Translations under genes and position numbers: made by a program
Shown: one piece after another, positions 1 through 64,000 of the stretch
Layout: every line of letters begins with the position of its first letter
How positions within the stretch are numbered: position 1 is the first letter of the stretch
The notes under the pieces: generated by a model
Database searches by the model: none
Told to the model about the DNA's origin: nothing
The model's input: the letters and a program-made list of their open reading frames with translations, nothing else
Assembly: GCF_029360775.1 (NCBI RefSeq)
Contig: NZ_JARKMZ010000028.1
Location: forward strand, 248,001-312,000
Length of the DNA stretch: 64,000 bases
Reading direction: 5' to 3'
Source of the DNA: Daejeonella sp. H1SJ63
GTDB lineage: Bacteria; Bacteroidota; Bacteroidia; Sphingobacteriales; Sphingobacteriaceae

Positions 1-683
1 CGGCTAAGCACAAGATTCTGATTGTTGATGATGAACCTGATATCAGGGAGCTTATTGAATATAATCTGAAGAAGGAAGGATATCAGGTATATACTGCTTC
101 TAATGGTCAGGAAGGAGTAACAGAAGCTAAGAGAGTTTTGCCGGATCTGATCATTCTTGATATCATGATGCCCAAGATGGATGGTATTGAAGCCTGTCGT
201 ATTTTAAGATCCATGAATGAATTTAAGAATACATTCATGGTGTTCCTTACTGCCAGAAGCGAAGAGTATTCAGAGATTGCAGGTTTTAATGTGGGTGCAG
301 ATGATTATATCGCTAAACCTATTAAACCACGGGCATTAACGAGCAGGATCAATGCAATTTTAAGACGTAATGTTCATTCAGAAGAGCATGTAGAGAATAA
401 AGTTGAAATTGGAGATCTTGTTATTGATCGTGAGGCATTTCTGGTGTTCCGTAAGGGAGAGAGGATCGTACTTGCCAAAAAAGAATTCGAGCTGCTGTAC
501 CTTCTGGCCTCCAAGCCTGGTAAAGTTTATACCAGAGACGTAATTCTTAAAAATATCTGGGAAGATTCTGTTGTAGTAACCAACCGTACTATCGATGTGC
601 ATATCCGTAAGCTTCGCGAGAAGCTGGGGGATAATTACGTAAGTACTGTAAAGGGGGTAGGCTATAAATTCGAATTAAAGTAA
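1..683 (+). CDS. Response regulator, OmpR/PhoB family (5' partial)
   Basis: The gene is open from the left edge (frame begins at base 3), so its first codons lie outside the window. An N-terminal receiver domain shows the acidic pair in LIVDDEPD, the phosphoacceptor Asp in LIILDIMMPKMDG, the Thr in FLTAR and the Lys in IAKPIKP. A C-terminal winged-helix DNA-binding domain follows, with RTIDVHIRKLREKLG and VGYKFE at the end. This is a two-component transcription factor that should be phosphorylated by a histidine kinase, which is not in view. The target genes cannot be told from the sequence. Identity of the family is sure; a specific PhoP or PhoB role is not claimed. Confidence 0.93.
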   Translation, partial: AKHKILIVDDEPDIRELIEYNLKKEGYQVYTASNGQEGVTEAKRVLPDLIILDIMMPKMDGIEACRILRSMNEFKNTFMVFLTARSEEYSEIAGFNVGADDYIAKPIKPRALTSRINAILRRNVHSEEHVENKVEIGDLVIDREAFLVFRKGERIVLAKKEFELLYLLASKPGKVYTRDVILKNIWEDSVVVTNRTIDVHIRKLREKLGDNYVSTVKGVGYKFELK

Positions 684-720
684 TTCTGTTCAATTTAGGA
701 CTTCAGCTGGATTTATTCCT

Positions 721-728
721 TAACTTTG
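721..728 (+). promoter_or_regulatory. Bacteroidota -7 promoter box (TAACTTTG) for the pseudouridine synthase
   Basis: TAACTTTG matches TAnnTTTG exactly and is followed by CA, as in many Bacteroidota promoters. No clear -33 TTG was found upstream. The box covers the TTG codon at 726, so that codon would lie upstream of the mRNA start. Confidence 0.55.
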
Positions 729-746
729 CATTTTAATTTACAATCT

Positions 747-1466
747 GTGAAGTTTCCCAAGTTTAAGGACTTAATTCTTTTCGAAAACGAAAATCTGATC
801 GTTGTTAATAAACCTGCGTTTCTGAGCTCGCTTGACGACCGCGATGGTGGAGAGAATAATCTTCTCCGTATGGCCAAACAGTATTCTTTTGATGCTCAGA
901 TATGCCATAGACTGGACCGGGAAACTTCAGGAGCACTTATTATTGCTAAGAATCCCGAAACCTACCGCTTTATCAGTATGCAGTTTGAACACAGAAAAGT
1001 GAACAAAGTGTATCATGCGATCATAAACGGTACGCACATTTTCGAAGACCTTCATGTTGATCTCCCGATTTTAAACCTGGGAGCAAAGAATGTTGCCATC
1101 AACAAGCAGGAAGGAAAAGCTGCAGAAACTATATTTAATTCTTTAAAATATTATAAACATTATACGCTGGTAGAGTGCCGGCCAATTACGGGTAGAATGC
1201 ACCAGATCAGGATACATCTGGCTTCTCAGCGTGCAAATATTGCCGGCGATGAAATGTATGGCGGCAAGCCGGTTTATCTCTCTGAAATAAAGAGAGGATA
1301 CAGGATCGGAAAAGATCAGGAAGAACTTCCCATAATGAAGCGATTTGCACTGCATGCCAGGCAAATCACTTTTAAGATTGATGAAAAAACGGAAATGACA
1401 TTTGAGGCTCCTTATCCCAAGGATTTTGCAACTCTTCTTAAATTGCTGGATAAGTTCGATTCTTAA
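747..1466 (+). CDS. RluA-family RNA pseudouridine synthase
   Basis: The protein converts uridine to pseudouridine in rRNA or tRNA. It carries the RluA catalytic block HRLDRETSGALI with the catalytic Asp, and the conserved GRMHQIRIHLA motif near residue 150. No S4 domain is visible. The reading frame extends to a TTG at 726, but that codon sits inside a -7 promoter box, so the GTG at 747 (about 239 residues) is preferred; no ATG lies nearby. The gene ends 4 bp into the convergent lipoprotein gene. The exact target uridine (RluA, RluC, RluD or TruC type) cannot be decided from the sequence alone. Confidence 0.88.
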   Translation: MKFPKFKDLILFENENLIVVNKPAFLSSLDDRDGGENNLLRMAKQYSFDAQICHRLDRETSGALIIAKNPETYRFISMQFEHRKVNKVYHAIINGTHIFEDLHVDLPILNLGAKNVAINKQEGKAAETIFNSLKYYKHYTLVECRPITGRMHQIRIHLASQRANIAGDEMYGGKPVYLSEIKRGYRIGKDQEELPIMKRFALHARQITFKIDEKTEMTFEAPYPKDFATLLKLLDKFDS

Positions 1467-2002
1467 TTTTTAAGGCTTAGCGCTTCATAAAAAGAGGCTA
1501 CAGCCTCCCATTTTGGGTCTTTCTCAAAAGAAATTGATTCGAGCCTGTTTTGGTAATCAATTTTGATGAGCTCTAAAATCTCCTTAGCTTTTTGCATATC
1601 CTCCTCTTTGATATAAAGCAGAATATCTCTGTAGCCATTCATTGTGGTTGTTCCTACAAAACAAAACATCCCCAAGTCCCTGCTTAATTCTGAAATAATC
1701 TCTGTTTGAAGCTCGTTAAAGATCTTTGCTTCTTTCTCGTCGGGGTGCCCGTCCTTGTTTTTATTCATGGTATTGACCATGATGAACAGGGATAAAGGGT
1801 ATAGCTCTTTATCTTTAAAGTTGATATACCTTTTATTGATCATGGCCTGGCACGGTTTCCCTTCAGCCTCAAACATTAACTGGCCAAAGCTTGGCTGGGA
1901 GGGATGTGTCCCGGACTTTAAATCGATCGGTTCCGATTTTTTATTCTGCGAGCAGGACAATAATGGAAGCACACAAATCAAAGCGAGGCAGGCGATTTTC
2001 AT
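1463..2002 (-). CDS. Small lipoprotein of unknown function
   Basis: A 179-residue protein with a lipoprotein signal peptide: a hydrophobic stretch followed by LPLLSCSQNKK, with Cys17 as the likely lipidated residue. The mature part has no family I recognise; it is mixed charged/hydrophobic with a conserved-looking FNELQTEIISELSRDLG stretch. It begins 35 bp after the arginine decarboxylase stop on the same strand, so it may be co-transcribed with it, although a short CCCG/CGGG hairpin followed by T residues lies in the gap. Its 3' end overlaps the convergent pseudouridine synthase by 4 bp. A link to polyamine metabolism is only positional. Confidence 0.75.
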   Translation of the reverse strand: MKIACLALICVLPLLSCSQNKKSEPIDLKSGTHPSQPSFGQLMFEAEGKPCQAMINKRYINFKDKELYPLSLFIMVNTMNKNKDGHPDEKEAKIFNELQTEIISELSRDLGMFCFVGTTTMNGYRDILLYIKEEDMQKAKEILELIKIDYQNRLESISFEKDPKWEAVASFYEALSLKN

Positions 2003-2037
2003 ATTGTCAAAAAAGCTTATCCCGAACTAAGCCGGGC

Positions 2038-3420
2038 TTAATAACCTAAAATTTTTAATACCTGTTTACTGTTTTGTTCCTCACCAAATACCTCGAAGTT
2101 GAAAGTTTCATCACGGTTTCTTCGAATAATCACATGCTTGGGCGAAGGCAGCAGACAGTGGTGAATACCTCCATATCCGCTAAGAACCTCCTGATACGCG
2201 CCGGTATGGAAAAAACCAATATATTGAACTTTACGCGTTTTAGGCATAAAAACGTTATTCATATGTGCCTCCTGGCTGTAATAGTCCTGTCCGTCGCAGG
2301 TAATGCCGCCAAGGTTAACACGCTCATATTCAGAGTCCCAGTTATTAACAGGAGCAAGGATATATTTCTGATTAAGAGCCCAAACATCCGGAAGGTTTGT
2401 GATAAATGATCCGTCGAGCATTAACCATTTTTCACGATCGTTTTGCTGCTTACGTCCCAGAACTTTGTAAAGAATGCCCGATGCTTCGGCAACGGTATAT
2501 TTTCCGAATTCAGTAATGATATCCGGTTCCATAACATCATGTTCTGCACAGATCTCTTTGATCCTTTTTACAATCTCATTGACCATGTATTCATAATCGA
2601 AATCAAAAGCCAGAGAGTCTTTGAACGGCATTCCGCCACCAATATCCAGAGTATCCAGATCAGGGTTTATTTTCTTGAATTTACAGTAAAGAGTTGCATA
2701 TTTTTCAAGCTCATTCCAGTAATAAGGAGTATCTGAAATTCCTGAATTAATGAAAAAGTGAAGCAATTTTACCTTGAAATTAGGATTTGGAGCAATTTTG
2801 TGATTGTAGAAATCAATGATATCCTCCATTCTGATTCCCAGCCTTGAAGTATAAAACTGTGAATCCGGCTGTTCTTCTGCAGCGATCCTCATTCCCAGAC
2901 TACATGGAATATCGAGTTCATCATCATAAATATTGAACTCCTCTTTATTGTCTAATACGGGTATAATGTTTTTAAAGCCATCATGCAGCATATCAATGAT
3001 GTACTGTTTGTACTGGAATGTTTTAAACCCATTACAGATCACAGTAATCTCTTTGGTCAATGCTCCTTTCTTTTCCAGTGCATCGATCATTGGCATGTCG
3101 AATGCTGAGGACGTTTCAAGGTGAATATCATTGCGCAGAGCCTCTTCAACAATATGTCTGAAGTGAGAGCTTTTGGTACAATAGCAATATTTATAACCGC
3201 CTCTGTAATTATTCTTTACAATTGCCGCCTGAAATAGAAGTTTGGCCTGCTGGATCTTCTTGCTCACAATAGGAAGATATGTGAATCTGAGAGGTGAACC
3301 ATAGGTCTCAATCATTTCCATGAGGTTCAGATCATGAAAATATAATTCGTCATCAATGATGTCAAAACCTTCCTGAGGGAAGCCAACGCTTAAATCAAGA
3401 AACTCCGCGTAACTCTGCAT
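2038..3420 (-). CDS. speA: Biosynthetic arginine decarboxylase (PLP, fold type III)
   Basis: It decarboxylates arginine to agmatine, the first step of polyamine synthesis. The 460-residue length fits the short Bacteroidota form. Visible marks are YKYCYCTKSSHFRH near the N terminus, where the PLP-binding region of the alanine-racemase-like barrel begins, a glycine-rich LDIGGGMPF, and ITCDGQDYY towards the C terminus, the region holding the cysteine and aspartate of the second active-site half. The frame runs up to 3468, but an exact -7 box at 3437-3444 places transcription start downstream of that ATG, so the ATG at 3420 (MQSYAEFLDL) is chosen. It is divergent from an arginase gene, so the locus offers two competing fates for arginine. 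Confidence 0.88.
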   Translation of the reverse strand: MQSYAEFLDLSVGFPQEGFDIIDDELYFHDLNLMEMIETYGSPLRFTYLPIVSKKIQQAKLLFQAAIVKNNYRGGYKYCYCTKSSHFRHIVEEALRNDIHLETSSAFDMPMIDALEKKGALTKEITVICNGFKTFQYKQYIIDMLHDGFKNIIPVLDNKEEFNIYDDELDIPCSLGMRIAAEEQPDSQFYTSRLGIRMEDIIDFYNHKIAPNPNFKVKLLHFFINSGISDTPYYWNELEKYATLYCKFKKINPDLDTLDIGGGMPFKDSLAFDFDYEYMVNEIVKRIKEICAEHDVMEPDIITEFGKYTVAEASGILYKVLGRKQQNDREKWLMLDGSFITNLPDVWALNQKYILAPVNNWDSEYERVNLGGITCDGQDYYSQEAHMNNVFMPKTRKVQYIGFFHTGAYQEVLSGYGGIHHCLLPSPKHVIIRRNRDETFNFEVFGEEQNSKQVLKILGY

Positions 3421-3436
3421 TTTTTTATAATTTTGG

Positions 3437-3444
3437 CAAAGATA
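3437..3444 (-). promoter_or_regulatory. -7 promoter box (TATCTTTG) for speA
   Basis: On the minus strand the bases read TATCTTTGCC, an exact TAnnTTTG match 16 bp before the chosen speA start. It decides against the longer reading frame beginning at 3468. No convincing -33 element is seen. Confidence 0.65.
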
Positions 3445-3519
3445 TAAAAAGCATATAGCATAGAACATAATAGAATTTGTAAAAATGTTCTGTTATGATT
3501 TAAACTGTTAGTCAGAGGT

Positions 3520-4467
3520 ATGCGTGAACTAAGAATAATAGAGGTTAAATCTGAAATTGGGGCAGGAACACGGGGTTCAGGTATGGGGGTGGATGCAATT
3601 AAGACTGCGGCACTTGATTTTGGGAGCAGATACTTCAAAAAATATAAAAGTGTTGAGGTACCCAATGAGAATCATCTGTTGCTTGAATCTGCTGGTAATC
3701 AGTATGCTAAGCGTATTTCCGGGATTTTAACCATGGTTGAACGAATATCTGATGAAGTATCCGGAGTTCTGAAAAAAAATGAGTTTCCCATCATGATATC
3801 CGGGGACCATAGTTGTTCGATAGGTGCTGTTTCAGGTATTAAGAAGGCCTTTCCCAAAAGTCGCATTGGTTTGATCTGGATTGATGCGCATGCTGATATT
3901 CATTCGCCATATACCACTCCGTCAGGGAATCTGCATGGGATGCCTCTTGCGGCTTTATTGGATGAAGATAATCTGGAGTCGAAGATTAATAAGCCTGATC
4001 AGGAGACTCTTAACTATTGGTATCAGCTGAAGAATGTATGTAATATCAGTCCAAAAATCAAGTACGGGGATCTGGTTTATATTTCCATGCGCGATTTAGA
4101 GACAGCCGAATCAAATCTGTTGAAGCGGCACAAGATTAGGAATTTTTCTACTGCTGAAATCAGAAAGAGGGGGGTAGAGCGTGTGGCCATTGATGCTCTA
4201 AAAGATCTTGATTCTTGTGATATGATCTATGTTTCATTTGATGTTGATGCACTGGATCCTTCAATATCGCGCGGTACAGGCACTCCGGTGTCAAATGGGA
4301 TTACCGGAAAGGAGGCAGGTAATCTTGTGGCAAGGCTGATGTCAAATGATAAAATTTGCGGATTTGATATGGTAGAGGTAAATCCAACCCTCGACAGAGA
4401 AAACAAAATGGCAGAAAATGCATTTGAGATTTTATTAAGGGCAACAAATTCTTTAATTAACGACTAA
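3520..4467 (+). CDS. Arginase-family ureohydrolase
   Basis: The protein has the manganese-binding signatures of ureohydrolases: SGDHSCSIG (His ligand), IDAHADIH (Asp-His-Asp ligands) and SFDVDALDPS (Asp ligands). GDHS followed by IG and a Gly-rich turn resembles arginase more than agmatinase, so hydrolysis of arginine to ornithine and urea is the favoured reaction; formimidoylglutamase or agmatinase remain possible. It is 315 residues, a normal length. It diverges from speA across about 100 bp and is followed 26 bp later by argS, so three genes of arginine use are clustered. Confidence 0.85.
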   Translation: MRELRIIEVKSEIGAGTRGSGMGVDAIKTAALDFGSRYFKKYKSVEVPNENHLLLESAGNQYAKRISGILTMVERISDEVSGVLKKNEFPIMISGDHSCSIGAVSGIKKAFPKSRIGLIWIDAHADIHSPYTTPSGNLHGMPLAALLDEDNLESKINKPDQETLNYWYQLKNVCNISPKIKYGDLVYISMRDLETAESNLLKRHKIRNFSTAEIRKRGVERVAIDALKDLDSCDMIYVSFDVDALDPSISRGTGTPVSNGITGKEAGNLVARLMSNDKICGFDMVEVNPTLDRENKMAENAFEILLRATNSLIND

Positions 4468-4493
4468 ATTTAGCGGGTTCAATCCCAATTAAG

Positions 4494-6272
4494 ATGACGA
4501 TAGAAAATACCATAGTTGAGCATGTTAAAAATGCCGTTCAATCACTTTACCAAACAGAAGTCGCAGCAGACAGTATAGTAATTCAGGAAACCCGTAAGGA
4601 GTTTGAGGGACAGGTTACTGTGGTCATATTTCCATTTACCCGGCTTTCGAAAACAAGTCCGGAGCAAACAGGTACCCGGATTGGGGAGTATCTTATGCAG
4701 CATGTTGCAGAAGTTACTGGTTTTAATGTGATTAAAGGATTTCTTAACCTCTCGGTTTCTGACCAGCATTGGGTTGATCAGTTGCTTGGTAATGTGCTTA
4801 ATGAATCTTATGGACAGTTTCCTTCAAACGGACAAAAGGTTATGGTTGAGTATTCCTCACCGAATACCAATAAACCACTTCACCTGGGACATGTTCGTAA
4901 TAATTTGCTGGGATATTCGGTTTCAGAGATATTATCGGCAAATGGATATGATGTTATCAAAGTAAATCTGGTTAATGATCGTGGTATTCACATCTGTAAG
5001 TCAATGCTTGCCTGGCAATTGTTTGGCAATGGAGAAACACCTGAAAGCAGTGGTTTGAAAGGAGATCATCTTGTTGGTAAATACTATGTAATTTTTGATA
5101 AGGAATATAAAAAGCAGATCGAAGAGCTTGTTTCTTCCGGACAAACGGAAGAAGAAGCAAAGAAGAATGCACCGGTAATTAAACAGGCGCAGGAAATGCT
5201 TTTAAAGTGGGAGGCCGGTGATCAGGAGGTATTAAAACTTTGGCAAATGATGAATGGCTGGGTTTATGCAGGTTTTGACATCACTTACAAAAGACTTGGG
5301 GTTGATTTTGCCAAATATTATTATGAATCTGATACCTATCTGCTGGGAAAAGATACCATTCAGGAAGGTCTGGATATGGGGGTCTTCTTCCGAAAGGATG
5401 ATGGTTCTGTATGGATCGATCTTACCGAAGATGGTCTGGATCAAAAATTAGTGCTCAGAGCAGATGGAACTTCCGTTTATATTACTCAGGATCTGGGAAC
5501 TGCCCAGTTAAAATACGATGATTACAAGATGGATAAATCTATCTATGTTGTAGGAAATGAACAGGATTATCATTTTAAAGTATTGTTTCTGATTCTTCAG
5601 AAATTGGGTAAAAGCTGGGCAGAAGGACTGTATCATTTATCATATGGAATGGTTGATCTGCCTTCTGGTAAAATGAAATCCAGGGAAGGTACAGTGGTTG
5701 ATGCTGATGAGCTTATGGATGATATGATCCGTACCGCGAAGGAGAGAACTGAGGAGTTGGGGAAAGTAGATGGATTTAGTGAGTCAGAAAAAGCAAATCT
5801 TTACGATATGATCGGACTTGGAGCTTTAAAGTTCTTTCTTTTAAAGGTTGAACCAAAGAAGAGGCTCTTGTTTGATCCGAATGAATCTATTGATTTTCAG
5901 GGTCATACGGGGCCATTTATTCAATATACACATGCCAGAATTCGTTCTGTTCTGGCAAAAGCGGGATATAGTACTAAATTAACTTCAAATTATCAGGAGG
6001 GTCTTACTGTTCTTGAAAGAGAGCTTATCGTTACCCTTGCCAAATATCCCGATGTAATTGATGCAGCTGCCAGAGAGTACAGTCCGGCAATGATTGCCAA
6101 TTATATTTATGAACTCTCAAAGCTTTACAATAAGTTCTACCACGAAGAAAGTATTTTGAAAGCTGAAGATCCGGATGTCAGAAATTTCAGGCTTGATCTC
6201 TCGTTGGCATCGTCATCTGTAATTAGTAAAGGCATGAAATTACTGGGAATTCGGGTTCCCGAGAGAATGTAG
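4494..6272 (+). CDS. argS: Arginyl-tRNA synthetase
   Basis: Class I aminoacyl-tRNA synthetase that charges tRNA-Arg. It is 592 residues, the usual Bacteroidota length. The HIGH signature appears as HLGH near residue 130 inside YSSPNTNKPLHLGH, and a KMSKS-like GKMKSREGT lies near residue 392. The N-terminal 110 residues correspond to the Add-1 domain, and the C-terminal part contains GPFIQYTHARIRS, the start of the DALR anticodon-binding domain. It follows the arginase gene by 26 bp and is probably co-transcribed. A weak hairpin with a T run follows. Confidence 0.96.
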   Translation: MTIENTIVEHVKNAVQSLYQTEVAADSIVIQETRKEFEGQVTVVIFPFTRLSKTSPEQTGTRIGEYLMQHVAEVTGFNVIKGFLNLSVSDQHWVDQLLGNVLNESYGQFPSNGQKVMVEYSSPNTNKPLHLGHVRNNLLGYSVSEILSANGYDVIKVNLVNDRGIHICKSMLAWQLFGNGETPESSGLKGDHLVGKYYVIFDKEYKKQIEELVSSGQTEEEAKKNAPVIKQAQEMLLKWEAGDQEVLKLWQMMNGWVYAGFDITYKRLGVDFAKYYYESDTYLLGKDTIQEGLDMGVFFRKDDGSVWIDLTEDGLDQKLVLRADGTSVYITQDLGTAQLKYDDYKMDKSIYVVGNEQDYHFKVLFLILQKLGKSWAEGLYHLSYGMVDLPSGKMKSREGTVVDADELMDDMIRTAKERTEELGKVDGFSESEKANLYDMIGLGALKFFLLKVEPKKRLLFDPNESIDFQGHTGPFIQYTHARIRSVLAKAGYSTKLTSNYQEGLTVLERELIVTLAKYPDVIDAAAREYSPAMIANYIYELSKLYNKFYHEESILKAEDPDVRNFRLDLSLASSSVISKGMKLLGIRVPERM

Positions 6273-6299
6273 AATTTTGTTTGCGGGTAATTTAGAATG

Positions 6300-6331
6300 A
6301 GGTCTTCTTAAGGAGTATTTAGACCTTTTTT
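6300..6331 (+). terminator. Possible terminator after argS
   Basis: AGGTCT at 6300-6305 pairs with AGACCT at 6321-6326, followed by a run of six T. The stem is short and its right arm overlaps the last codons of the convergent dehydrogenase gene, so this is a modest call. Confidence 0.4.
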
Positions 6332-7215
6332 CTAAATTTTGCAGATACTACTGCATCTTTAGATCCATTGCTGTAATTGTAAAAACCGTTTCCTGATTTT
6401 ATACCCAGTTGCCCTGCTGTAACCATATTTACCAATAGCGGGCATGGAGCATATTTGGGATTGCCGAATCCCTTATGAAGTACGTTCAGTATTGCCAGAC
6501 AAACATCCAGTCCGATAAAGTCGGCAAGCTGCAAAGGACCCATAGGATGAGCCATTCCAAGTTTCATGACGCTATCTATTTCCTGAACACCTGCAACACC
6601 TTCATAAAGAGAATATATGGCTTCGTTAATCATTGGCATCAGTATTCTGTTTGCAATGAATCCAGGATAGTCATTTACCTCTACCGGTATTTTGCCCAGT
6701 TTTGAAGAAAGCTCCATAACAGCAGAAGTTACTTTATCGGAGGTTGAATATCCTTTGATAACTTCTACAAGTTTCATCAAAGGAACCGGATTCATAAAGT
6801 GCATTCCGATTACTTTATCAGCTCTTTTTGTTGCTGATGCGATTTTACTTATTGAGATAGATGAAGTATTTGTTGCAAGAATTGCATCCGGCTTGCACCA
6901 TGAGTCGAGATCCTTGAAAATGCGGAGTTTAATTTCTGTATTTTCGGTGGCGGCCTCAATGATCAGGTCTGAGTTTTTTACAGCTTTACGGGTATCTGTA
7001 AAGATTTTAATGTTTTTTAAAGCAGAGTCTCTCTGAGCTTTAGTGATTGATTCCTTTACAAGCTGTCTGTCGAGATTTGTTTCTATTGTTTGTAAAGCTT
7101 TTTTCAGGGTTTCTTCAGAAATGTCAATCAGATTAACTTGAAATCCTGCCAGAGCAAAGGAATGAGCTATACCATTTCCCATTGTACCTGAGCCAATCAC
7201 TGAAATTACTTTCAT
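6319..7215 (-). CDS. 3-hydroxybutyryl-CoA (3-hydroxyacyl-CoA) dehydrogenase
   Basis: NAD-dependent oxidation of 3-hydroxyacyl-CoA to 3-ketoacyl-CoA, used in butyrate/acyl-CoA metabolism. The N terminus carries a Rossmann fingerprint, IGSGTMGNGIA, followed by an acidic residue after the second strand (VNLID). Further family marks are ATNTSSISI, the catalytic HFMNPVPLMKLVEVI with His near residue 138, and PGFIANRIL. At 298 residues it is a stand-alone enzyme without a hydratase fusion. It is monocistronic, convergent with argS, with a -7 box 23 bp before its start. Confidence 0.93.
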   Translation of the reverse strand: MKVISVIGSGTMGNGIAHSFALAGFQVNLIDISEETLKKALQTIETNLDRQLVKESITKAQRDSALKNIKIFTDTRKAVKNSDLIIEAATENTEIKLRIFKDLDSWCKPDAILATNTSSISISKIASATKRADKVIGMHFMNPVPLMKLVEVIKGYSTSDKVTSAVMELSSKLGKIPVEVNDYPGFIANRILMPMINEAIYSLYEGVAGVQEIDSVMKLGMAHPMGPLQLADFIGLDVCLAILNVLHKGFGNPKYAPCPLLVNMVTAGQLGIKSGNGFYNYSNGSKDAVVSAKFRKKV

Positions 7216-7237
7216 ACTTTTTATAAAATTTCCATTC

Positions 7238-7245
7238 CAAATTTA
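7238..7245 (-). promoter_or_regulatory. -7 promoter box (TAAATTTG) for the dehydrogenase
   Basis: An exact TAnnTTTG match on the minus strand, 23 bp before the start codon at 7215. There is no clear -33 TTG at the expected distance. Confidence 0.45.
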
Positions 7246-7573
7246 GGAATGATTTCGGTGTTATATTTTATTGTTGACAAAAGCTCTTGATATTGAGGTT
7301 CTACTATGCAGACTCATAGACTTTGTTCTCTATTGTACCAAGCATATTTTTATGATTAAATACACATTAATTTTTTGTTTTCTGAAAATACTAATTTGCA
7401 AATCAGTCTAAAAACTTTGATTTTGATGCCCATGTCGAGTGTTGCAACAATTTTGTTACGCCAAAGTTACAAAGAAAATACGTTAAATATCGCTTGAAAC
7501 AGCTAATCTTGCGAACTAATTATCCTTTCCTAAGGGATATTATAACCAGTTAATTTAATTAAAACACAATCAA
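7246..7573 (+). promoter_or_regulatory. Upstream region of the SusC/SusD operon
   Basis: About 330 bp without a convincing gene. It holds a 10-bp palindrome TGTTGCAACA at 7440-7449 and a near-consensus -7 box TAATCTTG at 7504-7511 (one mismatch to TAnnTTTG), 62 bp before the SusC start. The leader between this box and the ATG is AT-rich. No sigma/anti-sigma pair lies next to the operon. Confidence 0.35.
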
Positions 7574-10552
7574 ATGAAAAGAAAATTACTAGCATTCTTA
7601 TTGCTGGGACTATTCGCTTTTACCAGCGTAATGGCTCAGAATAAGACAATTACTGGTAGAGTTGTAGGAGCCGACGACGGTCTCCCTCTTCCTGGTGTTT
7701 CTGTACGTATCAAAGGCGGTAGTGCAGGGACAACAACAGGTGCTGATGGAAATTATTCATTAAATGCACCGGCTAATGCCTCTGTTTTAACCTTTACTTA
7801 TATTGGTTATGTTACACAGGAAATTACAATTACTGCTAATAACAGAGTTGATGTACGATTGGTAAGTGATTCAAAACTACTATCCGAGGTTGTTGTTGTT
7901 GGATACGGAGAGCAGAGTAAAGCCTTAAGCACTCAATCTGTTTCTACAGTAAATGCGGAGGCATTCAAAAATGTCCCTATGACGAGCCCTCAGCAATTAT
8001 TGCAGGGACAGGCCGCGGGAGTTCAAATGACCAACTCTTCTGGTGTATTAGGGGCTGCATCTTCAATTCGCATCAGAGGTGCATCTTCAATTACTGGTGG
8101 CGGACAGCCTTTGTTTGTTGTCGACGGAGTGCCTTTAAATGACGGATCTTATTCATCAGCTCAGGGTGGAGGTTCAGGATTGAATCCTCTTCTAAATATC
8201 AATGCGAATGATATTGAATCTATGACAGTTCTAAAGGATGCCGCAGCAGTTGGGATTTATGGATCCAGAGGGTCAAATGGCGTTGTGCTTATAAAAACTA
8301 AAAGTGGTTCTTTGAATAAGAAGACTGCTGTCAATTTTGACTACTTTACTGGAGTATCAGAACCTACGAGCTTGTTGAAATACATGACTGCTGATGAGTT
8401 CAAGGGTTTCGTAAATGAATCAAGAACCGCAAGGGGCTTAGCTGCAGCAACTTTTCCTGCTACCAGTTTTGATTGGGTAGATGCAGTAGTTCAAACTGGA
8501 GTTACAAATTCTTACAATTTATCAGCCGCAGGCGGTGATGCCAAAACAAGATTCTTTGTTGGTGGAAACTATAATAAAGAAAGTGGTTTTACTATAGGAA
8601 ATGATCTGGCGAGATTGTCTGGCAGGTTTAATTTTGATCATAATATCTCCGATAATATTAAAGTAGGAGTTAACTATAACTTATCACGGGTAAACAGTGA
8701 TAGAATAGGTGTAGAGAATAATACGTTTGCTCCCCTAACATCATCTTATCTGCAATTACCTTATGTAACTCCTTATGATGCAAATGGAAATTTTGTAAAT
8801 ACCGGGTTTATACAAAACGTCCTGGCGATAGAAGCATTGAATACCAATAGCTTCAATTTACAGAGAAGTACAGGTAACGCATTTGCTGAATTCAGGATTT
8901 TTAAAGACTTTAAATTTAAAACCGATTTTGGAATTGATAATATTCAGACAGAGGGAAAAAGCCGAAGTGTTAATTTATTTGTACCCGGAGGAACAGGTTT
9001 TAAAGACAACCAAAAGGATTATAAATGGTTAGTGACAAATACGTTGAATTATAATAAAGTATTAAACAATCATACGTTTGGAGGATTACTGGGATACAGT
9101 TATGAAACTTCCCGTGATGATTATATGGCAGTTGGTGGCTCAGGATTTGCAAGTGATAAATTACCCAATGTAGGTTCGGCATCCACACCAACAACAACAT
9201 TCGCATCAGGAACGGAATGGGCTTTAGAGTCTCAATTTGCCAGGTTAAGCTATAACTTCAAAAACAAATATCTTTTTCAGGGTTTAGGAAGGCGCGATGG
9301 CTCATCCCGATTTGGACAGAATAAAAAATATGGACTATTTTATGCCCTTTCTGCCGGTTGGGTAGTTTCTGAGGAAAGCTTCTTAAAGGACTCGAAGGTT
9401 ATTGATTATTTAAAATTCACAGCTAGTTATGGTACATCAGGTAATGACCGGATAGGTAATTTTAGTTACCAGGAATTGTTTGGTGGAGGTGTAGGAGCTG
9501 ATTACAGTGGAAATGCCGGCTTAATTCCAACTCAGGTTCCAAATGCAGATCTTAGCTGGGAAGAAACAGCACAATTTGACGTAGGTGTAAATACTACCCT
9601 TTTCAACATATTTGATCTTGAAGCTAATTACTATACTAAAAAAACTAATAGGTTATTGTCAAACGTTCCTTATCCTTATACTACAGGTTATGCAAGTGCT
9701 ACGATTAACGTTGGTGAAATGAAGAATACCGGAGTTGATTTATTAGTTACTTCACGTAACATTAATAAAACTAATTTCAAATGGGCCACCTCATTAAATA
9801 TCGGATTTGTTAAAAATGAAATAATATCATTACCGGTAAATAAGGATCCTGAAGGCAGAGACTTTTTAGAAGGTTCTGCTGCTCAGAGAGCTATAGTAGG
9901 GGAGAGTTTGAACACTTTTTATTTAGTAAGATATAAAGGTATAAATCCTGCTACCGGTGATGCAGAATGGCTGACCAAGGATGGTACTGCAACTACTACC
10001 TATTCACCAAATAACCGTGTAGTGGTAGGTAGTGCAATTCCTGATTTTACAGGAGGTTTTACAAATAACCTGAGCTATAAAGGTGTTGACCTTAATGTGT
10101 TCTTTAATTTTGCTTACGGAAATAAAGTACTGATTGATGGTCTCCGGTTTACAGAAAATGTAAATACTGGTTCCTATAATAAGAGTACTGATCTGTTAAA
10201 TTACTGGAAGCAAGCTGGTGATAATTCATTTGCTCCAAGATTAAGCAGCCCTACAGCTGCTAATTTTCAACAGCTATCTACATTACAATTACAGGATGGG
10301 TCTTATTTGAGGCTGAAAACGGTAAGTTTAGGGTATACAATCCCAACAACTATAATTAATAGAAGTAAAATTTTAACAAGCGCCCGTATTTATGTTTTAG
10401 GTCAGAATTTAATTACTGTTAAAAATAAGGATTTCAGAGGTCCTGATCCGGAAGTTTCTGCAAATGGAGGTTCTAACCAAATATTAGGTCAATCCTTCTT
10501 TGCACTTCCCCAAGCCAGAACATTAACTTTTGGAATTAACCTAGGATTTTAA
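7574..10552 (+). CDS. SusC/RagA-family TonB-dependent outer membrane receptor
   Basis: Outer membrane channel that imports a glycan or other nutrient with energy from TonB. A signal peptide ending in SVMAQ is followed by a carboxypeptidase-regulatory-like domain (about residues 24-105), then the TonB-box-like VVVVGYG segment, the plug domain with the SusC signatures IRIRGASSI and PLFVVDGVP, and a long beta-barrel. It is 992 residues, typical for the family, and lacks an N-terminal STN domain, so it is unlikely to signal to an ECF anti-sigma factor. The SusD partner starts 18 bp later. No glycosidase lies in the operon, so the substrate is unknown. Confidence 0.95.
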   Translation: MKRKLLAFLLLGLFAFTSVMAQNKTITGRVVGADDGLPLPGVSVRIKGGSAGTTTGADGNYSLNAPANASVLTFTYIGYVTQEITITANNRVDVRLVSDSKLLSEVVVVGYGEQSKALSTQSVSTVNAEAFKNVPMTSPQQLLQGQAAGVQMTNSSGVLGAASSIRIRGASSITGGGQPLFVVDGVPLNDGSYSSAQGGGSGLNPLLNINANDIESMTVLKDAAAVGIYGSRGSNGVVLIKTKSGSLNKKTAVNFDYFTGVSEPTSLLKYMTADEFKGFVNESRTARGLAAATFPATSFDWVDAVVQTGVTNSYNLSAAGGDAKTRFFVGGNYNKESGFTIGNDLARLSGRFNFDHNISDNIKVGVNYNLSRVNSDRIGVENNTFAPLTSSYLQLPYVTPYDANGNFVNTGFIQNVLAIEALNTNSFNLQRSTGNAFAEFRIFKDFKFKTDFGIDNIQTEGKSRSVNLFVPGGTGFKDNQKDYKWLVTNTLNYNKVLNNHTFGGLLGYSYETSRDDYMAVGGSGFASDKLPNVGSASTPTTTFASGTEWALESQFARLSYNFKNKYLFQGLGRRDGSSRFGQNKKYGLFYALSAGWVVSEESFLKDSKVIDYLKFTASYGTSGNDRIGNFSYQELFGGGVGADYSGNAGLIPTQVPNADLSWEETAQFDVGVNTTLFNIFDLEANYYTKKTNRLLSNVPYPYTTGYASATINVGEMKNTGVDLLVTSRNINKTNFKWATSLNIGFVKNEIISLPVNKDPEGRDFLEGSAAQRAIVGESLNTFYLVRYKGINPATGDAEWLTKDGTATTTYSPNNRVVVGSAIPDFTGGFTNNLSYKGVDLNVFFNFAYGNKVLIDGLRFTENVNTGSYNKSTDLLNYWKQAGDNSFAPRLSSPTAANFQQLSTLQLQDGSYLRLKTVSLGYTIPTTIINRSKILTSARIYVLGQNLITVKNKDFRGPDPEVSANGGSNQILGQSFFALPQARTLTFGINLGF

Positions 10553-10570
10553 GAACAGAAAAATAAAGAG

Positions 10571-12004
10571 ATGAAAAATAAATTATTTATTTACTCAATT
10601 ACGGGAGCCCTGTTATTCAGTTTTGCTTCCTGTGAAAAAAAGCTGGATTTACAGCCCGAGCAAAGCTTGTCTGCTGACGTGGCTTTTAATTCTAAAGAGA
10701 CAGCTACAAGTGCCTTGTTAGGTGTTTATAGTTCGCTTCAGACACTTGAAGTTTTTGGCTCACAGCCACAGATTGTTGCTGATTATCAGGCGGATAACGT
10801 TTTATTTGTTGGATCTTTTCCTACTTTACAAGAAATAACAAATTATAATGTGATATCTTCTAATCAAACCATTGAAACTATCTGGCAATCGCATTACCGG
10901 GCTATATTAAGGGCAAATAAAATTATTGCCAAAGTCCCTCAAGTGGTAGATGCATCTTATACAGATGCCCAGAAAAAGCAAGCTGTAGCTGAAGCCAAAT
11001 TTTTACGTGCATTAACGTATTTTCAATTGTCAAATTTGTTTTCACAGCCATTTCAGGTTTCCAATGGATCAAATCTTTCAGTTCCTTTGGTATTGGAATC
11101 ATTTGAAGGTGAAATTTCATTTCCAGCCCGTGCAACACTAAATGATGTCCAAAATCAGATCAAAAAAGATTTAACAGAAGCTATTGTTGATCTTCCAGCT
11201 TCTTACAGTTTAGCAGCTGATACACGAGGTCGTGCAACAAAAGGTGCTGCACAAGCTTTATTATCCCGGCTGCACCTTTATAGAAATGATTGGGCTAACG
11301 CTGAAACTTTGGCAAGGCAGGTTTTGGCTTCTCCTTTATATGTTTTGGCGGCAAACTATGCTTTTTACGATGCCAATACACCAGAAGATGTATTTTCAAT
11401 TCAAAACTCAGCAACTGATAATGGAAGAACCGGTGCCGGTGGATGGGCAAGTTATTACCAGCCTGCTGCAAAAGGAGGCAGGGGTGATGCACCTTTTTCA
11501 GCAGCTTTAGTGGCTGCATATAATGAAGAACCAGGAGATAAGCGGTTTACCTCTTTAAATGCTATGGGATCTGCTGCAGATGGTATCGCCAGACCATTCA
11601 CTTTGAAATTCCCGGATGCAATTAATAATACAGACAATTCACCTGTTATACGAACAACTGAGGTAGTTTTAAATTTAGCAGAAGCTATAGCCGAACAAAA
11701 GGGTATTAATATGGAATCTATTGATTTGATCAATAAACTTAGGGCGAGAGCCGGCCTTCCAAGCTGGACATTAGTAACATTTTTAACTAAAGCAGCATTT
11801 ATTGATGCTATTTTAAATGAAAGAAGAAAAGAGTTAGCTTTTGAAGGTCATAGAAGAATGGATTTGCTAAGAAAAGGTAAACCACTAAGAACTACAGGAC
11901 CTGAAGCTTCTAAAGCGACATTTGGAGGTAACCTTACCATATTACCTATTCCATTTCGTGAAATTGACCAGAATAAATTGTTAGTACAAAATCCAGGATA
12001 TTGA
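10571..12004 (+). CDS. SusD/RagB-family nutrient-binding outer membrane lipoprotein
   Basis: Surface lipoprotein that closes over the SusC channel and binds substrate. A lipoprotein signal ends at FSFASCEKK, with Cys21 as the likely lipid attachment. The SusD fold is supported by the helical TPR-like stretch with AEAKFLRALTYFQL and by the C-terminal LNERRKELAFEGHRRMDLLR block typical of RagB/SusD. It has 477 residues. It is co-transcribed with the SusC gene and ended by a strong hairpin. Confidence 0.95.
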   Translation: MKNKLFIYSITGALLFSFASCEKKLDLQPEQSLSADVAFNSKETATSALLGVYSSLQTLEVFGSQPQIVADYQADNVLFVGSFPTLQEITNYNVISSNQTIETIWQSHYRAILRANKIIAKVPQVVDASYTDAQKKQAVAEAKFLRALTYFQLSNLFSQPFQVSNGSNLSVPLVLESFEGEISFPARATLNDVQNQIKKDLTEAIVDLPASYSLAADTRGRATKGAAQALLSRLHLYRNDWANAETLARQVLASPLYVLAANYAFYDANTPEDVFSIQNSATDNGRTGAGGWASYYQPAAKGGRGDAPFSAALVAAYNEEPGDKRFTSLNAMGSAADGIARPFTLKFPDAINNTDNSPVIRTTEVVLNLAEAIAEQKGINMESIDLINKLRARAGLPSWTLVTFLTKAAFIDAILNERRKELAFEGHRRMDLLRKGKPLRTTGPEASKATFGGNLTILPIPFREIDQNKLLVQNPGY

Positions 12005-12073
12005 GTTAAAATCAATGAATCCTGATAGATAATACAATCTGGATTTCGGAATCGGGATTATAAATTTTTCATA

Positions 12074-12111
12074 AAGAGAGGCTGATCATGATTTATGATA
12101 CAGCCTCTCTT
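12074..12111. terminator. Bidirectional terminator between the SusD gene and bioD
   Basis: A perfect 11-bp stem AAGAGAGGCTG / CAGCCTCTCTT (12074-12084 and 12101-12111), extended inward by ATCAT/ATGAT with a one-base bulge. It lies between convergent genes. T-rich sequence follows on the minus-strand side. Confidence 0.75.
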
Positions 12112-12141
12112 ACTTAATCAATCCTACAGCTCATATAGAGG

Positions 12142-12762
12142 TTAGCCAATTTCAGTAATTAGTTGTGCGGCAAATTTGCTGATCACATTTTTATCCATCT
12201 TTTCAAATAAAGGGAAATGCATAATCTTTGTGTTTAGATGCTTTGATATTATCTCTTCTGAACTTTTATCCTGCCTGCCACAAAATATAATCCTGCTAAG
12301 ATTTATATTTCTTGATTTAAGTATCTCTCCGGATAATAAGGTATGATTTATGCTTCCCAGATAGTTTTGTGATACAAGAAATACTTCTGCATCCAGCTTT
12401 TGGATCAGATCGATCATCAGGTCCTTTTCATTTAAAGGCACCATTAATCCGCCTGCCCCTTCGATGATCAGCTGATTATCTGTTTCAGGAAGGATAAAAG
12501 ATGACAGTTCAATGCGTATCCCATCCAAAGCTGCTGATTTATGCGGTGAGAAGGGCTGTGTAAGACGATATATCTCGGGGTGAAAGATTGATTGTTTATT
12601 GGATACAAGGCTTCTTACGAGAGCCGTATCGCTGTTTCCGAGATCCCCTGATTGAATGGGTTTCCAGTAGTCGGCTTTAAATTTTTCAACCAAAATAGCT
12701 GATACAATGGTTTTTCCTACCCCTGTACCTATGCCTGTGATAAAAATCGGTCGCTTTCTCAA
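12142..12762 (-). CDS. bioD: Dethiobiotin synthetase
   Basis: ATP-dependent carboxylation and ring closure of 7,8-diaminopelargonic acid to dethiobiotin, the penultimate step of biotin synthesis. The N-terminal P-loop reads GIGTGVGKT (about residues 10-18), and GAGGLMVPL, a second signature of BioD, is near residue 103. It is 206 residues, slightly short but usual for Bacteroidota. It overlaps the end of bioF by 4 bp, so translation is likely coupled. Confidence 0.93.
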   Translation of the reverse strand: MRKRPIFITGIGTGVGKTIVSAILVEKFKADYWKPIQSGDLGNSDTALVRSLVSNKQSIFHPEIYRLTQPFSPHKSAALDGIRIELSSFILPETDNQLIIEGAGGLMVPLNEKDLMIDLIQKLDAEVFLVSQNYLGSINHTLLSGEILKSRNINLSRIIFCGRQDKSSEEIISKHLNTKIMHFPLFEKMDKNVISKFAAQLITEIG

Positions 12763-13880
12763 AGTATGCGGTTTAAAAGTTCACAAAGGCTTTTTATTTC
12801 CTCCATAGAATTATGATTATGAAGGCAGATCCTGAGGCGTTCTGATCCTTGTGCAACACTCGGACTAAGTATTGCCCTTACATCGAATCCTGCAAGCTGT
12901 ATGGTTTCTGCCTTTTCTGTGGCTCTGCTGTTTCCGGGAATAATAATGATCTGTATCGCAGATCTGCCTGGCAGAAGCCGGATCCCGGGTTTGATAAGTT
13001 GTCTGAAATAGTGTATTCTCTGGTGTATACCTGACTGATGATCCCGGCTTTTAAGATAGGTGTAGGCAGCCTTTACGGCCAGGTGACTCAGAAAGGGAGC
13101 TGCTGTGGTATAAATAAACGCCCTTGAGAAATTGATCAGGTAGGAGCGTAGCTGCCTGCTTCCTAAAACTACTGCACCATGTGTTCCCAGTGCTTTGCCA
13201 AAAGTGATGACTCTGGCAAATATCTTGTCTGATAATCCCGATTCTTCAATCAGGCCACGGCCATTTTCCCCGAAAACTCCTGTGGCATGGGCTTCATCGA
13301 CGATGAGTGCTGCCTTATATTTTTGGGCAAGATCGGCTATCTGCTGTAATGGAGCTTCATCGCCGTCCATAGAGTAAAGGCTTTCAACTGCTATGAATAT
13401 TCTGCCTCTGGCAATTCTTAGCTTTTGCTCAAGATTTTCTATATCATTATGCCTGAAAACATATCGTTGTGCATGGCTAAGACGAATTCCGTCTATAATG
13501 GAGGCATGTATATATTCGTCGGAGATTATGGTATCACCTCTTTGCGGTAAACATGAGAATAATCCAATATTTGCGTCATAGCCGGAGTTATACATTAATG
13601 CAGCCTCCGACTGATGGAAATCAGCGATTTCCTCTTCAAGTCTTTCTGTGAAACTGTCATTACCTGCCAGCAGTCTTGAGCCCGAAGATCCTAACCTGAA
13701 ATCGGGGTATTTCCCAAGCTCTGAAAGAAATAATTGCCTCAATTCTTCAGATCTGGCAAATCCCAGATAATCATTTGAACAAAAGTCGATTTTGGAATTT
13801 TCAGATTTTAAACTGCGCAGAGAATGGTTCAGCTTCCGCTTTTCCAGACTTTCAGAAATAAAATAATTGATCTCTTCCAA
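12759..13880 (-). CDS. bioF: 8-amino-7-oxononanoate synthase
   Basis: PLP enzyme that condenses pimeloyl-ACP/CoA with alanine, the first committed ring-precursor step of biotin synthesis. Signatures are CSNDYLGF at the start of the core, LGSSGSRLLAGN, VDEAHATGVFG (Asp and His that bind PLP), and TFGKALGTHG with the Schiff-base Lys. The length is 373 residues, typical of BioF and shorter than KBL or ALAS. It heads the bioF-bioD operon; bioA and bioB are not in the window. A strong terminator of the upstream gene lies just before it, so it needs its own promoter, which I could not recognise. Confidence 0.9.
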   Translation of the reverse strand: MEEINYFISESLEKRKLNHSLRSLKSENSKIDFCSNDYLGFARSEELRQLFLSELGKYPDFRLGSSGSRLLAGNDSFTERLEEEIADFHQSEAALMYNSGYDANIGLFSCLPQRGDTIISDEYIHASIIDGIRLSHAQRYVFRHNDIENLEQKLRIARGRIFIAVESLYSMDGDEAPLQQIADLAQKYKAALIVDEAHATGVFGENGRGLIEESGLSDKIFARVITFGKALGTHGAVVLGSRQLRSYLINFSRAFIYTTAAPFLSHLAVKAAYTYLKSRDHQSGIHQRIHYFRQLIKPGIRLLPGRSAIQIIIIPGNSRATEKAETIQLAGFDVRAILSPSVAQGSERLRICLHNHNSMEEIKSLCELLNRIL

Positions 13881-13897
13881 AATATTTTTTGTTAAAA

Positions 13898-13933
13898 ATA
13901 AGAAAAGCGGCTGTTATAGGCCGCTTTTCTTAT
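13898..13933 (-). terminator. Rho-independent terminator of the Spy-like gene
   Basis: A perfect 14-bp stem with arms at 13898-13911 and 13920-13933, an 8-base loop and GC-rich core AGCGGC/GCCGCT. On the minus strand it is followed by TTTTTAAC. It ends the gene at 13948-14385 and isolates bioF from it. Confidence 0.88.
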
Positions 13934-13947
13934 CAATCTGATTTAGA

Positions 13948-14385
13948 TTATTGATTTTTTCTTTTCTCCATCATTTGCTGATGATGTTGCTGCATTCTTT
14001 CTTTTTGCTTCTCTCTCGCTTCATTGAGTATTTTTTGCTGCTCTTCAGTAAGGATTTTATTAAGCTGTTTATTGTGTTCTTCCATCATTTCACGACCCTT
14101 TCCCATCTGCTCTTTTCTTATTTTTTCTTGTGATTGACGCATTTTATCCATTTTTATGGCACGTTCCAGATTGAGTGCATAGATCTTTTCTTTTTGCTCT
14201 GCAGTTAGATTTAATCTTTTCTCCATCGCATCAGTCATCATTTTAGCACGTTCTTCAGGAGATTTCATTTCCCCTTTCCCCATCATCATTCCTGTACCCG
14301 GTCTGCCTTTATGCAGAGTATCCTGTGAATAAGCCGCACCGGTTAATCCAATCAGCAGTGCAGCAGTCATAAATAAATTCTTCAT
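13948..14385 (-). CDS. Periplasmic Spy/CpxP-like protein (DUF4890-type)
   Basis: A 145-residue exported protein. The signal peptide ends near GAAYSQD. The mature part is very rich in Met, Lys, Gln and Glu and predicted helical, and contains two LTxxQ motifs, LTAEQ and LTEEQ, which mark the Spy/CpxP family of periplasmic stress chaperone-like proteins; related Bacteroidota proteins are filed as DUF4890. The C terminus is a His/Gln/Met-rich tail (MQQHHQQMM) that might bind metal. Function is inferred only. It is a single-gene unit with its own terminator. Confidence 0.75.
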   Translation of the reverse strand: MKNLFMTAALLIGLTGAAYSQDTLHKGRPGTGMMMGKGEMKSPEERAKMMTDAMEKRLNLTAEQKEKIYALNLERAIKMDKMRQSQEKIRKEQMGKGREMMEEHNKQLNKILTEEQQKILNEAREKQKERMQQHHQQMMEKRKNQ

Positions 14386-14457
14386 ATCTGTATTGTTTAT
14401 TTTTACTGATAGATAGTTTTATTTGAATAAGGTTTAAATCTGATCTGTTAAAATGTG

Positions 14458-15234
14458 TTAAGATTTATTTCTGTCGAGGTTAGAGATAGATTTTTGCATT
14501 TGAGATACCATGTGTGTCAGCGTTTCGAGAGTTGGTTCAGGTGCAGGTTCCGGAAAACTGGTACTGATGTATGCCTTTGCTTTCCATATTTCCAGCACAT
14601 CTTCACCGGGTATAGTGTAGGCTTCGTACACCGGATTGTCTGAGATCAGTTTTAAAGATTTATTTTCCCTGAATCTGTTACCTATGCGTTTATAGACAAT
14701 GCCATCATTCTTACTGATTACCACATAGGTCTCTCCGGGCTTCAGATCATTCCAGTTACTGAGATACTCTCCAACAACAACTGTCCCTGACTGAAGAGGA
14801 AGCATGGAGTCACCTTTTATTTCAAATGCCCGGTAAGTCCCCTGACGAAACATCGGCAGGTGAAATTTGGGGAGTTCAGATATGTATTCCGGATCGCCAT
14901 ACCCATTGAGGTATCCTGCACTTGCTTTGACCGGAACAAGTTCTATATTTTCCCGATCCTGACTATCTACAGATATACTGAGTACACGGATATTGGCCGG
15001 ATCGCCTTTAGGCTTTGGTTTCCATCTGTCATCGATTCTTTCGTTGACAAGTTCATCCATAGAAAGCTCATAAAACTCTGCAAATTTCTTTAGCAATTCG
15101 TACTTCGGTTCTGCGCGATCCTCTTCATATGCTCCAACCAGTGAGCGTTTGATCTCAAGGCTGTCTGCGAATTGCTGTTGGGTAAGTCCTTTTTTCTTGC
15201 GGAGGTACTTCAGGTTGGAAGAAATGTTTGACAT
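14458..15234 (-). CDS. XRE-type repressor with S24 self-cleavage domain
   Basis: A LexA/CI-like regulator. Residues 7-60 form a Cro/CI helix-turn-helix (KKGLTQQQFADSLEI, then SLVGAYEEDRAEP). Residues 100-230 form an S24 peptidase domain with catalytic Ser143 in GDSMLP, Lys182 in VYKRIG, and a candidate Ala106-Gly107 cleavage bond in KASAGYLN. Such proteins self-cleave when stimulated, for example by RecA filaments, and release their operators. It is divergent from a GIY-YIG-like gene, and the 94-bp gap holds two similar 17-bp palindromes, so autoregulation and control of the neighbour are likely. Standalone S24 regulators of this kind are common in Bacteroidota; no phage genes are nearby. Confidence 0.87.
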   Translation of the reverse strand: MSNISSNLKYLRKKKGLTQQQFADSLEIKRSLVGAYEEDRAEPKYELLKKFAEFYELSMDELVNERIDDRWKPKPKGDPANIRVLSISVDSQDRENIELVPVKASAGYLNGYGDPEYISELPKFHLPMFRQGTYRAFEIKGDSMLPLQSGTVVVGEYLSNWNDLKPGETYVVISKNDGIVYKRIGNRFRENKSLKLISDNPVYEAYTIPGEDVLEIWKAKAYISTSFPEPAPEPTLETLTHMVSQMQKSISNLDRNKS

Positions 15235-15241
15235 TTTAAAA

Positions 15242-15249
15242 TAAATTTG
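15242..15249 (+). promoter_or_regulatory. -7 promoter box (TAAATTTG) facing the GIY-YIG-like gene
   Basis: An exact TAnnTTTG match on the plus strand, with two repressor-like palindromes immediately downstream, so a bound repressor would block transcription. Confidence 0.4.
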
Positions 15250-15253
15250 GAAA

Positions 15254-15293
15254 TACTAAAATTGTTAGTAAATTTATGCTCATAAAATTAGCA
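15254..15293. promoter_or_regulatory. Paired operators, probably for the S24 repressor
   Basis: Two 17-bp imperfect palindromes share the pattern TRCTMA-N5-TTAGYA: TACTAA-aattg-TTAGTA at 15254-15270 and TGCTCA-taaaa-TTAGCA at 15277-15293. Their centres are 23 bp apart, about two helical turns. They sit in the divergent gap between the S24 repressor and the GIY-YIG-like gene. Confidence 0.6.
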
Positions 15294-15328
15294 ATTATTT
15301 ACAGAACAAACAATTTATTTTTTAATAT

Positions 15329-15703
15329 ATGCCGATCCTAATTAAACCAGCCATGAAGACCAAGAAATTTGTTTATTTAGTTACAGACAGAAACAGAAGC
15401 TGTATACATGTAGGTATGAGTACTGACCTGATGAAAACCATGAGTTTTTACAGGCAGATGCCTAATTTATTTTTTGATGCCGGACAACAGCTGACCCGAC
15501 TGGTTTATTTTGAGGAGCTAAATTCAGAGAGTTCTGCCTTAGAGCGTTTTAATCTGATTAGTAAGTTTACACGTATCCAGAAAGACAGAATGGTCAGGTC
15601 TGTAAATCCTGACTGGATAGATCTGACCATTGGACTGGATTTTGAGCAAATTCTAATTTCAGGAATGAAACCGGTACACATGCCGGTAAGTACTTTGTCC
15701 TGA
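15329..15703 (+). CDS. Degenerate GIY-YIG-like endonuclease-fold protein
   Basis: A 124-residue protein resembling the UvrC-type GIY-YIG fold of small Bacteroidota proteins. VYLVTDRN replaces the first GIY-like strand, HVGMS replaces YIG, and YFEELNSESSALERFNLISKFTR resembles the family's YYE-x-E helix region, followed by VNPDWIDL at the usual end. The canonical tyrosines are partly lost, so nuclease activity is uncertain. The start at 15329 is the first ATG; a second ATG at 15353 (MKTKKFVYLV) fits the fold better. It is divergent from the S24 repressor and may belong to a damage-induced response. Confidence 0.6.
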   Translation: MPILIKPAMKTKKFVYLVTDRNRSCIHVGMSTDLMKTMSFYRQMPNLFFDAGQQLTRLVYFEELNSESSALERFNLISKFTRIQKDRMVRSVNPDWIDLTIGLDFEQILISGMKPVHMPVSTLS

Positions 15704-16192
15704 TTATTTTTTTATGAATTTCAGGGCAGCTGAGTTCATGCAATAACGTTTTCCGCCTTTATCCTTTGGGCCGTCATCAAAAACGTGCCCCAGATGAAGT
15801 CCGGTTTTTGTTTCTATGACTTCATCGCGAATCATTCCATGGCTATTGTCGGTTACTACTGTGATTACTCCTGATTTAATAGCCTTTGTAAAGCTCGGCC
15901 ATCCACTGCCTGAGTCATATTTATCATCTGAACTGAATAATGGTTCGCCTGTTGCTGCACTAACATAAATACCTTTAGCATAGTGTTTATCGTAAGGGTT
16001 TTTGAATGGCGGTTCTGTTCCACGCTTTACCATAACCTCAAAAGTCATCGGACTCATAATTTTTTTCCATTCAGCTTCTGATTTCTGGATAGGGAATGTT
16101 GCAGTATTTTCTTTGCTTTTACTTTTGTTCTGTGCGCAGCTTGTACATGTAATGAACAATACCAGACCTGCAATGCTTAATAGTGCTTTCAT
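15704..16192 (-). CDS. msrB: Peptide-methionine (R)-S-oxide reductase, exported lipoprotein form
   Basis: It reduces methionine-R-sulfoxide in proteins, here probably in the periplasm, because the N terminus is a lipoprotein-type signal (LFITCTSCAQN). Family signatures are SGSGWPSF (about residues 94-101), GLHLGHVFDDGP (131-142) and the catalytic Cys151 in RYCMNSAAL. Both CxxC pairs that usually bind zinc are absent: the first site reads VSAATGEP and the second VIETKTGLHLGHV. It is therefore a metal-free MsrB variant. The stop codon directly abuts the convergent GIY-YIG-like gene. Confidence 0.93.
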   Translation of the reverse strand: MKALLSIAGLVLFITCTSCAQNKSKSKENTATFPIQKSEAEWKKIMSPMTFEVMVKRGTEPPFKNPYDKHYAKGIYVSAATGEPLFSSDDKYDSGSGWPSFTKAIKSGVITVVTDNSHGMIRDEVIETKTGLHLGHVFDDGPKDKGGKRYCMNSAALKFIKK

Positions 16193-16283
16193 AATATTTT
16201 AATATGTAGAACTAGTCGAATAAACGTTAATTCATATGATCTAATCTATTGAATTACGAATTTTAAGTGAATAAAGTTTTTTC

Positions 16284-16319
16284 AACAAAAAAAGCGATCA
16301 TTTGATCGCTTTTTTTGTT
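16284..16319 (-). terminator. Rho-independent terminator of the peptidase/propeller gene
   Basis: A perfect 17-bp stem with arms at 16284-16300 and 16303-16319; the core is AGCGATCA/TGATCGCT with A and T tracts. On the minus strand a run of seven T lies in the descending arm. It follows the stop codon at 16321 directly. Confidence 0.9.
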
Positions 16320-16320
16320 C

Positions 16321-19300
16321 TTACCAACCCGGTGCAAAGACCAATCCAAATATTCCGAGATTAACATCTTTCCTCTGGAATGGAATTGCATAATAGGGCT
16401 CCAGTACAAAATATCCAAACACATTAACCCTTAAGGATACACCGGCACTCATTGCCGGAACACGTTCGTAATAACCTGTAGTTGCTCCTCCTATTTTACG
16501 TGGCTCACTTCTGAAAGCAACTTTTGAGTTATTGTCATAGGCTAATCCCATGTCAAAGAAGAGGTTCAGGTCTGAGAACAGGAACTTAGACTCAATAGCA
16601 GCAAGTTTTTTAGGACCTGTAAATGGAAGTCTCAATTCAAAGTTTGCAACTGCCAGGCGCGAACCTACCAGTTGATTGATATCAAAACCTTCACCGGTTA
16701 CACTACTGCCATTTTTGTAGAATGAGTTAGCTTCGTAACCTCTGATCAGGTACCCATAACCGGCGTACATTTGGTAAAGGCGACTTTCATCACGTCCGAA
16801 TCTGGTATAGGTATAAAGTCTTGCTGCAATTGTTATTGGTTTTACCCGTACATATCTTCTGCCGTCAACGGTTAGGGCATTCAGTTTGTAATCGCCCTGG
16901 TAATTTTCAATTCCTACTCTGTACCTGAAGCCATCAAGAGGGGAGGTAACTCCTGAAAATGAGTTATCGCCTACAAAAGCTGCATTCAATTGCACAGTTG
17001 TGAAAGGATCGAAGTTTACCCCGTAAGTCTGGAATGCCTCTTCTTTTGAAAGTTTCTCTCTGTCGCTACCTATTGCATAACCTGTATTATAACCGTAGTA
17101 ATTGTTATAACGGTCGATACGGTAGCTATATCGGGAAATACCACTACCTGCTTCAAACCTGTGATTTCTGGAGAATGGATAGGATCCGAATACCTGAAAC
17201 TGATCTTCAAATGTGCGTATAATATCGTATCGTTCAATATAAGTTTGCCCTACACCCGGAAGATTTTCAACAGCAGCTGTGAATGATCCTGATACGTAAG
17301 GAATATGTGAACCTACAACTCCCCAGTTAATCCGGCTTTGCTGATTAACGTAAGCTACCTGTCCGCCGAAATCATAGATCTCACCATTTACCGCAGCTGT
17401 TGCAAAAATCTGATTTCTACCGAGAATATCACTGAATACCCCCTGAATACCGCTGGATAGACCTGTACCAAAGCGACCTACAGAAGCACCTACTCCGTTA
17501 CTCGATAAATAGTCGAGTTTGAATTTAGGCTGATATGCAATGGTACGGATCGAATCCTTAGGGATCCTTTCAAATCTTTCGAAATTATTAAGATTCGCAT
17601 TAATAATGTTTACTCCGACAGATTTGGCAGGGGGAAGGGCAGCAGCATCAAAGTTTAACTCCTGATTTCCAACATTCTGTTCTTTAAAATCAGAAGCCTT
17701 TGCGTTGTATATTGTATACTTCTGGGCTCTGTAATAGGAATAAACGATATCATCTTTTGCTGATACGCTTAAGGCAGGTGAATATTCAGTAATACCACTG
17801 ATACCAGTGAAATAATCGGTCAATTGTTCTACTGATTTATTTTCGACAGAATATTTGTACATATTTCTGAAGCCATCCCTGTTAGAGAGGAAATAAATGC
17901 TCTTACTGTCTGCAGAATACTGAGGATTCAGATTGTTGGCGCCATCAAATACGTCCAGATTAGTGATTGACTTAGTAGCAAGGTCCATTACTGCCATGTT
18001 CAGCGTAATATCTACACTTGTTGCTGATCTGTCAAAAGTTGTTCTGTCTGTACTGAATACCAGGGATTTTCCGTCTTTTGAATAACTAGGATGATAATCT
18101 GAATATTTATCATTAGTTAACTGAGTCAGTAATTTAGTTCTGAGATTGTATTGATAAAGGTCATTCTGGCCTTCCTTTAAGCCTGAAAAAGCAATGTCAT
18201 TTCCATTAGGTGCCCATGTAATATTGCTAAACTCCTCAACTTTTCCCATAGCTTCCATAGACAAGGTCTTTCCACTTGAAATATCGATGATAACTAATTT
18301 ATTTACTCCTGCACTGAATACACTGAAGGCAAATTTTTTACTGTCGGGCGACCAGGCTCCTGCAGATTCAATAAAGTTGTATTCATCTATATCCCCGTTC
18401 TTGGCTTTGCTGGAAAGTTTTCTGATGATCTTCCCTGTTCGGGCATCAGCCAGAAAGAGGTCTATACTTAGCAGATCTTTTTCTGAAAGGAAGGCAATAT
18501 AATTACCGTCGGGTGAAATAGCAGGAGCAACATTATAATGTGATCCTCCATTTTTTTCATCAATAATCTTTTTACCGACTGGCACTTGTGCCGTGTCTTT
18601 CAGATAGGGTTTATAAGTATTTTCTATACTCGTTTTCCAAAGACTTGATAAAGTACGGTCATCGTATCCAAAAGTACGTCGGATAGCCATTTCATAGCCA
18701 TATTTGGCAGTTTCCTTGAAAAAAGGTACAATAACTGTATCACCATAGGTTGATCCGATGTATGACCAGAATGCCTGTCCGTACCTATACGGGAAATACT
18801 TGTTTGAGGTGGTTAAATCCTTCAGGGTAGGGATATCTTTGTTCAGAAATGCATCGCGCATCCACATGGAGGTATAAGAATCCTGTTTTCCTACTGAAAG
18901 GTATTCTGCCATACCTTCAACCATCCACAGTGGTAAATTGCCGATATTTTCAAGATTGGTTGAATCGCCCTCGATTAGGGAGTGATATTGGAAGGCATGT
19001 ACCAACTCATGACCCAAAACATGACGTGTCTGATGGTTCAGCTGTGATATGGGCATGATAACCCTGTTCTTCATCCCCTCAGTTACACCACCGGTTCCTA
19101 CACCAACTTCGCCGCTTAAAGCTGTTGTTTGTTGAAAATCAGGATGATTAGCATAAAGAATGAAAGGGTTCTTTTTCAGGAAGGTATCGCGGAATACCTG
19201 CTGATGTAATTCGTACCAAACCTCGGCCTCTTTGGCGAAACGGTGTACCAAACTGTCATTTTTCAGATAATAGTACAGGTCGAAATGTGGAGTTTCATAA

Positions 19301-19449
19301 ACTTTGAATTTAAGATTTTTATACCTGACCTTATTCTGGCCGAAATATTGTGCCTGAACATTATTGATAGTGCCTGAAAATAAAAGGAATATCAAGAAAA
19401 ATATTAGCCGGAATCCCGGCATTCTTTTGGCAATTTTACTCTCTCTCAT
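16321..19449 (-). CDS. HExxH peptidase-like, WD40/TolB propeller and outer-membrane barrel protein
   Basis: A three-part exported protein of about 1042 residues. After a signal peptide ending NNVQAQ comes a gluzincin-like domain with HELVH at about 147-151 and a following WMVEGMAEYLS that could give the third ligand. Then several PD40/TolB-type repeats occur (ISPDGNYIAF, WSPDSKKFAF, WAPNGNDIAF, YSKDGKSLVF, YSADSKSIYF). The last 400 residues look like a surface-antigen (BamA-like) barrel ending in a hydrophobic/aromatic segment. The frame continues to 19539, but the signal peptide would then be buried, so the ATG at 19449 is chosen. It follows the PBP gene by 86 bp. Substrate unknown. Confidence 0.72.
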   Translation of the reverse strand: MRESKIAKRMPGFRLIFFLIFLLFSGTINNVQAQYFGQNKVRYKNLKFKVYETPHFDLYYYLKNDSLVHRFAKEAEVWYELHQQVFRDTFLKKNPFILYANHPDFQQTTALSGEVGVGTGGVTEGMKNRVIMPISQLNHQTRHVLGHELVHAFQYHSLIEGDSTNLENIGNLPLWMVEGMAEYLSVGKQDSYTSMWMRDAFLNKDIPTLKDLTTSNKYFPYRYGQAFWSYIGSTYGDTVIVPFFKETAKYGYEMAIRRTFGYDDRTLSSLWKTSIENTYKPYLKDTAQVPVGKKIIDEKNGGSHYNVAPAISPDGNYIAFLSEKDLLSIDLFLADARTGKIIRKLSSKAKNGDIDEYNFIESAGAWSPDSKKFAFSVFSAGVNKLVIIDISSGKTLSMEAMGKVEEFSNITWAPNGNDIAFSGLKEGQNDLYQYNLRTKLLTQLTNDKYSDYHPSYSKDGKSLVFSTDRTTFDRSATSVDITLNMAVMDLATKSITNLDVFDGANNLNPQYSADSKSIYFLSNRDGFRNMYKYSVENKSVEQLTDYFTGISGITEYSPALSVSAKDDIVYSYYRAQKYTIYNAKASDFKEQNVGNQELNFDAAALPPAKSVGVNIINANLNNFERFERIPKDSIRTIAYQPKFKLDYLSSNGVGASVGRFGTGLSSGIQGVFSDILGRNQIFATAAVNGEIYDFGGQVAYVNQQSRINWGVVGSHIPYVSGSFTAAVENLPGVGQTYIERYDIIRTFEDQFQVFGSYPFSRNHRFEAGSGISRYSYRIDRYNNYYGYNTGYAIGSDREKLSKEEAFQTYGVNFDPFTTVQLNAAFVGDNSFSGVTSPLDGFRYRVGIENYQGDYKLNALTVDGRRYVRVKPITIAARLYTYTRFGRDESRLYQMYAGYGYLIRGYEANSFYKNGSSVTGEGFDINQLVGSRLAVANFELRLPFTGPKKLAAIESKFLFSDLNLFFDMGLAYDNNSKVAFRSEPRKIGGATTGYYERVPAMSAGVSLRVNVFGYFVLEPYYAIPFQRKDVNLGIFGLVFAPGW

Positions 19450-19535
19450 TTTATATATAAATGATGTTTCTCTAAAATACGTAAAAATATCTATTTCGAT
19501 TTTTGCTCTGCTCAATAAATCAGAGGAATGTAAAA

Positions 19536-22001
19536 TCAATTATTTTGTTTTGCTCTGTTTTGTTTTCGCTCTTCCCTGATCTCTTTACGGGTTTTTTGTA
19601 TTTCGACAGCAGGCTCAGGTGTTGACCTGACCGGAGTTTTATTTTCTGAAGGCTGAGAGTTTCTGCTCTCCTGTACTTTTGCAGTATTATTTTGAGTTGA
19701 AGGTGGAGATTGATTTAATGAGGTATCCTGTATATCCTGCGGAATATAAAGTGAATCAATAATCAACGAATCAACTGCACTTGTATCGGAAGAATAATTA
19801 ACCGTTTCACATTGGTATTTGCGTGTTATTTTTACTTTGGGTTTAGGAAAAGGCCCCGGTTTTATTCCGAGTGATTCATCTTTGTAAACTTTTTCCATAA
19901 ATTTTCCGAAGATAGGCAGGGCTGTACGTGAACCTTCACCTGTTTGAGAGGTTTTGAAATGTACACTTCGTTCGTCACAGCCAACCCATACGCCTGTAAC
20001 AAGATCTTTGGTTACTCCCATATACCATCCGTCGACATAATCAGATGATGTTCCTGTTTTGCCGCCTATCTGATTGTTGTTTTTCCAGAGATCCCATTCC
20101 CATAAAGCCTGGGACGTTCCTCCCGGCTCTTCCATACCACCTCTTAACATGTACAGCATGAGGTAGGCAATCTCTTCGCTTAAGGTTCTTTCCTGTTTAG
20201 ATTTGAACTCCTCAATAAGATTCCCGTCCAGATCTTTGATCTTTTCAACCAAAATAGGTTCTGAACGTATTCCATTATTCAGGAAGGTACCATATGCTTT
20301 AACCATTTCAAATACGCTTACATCATTCGGACCCAGACTCACTGAAGGGACAGCTTTCAGATTGCTTTCAATTCCGCAGGCATGGGCATATTTTACAACA
20401 TTGGCCGCTCCTACTTTTTCGGTAATCTGTGCAGTTATTGAATTTACCGATTTACCCATTGCCCATCGAAGCGACATTTCTCTGCCGGAAAAATTATAAT
20501 CTGCATTTTTGGGTTCCCAGTATTCGGTTTTACCTTTGTTTTCATAAGGTATTTTTACTGCCTGATCAATGAATTTATCGCATGGGTTCATGCCAGATTC
20601 CAGCGCAGCAAGATAGGCGAAAGGTTTAAATGTTGAACCAGCCTGTCTTTTTGCCTGATTAACGTGGTCATATTTAAAGTATTTGTGATTGATACCTCCA
20701 ACCCAGACTTTAATATGTCCGTTGAATGGATCCAATGTCATCATGCCGGTATTCAGAATTTTAGCATAATATTTAATGGAATCGATCGTAGAATAGCGAA
20801 CTTCTTTTTCTCCATCCCAGCTGAATACCTTCATTTTTTTAGGTTTATTCAGATAGAAATTAATCGAATCAAGATTGTTATCAAATCGTTTTTTCAGAAA
20901 CTCATAATAAGGAAGACGTTGTGCCGCTTTTTCAGGAAAATCGGGAATCTCAAGTCCGTCGGAGGTTCTCCATGGGTTTTCGTTGCCCCATACATTTTCA
21001 AATCGTCTTTGAAGGATTTTCATTTGATGAGTAACAGCTTCCTCCGCGTATTTCTGCATTCTGGAATCAATTGTTGTATAGATTTTAAGTCCGTCACCAT
21101 AAAGGTCATATCCATTCTCCTCACACCATTTTTCGAGATACCTTGAAACGGCAGAACGCAGGTATGAACCACCGTCACTTCCTTCATCCAGGCTGCCCTG
21201 GGTTAGTTTAAGAGGTTTAGAACTGTATTTTTTAAATTCCTTTTCTGTCAGATAATCATATTTCTGCATTTGGGTAAGCACGGTATTACGCCGTTCCAAT
21301 GATTTTTCAGGGTTTCGGATAGGGTTATAGGTTGTTGTTGCTTTAAGCATACCAACCAGTACTGCAGCTTCTTCTACCTGTATTTTGTTTACATTTTTAT
21401 TGAAGTAGAGTTTTGAAGCAGTTTTAATGCCAAATGTATTATTCCCAAACGGAACTGTATTCAGGTAAAGTGTCAGGATTTCCTCTTTACTATAGTAATT
21501 TTCAAGTTTATAGGCGGTAACCCATTCTTTAAGTTTGTAAACAATGGTTCTGACCAATGGAATGTATTTGATCAGGCCCTCAGACTTTCTGTTCCTCGTG
21601 CTGTACAGATTTTTAGCCAGTTGCTGGGTAATTGTACTTGCTCCCCGTCTGTCGCCGGTTGCTGTTGATATAATACTTGATATTAATGAGCGAATATCAA
21701 TGCCACTGTGTTTGTAGAATCTTACATCTTCAGTAGCAACCAGTGCATCAACAATTGCCGGTGCTATACTATCGTATTCAACAGGGGTACGGTTCTCTTT
21801 GAAGTATTTTCCAATAAGTTTTCCGTCAGATGAATAGAGTTCAGAAACGACATTCATATTTGGGGCTTTAATATCCCTCCTGCTTGGAGAATACCCGAAA
21901 AGCCATAAAAAGTTGATCTCAAGGGCGCAAAAGAAGATAACTATGAAGTATAAAGTTATTGCTGCATAGCGAAGACGCGTATTTTTTATTCTTCTGAACA
22001 T
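19536..22001 (-). CDS. Class A penicillin-binding protein (PBP1A type)
   Basis: Bifunctional peptidoglycan synthase of the inner membrane. One transmembrane helix lies at about residues 13-36. The glycosyltransferase 51 domain shows TEDVRFYKHSGID with catalytic Glu91 and GASTITQQLAKNLY. The transpeptidase domain shows AGSTFKPF (active Ser near 453), SVN in GKSVNSITAQ, and KTGTS near 646. The C terminus is a disordered Pro/Gln/Lys-rich tail. The length of 821 residues fits. It is divergent from the PPK2 gene and upstream of the peptidase/propeller gene on the same strand. Confidence 0.95.
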   Translation of the reverse strand: MFRRIKNTRLRYAAITLYFIVIFFCALEINFLWLFGYSPSRRDIKAPNMNVVSELYSSDGKLIGKYFKENRTPVEYDSIAPAIVDALVATEDVRFYKHSGIDIRSLISSIISTATGDRRGASTITQQLAKNLYSTRNRKSEGLIKYIPLVRTIVYKLKEWVTAYKLENYYSKEEILTLYLNTVPFGNNTFGIKTASKLYFNKNVNKIQVEEAAVLVGMLKATTTYNPIRNPEKSLERRNTVLTQMQKYDYLTEKEFKKYSSKPLKLTQGSLDEGSDGGSYLRSAVSRYLEKWCEENGYDLYGDGLKIYTTIDSRMQKYAEEAVTHQMKILQRRFENVWGNENPWRTSDGLEIPDFPEKAAQRLPYYEFLKKRFDNNLDSINFYLNKPKKMKVFSWDGEKEVRYSTIDSIKYYAKILNTGMMTLDPFNGHIKVWVGGINHKYFKYDHVNQAKRQAGSTFKPFAYLAALESGMNPCDKFIDQAVKIPYENKGKTEYWEPKNADYNFSGREMSLRWAMGKSVNSITAQITEKVGAANVVKYAHACGIESNLKAVPSVSLGPNDVSVFEMVKAYGTFLNNGIRSEPILVEKIKDLDGNLIEEFKSKQERTLSEEIAYLMLYMLRGGMEEPGGTSQALWEWDLWKNNNQIGGKTGTSSDYVDGWYMGVTKDLVTGVWVGCDERSVHFKTSQTGEGSRTALPIFGKFMEKVYKDESLGIKPGPFPKPKVKITRKYQCETVNYSSDTSAVDSLIIDSLYIPQDIQDTSLNQSPPSTQNNTAKVQESRNSQPSENKTPVRSTPEPAVEIQKTRKEIREERKQNRAKQNN

Positions 22002-22117
22002 ATGGTAAATATGAGGAAATCGTGTTTAATATGATGAAAATATCTCTGATTTTCTGATAGCAGTTTATTTAACGTAAAGAGCCTGCTAAAATTTTTAAAT
22101 TGCTTATATTTTATGTT

Positions 22118-22981
22118 ATGGAAGATCTGGTTAAAAAATTCAAGGTCAGAAAAGGAAAGCATTTTAATCTGAAGCTTCAGGACCCCGCTTTTTCCGGAAT
22201 TTATGATAAGGAAAATGCCGCCGAATTACTCAGCGAGCTGAGCATGGAAATGAGCGAACTTCAGGAAAGAATGTATGCGCTCAATAACAAAGCACTTTTA
22301 GTTATTTTTCAGGCTATGGATGCTGCAGGCAAGGATAGTGTTATAAAGCATGTGATGAGGGGATTAAACCCGCAGGGTTGTCAGGTATTCAGTTTTAAGC
22401 AGCCCAGTGCAGAGGAGCTTGATCATGATTTTATATGGAGGCATAATAAAGCCACGCCTGAAAAGGGGAGGATTGGCATTCACAACAGGTCTCATTATGA
22501 GAATGTGCTCGTTTGCAGGGTTCATCCTGAATATCTGCTTAATGAAGTTGCCGGCAAACCCGATGCGGCTTTCTGGGAAGGGCGTTATGAAAGTATCCGG
22601 AATTTCGAGAAACATCTGGTACAGAATGGTACTGTGGTCATTAAATTTTTTCTTAATCTTTCTAAAAATGAACAAAAAAAGCGTTTTCTGGAACGAATAG
22701 ATAATCCTTTGAAAAACTGGAAATTCAATCGTGCGGATATTGAAGAGCGGAAGAAATGGAATGAATATATGAAAGTTTATGAAGAGGCTATAAATGCCAC
22801 AAGTGAAAATTATGCCCCCTGGTATGTTATTCCTGCAGATAAAAAGTGGTTTACCAGAATTGCTGTCAGTAAGATCATTATCCATACTTTTCAATCCATG
22901 GAAATGGATATGCGCCCGCTTTCAGCCTCTGAGAAAAAGAAGCTTGAATCCTGCAGGAAATTATTGCTGAATGAAAAGTAG
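22118..22981 (+). CDS. ppk2: PPK2-family polyphosphate:nucleotide phosphotransferase
   Basis: It moves phosphate between polyphosphate and nucleotides. The Walker A loop reads MDAAGKDSVIKHVM, a variant of the usual D-G/A-A-GKD, and Walker B lies in NRSHYENVLVCRVHPE. The lid region with KNWKFNRADIEERKKW matches class III PPK2 (polyP:AMP/ADP) proteins. The frame opens at a TTG at 22100, but the ATG at 22118 (MEDLVKKFKVRKG) is a better start, giving 287 residues. It is divergent from the PBP gene and convergent with the GNAT gene only 5 bp away. Confidence 0.92.
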   Translation: MEDLVKKFKVRKGKHFNLKLQDPAFSGIYDKENAAELLSELSMEMSELQERMYALNNKALLVIFQAMDAAGKDSVIKHVMRGLNPQGCQVFSFKQPSAEELDHDFIWRHNKATPEKGRIGIHNRSHYENVLVCRVHPEYLLNEVAGKPDAAFWEGRYESIRNFEKHLVQNGTVVIKFFLNLSKNEQKKRFLERIDNPLKNWKFNRADIEERKKWNEYMKVYEEAINATSENYAPWYVIPADKKWFTRIAVSKIIIHTFQSMEMDMRPLSASEKKKLESCRKLLLNEK

Positions 22982-22986
22982 TCAGT

Positions 22987-23280
22987 TCAGGTTTGTTTGA
23001 ACAAAACATCCCGATAGGCTGGGTTTTGTTCAATGATTGATTTTGCTATGATGCAAAGGGGAATTACTTTGATGTTTTTATCTCTGGAATAGTTTATAAG
23101 GGCGTCAAGCAACTCTGATCCGGCTTCATTTTGCTCTGGTAATTCATTGTTAATCGTGGTTTGATCAAGTAACATCTTATCTGCACCGGCAAAACTGTAG
23201 CTTATTTCAGCAAGCATTTTGTTGCCTTCTTCTATATAAAAAACACCTTTATGAGTGTTTCCACGATGTTTAATCACCAT
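22987..23280 (-). CDS. Small GNAT-like N-acetyltransferase (YjdJ type)
   Basis: A 97-residue protein of the short GNAT class: an N-terminal strand pair (GVFYIEEGNKMLAEISYSFAG), then LLDALINYSRDKNIKVIPLCIIAKSIIEQNP, where the acetyl-CoA-binding helix and the typical C/P-x-C-x-x-A strand occur in minimal acetyltransferases. The frame reaches a TTG at 23292 overlapping the upstream stop, but the ATG at 23280 (MVIKHRG) is preferred. Last gene of a three-gene operon with an aminotransferase and an omega-amidase. Its substrate is unknown. Confidence 0.78.
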   Translation of the reverse strand: MVIKHRGNTHKGVFYIEEGNKMLAEISYSFAGADKMLLDQTTINNELPEQNEAGSELLDALINYSRDKNIKVIPLCIIAKSIIEQNPAYRDVLFKQT

Positions 23281-23288
23281 TTTGTTAT

Positions 23289-24080
23289 TCAAAATCGATT
23301 ATTTTCGTTTAATTTAAAAGTATCAGCATCTTTCAGGAATGGAAATGAAGTCCGTGCATGAGTAAGGTCTTCCTTATTTATACTAAAGGTATAAAGATCT
23401 TCATCATTGGGTTTATAATACACCACCTTTCCAAGAGGGTCAATGCACATTGAATCTCCTGAATGATAAATTTCATTGCCATCATGACCTATACGATTTA
23501 CTGCAACAACAAAGGCCTGATTTTCAATTGCTCTGGCAGGAATAAGTGTTCGCCAGTGTAAGGAACGGCGTTCAGGCCAGTTGGCTACGATGAGGAGTAT
23601 ATCGTATTCTTCATTAACATTTCTCAGCCAAACCGGGAAACGAAGATCATAGCAGATCATCGGACAGATCTTCCAGCCGTTCAGTTCTACAAATAATTTC
23701 CTGGTACCGGCGGTATAATGCTGATCCTCTTCACCTAATCCAAAAAGGTGTCGTTTGTCATAATATTCAAATGATCCATCTGCGCGCATCCAGATAAGTC
23801 GATTGTAGTATTTTTTATTTTCCCGGATGATGATACTGCCTGTAACAACAGCATCGAATTTTTTTGCCTGTTCCAGCATCCACTTCATGCTTCGGCCATT
23901 CATTTCTTCAGCAAATTTTTCAGGATTCATTGAAAAGCCTGTGCTGAACATTTCCGGAAGTACTATCAGGTCAGTCTTTTCACGGATAGAAGATAGTCGC
24001 AGCCCGAGATTTTGCAGGTTCTTGTCTATGTTTTCCCAAAAAAGATAGGCCTGAAAGGTGGTAATTTTTAGTGTACTCAT
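23289..24080 (-). CDS. Omega-amidase (nitrilase superfamily, YafV type)
   Basis: A carbon-nitrogen hydrolase of 263 residues with the Glu-Lys-Cys triad: Glu43 in LPEMFSTGF, Lys108 in YYDKRHLFG, and Cys142 in ICYDLRFPVW. The MFSTGFSMNP signature is characteristic of YafV/Nit2-like omega-amidases, which hydrolyse alpha-ketoglutaramate and similar omega-amides. It starts 41 bp after a methionine/glutamine-type aminotransferase gene, the enzyme that makes such ketoacid amides, so the two probably form one transamination-deamidation pathway linked to methionine salvage. Confidence 0.9.
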   Translation of the reverse strand: MSTLKITTFQAYLFWENIDKNLQNLGLRLSSIREKTDLIVLPEMFSTGFSMNPEKFAEEMNGRSMKWMLEQAKKFDAVVTGSIIIRENKKYYNRLIWMRADGSFEYYDKRHLFGLGEEDQHYTAGTRKLFVELNGWKICPMICYDLRFPVWLRNVNEEYDILLIVANWPERRSLHWRTLIPARAIENQAFVVAVNRIGHDGNEIYHSGDSMCIDPLGKVVYYKPNDEDLYTFSINKEDLTHARTSFPFLKDADTFKLNENNRF

Positions 24081-24121
24081 CTGCAGGTATTCATACGGTA
24101 GTGTATTAATAAATGTTGCTT

Positions 24122-25264
24122 TTATACTTTTGCTAATTTATTAACGGCCTTTTCAAGAGTTTCTTGTTTTTTGGCAAAACAAAAGCGTAAAACTTTATGA
24201 TCGGTGCCTTTACTGTAAAAAGCTGAAACAGGTATGCCTGCAACACCAAATTCCTTTATGATCCTCATTGCCAGGTCGGTATCTTTCTCATTACTTATAC
24301 GGCTATACTGAACCGATTGAAAATATGAACCGTAGCAGGGAAGCAGGTCAAAACGCGTTTCTTTCATCAAGTTATGAAAAAAATCCTTTTTAACCTGAAA
24401 AAAATCACTGACTTCCAAATAATTACGTTCATTTTTCATGAAATCGGCTATCGCAAACTGTACAGCCGAATTGACACTGAACACCTCGTACTGGTGTACT
24501 TTCCGAAATTCACTCATCAGCCATTCCGGAGCAAGGCAATAGCCAACTTTCCAGCCGGTTGTATGGAACAGCTTTCCAAATGATGCTGTAATGAAACTTT
24601 TCTCTCTCAGCTCAGAGAACCGCGAGATACTTAAATGCTGCCTTCCGTCGTATACAAGATGTTCATACACTTCATCACTAATAATCAGGATATCCTTATT
24701 GCGTGTAATTCTGATCAGTTCTGACATGTCACTCTCAGTGAGTGTTTTTCCTGTCGGATTATTAGGGGTATTCAGAATAATCATTCTGGTCTTTTCGTTA
24801 ATCAGCTTTTCAACTTCAAGCCAGTCTGTTATATATAAAGGAGCACTTAATTCAACTGATTTCACTATACCACCAAACAGAATGACAGAGGGGGCATAAG
24901 AGTCATAAGCCGGTTCAAATATGATTACCTCATCTCCGGGTCTGATGACACATGCTACAGATGCAAAAATAGCCTGAGTACCTCCGGCCGTAATCGTTAT
25001 TTCAGTTTGCGGATCATACTTTGCACCATGAAGTTTTTCCTGTTTTTCAGAGATTCGCTCTCTGAGTGCAGGAACTCCCGCCATCGGGGCATACTGATTA
25101 TAACCGGCTTTCATATACCGGTTAACCAGCTCTACAAGTTCAGGGGAACATTCGTAATCGGGAAATCCTTGTGATAGATTGATGGCCTGATATTGATTGG
25201 CCAATTGAGACATGACGGTGAAAATAGTTGTACCAATCCCCGGTAATTTTGATTTTAACTGCAT
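24122..25264 (-). CDS. Class I PLP aminotransferase (methionine/glutamine transaminase, YbdL type)
   Basis: A fold type I aminotransferase of 380 residues. It has LSQGFPDYE at the N terminus, the NNPTGK block near 168-173, the PLP Asp197 and Tyr200 in SDEVYEHLVYDG, and the Schiff-base Lys231 in SFGKLFHTTGWKVGYC. The last motif and the SQGFPD opening match the YbdL/kynurenine aminotransferase group, which transaminates methionine with broad ketoacid use. It heads an operon with an omega-amidase and a GNAT protein. The exact amino donor is inferred from family and context. Confidence 0.88.
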   Translation of the reverse strand: MQLKSKLPGIGTTIFTVMSQLANQYQAINLSQGFPDYECSPELVELVNRYMKAGYNQYAPMAGVPALRERISEKQEKLHGAKYDPQTEITITAGGTQAIFASVACVIRPGDEVIIFEPAYDSYAPSVILFGGIVKSVELSAPLYITDWLEVEKLINEKTRMIILNTPNNPTGKTLTESDMSELIRITRNKDILIISDEVYEHLVYDGRQHLSISRFSELREKSFITASFGKLFHTTGWKVGYCLAPEWLMSEFRKVHQYEVFSVNSAVQFAIADFMKNERNYLEVSDFFQVKKDFFHNLMKETRFDLLPCYGSYFQSVQYSRISNEKDTDLAMRIIKEFGVAGIPVSAFYSKGTDHKVLRFCFAKKQETLEKAVNKLAKV

Positions 25265-25365
25265 ATTAAAGCCTAAAATAGAAAATTATCATCATCCGGA
25301 TTTGGAATGTTTTATTATTCTTCGGATTTAATTATTAATTTGATAATCAAATTATATTAAGCTTA

Positions 25366-26145
25366 ATGACTTATAAAACAAAAGAAAGCCGGTTGTTTCT
25401 GGTGCTTGGAGCTTTTCTGATTGCTAATGCTATTCTCGCCGAATTTATAGGAGTTAAAATTTTTACTGTTGAAGGCTCACTGGGGATAGAAAAGTTCAAT
25501 ATTAATATGTTTGGTGTGCCGGAACTTTCATTCAATATGTCGGCTGGTGTGATAACCTGGCCGCTTATTTTTATTATGACGGATATCATTAATGAGTATT
25601 TCGGACTAAAGCAGGTACGCTTTCTTTCAATACTTGCAGCAATTCTGATTAGCTATGCTTTTCTGGTAGTTGGATTCGCCATAGGTCTGATCCCTTCAGA
25701 TTTTTGGATCAGTCAGAAAATTGATGGAGAAACTGTTAATATGAATCTGGCATTTAAAGGTATTTTCGGTCAGGGGATGTGGATTATTGCAGGCTCAATT
25801 ATTGCATTTTTAATAGGCCAGATGGTTGATGTATTTCTTTTTCACCAGATAAAACGCAATACCGGGGAACGGCTTTTATGGCTGAGAGCAACCGGATCGA
25901 CACTTGCATCACAGTTTATTGACAGTTTTGTAGTAATCTTTATTGCATTTTATCTTAATCCTCAATACAGCTGGAGCTGGCAGATGGTGGCTGCAATTGG
26001 TTTGGTAAATTATACCTATAAATTCGTTGTAGCAATATTGATGACTCCATTGCTCTATTTTGTTCATGGTATTATCGACCGGTATTTAGGTAAAGAACTA
26101 TCTCAGAAAATGATTTCAGAAGCAGCCGGAAACACTAACAATTAA
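25366..26145 (+). CDS. yhhQ: Queuosine-precursor transporter, VUT family (YhhQ)
   Basis: An inner membrane protein of 259 residues with about six hydrophobic helices. Family marks are NAILAEFIGVKIF near the N terminus, FIMTDIINEYFG, and GSTLASQFIDSFVVIFIAF, which are typical of YhhQ/DUF165 transporters that import preQ0 or preQ1. Two alpha/beta hydrolase genes follow with a 12-bp gap and a 4-bp overlap, so they may share its transcript, although no link to queuosine is known to me. Confidence 0.9.
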   Translation: MTYKTKESRLFLVLGAFLIANAILAEFIGVKIFTVEGSLGIEKFNINMFGVPELSFNMSAGVITWPLIFIMTDIINEYFGLKQVRFLSILAAILISYAFLVVGFAIGLIPSDFWISQKIDGETVNMNLAFKGIFGQGMWIIAGSIIAFLIGQMVDVFLFHQIKRNTGERLLWLRATGSTLASQFIDSFVVIFIAFYLNPQYSWSWQMVAAIGLVNYTYKFVVAILMTPLLYFVHGIIDRYLGKELSQKMISEAAGNTNN

Positions 26146-26157
26146 AAATATTATTCT

Positions 26158-27267
26158 ATGAAAAACTATTTCCTTTTGATTACAGGCCTTTTTATTTTTA
26201 ATATTTCCGCGCTTTCAGCTCAGGAGATATTATGGAAAGAACAAGCCGCATTTGATGGTGTTCCTGAATATTACCAAAAGTGGAATTATCCTGATTTTAA
26301 TTTTCCTTCAGACCAGAAAGCATGGGATAAAGAACGTTTGAAAGTCAGGGAAACCCTGAAAGGCCTCCTTGGAAATATTCCGTCCCGCCCTGAAAAACTA
26401 ACTGTCAGAACGCTTTCCAAAAAACAAATGAACGGGTATATCCTTGAGAAATTCATTATTGATAATGGTATTGACGGATGGATTCCGGGATATCTGGCCA
26501 TACCAACAAATGTTAAAGGGAAGGTTCCTGTAGTTCTGGGAATGCATGGTCATAGCAGTAGCAAGGAAAACGTTTTCGGAATAAATTCAGCTACAGCTCA
26601 GGATGTTTTAGCTCTGCTTATTTCAAAAGGCTATGCGGTTATGGCAATTGATAGTTATTTTAACGGAGAGCGTAAAGGAACCGGTCCTGCCGGGATACTG
26701 GAGACACAGGCAAAGGGAGCAGATCAGGAATCTTCACAGTTTAAAATTAATTTATGGTTTGGCCGTTCACTCTGGGGGATGCAATTACGTGATGAACAGA
26801 TTGCTCTGGATTATTTAAACAGCCGGCCTGAGATAGATTCTGACAGAATTGGTGCTGAAGGCATGAGCATGGGGAGTACAAGAGCATGGTGGCTGGCCGC
26901 TCTTGATGACCGGATCAAAGTAGTAGTTGGAGTAGCTTGCTTCACCAGATATAAAGAATTAATCGAGCAAAGGGAGTTAAAAGCACATGGTATTTACTAT
27001 TTTGTTCCAGGAATGCTGCAACATTTTGATACTGAGGCGGTAATGGGGCTTATTGCTCCCAGACCTTTTCTGGCACTTACAGGAGACAGTGATGCCGGTT
27101 CTCCGGTAAGCGGAATGAAAACACTGGAGAAAAAGCTGGATACTGTTTATTCACTTTACAAGCAGAAAGAGAAGTTTAAGAGTATCATTTATCCCGAAAC
27201 GGGGCATGTATTTACTGACGATATGAAAATCGAGATGCTTGATTGGTTAGAAAAATATCTGAAATGA
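26158..27267 (+). CDS. Exported alpha/beta hydrolase (dienelactone hydrolase/acetyl esterase type)
   Basis: A 369-residue secreted esterase-like protein. The signal peptide ends at ALSAQE. The nucleophile elbow is GMSMGS near residue 237, the acid is probably Asp in TGDSDAGSP, and the His is in ETGHVFTDD. The oxyanion region VLGMHGHSSSKENVFG fits the large dienelactone-hydrolase/acetyl xylan esterase group. It overlaps the next hydrolase gene by 4 bp. The two proteins are distant paralogues with the same layout; the natural ester is unknown. Confidence 0.82.
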   Translation: MKNYFLLITGLFIFNISALSAQEILWKEQAAFDGVPEYYQKWNYPDFNFPSDQKAWDKERLKVRETLKGLLGNIPSRPEKLTVRTLSKKQMNGYILEKFIIDNGIDGWIPGYLAIPTNVKGKVPVVLGMHGHSSSKENVFGINSATAQDVLALLISKGYAVMAIDSYFNGERKGTGPAGILETQAKGADQESSQFKINLWFGRSLWGMQLRDEQIALDYLNSRPEIDSDRIGAEGMSMGSTRAWWLAALDDRIKVVVGVACFTRYKELIEQRELKAHGIYYFVPGMLQHFDTEAVMGLIAPRPFLALTGDSDAGSPVSGMKTLEKKLDTVYSLYKQKEKFKSIIYPETGHVFTDDMKIEMLDWLEKYLK

Positions 27268-28421
27268 AAAAAATACTCAGAAAATCAGGATATCTGCTTC
27301 TTCTTGCAATAAGCTCAATGTCACTTTTTGCCCAAAAAAGTGCGAAATCCTCTGCAGCTGCTAAACCAATCCCGGAAAAGATAGCAGCCCATTTTATAGT
27401 TCCTGAAGCATATAAAAATCAGTATGGTGCTTATCGTCCTGTTTTAAAGTTTTATAACGGTGATTCTGTTAAAACTGCGAAGGACTGGACCCGGAGAAGA
27501 GAAGAGATCCTTTCAAGATGGAACTCGATGATGGGGCAGTGGCCTGCACTGATTCAAAAGCAAAGCTTTGAAATGCTTGATACGGTACAGCTTGATGGTT
27601 TTGTAAGATACAAAGTGAGATTCAACTGGTTACCCGGACAAAAAACGGATGGCTATCTGATGATACCGAACAGCCCCGGAAAGAAAGCTGCGGTGATCAC
27701 GGTTTACTATGAGCCTGAAACATCGGCTGGATTAGGAAGGTCGGATCTCCCTGACAGAGATTTTGCCTATCAACTGGCTAAACGTGGCTTCGTTACTCTT
27801 TCTATAGGAACTACAGAAACTACTGCCAATAAAACTTATTCACTTTATTATCCTGGTATTCAGAATGCAAGTGTTCAGCCTCTTTCATTACTGGCGTATG
27901 CAGCTGCTAATGCCTGGAATGTACTTGCCGGCATAAAAGATGTTGATTCAAAAAGAATTGGAATTATGGGGCATTCATATGGGGGCAAATGGGCAATGTT
28001 CGCATCGGCCCTGTATGAAAAATTTGCCTGTGCTGTCTGGTCTGATCCTGGTATTGTATTTGATGAGACCCGCGAATCTGTCAATTACTGGGAACCCTGG
28101 TATCTGGGTTATTATCCTCAACCGTGGAGAAAAAGAGGTTTGATTACCAATGAGAATCCTGCCGGTGGACTTTACCCAAAGCTTGTTGCTGAGGGGTACG
28201 ATCTCCATGAACTTCATGCTCTGATGGCTCCACGCCCATTTATGGTTTCCGGAGGTTCAGAAGATCCATCCAAACGATGGATTCCCCTGAATCAAACTAT
28301 TGCCGTAAACCGTTTGCTTGGATACGAAAATCGTGTTGCAATGAGCAACCGCCCTGAACATGCCCCAAATCCTGAATCGAATGAGGCAGCATTTTTATTT
28401 TTAGAACATTTTTTGAAATAA
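27264..28421 (+). CDS. Exported alpha/beta hydrolase, second copy
   Basis: A 385-residue secreted hydrolase. The ATG at 27264 overlaps the previous stop (ATGA) and opens a signal peptide (ISSMSLFAQ); the upstream TTG at 27243 is rejected. The nucleophile lies in GHSYGGKWAMF, the acid probably in SGGSEDPSKRW, and the His in RPEHAPNPES. The mature N terminus is Ala/Ser/Lys-rich. It is translationally coupled to the preceding hydrolase, which suggests that both act on the same extracytoplasmic material. Its stop codon overlaps the start of a tandem repeat. Confidence 0.82.
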   Translation: MKKILRKSGYLLLLAISSMSLFAQKSAKSSAAAKPIPEKIAAHFIVPEAYKNQYGAYRPVLKFYNGDSVKTAKDWTRRREEILSRWNSMMGQWPALIQKQSFEMLDTVQLDGFVRYKVRFNWLPGQKTDGYLMIPNSPGKKAAVITVYYEPETSAGLGRSDLPDRDFAYQLAKRGFVTLSIGTTETTANKTYSLYYPGIQNASVQPLSLLAYAAANAWNVLAGIKDVDSKRIGIMGHSYGGKWAMFASALYEKFACAVWSDPGIVFDETRESVNYWEPWYLGYYPQPWRKRGLITNENPAGGLYPKLVAEGYDLHELHALMAPRPFMVSGGSEDPSKRWIPLNQTIAVNRLLGYENRVAMSNRPEHAPNPESNEAAFLFLEHFLK

Positions 28422-28482
28422 TTACGAATTACGAATTACGAATTACGAATTACGAATTACGAATTACGAATTACGAATTACG
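28420..28482. repeat. Tandem repeat, nine copies of AATTACG
   Basis: Nine perfect, uninterrupted copies of the 7-bp unit run from the stop codon of the second hydrolase to within 13 bp of the convergent FKBP gene. A single related copy (GAATTACGAATT) lies at 16251-16262. Confidence 0.97.
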
Positions 28483-28494
28483 AATTTTTAATTC

Positions 28495-29226
28495 CTAATT
28501 CTTAATTTTGATCAGTTCTACCTCAAAAATCAGTGTGCTGTATGGTGGAATATCCTGCCCGGCGCCACGTTCTCCATAACCCAGGGTATAAGGAATAAAG
28601 AAGCGGTATTTGGAGCCTGCCGGCATTTGCTGCAAACCTTCAGTCCAACCCGGAATTACTTGATTGAGTACGAAAGATGTTGGCTCACCCCGGTCATACG
28701 AGCTGTCAAATTGTTTGCCATTGGTTAATGTTCCTTTATAATGAACCGTAACTTCATCTGTTGCAACAGGTTTTGCGCCGGTTCCGGCAGTTAAAACTTC
28801 ATATTGAAGTCCGCTTGGCAGAGTCACAATACCTGCTTTTTTCTTATTCTCATTCAGGAAATTAGTAGCTTCTGCAATCACTCCTTCAAATTTTTTTCTT
28901 TCAAGGGCAGTCAGAAAGCCGTAGATCACTTCCTGTGATTTTTCAGGGCTAAGAATTACATTTCCTGCTGAAAAAACATCATTCATTGCTTTAGATACCA
29001 TTGTATAATTAAGATTGTTTACTCCCCTCATTTTCAGGTCGTTTGCAATGCTTGATCCAAAAGCATAGCTGGCAGAGTCTAACTGGGTTTTCAAAGCCGG
29101 AGCACTTACTGCTGGTTTTGCAGCAGCAGATTTAGCCGGAGTGGTTTTTGCAGCAACTGGTTTGGATTGTGCAAAGCCGTTGGCTGACAGGGCTGAAGCT
29201 GCAAGAATTATTAAAAAACGTTTCAT
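28495..29226 (-). CDS. FKBP-type peptidyl-prolyl cis-trans isomerase (FkpA/Mip type)
   Basis: A 243-residue periplasmic folding helper. The signal peptide ends at NGFAQS, followed by an Ala/Lys/Pro linker. Residues 50-130 resemble the Mip/FkpA dimerisation domain (SYAFGSSIANDLK), and the C-terminal 110 residues form the FKBP domain with VTVHYKGTLTNGKQFDSSYDRGEP, PGWTEGLQQMPAGSK and IPPYSTLIFEVEL. All usual active-site blocks are present. Monocistronic. Confidence 0.95.
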   Translation of the reverse strand: MKRFLIILAASALSANGFAQSKPVAAKTTPAKSAAAKPAVSAPALKTQLDSASYAFGSSIANDLKMRGVNNLNYTMVSKAMNDVFSAGNVILSPEKSQEVIYGFLTALERKKFEGVIAEATNFLNENKKKAGIVTLPSGLQYEVLTAGTGAKPVATDEVTVHYKGTLTNGKQFDSSYDRGEPTSFVLNQVIPGWTEGLQQMPAGSKYRFFIPYTLGYGERGAGQDIPPYSTLIFEVELIKIKN

Positions 29227-29593
29227 TTGTATTTTATATTTTGAGTGTAAAATGCTTCTGAAATTGCTGAAGCGGTCGCTAATATAGACAGCCGGATGGA
29301 ATATTAAACAATAATGTCGTGTATTTTTTCTTTCCGGTTTAAATCTTAAATTGTGGTAATAAAAGTCGGCTTTATGACCGGAAGCTATCTGATTTTATGC
29401 AGTATACCCGTTATTATTGGATTAATGTCTTACGGAAGCCTTGATGGAACATAAACCCAGGGCTTTAAAAATTGAATGTTTCTGCCATTCATGTTTTTTG
29501 GGGAAAGATTTTTTTATAGATTTAATTACCCTAAATACAATTCTTATCATTTTTTCACTTTTCTGGTTCAGTAAGCTAAACCGGCAATAATTT
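29227..29593. other. Intergenic region with a possible 26-codon ORF
   Basis: This 367-bp divergent gap holds no annotated gene. An open frame at 29374-29454 (plus strand) encodes a 26-residue hydrophobic peptide beginning MTGSYLILCSIPV, which could be a small membrane peptide, but neither a promoter box nor a ribosome binding site supports it. No exact TAnnTTTG box was found for either flanking gene. Confidence 0.25.
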
Positions 29594-30283
29594 ATGTCAA
29601 AAAATCATACAGCCTTTACGCTGATTTTCATAGTGATTATCCTCCTGAATCTGATAGCTCAATCAAGCTTTTTCCCGGGGATGAATCTGTATGTAAAGCC
29701 TTTGATCTGTCTTTCACTGGCAATCTATCTCTATAAAAATGTAAATATGAGGGCGGGGTTTAACAGGTTTGTACTGGCCGGACTCGTTTTTTCTCTTTTT
29801 GGTGATTGCTTTTTGTTGTTTGCCGGATCAGATATTTATTTTTTTCTTTACGGACTGATTTCATTTCTGCTTGCTCATATTGTTTATTCGATGGCGTTTG
29901 TCAGGGACTTTAAGAACAATCCGGATGCATCAAAGTATTACGGACATCTGATGCTGTTTTGTATGGGTGTATTTTCCATGTCTTATTATACAATGATTCG
30001 TGACTATCTGAATGATTTCAGAATACCGGTTATGGCTTATATGTTTGTCATTTCAGTAATGGCGATTCTGGCCGGTTACCGTTACAGGAGAGTAAATTTA
30101 ATCAGCTTCAGAATGATTTATCTGGGGGCAATATTTTTTGTAATCTCTGATTCGGCACTTGCATTTAATAAGTTTGTTCAACCGTTCTCTTCAGCAGGAT
30201 TTATCATCATGTCTACTTATATGATTGCTCAATATCTGATTACTATTGGAACAATTGAACGAATAGTAATTCCTGTGAAATGA
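29594..30283 (+). CDS. Lysoplasmalogenase (YhhN/TMEM86 family)
   Basis: A 229-residue integral membrane protein with seven to eight predicted helices. It has the family pattern of conserved acidic residues in membrane helices: LFGDCFLLF in the middle and YLGAIFFVISDSALAFNKF near the C terminus. Members hydrolyse the vinyl-ether bond of lysoplasmalogens; in aerobic bacteria the true substrate is unsettled. An unknown exported protein starts 57 bp downstream. Confidence 0.85.
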   Translation: MSKNHTAFTLIFIVIILLNLIAQSSFFPGMNLYVKPLICLSLAIYLYKNVNMRAGFNRFVLAGLVFSLFGDCFLLFAGSDIYFFLYGLISFLLAHIVYSMAFVRDFKNNPDASKYYGHLMLFCMGVFSMSYYTMIRDYLNDFRIPVMAYMFVISVMAILAGYRYRRVNLISFRMIYLGAIFFVISDSALAFNKFVQPFSSAGFIIMSTYMIAQYLITIGTIERIVIPVK

Positions 30284-30340
30284 TAAAATCAAAACTGTAT
30301 ATTGGGTTTACTATATGATACGAAAATTACTTTTTTAATT

Positions 30341-31063
30341 ATGTTCAGAACCTACGGCCTGCTCCTTGCAGTCTTTCTGCCTTTTTGTGGTTATAGTCAG
30401 TCATTGAAAGAACATCATATTGAATCTGATGAACTTAGTATTGTAAAGTCCCAATATATAAAAGCCACTGCCAATCAATCTGGGTTATACCGCGGTTCTG
30501 ATTATATCGGATATCCGCTGCGTTTTAAAGGCGGGCATCAATTCTTTGAATTGGCAGAACCTGCTTATGGAACCGTATTTTACGATGGGATGGCTTATAA
30601 AGATATCAGAATCTGGTTTGACATAATGAAGGATCAGGTTCTTGTTCAACATACTGACGGTATTTCCAGAATAGTGCTTCACAATGAGCTTGTTGAAGAA
30701 TTCAGCATCTTCGGACATCAATTTACTCATATCCGGGCAGGCGAATCTTCTATGTCTGAAGGTTTTTATGATCTTGTTTATCAGGGTAATACCGAGGTTT
30801 TGGTAAAACGTTCAAAAGTCACTGTGAAGGATGTAAGTTTAGATGGGGTATTTCTAAAAGTCCTCAGACAAAGAAATCAGTTTTTTATAAAGAGGAATGG
30901 TAATTACTATGTTATTGAAGGTCTTGGTTCTGTACTGAAAGTGCTTGGGAGCAAACAGAAAGAAATTCAGGCTCATCTGAAAGAGAACAAACTTAAGTAT
31001 AGAAAAGAACCGGAAGAGACTATTGTAAGGGCAGTCGCTTTGTTCGATAAATTAAAGGGATGA
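30341..31063 (+). CDS. Exported protein of unknown function, first gene of the TonB receptor operon
   Basis: A 240-residue protein with a signal peptide ending in CGYSQS. The frame opens at a TTG at 30302, but the ATG at 30341 gives a proper signal peptide. The mature part contains repeated short beta strands (GTVFYDGMAYKDIRIWFDIM, QVLVQHTDGISRIVLHNELV) and a basic helical C terminus; no named family is recognised. It overlaps the start of the STN-type TonB receptor by 4 bp, so translation is coupled. Co-occurrence suggests a periplasmic accessory of that receptor; this is inference. Confidence 0.7.
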   Translation: MFRTYGLLLAVFLPFCGYSQSLKEHHIESDELSIVKSQYIKATANQSGLYRGSDYIGYPLRFKGGHQFFELAEPAYGTVFYDGMAYKDIRIWFDIMKDQVLVQHTDGISRIVLHNELVEEFSIFGHQFTHIRAGESSMSEGFYDLVYQGNTEVLVKRSKVTVKDVSLDGVFLKVLRQRNQFFIKRNGNYYVIEGLGSVLKVLGSKQKEIQAHLKENKLKYRKEPEETIVRAVALFDKLKG

Positions 31064-33852
31064 CAATGAATTTAAAGAGATCCTTGATTTTATTTTGCCT
31101 CATTTTCTTTGTCTTTATCTCCAATGCTCAGAATAAACAGGTCCTGATCAGTGCAGAGTATAAAAATGCCACAATCAGGGAGTTTGTTTCTGATCTGGAG
31201 CAGAAAACTGATTACCGTTTTTACTATGATGCCTTACAATTTGACAGTTTGCGTGTAACACTCAGTGCAAAGGATGACTCGGTTAGTTCTATCATCAAAA
31301 AAGCATTTCTGAATACGAAATTCCGATTCGCGATTGATTTAAAACACAATGTTTTTTTAACGAAAGACCTTGAGATCTTTGCGTCTCTGCCTTACGGGAT
31401 ATTTGATAGCGAGCGTGATTCATTAAAATGGAAGGGGCAGCAGGAAATTCTTGCTCTTGCGGATCTCAGTGCTGCAGAAGTTCAGTCTGTTCAGAGTTCT
31501 GCACTTTCAAATAAGATTGTTCAGATCGGTAATAAGAATGCCCCGCAAAAGTCGGGTAATATTTCACTGGCCGGCTATGTACGCGATGCCAAAACTGGTA
31601 CACCTGTAACCGGAGCAGCAGTTTTTATTGAGCAGCCGCGCATTGGTACATATACTGATCAGTTCGGATATTATTCTCTGGCCCTGCCCAGAGGCCCCCA
31701 TGTTTTAAATATTAAAGCCCTTGGTATTATTGACCTTAAACGTCCGATCATACTCTATTCGGAAGGCAAACTGGATATTGATATTCAGTCGCAGGTATTG
31801 TCATTAAAAGAAGTTATTATTTCTGCTGAAAGTTCTGCGAATGTCCGTAACGTTCAGATGGGTGTACAGAAACTAAGTATCAGCTCGATCAAGCAGGTGC
31901 CTGTGGCTTTCGGGGAAGCAGATATTATGAAGGTGATGCTAACTCTGCCCGGTGTAAAATCGGTTGGTGAAGCCGGGAATGGGTTCAATGTCAGGGGAGG
32001 AGCCGTGGATCAGAATCTGATTCAGTTTGATGATCTCACCATTTATAATCCATCTCATTTTTTTGGTTTCTTTTCTGCATTCAATCCAGATGTGGTTAAA
32101 GATGTAGAATTGTATAAAAGTAGTATTCCTTCCCGCTTTGGCGGCCGTCTGGCTTCGGTACTTGATGTGAACAGCAGAGACGGCAATAATAAAAAGTTAA
32201 GCGGAAAAGCCGGGATCGGACTATTAACAGGACGGATAAATCTGGAAGGCCCGATTATCAAAGACCGCACATCTTTTATCATGGGGGCCAGAACAACATA
32301 TTCCAACTGGATACTTAAGTTACTTCCCGACGATTCTGGCTATAAGAACAGTAAAGCGGCTTTTTATGATATGAATTTGCGAATCAGTCATAAAATCAAT
32401 GATAAGAACAGTCTTTATATTTCGGGTTATCTGAGCGATGACAATTCCAATCTGGGTGGCGATACTACTTTTACCTATAGTAATAAGAATCTATCATTGA
32501 AATGGAAACATATTTTCAGTAATAAACTTACCGGGCTTGTAGTTGGAGGATTCAGCAGATATCAATACGATAATCAGAGTGACCAGAATCCTGTAAATGC
32601 CTATAAAATGGCATTTGATATCAATCAGGCTAATTTCAAGACAGATTTCAACTATTATCTAAGCCCTAAACATACCATAGATTTTGGTTTGAGTTCTATC
32701 AGATACCAGCTTCATCCGGGAACTTATCTGCCACTTGGAAGCAGGTCGCTCGTAGTGTCAAATGTGCTTCAAACTGAACAGGCAATAGAGAGTGCAGCTT
32801 ATTTAGGCGACAGATTCGATCTCACAGATAAACTGTCGCTGGATCTTGGTGTCAGATATTCCATGTTTAACTATCTGGGTCCCAAAAGTGTTAATCAGTA
32901 TCTGCCTGGTTTGCCTGTAGAACCGGGAAATAGCACCGGAAGTACGAATTATCAGAAGGGAGAGCTGGTTAAGACTTACCATGGGCCGGAAATGCGTTTT
33001 TCCGGACGCTATCAGTTCACTGATGCCTTGTCGGTAAAGGCAGCATATAATACACTCCGGCAATACATTCATTTGCTGACAAACAGTACAGCCATTTCTC
33101 CAACAGATATCTGGAAGCTGAGCGATCCTAATATTAAACCGCAATATGGAGATCAGTTCTCACTGGGCTTATACCGGAATTTCAAAAATAATACGGTGGA
33201 ATTGTCTGTTGAAGGTTATTACAAACGTCTTAAAGACTATCTTGACTATAAAAGCGGAGCTTCTTTAATTATGAATCATCACATTGAAACGGATGTGCTG
33301 AATACGAAAGGTAAAGCTTATGGAGTAGAATTTCTGATTAAAAAGCCGGTCGGAAAACTGAACGGCTGGATAGGATATACTTATTCGCGAACTTTACTTA
33401 AAACAGATGATCCGACGGTGGGTCAGTTAATCAACCGGGGAAATTACTATCCGGCAAACTTTGATAAACCAAATGATTTGACCCTGGTTGGAAATTACCG
33501 CTTTTCACATCGTTTCAGCGCATCATTTAATGCAACATATAGTACCGGCCGACCAATAACTGTTCCTGTTGGTAAGTATTATTATGCCGGATCGCTGCGT
33601 GCCAGTTATTCAGACCGGAATGCTTTGAGGGCCCCTGATTATTTCCGTACCGATTTCTCGGTTAATATTGAGGGTAATCATAAAATACATCAGCTGACTC
33701 ATAGTTCATGGACGATCGGAGTCTATAATCTGACTGGCAGGGATAATGCCTATTCAACTTATTTTATATCTCAGAAAGGTGTCATCCGCGGATATCAGCT
33801 TTCTATTTTCGGGAATGCTATCCCTTTTGTAAACTATAATATCAGGTTTTAA
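31060..33852 (+). CDS. TonB-dependent receptor with STN and carboxypeptidase-like domains
   Basis: An outer membrane protein of 930 residues. After the signal peptide (FISNAQ) residues 25-105 resemble a secretin/TonB short N-terminal (STN) domain (ATIREFVSDLEQKTDYRFYY), which in other receptors contacts an anti-sigma factor. A carboxypeptidase-regulatory-like domain lies around 170-250 (LAGYVRDAKTGTPVTGAAV). The plug domain (LPGVKSVGEAGNGFNVRGG, VDQNLIQFDDLTIYNPSHFFG) and a barrel follow. It lacks the SusC signature FVVDGVP, so it is a non-SusC receptor. No sigma/anti-sigma pair is nearby. A DUF4249 lipoprotein follows after 1 bp. Confidence 0.9.
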   Translation: MTMNLKRSLILFCLIFFVFISNAQNKQVLISAEYKNATIREFVSDLEQKTDYRFYYDALQFDSLRVTLSAKDDSVSSIIKKAFLNTKFRFAIDLKHNVFLTKDLEIFASLPYGIFDSERDSLKWKGQQEILALADLSAAEVQSVQSSALSNKIVQIGNKNAPQKSGNISLAGYVRDAKTGTPVTGAAVFIEQPRIGTYTDQFGYYSLALPRGPHVLNIKALGIIDLKRPIILYSEGKLDIDIQSQVLSLKEVIISAESSANVRNVQMGVQKLSISSIKQVPVAFGEADIMKVMLTLPGVKSVGEAGNGFNVRGGAVDQNLIQFDDLTIYNPSHFFGFFSAFNPDVVKDVELYKSSIPSRFGGRLASVLDVNSRDGNNKKLSGKAGIGLLTGRINLEGPIIKDRTSFIMGARTTYSNWILKLLPDDSGYKNSKAAFYDMNLRISHKINDKNSLYISGYLSDDNSNLGGDTTFTYSNKNLSLKWKHIFSNKLTGLVVGGFSRYQYDNQSDQNPVNAYKMAFDINQANFKTDFNYYLSPKHTIDFGLSSIRYQLHPGTYLPLGSRSLVVSNVLQTEQAIESAAYLGDRFDLTDKLSLDLGVRYSMFNYLGPKSVNQYLPGLPVEPGNSTGSTNYQKGELVKTYHGPEMRFSGRYQFTDALSVKAAYNTLRQYIHLLTNSTAISPTDIWKLSDPNIKPQYGDQFSLGLYRNFKNNTVELSVEGYYKRLKDYLDYKSGASLIMNHHIETDVLNTKGKAYGVEFLIKKPVGKLNGWIGYTYSRTLLKTDDPTVGQLINRGNYYPANFDKPNDLTLVGNYRFSHRFSASFNATYSTGRPITVPVGKYYYAGSLRASYSDRNALRAPDYFRTDFSVNIEGNHKIHQLTHSSWTIGVYNLTGRDNAYSTYFISQKGVIRGYQLSIFGNAIPFVNYNIRF

Positions 33853-33853
33853 C

Positions 33854-34999
33854 ATGATCAGAAGAATTTATATACCTGTATTTCTCGTGCTTCTGTTCTT
33901 TTTGAATCAGGCATGCAAAAAGCCATTTGAGCATGAGGGAATCAAGGATGCACCGAGCCTTTTAGTAGTGGAGGGAGTGATTAATCCTTCAGGCATCACT
34001 AACATCTATTTAAGCCGTACCCTTAAACTGGCGGATAAATTAAAGGCAAATCCTGAAATCAAGGCTAAAGTTCAGATTGAAGGACCCGCTAATGCTGTAT
34101 TTCCATTAACTGAAAATACAGCAGGAACCTATTCTGTAGCATCTTTGAATCTTAATCCAAACCTTCAGTACAGATTAAGAATTAAAACTGTTTCAGGCAG
34201 GGAATATCTTTCCGATTTATTGAGTGTTAAAAACACTCCGGTAATTGACAGTCTGAACTGGCAGAGAACAGCTGCCGGCGTAGGAATCTATTCCAATGCC
34301 CACGACTCTCAGAATAATACCAGATATTATCAGTGGGATTATGAGGAAACCTGGGAAATACGCTCGATTGCATATTCCGAATTTTTATTAAAAGATGGGG
34401 CAATGATAAGCAGACCCGTGCCCGAAATGGAGCTGTTATTTACCTGCTGGAAGAATGAACGTTCAACTGATATTCTGATTACATCAACAGATAAATTAAG
34501 TGCTGATGTAGTCTACCGTTTTCCTCTTGCATTTATACCCAGTCGTTCAGAGAAACTGGCAGTGAAATACAGTATTCTGGTGAAACAATACGCCATTAGC
34601 AGGGAAGCTTACGAGTATCTGGGTTTAATGAAAAGAAACTCAGAACAGCAGGGGTCCATTTTTGATGTTCAGCCTACTGAATTAAGAGGAAATATTAAGA
34701 GCCTGACTGATCCTTCGGAACAGGTTATAGGCTTTATTGGAATTTCAACTATCAAAGAGAAGAGAATTTTTATTGATCGTATGCAAGTTGCTGACTGGAA
34801 TTTCAATCTGGGCTGTGAGATGATTGTGGTTAAGAATGACAAAGATAGTTTACAGGTTTTTGGACCAAACCGTGGTATGCTGGCTACAAGTTCCAATCTG
34901 GGTATGACAGGTACAGTTGTATCCTACAATGGAAGTACTCAGAATTGTGTTGACTGCAGAACCAGAGGAGGAAATAATGTTAAACCTGCATTCTGGTAG
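33854..34999 (+). CDS. DUF4249 surface lipoprotein
   Basis: A 381-residue lipoprotein; the signal ends at FLNQACKKP with the lipid Cys near residue 21. The body fits DUF4249: an N-terminal beta domain with LVVEGVINPSG and IYLSRT, a YRLRIKTVSGREYLSD block, and a C-terminal FIDRMQVADWNFNLGCEM followed by a Cys pair in NCVDCRTRGG. DUF4249 genes usually sit next to a TonB-dependent receptor, as here (1-bp gap), and are thought to act as a surface partner much as SusD does for SusC. Function unproven. Confidence 0.85.
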   Translation: MIRRIYIPVFLVLLFFLNQACKKPFEHEGIKDAPSLLVVEGVINPSGITNIYLSRTLKLADKLKANPEIKAKVQIEGPANAVFPLTENTAGTYSVASLNLNPNLQYRLRIKTVSGREYLSDLLSVKNTPVIDSLNWQRTAAGVGIYSNAHDSQNNTRYYQWDYEETWEIRSIAYSEFLLKDGAMISRPVPEMELLFTCWKNERSTDILITSTDKLSADVVYRFPLAFIPSRSEKLAVKYSILVKQYAISREAYEYLGLMKRNSEQQGSIFDVQPTELRGNIKSLTDPSEQVIGFIGISTIKEKRIFIDRMQVADWNFNLGCEMIVVKNDKDSLQVFGPNRGMLATSSNLGMTGTVVSYNGSTQNCVDCRTRGGNNVKPAFW

Positions 35000-35014
35000 A
35001 TAGATTTAAGGGAT

Positions 35015-37426
35015 ATGCGAAGCAAAATGATTTTACTCTCAAGGACCATATTTTATGTGCTGCTTATGGCCGGTGCGACAGCGTCTGTTTATGCACAAGC
35101 TATTCCTGCTGATACTATTGCCTCCAGACTTTCTGCATTTGCAAAGAATAATCTTCAGGAGAAACTCTTTGTTCATACCGACCGGGATTTCTATCTCGCG
35201 GGCGAAATTGTATGGTTTAAGGTTTATAATACCAATTCCATTAACAATAAACCTTTGGATCTGAGTAAAATCGCTTATGTGGAGCTGATGGATGAAAGCG
35301 GGAAAGCAGTGTTACAGGCAAAAGTTTCGCTTGAAAAAGGAAGTGGCAGCGGGTCTTTTTATCTTCCTGTATCTTTAAGCGGTGGAAATTATCAGTTAAG
35401 GGCCTATACCAATCTGATGAAGAATTTCAGTGCTGATCTTTATTTTGAAAAGACACTTACGGTATTAAATACCTCTTCAAAACCCGACAACACTTCTTCG
35501 GTTTCAGCATTCGATATCCAGTTTTTCCCGGAAGGAGGACAGCTGATTGAGAATATGGAAGGGAAACTGGCGTTTCGGGCAACTGATAATCATGGTAGAG
35601 GTCTGGAGTTTAGCGGGATAATTCTTGATCAGGATAATAATATGATCAGCCGGTTTCAGCCTCTTCAATTCGGCATAGGCAGTTTTATTTTTACTCCATT
35701 GGCAGGAAAGTCATATAAGGCGCTGATTGAAATTGGGGGTAAGACCATTGCTAAAGAGTTACCGGTGTTAAAATCGGGTTATTCCCTCCGTTTGCTTGAA
35801 TCGGGGGATCTGATCAGAGTTGTTATTCAGGCAAGTTCAGGAGTACCATCTCAGGATCTCTCTTTACTGGTTCATACCAGACAGGATCCTAAAGTAGCAA
35901 ACCGGATTAGTATAAATGCTAACAGGGAAGATGTTATTGTGAACAGGGATAAACTGGGAGATGGTATTTCTCATTTCACTTTGCTAAGTAGTACCGGAAT
36001 TCCGTTGAGTGAACGTCTTTACTTTAAGCGTTCTGCTGAAAGTTTAAATTTTAAAATCTCAGCCGGTCAGGAAGTGTTTCAATCCAGAAAGAAGGTTACG
36101 TTGAATCTTGAATCAATGGATGAGAAGAATGAATATTCAAATGCAGATGCCTCAATTGCTGTATATGCTGCAAATGGTATTGATGCACCTGTAGCTGATA
36201 TTCAATCATATTTATGGTTGAAATCTGAACTCAGAGGAAATATTGAATCTCCGGGATATTATTTCACTAATCAGGGTGAGCGGGTAAAGGAAGCATTAGA
36301 CAATTTGATGCTCACACATGGCTGGAGAAGATTTGTCTGGGAGGAAGTACTGAAAAGTAAGAATGTTTCAATGCAATATTTACCGGAATTGGAAGGGCAT
36401 ATTATAAGTGGAAAGATTATTAATGAGCAAACGGATAAAGCAGCAGATAATATCACTGCTTATCTTTCTGTCCCGGGTAAGAAAACTCATTTGTATGGGG
36501 CTAAGAGCAATACGAGCGGAGATATTCGGTTTTTTACCCGCGATATCTATGGCCTTTCCGAAATCATCGCACAAACAGATACAAGAAAGGATTCTATTTA
36601 CAGAATTGAAATTGCCAGCCCTTTTTCCCTGATTCCAACATTCAGAAACTCGTATGGCAAAACGTTTAATGAGCAAGTCAGGCTCCAGCTTTTAAGCCGG
36701 AATATTAGTATGCAGGTTCAGAATGTTTTTGCTGCAGAAAAGCTCAGGACATTCTATCCGATTAAAGTTGACAGCAATGCATTTTATCTAAAGCCCGATA
36801 AGAAATATCTGCTTGATAATTTTATGCGCTTTAACACGATGGAAGAAGTGCTTCGGGAATATGTTGTCGAAGTACCTGTTTTGCGTCAGAAAGACGAATA
36901 TTTTGTCGGAGCAATTGTAAGACCATTTACAGATGCGGTACCTCAGACGGTAGAACCACTGATTATTCTGGATGGGGTACCTGTTTTTGATAAAGGGAAT
37001 AAAATTATCCGGTATGATCCAAAGAAGGTAAAGGAGCTGGAAGTGTATATGAAAAAATATTTTCTTGGACCGCTCAGCTTTAACAGTATTTTGAATTTTA
37101 CAACCTATAAAGGAAATCTGGAAGGCTTTCAGCTCGATCGCAGAGCAACAATTATGGACTATGAGGGGATTCAACTGAAACGTGAATTCTATTCTCCGGT
37201 GTATGAAACAGAGTCGCAGCTTTCTGACCGTAAACCTGATTTCAGGGATTTATTGTATTGGTCGCCGGAGGTTAAAATTGATGCTTCCGGAAAGAAAACA
37301 ATCAGTTTTTATACTTCAGATCAGGAAGGTATTTATACCATTGTACTTCAGGGTATTTCAGCTGAGGGGAGATCTGGAATTGTAAAAAGTAGTTTTCAGG
37401 TTAAAGGCAGAACTATTGCTCAGTGA
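35015..37426 (+). CDS. Large exported MG2-like protein of the TonB receptor operon
   Basis: An 803-residue exported protein (signal ends near SVYAQAIP). Residues 45-150 read like a macroglobulin MG2 domain (EKLFVHTDRDFYLAGEIVWF, then GGNYQLRAYTNLMKNF). A PLIILDGVPVFD segment near 650 resembles a TonB plug core, and the C terminus (ISFYTSDQEGIYTIVLQG) looks like an Ig/Fn3-like strand set. No thioester CxEQ motif is seen, so it is not a complete alpha-2-macroglobulin. It closes the operon. The role may be substrate capture or surface protein handling; unknown. Confidence 0.75.
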   Translation: MRSKMILLSRTIFYVLLMAGATASVYAQAIPADTIASRLSAFAKNNLQEKLFVHTDRDFYLAGEIVWFKVYNTNSINNKPLDLSKIAYVELMDESGKAVLQAKVSLEKGSGSGSFYLPVSLSGGNYQLRAYTNLMKNFSADLYFEKTLTVLNTSSKPDNTSSVSAFDIQFFPEGGQLIENMEGKLAFRATDNHGRGLEFSGIILDQDNNMISRFQPLQFGIGSFIFTPLAGKSYKALIEIGGKTIAKELPVLKSGYSLRLLESGDLIRVVIQASSGVPSQDLSLLVHTRQDPKVANRISINANREDVIVNRDKLGDGISHFTLLSSTGIPLSERLYFKRSAESLNFKISAGQEVFQSRKKVTLNLESMDEKNEYSNADASIAVYAANGIDAPVADIQSYLWLKSELRGNIESPGYYFTNQGERVKEALDNLMLTHGWRRFVWEEVLKSKNVSMQYLPELEGHIISGKIINEQTDKAADNITAYLSVPGKKTHLYGAKSNTSGDIRFFTRDIYGLSEIIAQTDTRKDSIYRIEIASPFSLIPTFRNSYGKTFNEQVRLQLLSRNISMQVQNVFAAEKLRTFYPIKVDSNAFYLKPDKKYLLDNFMRFNTMEEVLREYVVEVPVLRQKDEYFVGAIVRPFTDAVPQTVEPLIILDGVPVFDKGNKIIRYDPKKVKELEVYMKKYFLGPLSFNSILNFTTYKGNLEGFQLDRRATIMDYEGIQLKREFYSPVYETESQLSDRKPDFRDLLYWSPEVKIDASGKKTISFYTSDQEGIYTIVLQGISAEGRSGIVKSSFQVKGRTIAQ

Positions 37427-37455
37427 TTTATATATTAAATTCATGTCTGAGAGGA

Positions 37456-37463
37456 TAATTTTG
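37456..37463 (+). promoter_or_regulatory. -7 promoter box (TAATTTTG) for the GH20 gene
   Basis: An exact TAnnTTTG match 30 bp before the ATG at 37494, in the only spacer between this gene and the preceding operon. No -33 element is obvious. Confidence 0.5.
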
Positions 37464-37493
37464 TAATTTTCACATAAAATAAGCTTTGATAAT

Positions 37494-40058
37494 ATGTACG
37501 TTAAACAAATCTGGAAGCCACTTTTTCTAGTCGTAATTGTAATTTTTTGCATTGTTTCTCCAGGACTTGCTCAGCAGAAAGATTATAAGATCAGTTTGCA
37601 GTGGCAGCCAATCCTGAATAATTTTGAAGGGAAGAACCAGTCTTTATCTGTTTTAAGTATAACGAACGGTTCTGAGTATGATTTGCCGCCACATGGATGG
37701 AGTTTATATTTCAATTACAGTGGCGACTTCCCTAAAGCCGACAGCAGGGGCTTCACTATCTCTTTCGTTAATGGAGATCTGTATAAAATTGAACCTAATG
37801 CTGCATCTGATGGGATATCTGCAGGAGCCAAAATCAATTTTCAAATGGTCAGATCCGGTAAAATTGATAATGTGACCCAATCGCCACAGGGTTTTTATTT
37901 AGTCTTTAATGATTCGCCCAATAAGGCCATACCGGTAAATTGTACTTATCCTGATCCTTCTTCCGAATTTCTGAAAGCTTTACCATCAGCAAAGACCTGG
38001 ATGGATCCTGCATACGTATTTTTAAAGAATCAGGAAGTTCAGGATATACCGGAAGCGAAATTGCCACTGATATTTCCTAGCCCGGTATCATATAAAGCAT
38101 TGAACGCTGAATTTACAATAAGCGGGAATACAAGTATTTCTGCCGATGTATTGTTTAGCAGGGAAGCGGCATACCTTTCTGATGAGCTTGGTAAATTGTT
38201 GATTTCCAAACCTCTGTTTAGCACAGGAGGTTCTGCGGCTATTGTTTTAAACAAAAATTCTCAGATTGCCTCAGAAGGATATGAATTAAATGTTTCTGAA
38301 AAGCGAATATTGATTTCAGCCTCAACCCCTGCAGGGGCATTTTATGGCATTCAGTCGTTGAAGAGTTTAATATCTCCATTAAGCTGGAAATCAAAGCAGC
38401 AGTCAGTTAACATTCAGGCTGTGGAGGTAAAGGATGAGCCTCGTTTCGGATACCGCAGTTTTATGCTCGATGTAGCCAGGAATTTTCAGCCAAAAGCAGA
38501 GATTTTCAAGGTGCTTGATCTGATGAGTTTATATAAGCTGAATGTTTTTCATTTTCATTTTTCTGAAGATGAGGGTTGGAGGGTGGAAATACCATCACTT
38601 CCCGAATTAACACAGGTTGGAAGTGTAAGAGGACATACTTCTGACAATAAGAGTAAGCTTCAGCCGGCTTTTGCTTCAGGAGGTGTTGCTGATCAATTGC
38701 CGGGAAGTGGTCATCTGAGCAGAAAAGATTTTATAGAAATGCTGAGGTACGCAACAGCAAGGCATATACAGGTGATACCTGAAATTGAATCTCCCGGACA
38801 TGCACGTGCGGCAATTAAAGCCATGGAAAACCGGTATGAAAAGCTCATGAAAGCCGGTAAAACTGCAGAAGCTTCGAGATATCGATTGACCGATCCTCAG
38901 GACAAATCCAAATATCGTTCAGTTCAGGGTTGGGAAGACAATGTGATGGATGTTGCCCTGCCTTCGGTTTATAACTTTATTGAGAAAGTAACCGACGAAC
39001 TTATACTGATGTACAAGGAAGCCGGAGCTCCTTTAAAAACAATTCATTACGGAGGTGATGAGGTTCCGGCTAAGGTCTGGGAAAAATCTCCGGCATATCT
39101 AAAGCTTAAAAGTACAAATCCCGGAATCAAATCAACCGATGACCTTTGGTATTACTATTTCGGGAAATTAAATGCAATGGCTAAAAAGCGTGGCTTATTT
39201 GTTTCGGGCTGGGAAGAAGCCGGAATGCGCAAAACTACTCTGGATGGTAAATCGCATTACATCGCTAACCCTGATTTTGCTGACGATCATTTTCAGTTGC
39301 ATGTATGGAATAATGTGATTGGCTGGGGCGCTGAAGACCTCGCATACAGATTAGCCAATGGTGGCTATAAGGTTGTTCTGTCGCCTGTTTCCAATCAGTA
39401 TTTTGATCTGGCATATAACAGTTCTTATTACGAACCCGGGTATAAATGGGGTGGGATGGTTGATGTAGATAAGCCCTACTATTTCATTCCTTTTGATTTT
39501 CTGAAAAACGTAAAGGAAGATGGACAGGGTATGCCGATTAAAAATCTGGATCAGACCAAAATGATCAGGCTTACAGATTATGGTAAATCAAATATTGTAG
39601 GATTACAGGGTTTGTTATGGTCTGAAAATAATGTTAGTACTGAAAGACTTGAGTACATGATGCTGCCAAAACTACTGGGACTGGCAGAACGTGCATGGGC
39701 ACAGGAACCTGAATGGGCAATGGGCGAATCCACGGCATTAAATAACCTTTACTATTCCAATGCATGGTCTTTATTTTCAAATATCCTTGGCAAACGTGAA
39801 TTGCCTCGTTTGAACTATTATCACGGAGGGTATTCTTATCGTATCCCGGAGGTTGGGTTGAAACTCAGTGGAGCGAAGGTGCATGCCAATATTCAGCTAC
39901 CGGGTTTACAGATCAGATATACAACCGACGGAACAGAGCCACATGCCGGAAGCAGTTTATATACTGAACCGCTTTCTATAAAAGGGAAATTGCGCTTTGC
40001 AGCATTCGATGCGAATGGCAGAAGGGGTAGAGTTACTGAGGTTGAGAACATTAAGTGA
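37494..40058 (+). CDS. Family 20 glycoside hydrolase (beta-N-acetylhexosaminidase)
   Basis: It removes terminal N-acetylglucosamine or N-acetylgalactosamine from glycans. A signal peptide (SPGLAQ) is followed by a CHB_HEX-type carbohydrate-binding domain (LSITNGSEYDLPPHGWSLYF), a GH20b domain (about 205-310), and the GH20 barrel from about 320 with HFHFSEDEGWR and the catalytic pair Asp-Glu in HYGGDEVP near residue 520. A short chitobiase C-terminal domain ends the protein (LQIRYTTDGTEPHAGS). At 854 residues it matches bacterial chitobiases. The gene has its own -7 box. Confidence 0.95.
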   Translation: MYVKQIWKPLFLVVIVIFCIVSPGLAQQKDYKISLQWQPILNNFEGKNQSLSVLSITNGSEYDLPPHGWSLYFNYSGDFPKADSRGFTISFVNGDLYKIEPNAASDGISAGAKINFQMVRSGKIDNVTQSPQGFYLVFNDSPNKAIPVNCTYPDPSSEFLKALPSAKTWMDPAYVFLKNQEVQDIPEAKLPLIFPSPVSYKALNAEFTISGNTSISADVLFSREAAYLSDELGKLLISKPLFSTGGSAAIVLNKNSQIASEGYELNVSEKRILISASTPAGAFYGIQSLKSLISPLSWKSKQQSVNIQAVEVKDEPRFGYRSFMLDVARNFQPKAEIFKVLDLMSLYKLNVFHFHFSEDEGWRVEIPSLPELTQVGSVRGHTSDNKSKLQPAFASGGVADQLPGSGHLSRKDFIEMLRYATARHIQVIPEIESPGHARAAIKAMENRYEKLMKAGKTAEASRYRLTDPQDKSKYRSVQGWEDNVMDVALPSVYNFIEKVTDELILMYKEAGAPLKTIHYGGDEVPAKVWEKSPAYLKLKSTNPGIKSTDDLWYYYFGKLNAMAKKRGLFVSGWEEAGMRKTTLDGKSHYIANPDFADDHFQLHVWNNVIGWGAEDLAYRLANGGYKVVLSPVSNQYFDLAYNSSYYEPGYKWGGMVDVDKPYYFIPFDFLKNVKEDGQGMPIKNLDQTKMIRLTDYGKSNIVGLQGLLWSENNVSTERLEYMMLPKLLGLAERAWAQEPEWAMGESTALNNLYYSNAWSLFSNILGKRELPRLNYYHGGYSYRIPEVGLKLSGAKVHANIQLPGLQIRYTTDGTEPHAGSSLYTEPLSIKGKLRFAAFDANGRRGRVTEVENIK

Positions 40059-40143
40059 TAAAGGCTAATCTGTTTGTCTGAGCTCAGACAGATCTTCTTG
40101 TAACAAACATTTGTCAATATCCTCTAATTTCGAAAATATTGAT

Positions 40144-40958
40144 ATGAGAACTGTTTTTGCATTTATTGCTTTGTTCTTTTTTTGACCGGCATTTATGCCC
40201 AGACAACGCTTAGCGGATTTGTAAAAGATGCTGATAGCAATAAACCGCTTGCTTACGTGAATATTGGCCTGATTGGTAAAAATATTGGTACTGTTAGTAA
40301 TAATGAGGGCGAATTTAAACTGACAATACCTGAGAATAATTTGGGGGATACGGTCAGGGTATCTATGCTGGGCTATAAACCAGCATTATATAAGGCTTCA
40401 GAGTTCATTCGATTATTTTCAGGCACTGCGATCTTACTGAAACCATCTTCGTATCTTTTACCTGATGTGCTTGTTTCAAACAGACCATTAAAGGAAAAAG
40501 TTTTGGGTAATCCAACAGAATCACAGAGTTCTACAGTAAGTTTTACCTCAGATGATTTGGGAAATGAGATCGGCATTTTAATTAAGATCAAAAAATCACC
40601 AAGCTATCTTAAATCATTCAGTGCCTCTATTGCTTCCACAAATAATATTCCTGTTAAAGTACGTTTGAATTTTTATAGTGTGAAGAACGGAATGCCCGAT
40701 CAATTGCTTCACGACCGTAATATCTTTGTCAGAATTCCGGCAAAGAATGAAAAATTAACAATCGATCTGAGTTCTTATCACATTGTTGCCGAAGACGACT
40801 TTTTCGTCAGCCTTGAGTGGATCGAAAGCTCTAAAAAGCAGGTGATGTTTTCCGGTAGTCTGTTTGGAAGTCCGCTCATTGCCCGTGAAACCAGCCAGGG
40901 TGATTGGGAAAAGGTTAGTTTTTTCGGAGTAGGATTTACTGTAAAGGTGGCTTATTAA
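40144..40958 (+). CDS. Exported carboxypeptidase-regulatory-like protein, signal peptide split by a frameshift
   Basis: From the ATG at 40144 the frame encodes MRTVFAFIALFFF and stops at TGA 40183-40185. The -1 frame continues from 40182 as LTGIYAQTTLSGFVKDAD and stays open to 40958. Joined, they make an ideal signal peptide ending in AQ plus a carboxypeptidase-like domain (about residues 20-105) and a C-terminal beta domain of about 150 residues. The break is in seven T (40177-40183); eight T would restore one frame. The rest is undamaged. It could be a sequencing slip, slippage-based phase variation, or a fresh mutation. Translation from the TTG at 40182 would give a protein without an export signal. 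Confidence 0.7.
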
Positions 40959-41144
40959 AGACTTTCGAAATCAGTTTGTGATTAATCAGCATACTGTTTA
41001 TCTGCTATACTGTTCCTCATTACATTCGCAATTTATACTTCGATTTACTGAGTTTTATCATATTGAGAAGGTAGGCCTGTAGCCTCAAAAATGTGATTCT
41101 CATCATTTTATGATTTTTTATAACCCTTGTTCAAATTCTTTATT

Positions 41145-41152
41145 TACTTTTG
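41145..41152 (+). promoter_or_regulatory. -7 promoter box (TACTTTTG) of the efflux operon
   Basis: An exact TAnnTTTG match 34 bp before the TetR-family start codon; the operator that follows overlaps the expected transcription start. Confidence 0.6.
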
Positions 41153-41154
41153 TA

Positions 41155-41168
41155 AGTGAACGCTCACT
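41155..41168. promoter_or_regulatory. TetR-type operator (AGTGA-acgc-TCACT)
   Basis: A perfect palindrome with 5-bp arms around a 4-bp centre, the form typical of TetR/AcrR operators. It lies directly after the -7 box and 18 bp before the regulator's start, so bound protein should block its own operon. Confidence 0.65.
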
Positions 41169-41185
41169 ATTTTAATTATTAATGA

Positions 41186-41788
41186 ATGAAAATATCTCAA
41201 AAGTACAGTTTTACTGAAAGGCAAATTGCGATCATGCAGGCTGCTACTCAGCGCATTGATAAACATGGAATTCAGGATCTGACTATTAAGAATCTGGCAG
41301 CGGATCTGGGTTTGTCGGAGGCGGCTCTGTACCGGCATTTTAAAAGTAAAAATGAGATTTTAATGGGATTACTGAATTATTTTATTCAGGAAATGGAACT
41401 CAGACTTTCTGCAATAATCAGTGGTACAGAAATACATGCAGATGTTCTGTTAAAAATGATTTTTGATTCGCAGTTAAACAGTTTTGTGAAAAATCCGGCA
41501 ATTGTGAGTGTTATTTTTTCTGAAGGGATTTTTCAATTCAATAAGGACCTGAACGAAAGAGTAATGGCGATGATGAAGATGATGCAAATCATTATCCAAT
41601 CGGTTATAGTAAAGGGTATTGATGCGGGAGAGATTAAAAAAATTGCAGATCCGTCTACTATAACAACCATTATTATGGGGAGTATGCGCATGACCGTTTT
41701 GAAATGGAAATTATCCGGTCATAAATCAAATCTTCCCGGTGATGGGAATACTGTATTGTCAGGAATTCTGAGCATGATTAAAAAGTAA
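41186..41788 (+). CDS. TetR/AcrR-family transcriptional repressor
   Basis: A 200-residue regulator. The N-terminal TetR helix-turn-helix is clear at about residues 16-62 (GIQDLTIKNLAADLGLSEAALYRHFKSK). The C-terminal ligand domain is helical and rich in Ile/Met. The gene is first in a four-gene unit with TolC, membrane fusion and RND genes, and a palindromic operator overlaps its promoter. It probably represses the whole efflux operon until an inducing compound binds. Confidence 0.92.
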   Translation: MKISQKYSFTERQIAIMQAATQRIDKHGIQDLTIKNLAADLGLSEAALYRHFKSKNEILMGLLNYFIQEMELRLSAIISGTEIHADVLLKMIFDSQLNSFVKNPAIVSVIFSEGIFQFNKDLNERVMAMMKMMQIIIQSVIVKGIDAGEIKKIADPSTITTIIMGSMRMTVLKWKLSGHKSNLPGDGNTVLSGILSMIKK

Positions 41789-41842
41789 GTTTTTAGTTTT
41801 TTATTAAATGAATCTGATTGTATCATTCTTAATTTATTAAAT

Positions 41843-43168
41843 ATGAAGTTAGTAAGTATTTACAAACAAACTCTTCTGGTCGCCTTGCTTTTACTGGTAT
41901 CGTACAGTTCTGAAGCCCAGCAATTGACATTAGAACAATGTATTGATACTGCTCAGATCCACAATAAAAGCCTGCAGATGAGCCGAAACAATGTGTTGAT
42001 CCTTGAACAGAAAGAGAAGGAGGCAAAGGCAAATTTGCTGCCTAAGCTTGCGCTTAATGCGGATTACCGGTATTTCACAGATCAGCCTACCCAGTTAATG
42101 CCACAATCGGTATTTGGCGGACCAACAGGGACGTTCAAAGAAGCTCAATTTGGTGTTCCGCATAATATTAATGCTAATATTCAATTCTCGATGCCGCTGT
42201 ATAATGCTCAGCTGAACAGTACGGTAGAGAACAGTAAAATTGCTTCAGAACTGAGCGGACTTCAATATCAGCGCACTGCAGAACAGGTCATATATGATAT
42301 TTCAACTCTGTATTATAATGCTCAGGTCTTGTACCATCAGCAGAATTTTATAGACAGCAATCTGGTTAATGCCGGTAAATTGCTGAGAAATATGAATCTT
42401 TTGCATGAACATTTACTTGCTAAAAGCTCTGACGTTAGTAAAGTACAGCTGCAGCTTGAACAATTGAACATTCAGAAAGAAACTGTAAAGAGCAGATATG
42501 TGCAGGTATTAAATACCCTTAAATTTCTGATGGGATTACCATTGGAGACTCAGCTGAGTATCGATCCTAAGATCAGATATGATATCAATCAGGAATACTC
42601 AGGTTTATCTACCCTGGATATCCGGCAGGCAAAAATTCAATCGCGCTTACTTTCAGGTGAACTGAATACAATTAAATATTCCAGACTGCCCAGTTTGTCG
42701 TTGTTCGGTTCACAGGGAACTTCAGGTTTTGGATACGACAAAAAGCCTGATCAGTTTGTAAAATTCTTCCCTTTAGGATTTGCAGGCATACAATTGTCAT
42801 ATCCAATATTCCAGGGGACCGTAATGAAGCATAAGATCAATCAGAAAAAATATGAGCTGCAAAACAATGAGCTGCAGATAAGTTTATTGACTGAACAAAA
42901 TCTAATGCAGGTTGAGAATGCACGAATGCTGAGAAATGTGGCACGAAAATCAGCTGAAACAGGTCTGATGCAGATCAGGCTTGCTCAGATAATCTACGAT
43001 CAGAATGTTATGCAGCAAAAGGAGGGGACTGCTGGTTTAACGGATGTTCTTTTAGCAGATAATTCTTTGCGGGAAGCGCAGCAGTCTTATTTAAATACGG
43101 TGGTTGATTATCTGAAGGCAGATCTCGAGTATAAAAAATTAAGTGGGAATATTAAGTCATTAAAATAA
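41843..43168 (+). CDS. TolC-family outer membrane efflux protein
   Basis: A 441-residue outer membrane channel of a tripartite pump. The signal peptide ends at SSEAQQ. The mature protein begins LTLEQCIDTAQIHNKSLQMS, the classic start of outer membrane efflux proteins, and has two long coiled-coil helical hairpins with a repeated halves pattern. A second typical segment, GLTDVLLADNSLREAQQSYL, is near the end. The adaptor gene starts 8 bp downstream. Confidence 0.93.
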   Translation: MKLVSIYKQTLLVALLLLVSYSSEAQQLTLEQCIDTAQIHNKSLQMSRNNVLILEQKEKEAKANLLPKLALNADYRYFTDQPTQLMPQSVFGGPTGTFKEAQFGVPHNINANIQFSMPLYNAQLNSTVENSKIASELSGLQYQRTAEQVIYDISTLYYNAQVLYHQQNFIDSNLVNAGKLLRNMNLLHEHLLAKSSDVSKVQLQLEQLNIQKETVKSRYVQVLNTLKFLMGLPLETQLSIDPKIRYDINQEYSGLSTLDIRQAKIQSRLLSGELNTIKYSRLPSLSLFGSQGTSGFGYDKKPDQFVKFFPLGFAGIQLSYPIFQGTVMKHKINQKKYELQNNELQISLLTEQNLMQVENARMLRNVARKSAETGLMQIRLAQIIYDQNVMQQKEGTAGLTDVLLADNSLREAQQSYLNTVVDYLKADLEYKKLSGNIKSLK

Positions 43169-43176
43169 TAGCAGCG

Positions 43177-44238
43177 ATGAAGATCACAATTAAAAAAATC
43201 CTGTACATCATTATTCCGGCAGTAATTGTCATTCTTGCAGTTATCAGGCTGAAGAGTAATAAGGAAAAAACTCAAAAAGGAGTTTATCATTATAGCAAAG
43301 AGCAGATAATTTATGTTCGGGCGGATACGGTGAAGTTTGAAAATGTCAGTTCAGCTTTGAAGTATACAGGTTCGTTTGAACCTTTCAAAGAGAGCCGGAT
43401 CAGTTCTGAATTACAGGGGAAAATCAATGAGATTCTGGTGGCCGAAGGGAACTTAGTTAAAAAGGGACAGGCCATTATTCAGTTGGATAATTCATTGTTA
43501 AAGCTGTCTTTGCAATCTGCTATTGTTCAGAAGGAAGGTCTGGAAGCTGATGTGAAGCGATTCGGAATCCTTGTTAAAGCCGATGCGATCCAGGGAATTC
43601 AGCTTGAAAAAGCAGAATTAGGTTTAAGATCAGCGAAGGTGCAGGTAGCTACACTGCTCGAGCAGATAAATAAGTCTACTATCAGGGCACCGTTCACGGG
43701 GATTGTAACGGCTAAATTAACTGAGGTGGGCGCATTTGCTTCACCGGGTATTCCATTACTTCAGATCTCTGATATTTCCAGATTGAAATTTATTGTAAAT
43801 GTGCCTGAAGCTGATTTAAATCAGTTTCGTTTAAATCAAACCTATTCTATCAGTTCAGATGCCTACCCCAACCTTGAATTATCAGCTAAAGTTGCGATGA
43901 TAGGCAGTAAAGCTAATGCAGGGAATAGCTTTCCGGTACAATTGCTTGTCAATAATACAGCAGATTTAAAGATAAAGTCAGGCATGTTTGGAAATGTGAT
44001 TCCGGAAAATCCAGAAGCAGAACAGGGAATTTTCGTCCCTTCATCTGCTTTGTTGGGCACTTCAGATCAGCCTCAAATTTATCTGATCAGAAATGGGAAG
44101 GCTGTTTTGCAAAAAATAGTGATCGATGCTAAGGTGAATAATACCAGCAGGGTTTCTTCCGGAATAAAAGCGGGTGATGTGATAATCACAGGAGGTATGA
44201 TCAATCTGTTTAATGGTGCTAATGTACAGGTAAGGTAA
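43177..44238 (+). CDS. RND efflux periplasmic adaptor (membrane fusion protein)
   Basis: A 353-residue HlyD/AcrA-like adaptor linking the RND pump and TolC channel. An N-terminal membrane anchor (residues 5-22) is followed by a lipoyl/barrel-sandwich half (GKINEILVAEGNLVKKGQAIIQLD), a short helical hairpin, the second half (STIRAPFTGIVTAKLTEVGAF), a beta-barrel domain, and a membrane-proximal domain ending in GMINLFNGANVQVR. No lipobox is present. The hairpin is short compared with AcrA. Confidence 0.93.
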   Translation: MKITIKKILYIIIPAVIVILAVIRLKSNKEKTQKGVYHYSKEQIIYVRADTVKFENVSSALKYTGSFEPFKESRISSELQGKINEILVAEGNLVKKGQAIIQLDNSLLKLSLQSAIVQKEGLEADVKRFGILVKADAIQGIQLEKAELGLRSAKVQVATLLEQINKSTIRAPFTGIVTAKLTEVGAFASPGIPLLQISDISRLKFIVNVPEADLNQFRLNQTYSISSDAYPNLELSAKVAMIGSKANAGNSFPVQLLVNNTADLKIKSGMFGNVIPENPEAEQGIFVPSSALLGTSDQPQIYLIRNGKAVLQKIVIDAKVNNTSRVSSGIKAGDVIITGGMINLFNGANVQVR

Positions 44239-44250
44239 AATCATTGAATT

Positions 44251-47200
44251 ATGAATATTACAGAAATTTCAATCAAACGACCTTCGCTGATCATTGTTTT
44301 ATTCAGTGTATTTGCTCTTTTAGGCTTTATCGGATATAAGAATCTCAGCTATGAGCTTATGCCTGATTTTAACCAGCCCGTTGTGGTTATAAAAACAGGC
44401 TATCCCGGAGCAGAGCCTGAAGAGGTTGAGACATCCGTATCCAGAAAAATTGAGGATGCTCTTTCAAATGTTGAGGGAGTGGATTATCTGGTTACCAAAT
44501 CATTGCCGAATGCCTCTGTGATCATTGCCAATCTGAAATATGGAACCGATCTGGATAAAACCATGCAGGATGCACAGCGCTATATCGATAACATAAGGAA
44601 AGATCTTCCGGCGGATATATTAAGTCCTGTGATGAGCAAGGTCTCGCCAAATGATCTTCCGATCATGTCGGTTAGTGCCAACAGTAATATGCCGGCAACT
44701 GAGTTTTATCAGAAAATGAAGGACGAGTATCTTCCACAGATCCAACAGATTAAAGGTGTTGCAGAAATCACCATCCTTGGCGGCGAAGAGAGGGAAGTAC
44801 AGGTAAAAGTAGATGTCAATAAACTCAAGTTTTATAAAGTTTCGCTTTCTCAGGTTGTTGAGGCTATTAATCGTTCAGGAATTGATCTGCCTTCGGGCAA
44901 AGTGCAGACAGACATGGAGTTGAGTTCGGTAAGATTAAGCGGGAAGTTTAAATCTACTGATGATCTTAAAAATGTTCAGGTTGCTATGCCCTTGCCGGGC
45001 AGTCCGGTTTATGTCAGGGATGTTGCTGAGGTGACAGACGGGATTAAGGAAGCTGAATCTGTTAACCGTTATAATGGGCGTAATGGAATCGGACTTCTGT
45101 TAAAAAAACAGGGAGATGCTAATGCTGTTGAGGTCTCAAAACTGGTCAGGGAGAAGTTTAAGTTTATTGAGAAACAGAATACAGCCATGGGGCTAAGCTT
45201 TATCATTGCTTCTGATAGCACGGATAACACCATTGCGGCAGTTGATTCAGTAATTTTCGATTTGATCCTCGCTGTAATACTGGTTTCAGTAGTCATGCTA
45301 TTGTTTCTTCGCAGTTTCAGGAATTCCCTGATTGTGTTAGTGGCTATTCCAACTTCACTGATCACAGCATTTGCTGTGATGTGGCTGCTTGGATATACGC
45401 TGAATCTGATGACTTTACTGGCTATGTCATTGATTATCGGTATTCTGGTCGATGATGCCACAGTAGTATTGGAAAACATTCAGAAGCATCTGGATATGGG
45501 GAAAGAAAGACGTAAAGCAGCTATGGATGGCCGGATGGAAATTGGGTTTTCGGCTTTGTCAATAACTCTTGTTGATGTGGTGGTATTTTTGCCTATTCTT
45601 TTTTTGCAGGTCTTTGTGGCCGATATGCTGAAGCAGTTTTCTGTTGTTGTAATTACCTCAACGTTAACCAGTTTGCTGGTAGGATTTACACTGACACCCT
45701 GGATGGCCTCACGTATTGGTGTTAAGGAAGATTTGAAGCCTGGTAATTTCTTTAATCGTTTTTTACTCTGGTTTGAACGACAGCTGGAGAGTTTTATCAA
45801 TTGGTATGGAAGAGCACTTGACTGGATATTAAGACATAAATTGGTATTTGGCGGAATTATACTCCTGTTATTTGTGATGACTGCAGGAATAATGAAGCAG
45901 GGCATCATTGGCAAGGAACTTATTTCCACTGGCGATCAGGGTAAATTCAGAATGAACCTGGAATTTGATAAATCAACGTCTCTGGAGCAAAATAATGCGG
46001 TTTCGTATGAGATAGAAACATTTATTTTAAAGAATCCTGCCGTTGCAACGGTTTTCAGTAATGTAGGCGGACCAAGCACCGGAATCGGAAGTCTGGGGCA
46101 GGGGTCAGCCAATAAAACTGAATTTACGATTCAGCTGAAACCTGTATCAGAAAGGGCGAAACAGCCTACTGAAGAGTTTATGAAAAACCTTCGTGAAGAC
46201 CTGAAAGTCAAATTTCCGGGAGTGAACTATTCTATGGCATCATTGGGTTTAATTCCCCGTTCAGCTCCTGTTGAACTTACTTTAAGCGGCAGTAATGAGG
46301 AGATGGTGATGCAGGCCGGAGCTCAGATGCAATCGGCTATCGGACAAATCCCCGGTGCAGATAATGTCCGTTTGTCTGTTGAACCCGGAAGCCCTGAATA
46401 TAAAGTGGTTCCTGATAAAGATAAAATGCAGCGTTTGGGTTTAAGTACTGCTTATGTGGGAATGGCATTGAGAACAGCGTTTACCGGAAATGATGATGCA
46501 ACTTTAACAGAAAATGGTACTGAATATCCTGTCAGGATCTGGCTGGATCAATTCAGCCGTCAAAATTATGAAGATGTAAAGCATTTAACTGTAATCAATC
46601 CAATGGGTATACCGGTAGAAGTTTCCCAGTTTGCAAGTATTGAACAAAGCAGTTCTGCATCATTGCTTGAACGTAAAGACAGACAACCTGCTGTTACACT
46701 GACCGCTGAAGCATTGGGGCGTCCTTCAGGTACAGTTGCAGATGATGTAGTGGCTTATCTTAAAGCTAATCCTTTACCTGGCGATATTCAAATGACCTGG
46801 GGAAGTGATATTAAAAGACAGAACGATAGTTTTGGTGCCCTGGGTTCGGTCTTACTTATTTCCTTTCTGCTCATATACCTGATTATGGTGGCACTTTACG
46901 ATAGTTTTGTTTATCCTTTTGTGGTTCTGTTTTCTATACCTGTGGCATTAATCGGAGCATTTTTCGCTCTAAACCTTTCAATGAATAATCTGAGTTTGTT
47001 TGCATTACTTGGTCTGATTATGCTGATGGGTCTGGTAGTGAAAAATGCAATTCTGATTGTCGATTTTACTAATCAGTTAAAGGCAGAAGGGATGCACTTC
47101 AGGCAGGCATTGATTACCGCCGGAAAAGGAAGGATGCGGCCGATCCTGATGACTACCCTGTCTATGGTTATAGGGATGCTGCCAATAGCCCTGGCTTCAG

Positions 47201-47337
47201 GTACGGCATCAGAATGGAAAAACGGACTGGCCTGGGTCATTATCGGGGGACTTTTATCCTCATTAATCCTGACTGTTTTTCTGGTGCCGGTGATTTATTA
47301 TCTGGTTGACAATCTGAAAGAAAGGTGGGCTAAATAA
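44251..47337 (+). CDS. RND efflux pump permease (AcrB/MdtB type)
   Basis: A 1028-residue inner membrane transporter driven by protons. It starts MNITEISIKRPSLIIVLFSV with the first membrane helix, followed by large periplasmic loops and a duplicated set of helices, twelve in total. The proton-relay acidic pair is in GILVDDATVVLENI near residues 401-402, and the Lys of the second half is in LMGLVVKNAILIVDFTN near 930. Substrates of such pumps are drugs, dyes or detergents; hydrophobic acid export is also possible. Last gene of the tetR-led operon; no clear terminator follows. Confidence 0.95.
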   Translation: MNITEISIKRPSLIIVLFSVFALLGFIGYKNLSYELMPDFNQPVVVIKTGYPGAEPEEVETSVSRKIEDALSNVEGVDYLVTKSLPNASVIIANLKYGTDLDKTMQDAQRYIDNIRKDLPADILSPVMSKVSPNDLPIMSVSANSNMPATEFYQKMKDEYLPQIQQIKGVAEITILGGEEREVQVKVDVNKLKFYKVSLSQVVEAINRSGIDLPSGKVQTDMELSSVRLSGKFKSTDDLKNVQVAMPLPGSPVYVRDVAEVTDGIKEAESVNRYNGRNGIGLLLKKQGDANAVEVSKLVREKFKFIEKQNTAMGLSFIIASDSTDNTIAAVDSVIFDLILAVILVSVVMLLFLRSFRNSLIVLVAIPTSLITAFAVMWLLGYTLNLMTLLAMSLIIGILVDDATVVLENIQKHLDMGKERRKAAMDGRMEIGFSALSITLVDVVVFLPILFLQVFVADMLKQFSVVVITSTLTSLLVGFTLTPWMASRIGVKEDLKPGNFFNRFLLWFERQLESFINWYGRALDWILRHKLVFGGIILLLFVMTAGIMKQGIIGKELISTGDQGKFRMNLEFDKSTSLEQNNAVSYEIETFILKNPAVATVFSNVGGPSTGIGSLGQGSANKTEFTIQLKPVSERAKQPTEEFMKNLREDLKVKFPGVNYSMASLGLIPRSAPVELTLSGSNEEMVMQAGAQMQSAIGQIPGADNVRLSVEPGSPEYKVVPDKDKMQRLGLSTAYVGMALRTAFTGNDDATLTENGTEYPVRIWLDQFSRQNYEDVKHLTVINPMGIPVEVSQFASIEQSSSASLLERKDRQPAVTLTAEALGRPSGTVADDVVAYLKANPLPGDIQMTWGSDIKRQNDSFGALGSVLLISFLLIYLIMVALYDSFVYPFVVLFSIPVALIGAFFALNLSMNNLSLFALLGLIMLMGLVVKNAILIVDFTNQLKAEGMHFRQALITAGKGRMRPILMTTLSMVIGMLPIALASGTASEWKNGLAWVIIGGLLSSLILTVFLVPVIYYLVDNLKERWAK

Positions 47338-47372
47338 GGTATTAAGGTACATAAGCTTGATGATGAAAAGGG

Positions 47373-48539
47373 CTAAATCAGATTTTTTATCAAAATACCG
47401 ATAATTGCCGTCGCTAAGATCACTTGCGGTTCCTGAATCTTTTTGATATAAATCAGTGCAAGTAATGTCCCGGTTGCAATAAATGCAGTTGGGATATCTG
47501 TAATTGACCGGGTGGCAATAATGATGACAGTTCCCAACAAGGAACCGATTACAGCCGCGGTTATTCCATCAACAAATGCCTTGATGCTTTCATTTTTTGA
47601 GATCTTTTTGAATGATGGAGCAAGGATTACAGTGAACAAAAAGCATGGTAGGAAAGTGGCCAGAGCGGCTATGGAAGCACCCGGAAATCCTGCAATCAGA
47701 TAACCGATAAATCCAACTGTGATCACAACAGGCCCGGGGGTAATCATGGCTACAGCTACAGCGTCAATAAACTGACTTTCATTTAACCATTGATATTCTA
47801 CTACTAATCCGGCATGCAGGAAAGGAACAATAGCCAGACCACTTCCAAAAACAAAGGCTCCTGCTTTCAGAAAGAAAATGCCGATTTCAAATAGCTTATC
47901 ATCAGGAAATGCCCAAAAGCTAACTCCAGTAAGTAAAAATGCAGGTAAAGTCACCGGTTTTTTTATCCATTTTGGAGGTGACTTGTACAGAAGATAGATT
48001 ATTCCGCAGAGTACGAAAAGCAGGATTTCCTCCCTTTGCCTTACTACGGTTAATGTTACTCCGGTGAGATAGAAAATCCATAAGAGCCAGTTTTTTTTGA
48101 TTGATGTGATGTGTAATTTGCCCAGAGACTTAACCGTGAGCTTATAGGCACTGATTGCGATGATCCCGATTACACCGGCGCTTACTCCATAGAAAACATC
48201 TCTCATCCATGACAATCCACTATACGATTCGTAAGCCACTCCCAGAGCAAGAACCATCAAAAATGAGGGTAAGACGAAGGCCAGGCCTGCCAGGGTAGCT
48301 CCGAATAGGCCATAGTGCACAAAACCAATATAGATTCCCAGTTGTGCTGCGAGCGGACCGGGTGCCAGTTGAGCCAGAGCAAGCCCTTCCTTATATTCCT
48401 CTTCGTGGAGCCATTTTCGGCCCTCAACCAGGTCGCGGTGCATATACGCAACCAGAGCTACCGGACCACCAAAGCCCCAGGTGCCCAGTTTCAGAAAGTA
48501 AATGACCAATTCCCTGAGTGTATATTTTTTCTGGTTCAT
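47373..48539 (-). CDS. chrA: Chromate efflux transporter
   Basis: An inner membrane exporter of chromate (CHR family), 388 residues, made of two homologous halves. The first half carries GTWGFGGPVALVAYMH and LAPGPLAAQLGIYIG; the second carries GSGLAIVPFLHAGLV and TPGPVVITVGFIGYL. These paired FGGP/PGP signatures define long ChrA. It starts 9 bp after a small outer-membrane-like gene and lies downstream of a ChrB-type regulator, forming a chromate resistance locus. Confidence 0.95.
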   Translation of the reverse strand: MNQKKYTLRELVIYFLKLGTWGFGGPVALVAYMHRDLVEGRKWLHEEEYKEGLALAQLAPGPLAAQLGIYIGFVHYGLFGATLAGLAFVLPSFLMVLALGVAYESYSGLSWMRDVFYGVSAGVIGIIAISAYKLTVKSLGKLHITSIKKNWLLWIFYLTGVTLTVVRQREEILLFVLCGIIYLLYKSPPKWIKKPVTLPAFLLTGVSFWAFPDDKLFEIGIFFLKAGAFVFGSGLAIVPFLHAGLVVEYQWLNESQFIDAVAVAMITPGPVVITVGFIGYLIAGFPGASIAALATFLPCFLFTVILAPSFKKISKNESIKAFVDGITAAVIGSLLGTVIIIATRSITDIPTAFIATGTLLALIYIKKIQEPQVILATAIIGILIKNLI

Positions 48540-48548
48540 GATTTTTAT

Positions 48549-49088
48549 TTAAAAACCTATTCCGAACTGAAATGCGATGGTTGACGATATTGGTAATGAA
48601 TTACCAAATCTCACCGGAAGAGGAATTGCCGCAAAGTAGCTGTGGTGTTTCTTTTTGACCAGCACTTTGTTCAATACAGGGGTAAATCCATAGCGTCCGG
48701 AGGTTTCAAAAGCAGCCCTTCCCGCAAAAGTAAGGCCCTTGCCCAAAGCGAACAGTATACCCGGATGGATGAGTGTATTGCTTACCCGGCTGCTGCCGTT
48801 TTCTGCCCTTACAGATGGCACTATTTCTAATGAAAAGCCAATTTTTGAGCTTTCCCAGATATTAATTCCTAAGGGCATTCCAACAGTATAACTCTCTTTA
48901 AAATTAGAATGAGTACCTGTGCTGCTGAAGGAAATTAAAGGATGAACAATACCAACGTGACCAGCAATTCGCGGGTATGCAGTGCTATTTATTTGTGCTG
49001 AAAGTTTATGCGGGTAGCAAATGATCGTGTACAACAGGACCGGTTTTAAGAGGAACCGGCTTATGAGAAATACTAAGTTATTCTTCAT
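48549..49088 (-). CDS. Small beta-barrel-like exported protein of the chromate operon
   Basis: A 179-residue protein with a signal peptide ending around HKLSAQI. The mature part alternates polar and hydrophobic residues with glycine and aromatic positions and ends in IAFQFGIGF, a terminal aromatic that fits an eight-stranded outer membrane barrel. No family was recognised. It is the first gene after the chromate promoter and starts an operon with chrA. A role in chromate passage or sensing is only inferred. Confidence 0.6.
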   Translation of the reverse strand: MKNNLVFLISRFLLKPVLLYTIICYPHKLSAQINSTAYPRIAGHVGIVHPLISFSSTGTHSNFKESYTVGMPLGINIWESSKIGFSLEIVPSVRAENGSSRVSNTLIHPGILFALGKGLTFAGRAAFETSGRYGFTPVLNKVLVKKKHHSYFAAIPLPVRFGNSLPISSTIAFQFGIGF

Positions 49089-49092
49089 TATT

Positions 49093-49126
49093 TTGTCAGA
49101 GATAGAATTTTGTTTATCTCTGACAA
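49093..49126 (-). promoter_or_regulatory. Promoter of the chrA operon inside a 12-bp inverted repeat
   Basis: Arms TTGTCAGAGATA (49093-49104) and TATCTCTGACAA (49115-49126) are a perfect inverted repeat around a 10-bp AT-rich centre. On the minus strand the upstream arm supplies a -33 TTG and the downstream arm a -7 box TATCTCTG (one mismatch to TAnnTTTG), exactly 19 bp apart. The start codon follows 8 bp after the repeat. A regulator bound here would control access to the promoter. Confidence 0.65.
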
Positions 49127-49162
49127 TGTTAGAAAGTCAAAAGTGGGATAAATAGAATACAA

Positions 49163-50020
49163 TTAACCTTTTGTATCTTTTTTACTTTTCAGAAGATTTT
49201 TTCTGAAGATTGAGGGGTTCTCACCGGTTTGTTTTTTGAAAATCCTGGTAAAGTGACTCTGATCAGAAAACCCGGTCAGATAAGCTATTTCGGAAAGAGA
49301 GTAAGCCGGATTTTCCAATAATCCGATGGCTTTATCAATTCTTAATTTACGGATATATTCTCCAAATGAAAGATCATCGAAATGCCTTGAGAACTCTCTT
49401 GATAAGTAGGCCGGATGAACATTCAGTTCAGAGGAGATGTCTTTCAGATTTAAATTCAGATTAAAATCCAGCTGATCCTGGATAATTTCTTTTATCTCCT
49501 TAGCCCATGCCGGTGTTTTTTTGGCTGAACCCTGTTTCAGAAATTTATGGTAAACATCGAGCAGGATATGATCAACCGGATTTTGAGTATGCCTGATATC
49601 TTTCAAGTGTTTAGCCCAGCTATACAGCGCATCATAAATAACTATTCCGGCAGCCAGTAATTCCTGATCATCACGAATATTAAAAGCCAGTCCTGCAGAG
49701 ATTGCCCATAAGCCCGAAGCCTGATTGGCCAGATGGTGGACATCGGTATCTGCCCCACGTATGATGGGAGCCATTACCTGCAGGGCTGGATCGTTTAGCT
49801 CATATTTTTCAAGAAGTTTATCAAAGGTACATTTGTCGGCATGATGGCTTAATTCAATATCAGGGATATCAAATGGTATGGCATCCAGTATTTCAGCCTG
49901 TTTTAATACCTCATTAAATGGAACATAATAAAACTCTGCAGCCGGATCTATAAAGCGCCTGATCAGCCAGGGGCAGGCAATACGATCAATTTTAGGGCGT
50001 TCCCTGGTAATCCATTTCAT
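49163..50020 (-). CDS. ChrB-domain/AraC-type fusion regulator of chromate resistance
   Basis: A 285-residue protein. Residues 1-150 match the ChrB chromate-resistance domain: RPKIDRIACPWLIRRFIDP with Cys16, then LSHHADKCTFDKLL with two His and Cys64, and HHLANQASGLWAISAGLAF. Residues 175-278 form an AraC-type DNA-binding domain: LKDISSELNVHPAYLSREF as the first helix-turn-helix and LSEIAYLTGFSDQSHFTRIFKK as the second, with the P-S ending. Classical ChrB carries a different N-terminal part and no AraC domain. The gene is upstream of the outer-membrane-like gene and chrA on the same strand, so it is the likely chromate-responsive regulator. Cys and His residues are candidate oxyanion or metal contacts. 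Confidence 0.85.
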   Translation of the reverse strand: MKWITRERPKIDRIACPWLIRRFIDPAAEFYYVPFNEVLKQAEILDAIPFDIPDIELSHHADKCTFDKLLEKYELNDPALQVMAPIIRGADTDVHHLANQASGLWAISAGLAFNIRDDQELLAAGIVIYDALYSWAKHLKDIRHTQNPVDHILLDVYHKFLKQGSAKKTPAWAKEIKEIIQDQLDFNLNLNLKDISSELNVHPAYLSREFSRHFDDLSFGEYIRKLRIDKAIGLLENPAYSLSEIAYLTGFSDQSHFTRIFKKQTGENPSIFRKNLLKSKKDTKG

Positions 50021-50031
50021 GTGTGCAATAT

Positions 50032-50080
50032 AAAGAATACGAAATCACCTGCAGATCTCTAAGGTGATTTCGTATTCTTT
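50032..50080 (-). terminator. Terminator of the M28 peptidase gene
   Basis: A perfect 19-bp stem with arms at 50032-50050 and 50062-50080 and an 11-base loop. It starts at the peptidase stop codon and ends 12 bp before the ChrB/AraC start codon, separating the two minus-strand genes. Confidence 0.85.
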
Positions 50081-52308
50081 TAATCTGCCAGTTTTGTAGT
50101 TGATTTCAAATGTTCGGCCAAACCGCTGATCATATTTGCAGCAATTCTGATCTGATCCTGAGCCTCTTTCCAATCGCGCTGCTCAATGGCTTCACGTATT
50201 CCGGGCATGGTTTTTACCCCATAGCCGGTATAGAATCCGGGAGCATAAAGCGTATGTTTATACCATGGACGTCTTGGTAAACCGTCCGGGTTCAGCAGAC
50301 TTTGTTCTGCACGATATAGTGCTTCATTAATTGCTCTTAAGGATTTTAAAGGGGTATTTTCATTATTCAATCTTTCAGATAATGCATTTGCCGACTGATC
50401 CAGCTGTACCAGTGAGTTCTGAAGTGCTGAGAAATCGATGAAAGGTACCTCTGTTTTTGTAACAGGTAGTTTCGCTGGTTTAGCAGGATCAGCTGCCAGT
50501 TTATGATTGTTTCCCTGAATTACCTGATTATAGATGAGTGTAGATTCTCTCATCTGATCAGTCATGCTGATCATCTCATTTACATATGAAGAGATCGTTT
50601 TATGAAGGTTTTTGAATTCGAAAGGAAGTGTATCTGCATTAGCCATTCTAAGTACAGCACGGCCAATTGTTTGAGAAAGCGCACGGCCATAATTAAAGCC
50701 CGGATCACCGAATTTGCTGTAATAATCATAAGAATCGTAGGCAGTATGATACTCTCCGCCTGCATTCTCTCCACCATAATAAATGTTCAGAGAAGGAATA
50801 CCGGCATGTTGCAGGAAAGCTGAATAGTCAGACCCGGAACCCAGTGCACCGATAGTCATTGATTTTCTGGCTAAATTATCCTTTTTAGCTTTGTCTGTTC
50901 CGGCATTTACGATGTCTTTTGCTTTCAGGCGGTCAAAAACACTTACATTGGTTTGAGGATCAGTCACATCTTTTGCAATCCCGTCAATCATAGCTTCCAG
51001 TCCGTGTGAGCCTGCTACTGATAAAAATCCACGCCCGTTTCCATCAGAATTGATATAAACTACTGCTTTTTGTTTCAGCTCAGCGGCATGATCTTCTACC
51101 CATTCGGTTGAGCCTATCAGTCCCGGTTCTTCAGCATCCCATGCGCAATAAACCAGTGTACGTTTGGGCTTATATCCATTTTTAACCAATTCGCCAATGG
51201 CTTTGGCTTCTTCCATCATGGCGGCAATTCCACTGATCGGATCATTGGCCCCGGTATTCCATCCATCATGGTGATTGCCCCGTACCACCCACTGGTCGGG
51301 ATATTCTGCCCCCCTGATTTTTGCGATCACATTGTAGGCTGGTACGATCTTCCAGTCGAATTCGACCTTTAAGCGCACGGAAGTTTTACCCGGGCCGATA
51401 TGATAGGTAAATGGCAAAGCTCCCCGCCAGTCCTCAGGAGCAACCGGTCCGCCGAGCGATTGAAGCAGCGGCTGAGCATCATGATAGCTAATCGGTAAGA
51501 CAGGAATCTTCAGCAGGTTTTCTGCATCCTCACGTTCCAGACGTTTGGCATTTTCAGTAGCACCAATAAAAGGGGTTAATGGATCACCCGGATAAACAAC
51601 CATATCCATGATTGATCCGCGCTGAACGCCAAATTCATTTTTAAAACTTCCCTTTGGATATACATCTCCCTGGAAATAACCATCTTCCATCGGGTCAGAG
51701 TAAATAATACAGCCTATAGCACCATGCTCCTGAGCCACTTTGGGCTTAATTCCGCGCCATGATCTTCCGTATCGGGCAATTACGATCTTGCCCTTTACAT
51801 CAATGCCCAGCTTATCGAGCACTTCATAATCCTCAGGCAGGCCAAAGTTTACAAATACCAGTTCGGCATTAACATCCCCGTCGGCACTCCATGCATTGTA
51901 GGAGGGAAGCTGATCCGGATGTCCGGAGGTCGCATCTTCTTTCAAAGCCGGTTCTTTCAGTAAAGCCCTGAACTTTGTTGGTGCAGTCATTTCCAGAATT
52001 CGCACTTTAGGCTTCGGAAACAGAACCTGATAGGTTTCAATTTCAGCATCCCAGCCGTAGCTTTTGAATTTGGCAAGGAGGTTTTCTGCAACCTCTTTAC
52101 TTCCAACTGATCCTAAATAATGAGGTTTCAGCGTAAGCTCTTTGATGGTTTTGCCGATGCTTTCGCTGCTGATTAAGGCATCGAATTTAGCCTCAGTTTG
52201 TTGCTGCGAATTGCGATTGCCGGCTTTAAAGCCACTCAGATTTTGCGAATACACCGATGCGGAACTGAGCAGCAGGGCAGCAGTTAAATTCAAATAGAAT
52301 TTGTTCAT
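50080..52308 (-). CDS. M28-family zinc peptidase (glutamate carboxypeptidase II type)
   Basis: A 742-residue exported peptidase. The signal peptide ends at SVYSQ. A protease-associated domain occupies about 115-290 (KGKIVIARYGRSWRGIKPKVA). The M28 domain has the metal ligands in RGNHHDGWNTGANDPISG, catalytic and metal Glu in WDAEEPGLIGSTEW, Asp in NSDGNGRG and His in GEYHTAYDSYDYY. A C-terminal helical domain resembles the transferrin-receptor dimerisation domain. It probably cleaves acidic C-terminal residues from peptides outside the cytoplasm. Confidence 0.93.
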   Translation of the reverse strand: MNKFYLNLTAALLLSSASVYSQNLSGFKAGNRNSQQQTEAKFDALISSESIGKTIKELTLKPHYLGSVGSKEVAENLLAKFKSYGWDAEIETYQVLFPKPKVRILEMTAPTKFRALLKEPALKEDATSGHPDQLPSYNAWSADGDVNAELVFVNFGLPEDYEVLDKLGIDVKGKIVIARYGRSWRGIKPKVAQEHGAIGCIIYSDPMEDGYFQGDVYPKGSFKNEFGVQRGSIMDMVVYPGDPLTPFIGATENAKRLEREDAENLLKIPVLPISYHDAQPLLQSLGGPVAPEDWRGALPFTYHIGPGKTSVRLKVEFDWKIVPAYNVIAKIRGAEYPDQWVVRGNHHDGWNTGANDPISGIAAMMEEAKAIGELVKNGYKPKRTLVYCAWDAEEPGLIGSTEWVEDHAAELKQKAVVYINSDGNGRGFLSVAGSHGLEAMIDGIAKDVTDPQTNVSVFDRLKAKDIVNAGTDKAKKDNLARKSMTIGALGSGSDYSAFLQHAGIPSLNIYYGGENAGGEYHTAYDSYDYYSKFGDPGFNYGRALSQTIGRAVLRMANADTLPFEFKNLHKTISSYVNEMISMTDQMRESTLIYNQVIQGNNHKLAADPAKPAKLPVTKTEVPFIDFSALQNSLVQLDQSANALSERLNNENTPLKSLRAINEALYRAEQSLLNPDGLPRRPWYKHTLYAPGFYTGYGVKTMPGIREAIEQRDWKEAQDQIRIAANMISGLAEHLKSTTKLAD

Positions 52309-52376
52309 GTTATTGTTTTACTGATCATTAGCTTAGGATTCCTGAGAATATACGGACAGAACTATATCCAATACCC

Positions 52377-52790
52377 TTAAGATTCAAGTACAGCCTGAAC
52401 GCTGATTTCGGTATTTAATAATTTTGAAATCGGACAATTAACCTTTGCATCTGCTACTGCTTCGTCAAATTTTTCCTGACTGATACCCGGAATTTTGGCA
52501 TTCAGTGTCAGATGTGAAGAAGTGATTGCTCCATTTTCAAGAGTAATATCGCATCTGGTGGTCAGTTTTTCTGCAGTAAAACCTGCCCCATCAAGCACGA
52601 ATGAAAGCTTCATGGAAAAACAGCCTGCATGAGCTGCAGCGACCAGTTCTTCCGGATTGGTTCCGATACCTTCTTCAAACCTGGATGTATAGGAATATTG
52701 GCTGTTGTTAAGAATTCCACTTTGAGCACTTAATACACCTTTACCATCTTTACCGCTTCCCTGCCATACGGCTGTTGCATTTCTTTTCAT
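52377..52790 (-). CDS. OsmC-family peroxiredoxin
   Basis: A 137-residue thiol peroxidase that reduces organic hydroperoxides. Both reactive cysteines are present: Cys57 in AAAHAGCFSMKLS and Cys119 in AKVNCPISKLL. The N-terminal GSGKDGKGVLSAQSG hairpin is typical of OsmC rather than Ohr. Single gene, followed downstream by the M28 gene on the same strand after 68 bp. Confidence 0.94.
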   Translation of the reverse strand: MKRNATAVWQGSGKDGKGVLSAQSGILNNSQYSYTSRFEEGIGTNPEELVAAAHAGCFSMKLSFVLDGAGFTAEKLTTRCDITLENGAITSSHLTLNAKIPGISQEKFDEAVADAKVNCPISKLLNTEISVQAVLES

Positions 52791-52822
52791 CTTTTTATTT
52801 TGTTTTTTTTTAAGGTTATGAA

Positions 52823-52923
52823 CCTACCTGCGGTAGGCAGGCCTACCGGCAGGTAGGCCTATCATGATTTAATAATTATACCCCTGCGGGTTTTGGCCAA
52901 ATCATGATGATTTCATAATTATT
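52823..52923. repeat. Palindromic repeat element upstream of mnmE
   Basis: A hairpin with 16-bp arms and a one-base bulge (52823-52857) built on CCTACCTGC/GCAGGTAGG, followed by a second, imperfect inverted repeat joining ATCATGATTTAATAATTAT (52861-52879) to a matching arm ending at 52923. The CCTACCTGCGGTAGGC type is a dispersed intergenic palindrome in many bacteria. Confidence 0.7.
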
Positions 52924-53038
52924 TTATTACTCGCTTAATTATTAGGGAAACAAAGTTCCCTTTTCCATAGCAAGATAGTAAAATCTCTTTTATCCTGCAT
53001 GGATAATAACGACATTTGACTGATCAATACCTAATACC

Positions 53039-54487
53039 ATGTCTGATAAGCCTGTCTATAATTCTGATACGATCATTGCGCTTGCTACCCCCTCGGGTGT
53101 AGGAGCTATTGGAGTAATACGTCTTTCCGGACCGGAGGCAATCAGTCTGGTGAATGAGGTATTTAACGGAAAAGATCTGAGTATCCAGCACAGTCATACC
53201 ATTCATTTTGGAACCATCAGGGATGGTAAGCAAATTCTGGATGAGGTATTGGTTTCGATCTTTATTGGCCCCAAGTCTTATACCCGTGAAAATGTAGTGG
53301 AGATATCTACACATGGTTCTGCCTTTATTATCGAAAGCATCATTAAACTGTTGATCCGAAAAGGGGCGAGACCGGCCAATCCCGGAGAATTTACTTTAAG
53401 GGCATTTTTAAACGGACAGCTGGATTTGTCGCAGGCAGAAGCAGTTGCCGACCTGATCGCTTCCAATTCTCAGGCATCCCATCAGGTTGCGATGCAGCAG
53501 ATGCGGGGCGGTTTTTCTTCGGAGTTGCAGCATCTGCGTGATCAGCTGATCCATTTTGCCTCTATGATTGAGCTCGAGCTTGATTTCGGGGAAGAAGATG
53601 TGGAATTTGCCAACCGGGATGACCTGAAAGCTTTGATCTATCAGATTAACCGTATTCTGCATAAGCTCATCGCCTCTTTTGAGCAGGGTAATGTGATGAA
53701 AAACGGAGTGCCTGTGGTTATTGCGGGCAAGCCGAATGTGGGTAAGTCGACACTTTTGAATGCTTTGTTAAACGAGGAAAGAGCCATAGTTTCGGAAATT
53801 GCCGGTACCACCCGCGATACAGTAGAGGATGAAATGATCATCGGCGGATTGCGTTTCCGTTTTATCGATACAGCCGGTATTCGCGATACTGAAGATATTA
53901 TTGAGGCCAAAGGTGTGGAACGCACCCATGAAAAGATTAAACAGGCTAAACTGATTATTTATCTTATCGATCCTGCTCAGGATATAAAGGAGATTGAAGA
54001 ACAGATTACTTATCTCGGAAGTTTGGGAATTCCTTTTTTAACTGTAGTTAATAAGAAGGATCTGGTTACCAGTGAATTTGAGAATCAGTTGTCAGTTATC
54101 AGTTATCAGTTGTCAGAAAGCAGCGCTGAACATTCATCTGAAGACTCTGGTAACAGACAACATACAACAGATAACCGGATAATCTACATTTCTGCCAAAA
54201 ACAAAACCGGCATTGAAGAGCTTAAGTCTGAGATTTTACGCAAAGTCAATCTGCATGCTATCAATACAGACGATGTACTGATTTCCAATATACGCCATCT
54301 GGAAGCCCTTCAGAAGACAGAAGAATCATTGAACAGGGTACTTGAAAATATTGATAATCCGGTGACTTCCGATTTTCTGGCTATGGATATCAAGCAGGCA
54401 CTTTATTATCTGGGTGAAATCACGGGGCAGGTTACGACGGATGATTTGCTGGAGACGATTTTTAGTAAGTTTTGTATTGGAAAGTAG
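53039..54487 (+). CDS. mnmE: tRNA modification GTPase MnmE, with in-frame repeat insertion
   Basis: With MnmG it makes the 5-carboxymethylaminomethyl group on wobble uridine. The N-terminal tetrahydrofolate-binding domain starts DTIIALATPSGVGAIGVIRL. The GTPase domain within the helical domain shows GKPNVGKST near 230, GTTRDTVED, DTAGIRDTED and NKKDL. The C terminus ends in FSKFCIGK with the catalytic Cys. Between NKKDL and YISAKNKTG about 30 extra residues (348-380) are encoded by CAGTTRT tandem repeats and an inverted copy, so the G5 motif is displaced but in frame. The protein is 482 residues. Confidence 0.96.
   Translation: MSDKPVYNSDTIIALATPSGVGAIGVIRLSGPEAISLVNEVFNGKDLSIQHSHTIHFGTIRDGKQILDEVLVSIFIGPKSYTRENVVEISTHGSAFIIESIIKLLIRKGARPANPGEFTLRAFLNGQLDLSQAEAVADLIASNSQASHQVAMQQMRGGFSSELQHLRDQLIHFASMIELELDFGEEDVEFANRDDLKALIYQINRILHKLIASFEQGNVMKNGVPVVIAGKPNVGKSTLLNALLNEERAIVSEIAGTTRDTVEDEMIIGGLRFRFIDTAGIRDTEDIIEAKGVERTHEKIKQAKLIIYLIDPAQDIKEIEEQITYLGSLGIPFLTVVNKKDLVTSEFENQLSVISYQLSESSAEHSSEDSGNRQHTTDNRIIYISAKNKTGIEELKSEILRKVNLHAINTDDVLISNIRHLEALQKTEESLNRVLENIDNPVTSDFLAMDIKQALYYLGEITGQVTTDDLLETIFSKFCIGK
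54086..54178. repeat. CAGTTRT repeat insertion inside mnmE
   Basis: Four 7-bp units CAGTTGT/CAGTTAT at 54086-54116, then about 33 bp of spacer, then an inverted, diverged copy ending in ACAACAGATAACC. The block is about 93 bp, a multiple of three, and keeps the reading frame. Confidence 0.75.
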
Positions 54488-54496
54488 TATGAAATG

Positions 54497-54527
54497 GGTC
54501 ACGAGCGGGGACGCTCGCGCCAGCAAA
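54497..54527. repeat. Dispersed repeat copy 1 (core GACGCTCGCGCCAGCAAA)
   Basis: Located just after mnmE. It contains a small hairpin GAGCG-ggga-CGCTC. Other copies, more or less decayed, lie at 54981-55013, 55165-55182, 55338-55368 and 56690-56708. Confidence 0.65.
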
Positions 54528-54572
54528 TTAATTTTTTCTGACTCATAAATTATTATCTTTAACGATAGTATC

Positions 54573-54974
54573 ATGAAAATCTCAGTCTTAATCATTTTTA
54601 TTGTTATAAACAGCTTTGGTTTAAAGGCTCAGTACCCAAAGGGCCAATCTCCTGGGCATCATGCAAAAGGAAAGGTCAACATCTTAAAAGGGATGCTGAA
54701 TTTAACGAATCAACAAACTGAAAAAGTAATGCAGATTTATATGGATCATTATAAATCTACAGATAGTCTTAAAAGCATAATTGTGAAGCGGGGGCCAAAT
54801 CCAGAGGCCATTAATTCTAATCTGACAACTATGTTTAACACAAAGCAGCTTGAAACGGATAAAAAGATAAGTTCAGTTCTTAATAATGATCAGAAACTCG
54901 CCTATGTGAAATTTGTTAGTTCCCGGAAGCCGGGAAGAATGGTAGCGATTGCAACACCGACATCTCCCAGATAA
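54573..54974 (+). CDS. Small exported Spy-like protein
   Basis: A 133-residue protein with a signal peptide ending at LKAQYP. The mature part is basic and helical with an LTNQQ motif at the position of the LTxxQ motif in Spy/CpxP proteins, and a second helix with LNNDQKLAYVKF. It is probably a periplasmic protein of that type; function unknown. A near-consensus -7 box TATCTTTA lies at 54554-54561, and dispersed repeats flank the gene on both sides. Confidence 0.65.
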   Translation: MKISVLIIFIVINSFGLKAQYPKGQSPGHHAKGKVNILKGMLNLTNQQTEKVMQIYMDHYKSTDSLKSIIVKRGPNPEAINSNLTTMFNTKQLETDKKISSVLNNDQKLAYVKFVSSRKPGRMVAIATPTSPR

Positions 54975-54980
54975 CATCCT

Positions 54981-55013
54981 AACTCGCACCAGCAAAGACT
55001 CTCGCCAGCGGAG
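54981..55013. repeat. Dispersed repeat copy 2 (double, decayed)
   Basis: Two half copies in a row, CTCGCACCAGCAAAG and CTCTCGCCAGCGGAG, related to the core of copy 1. Confidence 0.5.
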
Positions 55014-55164
55014 TATTATATTTCTTCGCTGCCGGCAAGCCTAAAGTGATCGCTCAAGCTGTACGAAGCCATTTACTCTTGTAGATCTTTGAATATCTTT
55101 CCATCTTGCTTACATTTTGTGTAAACCTATTTCAGGACAAGACATCAATGCATAGACTACAATC

Positions 55165-55182
55165 GACGCTCGCGCCAGCAAA
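55165..55182. repeat. Dispersed repeat copy 3
   Basis: GACGCTCGCGCCAGCAAA, identical over 18 bases to the core of copy 1. It abuts the truncated HigA-like fragment. Confidence 0.65.
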
Positions 55183-55185
55183 GGT

Positions 55186-55305
55186 AAGGTTGGAAGTAAG
55201 GGTTATGTTTCCTCGATTTTAAGTGGAAAGAAGCCACTTACTTTAGAATTAGCCAGATTATTCCATCGTGAGCTGAATATTCCTGCAGAGGTTTTATTGT
55301 CCTGA
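55186..55305 (+). pseudogene. Truncated HigA-type antitoxin (C-terminal fragment)
   Basis: Codons from 55186 to the TGA at 55303-55305 read as 39 residues beginning KVGSKGYVSSILSGKKPL and ending LNIPAEVLLS. This is the second half of the helix-turn-helix and the C terminus of HigA-like antitoxins of Bacteroidota. No start codon or N-terminal half is present, and a dispersed repeat copy lies directly at the break, so the gene was cut at that point. No matching toxin gene is nearby. Confidence 0.75.
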
Positions 55306-55337
55306 ATGTTTATTGTTTTTTAATTACGGAATGATCG

Positions 55338-55368
55338 GGGCATGAGCAGGGATCCTCGCGCTGGCAAA
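55338..55368. repeat. Dispersed repeat copy 4
   Basis: GGGCATGAGCAGGGATCC followed by TCGCGCTGGCAAA aligns along its whole length with copy 1, with seven differences. Confidence 0.55.
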
Positions 55369-55436
55369 CTTACCGAAAACTTTATTGGATACATCATCAT
55401 TGTATTTTAATAGTTTATTAGTCTTTTATCTCCTAT

Positions 55437-55560
55437 ATAGTCAAGTTATGGCTTTGCCATCAGACATATAAAGTCAAGTAATAACTTGACTAAATGCTTG
55501 CAATAGTCAAGTATTAGCTTTACTTTTGTTCTATTAAAGTCAATCTATAACTTTACTTTA
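55437..55560 (+). promoter_or_regulatory. Four 33-bp operator iterons and promoter of the mmyA/mmyB pair
   Basis: AGTCAAGT-like boxes start at 55439, 55472, 55505 and 55538, exactly 33 bp apart, each followed by an inverted half (CTTGACT, CTTTACT). The second unit is a perfect 20-bp palindrome, AGTCAAGT-aata-ACTTGACT. A promoter is embedded: -33 TTG at 55498-55500, 20 bp, then an exact -7 box TACTTTTG at 55521-55528. The last iteron ends at the mmyA start codon. The arrangement suggests cooperative autorepression by the XRE protein. Confidence 0.75.
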
Positions 55561-56018
55561 TGGGAAAAAAATCTCTTCAACTGCAACAGCTCAACAGCAA
55601 AATGCTGGGCTTTGCCTCACTTAAACAGGTGACTATGCCACTTACCGGATGGATTAAGGCCATCCGCACCACCATTGGCATGTCTATGCAGCAACTGGGC
55701 AACAAGTTGAATGTTTCCAAGCAGGGTGTCATGGACATTGAAAAGCGGGAAAAAGACGGGTCAATTACCATCAAATCCCTGCGGGAAATTGCCCGTGCTA
55801 TGGATATGCAATTGGTATACGGTTTTGTACCCAATGACGGATCGCTGGATGCTCTCATTGAAAAACGGGCTACCGAACTGGCCACTAAAATTGTGATGCG
55901 TACTGCCAATACCATGAAGCTGGAAGGCCAGGCTAATTCAAAAAAACGGATTGAAACCGCCATAAAGGAAAGGGCAGCAACCATTCAAAACGAAATGCCT
56001 AAAATCTTATGGGATTAG
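55560..56018 (+). CDS. Mobile mystery protein A (XRE-type antitoxin)
   Basis: A 152-residue protein. Residues 33-85 form a Cro/CI helix-turn-helix (TTIGMSMQQLGNKLNVSKQGVMDIE). The N-terminal half matches the family called mobile mystery protein A, always paired with a Fic-domain mobile mystery protein B as here. The C-terminal 70 residues are helical and charged. It probably binds the four iterons upstream and neutralises the Fic protein. It overlaps the partner gene by 10 bp. Codon use is richer in G+C (ctg, gcc, ggc) than the neighbours, consistent with transfer. Confidence 0.88.
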   Translation: MGKKSLQLQQLNSKMLGFASLKQVTMPLTGWIKAIRTTIGMSMQQLGNKLNVSKQGVMDIEKREKDGSITIKSLREIARAMDMQLVYGFVPNDGSLDALIEKRATELATKIVMRTANTMKLEGQANSKKRIETAIKERAATIQNEMPKILWD

Positions 56019-56629
56019 AGTTAGACTACATTGATGGCCAAACCCCTTTAGATGAAGAAGAGAAAGACGGGTTGCTTATTCCGACTATTGCCACCCGTGG
56101 CGAGTTAGACGAATTTGAGCAACAGAATATTGAACAGGCCGTACAGTGGACACTGGGCCGTTCCTTTAAACCTGATGCCGTTTTTACGGAAGCGTTCATC
56201 CGTATGGTGCATAAACGAATGTATGCCGATGTGTGGGCATGGGCAGGTGAGTTCCGGAAAACCAATAAAAACATAGGCGTTGACAAATGGCAAATACAAT
56301 CCGATCTTAAATACCTGCTAGATGATGTCAAGTATTGGCACGAAAACAATATCTATCCACCCGATGAAATTGCCCTACGATTCAAACACCGTATAGTAAG
56401 TATCCATTGTTTTCCCAATGGCAACGGAAGGCATAGCCGCCTGATGGCCGACATCATCATTGAGAAAATCTACAAGAAGCCCGTATTTACCTGGGGCGCT
56501 GCCCTGAGTTTTTCGAAGGGTGCCGTCAATTTGTCCAGTGAAGGTGATGCCCGGGCAACCTACCTGAAAGCCGTAAAAGCAGCCGATCAGGGCGATTACA
56601 GCTTACTCCTGGCCTTTGCCCATTCCTGA
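56009..56629 (+). CDS. Mobile mystery protein B (Fic-domain toxin)
   Basis: A 206-residue Fic/DOC protein. The catalytic motif reads HCFPNGNGRHSRL (residues 133-145), close to the canonical HxFx(D/E)GNGR, but with Asn138 in place of the acidic residue, a change that may weaken or alter AMP transfer. The upstream beta-hairpin region contains TNKNIGVDKWQI, and the N-terminal segment has the TRGELDEFEQQNI block of the family, which may act as the inhibitory helix region. It is translationally coupled to the XRE partner. Likely a toxin or effector-modifying enzyme of a toxin-antitoxin module. Confidence 0.88.
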   Translation: MGLELDYIDGQTPLDEEEKDGLLIPTIATRGELDEFEQQNIEQAVQWTLGRSFKPDAVFTEAFIRMVHKRMYADVWAWAGEFRKTNKNIGVDKWQIQSDLKYLLDDVKYWHENNIYPPDEIALRFKHRIVSIHCFPNGNGRHSRLMADIIIEKIYKKPVFTWGAALSFSKGAVNLSSEGDARATYLKAVKAADQGDYSLLLAFAHS

Positions 56630-56689
56630 TACCTTCTTTGATAGCAATTCAAAGGCTTTTTTGCTCATCAGACAACAGGTAACAGGCAA

Positions 56690-56708
56690 CCTGCTCTCAC
56701 CTGCAAAG
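56690..56708. repeat. Dispersed repeat copy 5 (decayed, right flank)
   Basis: CCTGCTCTCACCTGCAAAG matches the core of the left-flank repeats at most positions. A CAGACAACAGGTAACAGG stretch related to the repeat inserted in mnmE lies just before it (56669-56687). Confidence 0.35.
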
Positions 56709-56709
56709 C

Positions 56710-57807
56710 TTACAATCCCACCATCTTACCGGTTTTCGCAGCTTTTTTAATTGCTTCAACAATCCGAATATCACGCAGACCTTCTTCGCCGGGCACCAGA
56801 GCGGATTGTTTGTTCATGATTCTTAATGCTTCATTATCCATTTGATTGACTTGCTGTTGCGGAACCTGGTAAGCATTGAATATTTCACCCAAAGGGCTTT
56901 TAGCCTTCAAATTGCCATAGCCTGAAAATGGTTCAATCTCCAATCTTCCTTTTTCACATTGGATGTAGTTGAAATTGGAGTTTTCTCCGAAACTGGTTTT
57001 AATATCAGCGATTATACCGCCCGGGAATTGCAATTTTGCGACCGCTGTTTCTTCCAGTCCATTTGTATAAATTTCAGGCCGGGTAGTTGAAGTAGTGGCT
57101 GATAGTACTGCTGTTGGTTCTGCATTGGCGGCCATACGCGCCCCCTGTATCGCGTAAACTCCCATGTCCAGTAATGCGCCACCTCCAAGTTCCCGGATTT
57201 GTTTCCAGTGATTGGTTCTGTTATCGCGGTAAGCAGCTGTATTTTCAATGCTTTGTACTTTGCCTAATTGCTGTTTTTGAATGATTTGTCGCCAGGCTTT
57301 GGTTGTAGGCTCATGATGCAGACGATAACCAATAGCCAGATTACGCTTGTTCTTTTTGCAGGCAGCAATCATATTAAGACATGCTTTTTCTGTCATAGCC
57401 ATAGGCTTTTCGCACCATACATGTTTGCCGGCATTGGCTGCACGGATCACATATTCTTCGTGCATGGATGGGGGTAATACCACATACACCACATCAATGT
57501 CCGGATTATTGGCAATCTGATCAAAATTCTGGTAGTTGTATATGTTCTTATCAGGGATATTGTATTGTTTTTGCCATTTTTCAGCTTTCGCCGGAGTGCC
57601 CGTAACGATTCCGGCCAGATAACAGTTGGCTGTTTTCTGAAGTGCCGGAGCCAACAAATCTGTGCTGTAATAACCAAGACCTACCAGCGCTATCCCTAAT
57701 TTTTTAGGTGCAGAGCTGCGAGCCCATAAGCCATTGGGTAATAAAAAGAATCCGGCTCCTGTCAGGGTCATATTTTTTAGTGCGGTTCTTCGGGATAATA
57801 CTTGCAT
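56710..57807 (-). CDS. Gfo/Idh/MocA-family oxidoreductase, Tat-exported
   Basis: A 365-residue NAD(P)-dependent oxidoreductase. The N terminus is a twin-arginine signal (SRRTALKNMTLTGAGFFLLP). A Rossmann fold follows (ALVGLGYYSTDLLAPALQ), with the EKPMAMT motif in WCEKPMAMTEKAC containing the catalytic-region Lys, and IGYRLHHEPTTKAWR in the alpha/beta C-terminal domain. Tat export means it folds with cofactor before crossing the membrane. Substrate, probably a sugar, is unknown. It is convergent with the Fic gene. Confidence 0.9.
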   Translation of the reverse strand: MQVLSRRTALKNMTLTGAGFFLLPNGLWARSSAPKKLGIALVGLGYYSTDLLAPALQKTANCYLAGIVTGTPAKAEKWQKQYNIPDKNIYNYQNFDQIANNPDIDVVYVVLPPSMHEEYVIRAANAGKHVWCEKPMAMTEKACLNMIAACKKNKRNLAIGYRLHHEPTTKAWRQIIQKQQLGKVQSIENTAAYRDNRTNHWKQIRELGGGALLDMGVYAIQGARMAANAEPTAVLSATTSTTRPEIYTNGLEETAVAKLQFPGGIIADIKTSFGENSNFNYIQCEKGRLEIEPFSGYGNLKAKSPLGEIFNAYQVPQQQVNQMDNEALRIMNKQSALVPGEEGLRDIRIVEAIKKAAKTGKMVGL

Positions 57808-58097
57808 AAATCAATTGATTAGTGAAACAATTTTTCAGTATTTGCCTGTTTTACAAATGCTTATTGGCATGATTAAAAATACCGATAATAAATGTGAACC
57901 CGGTCAAGATTCAGGAAAAATCTTCTGATCAAATCGCTACAGCAGATGAAACTAGATGCTTTTGCCAAAAAAAGCCATAAGCCCAGGCTAACCGCTATAC
58001 TTATAAATAAAATCGTCTAAAAAGACGATAATTTGAAAATATCTACTTTTTAGGCGATAAATTTTGAAATTCGTCTGAAAAGGCTATATATTTATAT
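57808..58097. promoter_or_regulatory. Divergent control region with AGACGAT operators
   Basis: The 290-bp gap separates the Gfo gene and the SatD-like gene. Near the latter lie a palindrome ATCGTCT-aaaa-AGACGAT (58012-58029) and a second, related set, AGGCGAT (58052-58058) with ATTCGTCT (58069-58076). AGACGATAATTTGAAA and AGGCGATAAATTTTGAAA form direct repeats 29 bp apart. No exact TAnnTTTG box was seen. Confidence 0.5.
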
Positions 58098-58742
58098 ATG
58101 ATTAAACAGGGAGCCGTAATCACTGCAGATATTGTTAACTCCACAGCCATGGGCGGCGGGCTAATCACTGCATTGGGTACTGCATTGGAGAATATCATTC
58201 AGGCTAATCAGGCTAAGATGCTTTCTTATTATCGGGGGGATAGTTTTCAGTGCTATATATCAGATCCGTATGCGGCTTTTCGCCTTGCCTTATTGCTTCG
58301 TACCGAGACCAAACTGTTTGGGCAAAAATACTCCGGAATCTCTACCGACCTGAAAATATCGATTGGCATAGGCCGTATAGAAACCCCGGTAACACCCAAA
58401 ACAGCACACGGAGAAACTTTTGTATTGTCGGGCAGGGGATTGGATCAGTTGGAAAAAAGTGAGAGAAGACTGCTCATTCAAGGTAAAGATGAACGGATGA
58501 ATATTGCTTTGGAGGCGATCAGCCTGTTTGTTGATTATTTGTTTGATGCACTTACCAATAAACAGGCAGAGGTATTGCAGCATCTGCTCATGGACCGGAA
58601 TCAAATGGAAACAGCCGTTTTGCTGAATAAATCTCAATCTACCGTCAATAAGCATATTCAATCGCTTGGATGGAAACAGATTGAAGAATTATTCAGGTTG
58701 TATCAGAAAACTATCCAACAAATCAATCATAATCATGGATAA
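58098..58742 (+). CDS. SatD-like regulator with nucleotidyl-cyclase-like fold and helix-turn-helix
   Basis: A 214-residue protein. It begins ITADIVNSTAM, the start of SatD-family proteins, and the segment SYYRGDSFQCYI resembles the GD-containing core strand of nucleotide-cyclase folds. The C-terminal part (LTNKQAEVLQHLLM, then QMETAVLLNKSQSTVNKHIQSLGW) is a LuxR/sigma-4-like helix-turn-helix. It may bind the AGACGAT repeats upstream. A DUF3307 membrane protein gene overlaps its end by 8 bp, a pairing seen in other bacteria. Ligand and target are unknown. Confidence 0.72.
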   Translation: MIKQGAVITADIVNSTAMGGGLITALGTALENIIQANQAKMLSYYRGDSFQCYISDPYAAFRLALLLRTETKLFGQKYSGISTDLKISIGIGRIETPVTPKTAHGETFVLSGRGLDQLEKSERRLLIQGKDERMNIALEAISLFVDYLFDALTNKQAEVLQHLLMDRNQMETAVLLNKSQSTVNKHIQSLGWKQIEELFRLYQKTIQQINHNHG

Positions 58743-59442
58743 TGCTGCAATTTGGCTCATACAGCTGCTGACTGCTCATCTGTTTACAGACTTTGTGCTG
58801 CAGCCGAAATCCTGGGTACAAGCCCGGAGTAAAAAGCGTCTGGCGGCAAAAGAGTTTTGGTTTCACATCGGTTTAACCGGATTTGCAGCGGGATTGTTTA
58901 CCGGTTTTGATAGCTGGTGGGTTCCGGTACTTATTTTCATCACGCATGGCCTGATTGATTGGTGGAAAAGCTATCGCAAAGACAATCTGCTCTATTTTAG
59001 TATAGACCAACTATTGCATGTATTGGTTATTATATGCATCTGGATGCTGAAGTTTCCGGAGGCTTTTTCACCCGGCCGATGCTTACAAACCTTCATGACG
59101 AATCCTCATTTCTGGATGGTAGGTCTGGCTCTTGTATTTCTCTCCGGTCCGGTGGGTATAATCATAGGAATGGTCACCAAGCCATTCAGAGATCAGATTA
59201 AGAATCATAATGAGCAGAGTCTTGAAAGTGCAGGAGCCTGGATCGGGGTGCTGGAAAGACTGATTATCTTTTTTCTGGTGATTATCGGTCAGTACGAGGC
59301 TTTTGGATTGCTGATTGCCGCCAAATCCATTATCCGTCTGAAGGAAGGCGATCAAAAGATGAGTGAATATGTGCTGATCGGTACATTGATTAGTATTTCT
59401 ACAGCGATCCTGACGGGTTATATTGTTTCCATATACCTTTAA
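58735..59442 (+). CDS. DUF3307 membrane protein
   Basis: A 235-residue integral membrane protein with about six helices. The N terminus LIQLLTAHLFTDFVLQPKSWV and the later ITHGLIDWWKSY and DQLLHVLVIICIW carry the conserved His/Asp pairs of DUF3307. The ATG at 58735, overlapping the SatD-like stop, is chosen over an upstream in-frame ATG at 58666 that would lie deep inside the preceding gene. Function unknown; probably controlled by the SatD-like protein. Confidence 0.82.
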   Translation: MDNAAIWLIQLLTAHLFTDFVLQPKSWVQARSKKRLAAKEFWFHIGLTGFAAGLFTGFDSWWVPVLIFITHGLIDWWKSYRKDNLLYFSIDQLLHVLVIICIWMLKFPEAFSPGRCLQTFMTNPHFWMVGLALVFLSGPVGIIIGMVTKPFRDQIKNHNEQSLESAGAWIGVLERLIIFFLVIIGQYEAFGLLIAAKSIIRLKEGDQKMSEYVLIGTLISISTAILTGYIVSIYL

Positions 59443-59734
59443 GATCTTTTTGATTGGATTTAAATCAGAACTGCACAAGGCATTTATCCGGAACTTAAGT
59501 GGAATACAGCTTAGAGCGGAATTATTTATTTTGCCGGTATATAAATGAAAAGATTTGATCGGTAAAGTGTATCGTCCTAAAATAAGTTTACCGGTCACAA
59601 CGCGATTAATTACTCGCAGTACCTCTTTTAATAATATTTTAAACTTGTTTCTATGTTGAAAAGTATTCCCATGTTTAAAACTCAATCATCTTCCCCAATA
59701 TTTTAATAGATACATTTACAGCTTAGTTCTTATA
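59443..59734. other. Intergenic region before the cobalamin riboswitch
   Basis: About 290 bp with no convincing gene. A near-consensus -7 box TACATTTA at 59711-59718 (one mismatch) could start the riboswitch transcript. Nothing else was recognised. Confidence 0.4.
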
Positions 59735-59850
59735 TATAACCATTCAGGTTCATCCGCCCCGGGCGGATGATTAAAAGGGAACCGTGTGAAATTCACGGAC
59801 TGACGTGCAACTGTAATCCGTAAAAGCGGAAAGCCAGACACCTGCCATAA
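59735..59850 (+). ncRNA. Cobalamin (adenosylcobalamin-type) riboswitch
   Basis: Conserved cobalamin-aptamer blocks occur in order: hairpin CATCCGCC/GGCGGATG (59751-59768), AAAAGGGAA (59773-59781), GTGAAATTCAC, TGCAACTGTAA, and the B12 box GCCAGACACCTGCC (59833-59846). It lies in the leader of nrdB-nrdA, about 110 bp before the nrdB start. Such riboswitches usually switch expression off when B12 is plentiful, so this should make the class I ribonucleotide reductase B12-repressed. Confidence 0.93.
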
Positions 59851-59860
59851 TGGTTTTGTT

Positions 59861-59957
59861 CAAAACTTTCACGACTAAAGTTTTGGCGAAAGCTCTCCTC
59901 TCCTCAACAGGGATTTGTTGCCTTTTGTCAATTCTTGTCACCCAACAAAAACAAAAG
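59861..59957 (+). promoter_or_regulatory. Putative expression platform of the riboswitch
   Basis: CAAAACTTT (59861-59869) pairs with AAAGTTTTG (59877-59885). Further down, TTTGTTG (59914-59920) can pair with CAACAAA (59943-59949), and CTTTTGT with ACAAAAG just before the start codon. The last pairings could hide the ribosome-binding region. No intrinsic terminator with a long T run is seen, so translational control is likelier. Confidence 0.45.
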
Positions 59958-60929
59958 ATGATGCAACAAGAAGAAAAACTATTGAAAGAAAACAAGGATC
60001 GTTTTGTCATCCTGCCTATTAACTATCCTGCTATCTGGGAAATGTATAAAAAGCATGAAGCCAGTTTCTGGACAGCAGAAGAGATCGACCTGTCGGGTGA
60101 TTTAAAAGACTGGGCAAACCTGAACTCCGGTGAAAAGCATTTTATCTCGCATATACTGGCTTTTTTTGCGGCCAGTGATGGTATTGTGAATGAGAATCTG
60201 GCTGTAAACTTTATGCGGGAAGTACAGGTTCCTGAAGCCAGATGTTTTTACGGTTTCCAGATCATGATGGAAAACATCCATTCAGAAACTTATGCACTTC
60301 TGATCGATACCTATATTAAAGACCCTCTTGAAAAGGATCACCTGTTTCATGCTATTGATACCGTTCCTGCAGTAAAGAAAAAGGCAGAATGGGCCTTGCG
60401 CTGGATAGAGAACGGTAGCTTTGCAGAACGTCTGGTAGCCTTCGCCGCTGTTGAGGGTATCTTTTTCAGCGGCAGTTTCTGCTCCATTTTCTGGCTTAAA
60501 AAGAGAGGATTGATGCCTGGATTAACCTTCAGCAATGAACTGATCAGCAGGGATGAAGGCCTGCATTGTGAGTTTGCCTGTCTGCTTTATCAAATGCTAT
60601 CCAATAAATTATCCGAAAATCAGGTTCATGAAATTATCAGGGATGCGGTAGAAATTGAGAAAGAGTTTATTACCGATGCCCTGCCGGTAGAGCTTATTGG
60701 TATGAATGCCAAACTGATGCAGCAGTACATTGAGTTTGTGGCCGATCGCTGGGCAGATGAATTGGGATGTTCAAAAATATATCATGCCTCAAATCCATTT
60801 GATTTTATGGAAATGATATCTCTTCAGGGAAAGACTAATTTCTTTGAGAAGCGCGTAGGCGACTATCAGAAGGCCGGAGTGCTTTCAGGTAATGAATCTC
60901 ATAATTTTTCGCTGGAAGAAGATTTTTAA
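59958..60929 (+). CDS. nrdB: Ribonucleoside-diphosphate reductase, class I beta subunit
   Basis: It generates the radical used to make deoxyribonucleotides. The 323-residue protein has iron/manganese ligands in WTAEEIDLS, the [15 protein letters not shown] block with the probable radical Tyr near residue 111, and the [19 protein letters not shown] and [12 protein letters not shown] helices. The frame is open upstream to an ATG at 59850, next to the riboswitch, but those 36 codons resemble no R2 N terminus, so an ATG at 59958 (or 59961) is used. nrdA follows after 79 bp. Confidence 0.95.
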
Positions 60930-60930
60930 T

Positions 60931-60952
60931 GTGATTGACCAGGGTCAATCAC
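60931..60952. other. 22-bp palindrome between nrdB and nrdA
   Basis: GTGATTGACC and GGTCAATCAC (10-bp arms) around AG, starting 2 bp after the nrdB stop. There is no T run, so termination is unlikely; an mRNA hairpin or protein site in the nrdB-nrdA gap is possible. Confidence 0.6.
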
Positions 60953-61008
60953 TGCTCAGCAATATTCTTCATAGAACAACTAATCATTAAAACCAATCAT
61001 CCATTATC

Positions 61009-63390
61009 ATGTTTGTAATTAAAAGAAACGGAAGAAAAGAAAGTGTCAAGTTCGATAAAATTACTGCCCGTATTCAGAAATTATCGTATGGCCTTAGTCC
61101 GCTGATCGACGCAGTTGATGTAGCCAAAAAAGTAATTGAAGGCCTTTATGACGGGGTAAGCACTACTGAGCTGGATAATCTGGCCGCAGAAACGGCTGCA
61201 TCACTCACCACAAAACACCCTGATTATGCCCTGCTTGCAAGTCGTATAGCAGTGAGCAATCTGCATAAGAATACGACCAAATCATTCTCTGAAACTATGC
61301 TGAAGCTCTATCATTATTCAGATGCGGTTTCGGGCAGAAGGATGCCTTTAATAGCTGAGGATGTGATTGAGATTATTCAGAATAATGCAGATCTGCTGGA
61401 TAGCTCCATTATCTATGACCGGGATTTTGGATTCGATTACTTCGGATTTAAGACACTTGAAAAATCCTACCTGCTTCGTGTTGACGGCAAGATCATTGAG
61501 CGTCCTCAGCATATGTATATGCGTGTGGCTATCGGAATTCATAAGAACGATCTGGATAGCGTTATCCTGACCTATAATCAGATGAGCGAACGCTGGTTTA
61601 CCCATGCCACACCTACTTTATTTAATGCCGGAACACCTAAACCTCAGATGTCGTCATGCTTTCTTCTGGCTATGAAGGATGATAGTATTGATGGTATTTA
61701 TGATACCCTGAAACAAACTGCCCGTATCTCGCAGAGTGCCGGCGGAATAGGTCTGGCTATTCATAATGTAAGGGCAACAGGCAGCTATATTGGGGGTACA
61801 AATGGTACCAGCAATGGAATTGTTCCCATGCTGAAAGTGTTTAACGATACTGCCCGCTATGTGGATCAGGGAGGAGGGAAGAGAAAAGGAGCATTTGCCA
61901 TTTATCTCGAGCCATGGCATGCAGATGTGTTTGAATTTCTCGATTTGAGAAAAAATCATGGCAAAGAAGAGATGAGAGCCAGAGATCTTTTTTACGCACT
62001 TTGGATGCCTGATCTGTTTATGAAAAGGGTAGAGGCTAATGGGGAATGGAGTTTATTCTGTCCGCATGAAGCTCCCGGACTGCATGAATGTTATGGAGAT
62101 GAATTTGAGAACCTGTATCAAAGATATGAGGCAGAAGGGAGGGCCCGGAGGATTATTAAAGCCCAGGAATTATGGTTTGCGATACTGGAAGCTCAGATTG
62201 AAACCGGTACCCCTTATCTTTTATACAAAGACGCTGCAAACAGAAAGAGTAATCAGCAAAACTTAGGTACCATTAAATGCAGTAATCTGTGTACCGAAAT
62301 CATGGAATATACCAGTCCGGATGAAGTAGCAGTATGTAACCTGGCTTCCATCGCTTTGCCGCGTTTTGTAACAGATGGACAGTTTGATTTTGAAAAGCTG
62401 TATGAGATCACCTATCAGGCAACAAAAAACCTGAATTGTATTATTGACAATAACTATTATCCGGTTGAAGAAGCCCGTAATTCCAACCTTAGACATCGTC
62501 CGGTTGGACTGGGAGTGCAGGGTCTGGCCGACGCATTTATTCTGATGCGTCTTCCCTTTGAGAGCGATCTGGCAAAGCTGTTGAACAGGAATATCTTTGA
62601 AACCATTTATTTTGCTGCTATGTCTGCCAGTAAGGATCTGGCTAAATTGCACGGACCTTATGAAACATTTGAAGGATCGCCTTTGTCAAAAGGCTTATTC
62701 CAGTTTGATCTATGGGGCATAAAGCCATCTGACAGGTACGACTGGGAATCTCTCAGGGAAGAGGTGAAGCAGTACGGTGTGCGTAATTCACTGCTCGTAG
62801 CTCCAATGCCTACAGCATCAACCTCACAGGTATTGGGTAATAATGAATGTTTTGAGCCTTATACCTCCAATATCTATACCCGCAGAGTATTAAGCGGAGA
62901 GTTTATTATTGTGAACAAGCATTTGCTTAAAGATCTTGTGAACCTTGGGTTATGGAATAATGCAATGAAAGATCGGATCATTACTGCCAATGGTTCGGTA
63001 CAGCATATTGAAGAGATCCCGGCAGATATAAGAGAACTGTATAAAACGGTTTGGGAAATCAAACAGCGTAATTTAATAGATATGGCTGCCGACCGGGGTG
63101 CTTTTATCTGCCAGTCGCAGTCCCTGAATCTTTTTGTAGATAGTCCGAATACCGCTAAATTAACCTCTATGCATTTTTATGCCTGGAAAAAGGGACTAAA
63201 AACAGGTATGTATTATCTGCGTACACAGGCTGCCACAAAAGCAGTGCAATTTACTGTAGAGAAACAGGCAGGGAAAAGTATGGAACCGCTTGTCCCTCAG
63301 ATTGAAATTGTTCAAAACAATAATGAACCTGAAATGAACAATGGATTGAGCTGCAGTATGGAAGATGGTTGTGTTAGTTGTGGCTCCTGA
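61009..63390 (+). CDS. nrdA: Ribonucleoside-diphosphate reductase, class I alpha subunit
   Basis: Catalytic subunit that reduces ribonucleoside diphosphates. The N-terminal ATP-cone (residues 1-90, [17 protein letters not shown]) gives dATP feedback control. The core has the active-site cysteines in MSSCFLLAM (about 215), [20 protein letters not shown] (the radical Cys near 425 and its partner near 442), and the C-terminal CxxC-like tail CVSCGS that takes electrons from thioredoxin. At 793 residues it is the eukaryotic-like class Ia type. It is co-expressed with nrdB under the cobalamin riboswitch. Confidence 0.96.
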
Positions 63391-63416
63391 TAGATTTGAT
63401 TATTTAATTACTGGCA

Positions 63417-63441
63417 GCCCGGGCAATGTCATTGTCCGGGC
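63417..63441 (+). terminator. Terminator-like hairpin after nrdA
   Basis: GCCCGGGCAATG pairs with CATTGTCCGGGC (12 pairs, one G-T) with a tight loop, followed by ATACTTTTC. It lies 26 bp after the nrdA stop. Confidence 0.65.
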
Positions 63442-63474
63442 ATACTTTTCAAAATTTCAGTAAATACTCAGTTA

Positions 63475-63678
63475 ATGAATAAACATGAGATCATATCCTG
63501 CGAGCGTTGCCGTGCAAGAATGGAGTGCAAAGCTAATGCCTTCAACAAGTGCCAGTGCAGTACTGTTTATCTGAATCTGAATGAGGTGCAGTATGTCAGT
63601 GAAAATTTCGAAGGATGTCTTTGCGCTAAATGCTTAATTGAATTGAAAGAAGAATACCGTCAGATATTTAAATTATAA
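63475..63678 (+). CDS. Cysteine-rich CWC-family protein
   Basis: A 67-residue cytoplasmic protein with seven cysteines in the CWC arrangement: SCERCRARMECKA, NKCQCSTVYL and CLCAKCLIEL. The clusters suggest zinc or iron-sulfur binding. Its role is unknown. It follows nrdA and its hairpin by about 30 bp and has no obvious promoter of its own, so partial read-through from the B12-controlled operon is possible. Confidence 0.82.
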   Translation: MNKHEIISCERCRARMECKANAFNKCQCSTVYLNLNEVQYVSENFEGCLCAKCLIELKEEYRQIFKL

Positions 63679-63826
63679 TCTTTTGCCCTTTTCGCTGGTA
63701 TGAGCTTGCAGCTGGTGTCTTCCCAATCCTTGTACAATAGTCTTCATGATTTGTTTTTTCATAAATCTTGATTTTTGTCAATGTTTTTTCTTGTTTAAAA
63801 TCATCAGTATTTCTTGATCAGGGATA

Positions 63827-63858
63827 TTGGTTCAGGGTATCAAATCATCGCAATTTTG
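63827..63858 (+). promoter_or_regulatory. Possible promoter of the DoxX gene
   Basis: A -33 TTG at 63827-63829 is 21 bp before a CAATTTTG box at 63851-63858, one mismatch from TAnnTTTG. The ATG follows 33 bp later. Confidence 0.35.
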
Positions 63859-63891
63859 TATTGTCAAAACCAACAATTAAAATAATTATTG

Positions 63892-64000
63892 ATGAAAAAG
63901 ATTTTAAAAGTAAATGAAGCTACAACTGCAACAGATATAGCAGTTTTGATTGCAAGAATAGGTATCGCAACTTTGATGTTAACCCATGGTATTCCTAAAC
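63892..64000 (+). CDS. DoxX-family membrane protein (3' partial)
   Basis: The first 36 codons are in the window. After a short polar N terminus the sequence IAVLIARIGIATLMLTHGIPK matches the first membrane helix of DoxX proteins, with the conserved Arg and the HGxxK ending. Family members are small quinone-linked or redox-associated membrane proteins. The gene runs off the right edge. Confidence 0.75.
   Translation, partial: MKKILKVNEATTATDIAVLIARIGIATLMLTHGIPK

Follow-up and report, generated by a model that had tools for sequence, protein, structure and literature searches.

A ChrF-type domain fused to an AraC-type DNA-binding domain in Bacteroidota, and a putative operator-promoter conserved behind its gene

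The 285-residue protein encoded at positions 49163..50020, on the minus strand, of the window (the whole 64,000-nucleotide stretch of Daejeonella sp. H1SJ63 DNA analysed here) joins a ChrB_C-family domain to a two-HTH AraC-type domain. From its sequence, it is best read as an AraC-family regulator with a ChrF-type effector domain. Its gene, which starts with ATG, is followed on the same strand by the gene of a predicted small outer-membrane barrel and then by chrA. A putative operator-promoter, GGTnAATTnCGTTCTATTT-N18-TAnnnTTG, lies directly behind the fusion gene, and its conservation before the chromate-export genes of many relatives suggests that the fusion turns those genes on. A preliminary description of the locus was correct in the boundaries, the length, and two quoted peptides, and recognized both domains and chrA; the conserved site, the barrel gene, and the variety of downstream genes had escaped it. 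Such proteins are already labelled "chromate resistance protein ChrB domain-containing protein" in RefSeq. No study of a ChrF-AraC fusion or of its site was found in the open-licence literature searched, outside which most subscription journals lie.

The coexistence of the two domains in one protein, as first described, is borne out by profile matches far above the cut-offs. The Pfam family ChrB_C (PF09828) matches residues 3–135 (49616..50014, minus strand) with 172.4 bits (E 7e-51; cut-off 25), within the first 150 residues, where a ChrB match had been expected. HTH_18 matches residues 196–274 (49199..49435, minus strand) with 75 bits (cut-off 33.6), and the HTH_AraC match scores 48.9 bits (cut-off 26.6). 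In the predicted model, the C-terminal part resembles the DNA-binding domains of the AraC family (best Z 13.7), and a linker of about residues 140–172 (49505..49603, minus strand) shows pLDDT values below 50 at residues 143–157 and 159–166. Pfam names its ChrB_C family "ChrB, C-terminal domain." In ChrB, this domain indeed follows an N-terminal DNA-binding half (ChrB_N), whereas in the fusion it occupies the N-terminus. ChrB_N is absent from the window protein at E values up to 1 and from the 25 Pfam families listed for 49 fusions; its profile does detect classical ChrB, as it matched the one at locus L104.

The sensor half is of the ChrF rather than the ChrB type. Among the matches listed in a comparison with 72,556 plasmid records, 38 proteins ranking below two fusions are 53–62% identical to the first half of the fusion over 136–149 amino acids. 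In the three records used as ChrF, the gene lies behind chrA and, in two of them, also behind a superoxide dismutase gene. The window domain is 32–36% identical to the ChrB proteins of Klebsiella, Acinetobacter, and Sphingobium, and 43–44% identical to two actinobacterial ChrB-domain proteins. According to a tree of 125 ChrB_C domains, built by a quick method on 140 columns and with long branches flagged, eight ChrB-type rows are split from the 117 others with a support of 99, and the fusion does not group with ChrB. These 117 rows comprise 92 fusions, 20 stand-alone Bacteroidota proteins, three Pseudomonadota ChrF, and two rhodanese fusions. One group (support 98) unites 18 of the stand-alone rows with the ChrF rows, the rhodanese fusions, and a single fusion, L161; the other two stand-alone rows are fragments of broken fusions. 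As both the identities and the tree place the sensor half with ChrF, the name ChrF-AraC seems to fit the gene better than that of a re-headed ChrB, and we rejected the narrow formulation "ChrB with an AraC head." The earlier ChrB assignment thus holds for the family and not for the type. Chromate sensing can therefore not be transferred from ChrB by name, and what stands of the one-component chromate sensor proposed at the outset is a regulator-like ChrB_C-family/AraC protein belonging to a gene set with chrA.

Four known groups of proteins resemble the fusion in part. ChrF (encoded by O. tritici chrBACF and C. metallidurans chrF) is the closest relative of its N-terminal half among the matches listed, and O. 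tritici ChrF begins, like the fusion, with MKWITRE, as read from a primer in excerpts of PMC4779226. ChrF is, however, a stand-alone protein of about 150 amino acids without the AraC domain or any other DNA-binding domain. In C. metallidurans, it has been suggested to be regulatory (PMC3817168; PMC7060636, both in part). The ChrB regulators of these two species share with the fusion the ChrB_C family, three residues required for chromate induction, and the linkage to chrA; ChrB binds upstream of its own gene, according to excerpts of PMC3817168, whereas the putative site of the fusion lies behind its gene. One-component regulators of the AraC/XylS family share the two-HTH domain, and the arrangement with a site behind the gene recurs at three AraC genes that have other sensors; the effector domain of the fusion differs in being ChrF-type, not AraC_binding or DUF6597. 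Finally, in rhodanese-ChrB_C fusions ("sulfurtransferase/chromate resistance protein"), a ChrF-type domain is likewise joined to a partner beside chrA, but this partner is a sulfurtransferase-like domain.

Among substitutions made in O. tritici ChrB, R180A, R187A, and H229A eliminated induction by chromate, C213A made no significant difference, and H258A yielded no soluble protein (PMC3817168, in excerpts). The spacing of residues in relatives equates R6, R13, and H59 of the fusion with R180, R187, and H229, respectively. R6 is kept in 90, R13 in 91, and H59 in all of the 92 fusions, and the three residues are also present in 21/21 ChrF-like stand-alone rows and 8/8 ChrB-type rows, counts that omit two stand-alone rows (L185 and L058) made of broken-fusion pieces. 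Because ChrF keeps the same three residues, their conservation is no proof of sensing; it points to a common binding or active site, which we infer may serve the fusion as its sensing site. The preliminary description had looked to histidines and cysteines for this role. H59, the counterpart of ChrB H229, has indirect support, and H60 is not conserved, being a histidine in 4 of the 92 fusions. C16 (91/92) and C64 (90/92) are well kept in the fusions and also in ChrF; each occurs in only three of the eight ChrB-type rows, and the dispensable cysteine of ChrB, C213, occupies another position. Fusions, ChrF, and ChrB alike conserve D12, D51, H59, and D91.

The fusion gene had been placed next to chrA. 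Both belong to one gene set on one strand, and a further gene intervenes at 48549..49088 (minus strand). It encodes a 179-residue protein matching no Pfam or NCBIfam family at E values up to 1, which we predict to be a small outer-membrane β-barrel: in its model (pLDDT 90), a signal-like N-terminal helix is followed by strands, and its best structural matches are OmpX, OmpA, and designed barrels, with modest scores (best E 2e-4). This gene is kept in 41–42 aligned relatives. The chrA gene (47373..48539, minus strand) encodes a chromate efflux transporter of 388 amino acids (PF02417, 269 bits; TIGR00937, 380.7 bits for a cut-off of 171.7). On the plus strand, MFP and RND efflux genes (43177–47337) run towards chrA in a convergent orientation; an RND set lies directly behind the fusion in some relatives. 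Upstream of the fusion, on its strand, an M28 peptidase gene occupies 50080–52308, and a 19-nt perfect inverted repeat lies between the two genes (50032–50080). We considered this repeat as an operator and rejected it: its sequence drifts in locus L190 and its position is the end of the preceding gene, so that it is probably a terminator.

The putative operator, GGTTAATTGTATTCTATTT, overlaps the stop codon of the fusion gene (49150..49168, minus strand) and is followed after 18 nt by a putative −7 promoter box, TAACATTG (49124..49131, minus strand). The aligned motif reads gGTaAatt.cGTTCTATTTt, then TAnnnTTG 18 nt after GTTCTATTT, and this spacing is fixed. The −7 box of Bacteroidota promoters is TAnnTTTG, which TAnnnTTG resembles. 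Allowing at most one mismatch, GTTCTATT occurs in 84 of 116 regions behind fusion genes vs. 6 of 116 Markov-shuffled ones. In a two-fold cross-validation with a 1% null threshold, on 118 regions kept from 132 after near-identical ones were dropped, the site was recovered in 108/118 held-out downstream regions, compared with 2/117 regions upstream of the gene and 0/118 inside it. The window region scores 33.5 bits (thresholds 4.2 and 4.8). According to the first downstream gene, the site is found before the barrel gene in 54/55 cases, chrA in 24/24, ChrF in 7/7, other genes in 4/8, and where no gene follows in 1/5; for the classes assigned by length, with representatives checked, the counts are 9/9 for TolC-RND, 6/7 for DUF1259-like, and 3/3 for MacB/FtsX-like genes. 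In the window, a 12-nt perfect inverted repeat begins at the −7 box (49093–49126). Two further candidates were discarded. A search for a common motif upstream of the fusion gene gave enrichment limited to promoter-like boxes. A large regulon defined by the exact short pattern was not found either: genome-wide matches are near the control level, with 55 in 36 fusion genomes vs. 49 in the reversed control, and 40 vs. 32 in 36 genomes in which no intact fusion was matched (all hand sums). A second exact match in the window genome (C21:592130) was taken as unrelated, since it scores 6.0 bits and a near-identical sequence exists in members of the genus without a ChrB_C match.

Four fusion genes (L064, L075, L054, and L092) have no adjacent site, and their genomes carry it before detached genes. 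In genome G153, it precedes a barrel gene (36.5 bits) and chrA (35.8 bits) on other contigs; in G031, a detached barrel-chrA pair (23.9 bits); in G021, a detached chrA (27.6 bits); and in G224, chrA (31.0 bits; found via the motif search). The L257 site was found via this search, in which the G153 sites were also first noticed; G031 and G021 gave no exact-pattern match in it. Of five detached barrel or chrA loci inspected in genomes with a fusion, four have the site; the second barrel gene of the fusion-bearing G116 is without it. Twelve genomes lacking a ChrB_C match provided 14 barrel or chrA loci for comparison, none with a site above 12 bits; the background maximum was 11.4 bits in 200 kb of reversed sequence. 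A Daejeonella genome (L190/L284, G109:C56) lacks the ChrB_C part and retains the AraC part, the site (36.3 bits), the barrel gene, and chrA; this locus may reflect a broken gene or an assembly effect. Three AraC genes whose sensor is of another kind (DUF6597 or AraC_binding) are likewise followed immediately by a similar site, and have different downstream genes: L252 (1490–1535, 24.4 bits), L264 (1500–1545, 20.2 bits), and L267 (1490–1535, 26.5 bits), the DNA-binding part of the latter being 46% identical to that of the window fusion. The site is thus not exclusive to the fusion and is probably common to a wider group of Bacteroidota AraC activators; as G031 also holds L264, its detached site is a less clear case.

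ChrB_C was detected in 42/201 genomes of the sample of the window's family and in 18/395 of the phylum sample, which overlap. Among 60 Bacteroidota ChrB_C loci (59 larger loci fetched and the window), 54 encode the fusion, and five of the remaining six are broken or partial copies (L058, L089, L090, L091, and L105). The sixth (L104; G395:C52, 548–1516), in a distant member of the phylum, is a classical ChrB with ChrB_N adjoining chrA; both regulator types therefore exist in Bacteroidota. The fusion is the usual ChrB_C protein in the sampled Bacteroidota, and the architecture is widespread there. From a contig scan, the best 80 of 578 relatives were retained; their record titles all name Bacteroidota (Pedobacter, Mucilaginibacter, Flavobacterium, Dyadobacter, Chitinophaga, and others), and 77 of the 80 carry the fusion. 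Among 1014 plasmid records with a match, coverage reaches at least 80% in only two, both from Bacteroidota.

The survey of the neighbourhood of chrA called for by the preliminary description showed a varied cargo behind the fusion. Within 8 kb downstream of the 54 fusions of the whole-genome set, chrA is present in 38 and the barrel gene in 36; seven have none of chrA, barrel, and ChrF. In the contig set (the 77 fusions from the best 80 of 578), which shares some organisms with the former and includes contigs that end early, the corresponding numbers are 40, 35, and 15. Other cargo includes TolC-RND-MFP sets (in Mucilaginibacter and others), MacB/FtsX-like permeases, stand-alone ChrF, and DUF1259 proteins. 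At L051 and L055, a TolC-RND-MFP set, ChrF, and chrA all lie behind one fusion on the same strand. A DUF1259 gene is also present in the chr region of C. metallidurans and probably encodes ChrL, the LppY/LpqO lipoprotein of PMC7060636. The barrel gene occurs in 45/201 genomes of the family, of which 32 also have ChrB_C (hand comparison); it is thus associated with the fusion and not confined to fusion genomes. On the Pedobacter plasmid pA27BH1 (L107, 671–8719), the fusion, a barrel gene (by profile), chrA, and stand-alone ChrB-domain and DUF1259 genes adjoin a Tn3 transposase and a recombinase, so that this gene set may be mobile.

We favour, as fairly probable, a model in which the fusion is a one-component activator of the barrel gene and chrA. 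The ChrF-type domain would act as an N-terminal effector domain, connected by the flexible linker to the AraC-type DNA-binding domain; the latter would bind the site right behind its own gene, which would stand in for the −33 box in the promoter serving the genes that follow. Chromate, or stress caused by chromate, would reach the ChrF domain and lead to activation of these genes. Activators of the AraC family have their site in the −33 position at a fixed distance from the −7 box. As the site behind the fusion gene is arranged in this way, the fusion is most likely an activator. The effector read by the ChrF half is probably chromate or chromate-caused stress, judging from the domain, its residues, and its neighbours.

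The nature of the effector is the point on which another reading deserves most attention. The ChrF half could be a manganese protein reading oxidative stress, with superoxide, redox state, or a metal as the effector and chrA as one of several outputs. O. tritici ChrF is reported, in excerpts of PMC4779226, to be dimeric, to contain 1.0 mol Mn per mol, and to act as a superoxide dismutase that Cr(III), Fe(II), and Cd(II) inhibit; fusions without chrA in their cargo can be followed by TolC-RND, MacB/FtsX-like, or barrel-only sets. We nevertheless regard this reading as rather improbable, since the recurrent partners are chrA, stand-alone ChrF, and DUF1259 genes, and the chromate-response residues of ChrB are kept in the fusions. 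The fusion might also repress the downstream promoter and be released by chromate, as reported for ChrB. The placement of the site, which is the one expected for AraC-family activators, makes this unlikely, and the DNA-binding domain of ChrB is another one. Repression would agree with a near-palindrome starting at the −7 box in 10/108 site-bearing regions, compared with 0.8% of shuffled tails, with the lowered expression caused by O. tritici ChrB, in the absence of chromate, at the promoter that precedes its own gene (PMC3817168, in excerpts), and with the description of ChrF as a putative repressor in parts of PMC7060636.

The similar sites behind AraC genes with other sensors raise the question of whether the site serves other AraC activators, or is a general promoter type, with the fusion binding elsewhere. 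The contrast between barrel or chrA loci of genomes without ChrB_C (0/14) and detached loci of fusion genomes (4/5) argues against this, and we give it little weight. It is most improbable that the protein is mainly a ChrF enzyme with a leftover AraC part: its N-terminal domain does retain the residues common to ChrF, but the AraC part shows no variation at F251, D253, H256, and R259 among 49 sequences, and a separate ChrF is found beside the fusion at several loci.

The fold of the sensor half offers a structural lead. Foldseek alone listed no clear match for residues 1–140. When its candidates were re-aligned by VIA-align, the listed rows covering this region were mostly of DHH type by name, with Z values of 4.7–7.4, below the caution level of the tool: PAP phosphatase (8a8k), PggH (7d62), NrN (9lqc), Cdc45 (6cc2), type II pyrophosphatases (6ll7 and 1wpn), and 8b9d_C. 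We take the first six structures to be those of DHH superfamily proteins. Sequence comparison did not extend this lead: hhalign found no homology to DHH proteins (probability below 1% vs. NrnA-type and RecJ alignments), none of the 25 Pfam families listed for 49 fusions is a DHH family, and sequence profiles gave no solved relative of the N-terminal half, whose family may still be missing from the profile database. By the order of structural elements, D12, D51, H59, and D91 would fall where DHH motifs I–IV would lie. Tentatively, and with more doubt than confidence, we propose for the ChrB_C/ChrF domain a divergent, Mn-binding fold of the DHH type, in which the site for phosphate has been converted into one for an oxyanion (chromate), with D12, D51, H59, and D91 as metal ligands and R6 and R13 holding CrO4(2−). 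Fused to an AraC head in Bacteroidota, it would form a chromate switch separate from ChrB, with an operator travelling with chrA, barrel, RND, and MacB-type exporters. This would account for the one Mn per ChrF and for the importance of R180, R187, and H229 in ChrB.

If the activator model is right, Bacteroidota have a chromate-linked regulator that differs from ChrB in its DNA-binding head, its domain order, and the position of its operator, and the short DNA site makes the idea of a regulator directly testable. It would also connect the chr system with an uncharacterized family of outer-membrane barrels and with some of the RND and MacB/FtsX-like exporters. Should the ChrF half sense chromate, a resistance protein would have been turned into a sensor, and the fusion with its site could find use in Bacteroidota as a part for chromate biosensors.
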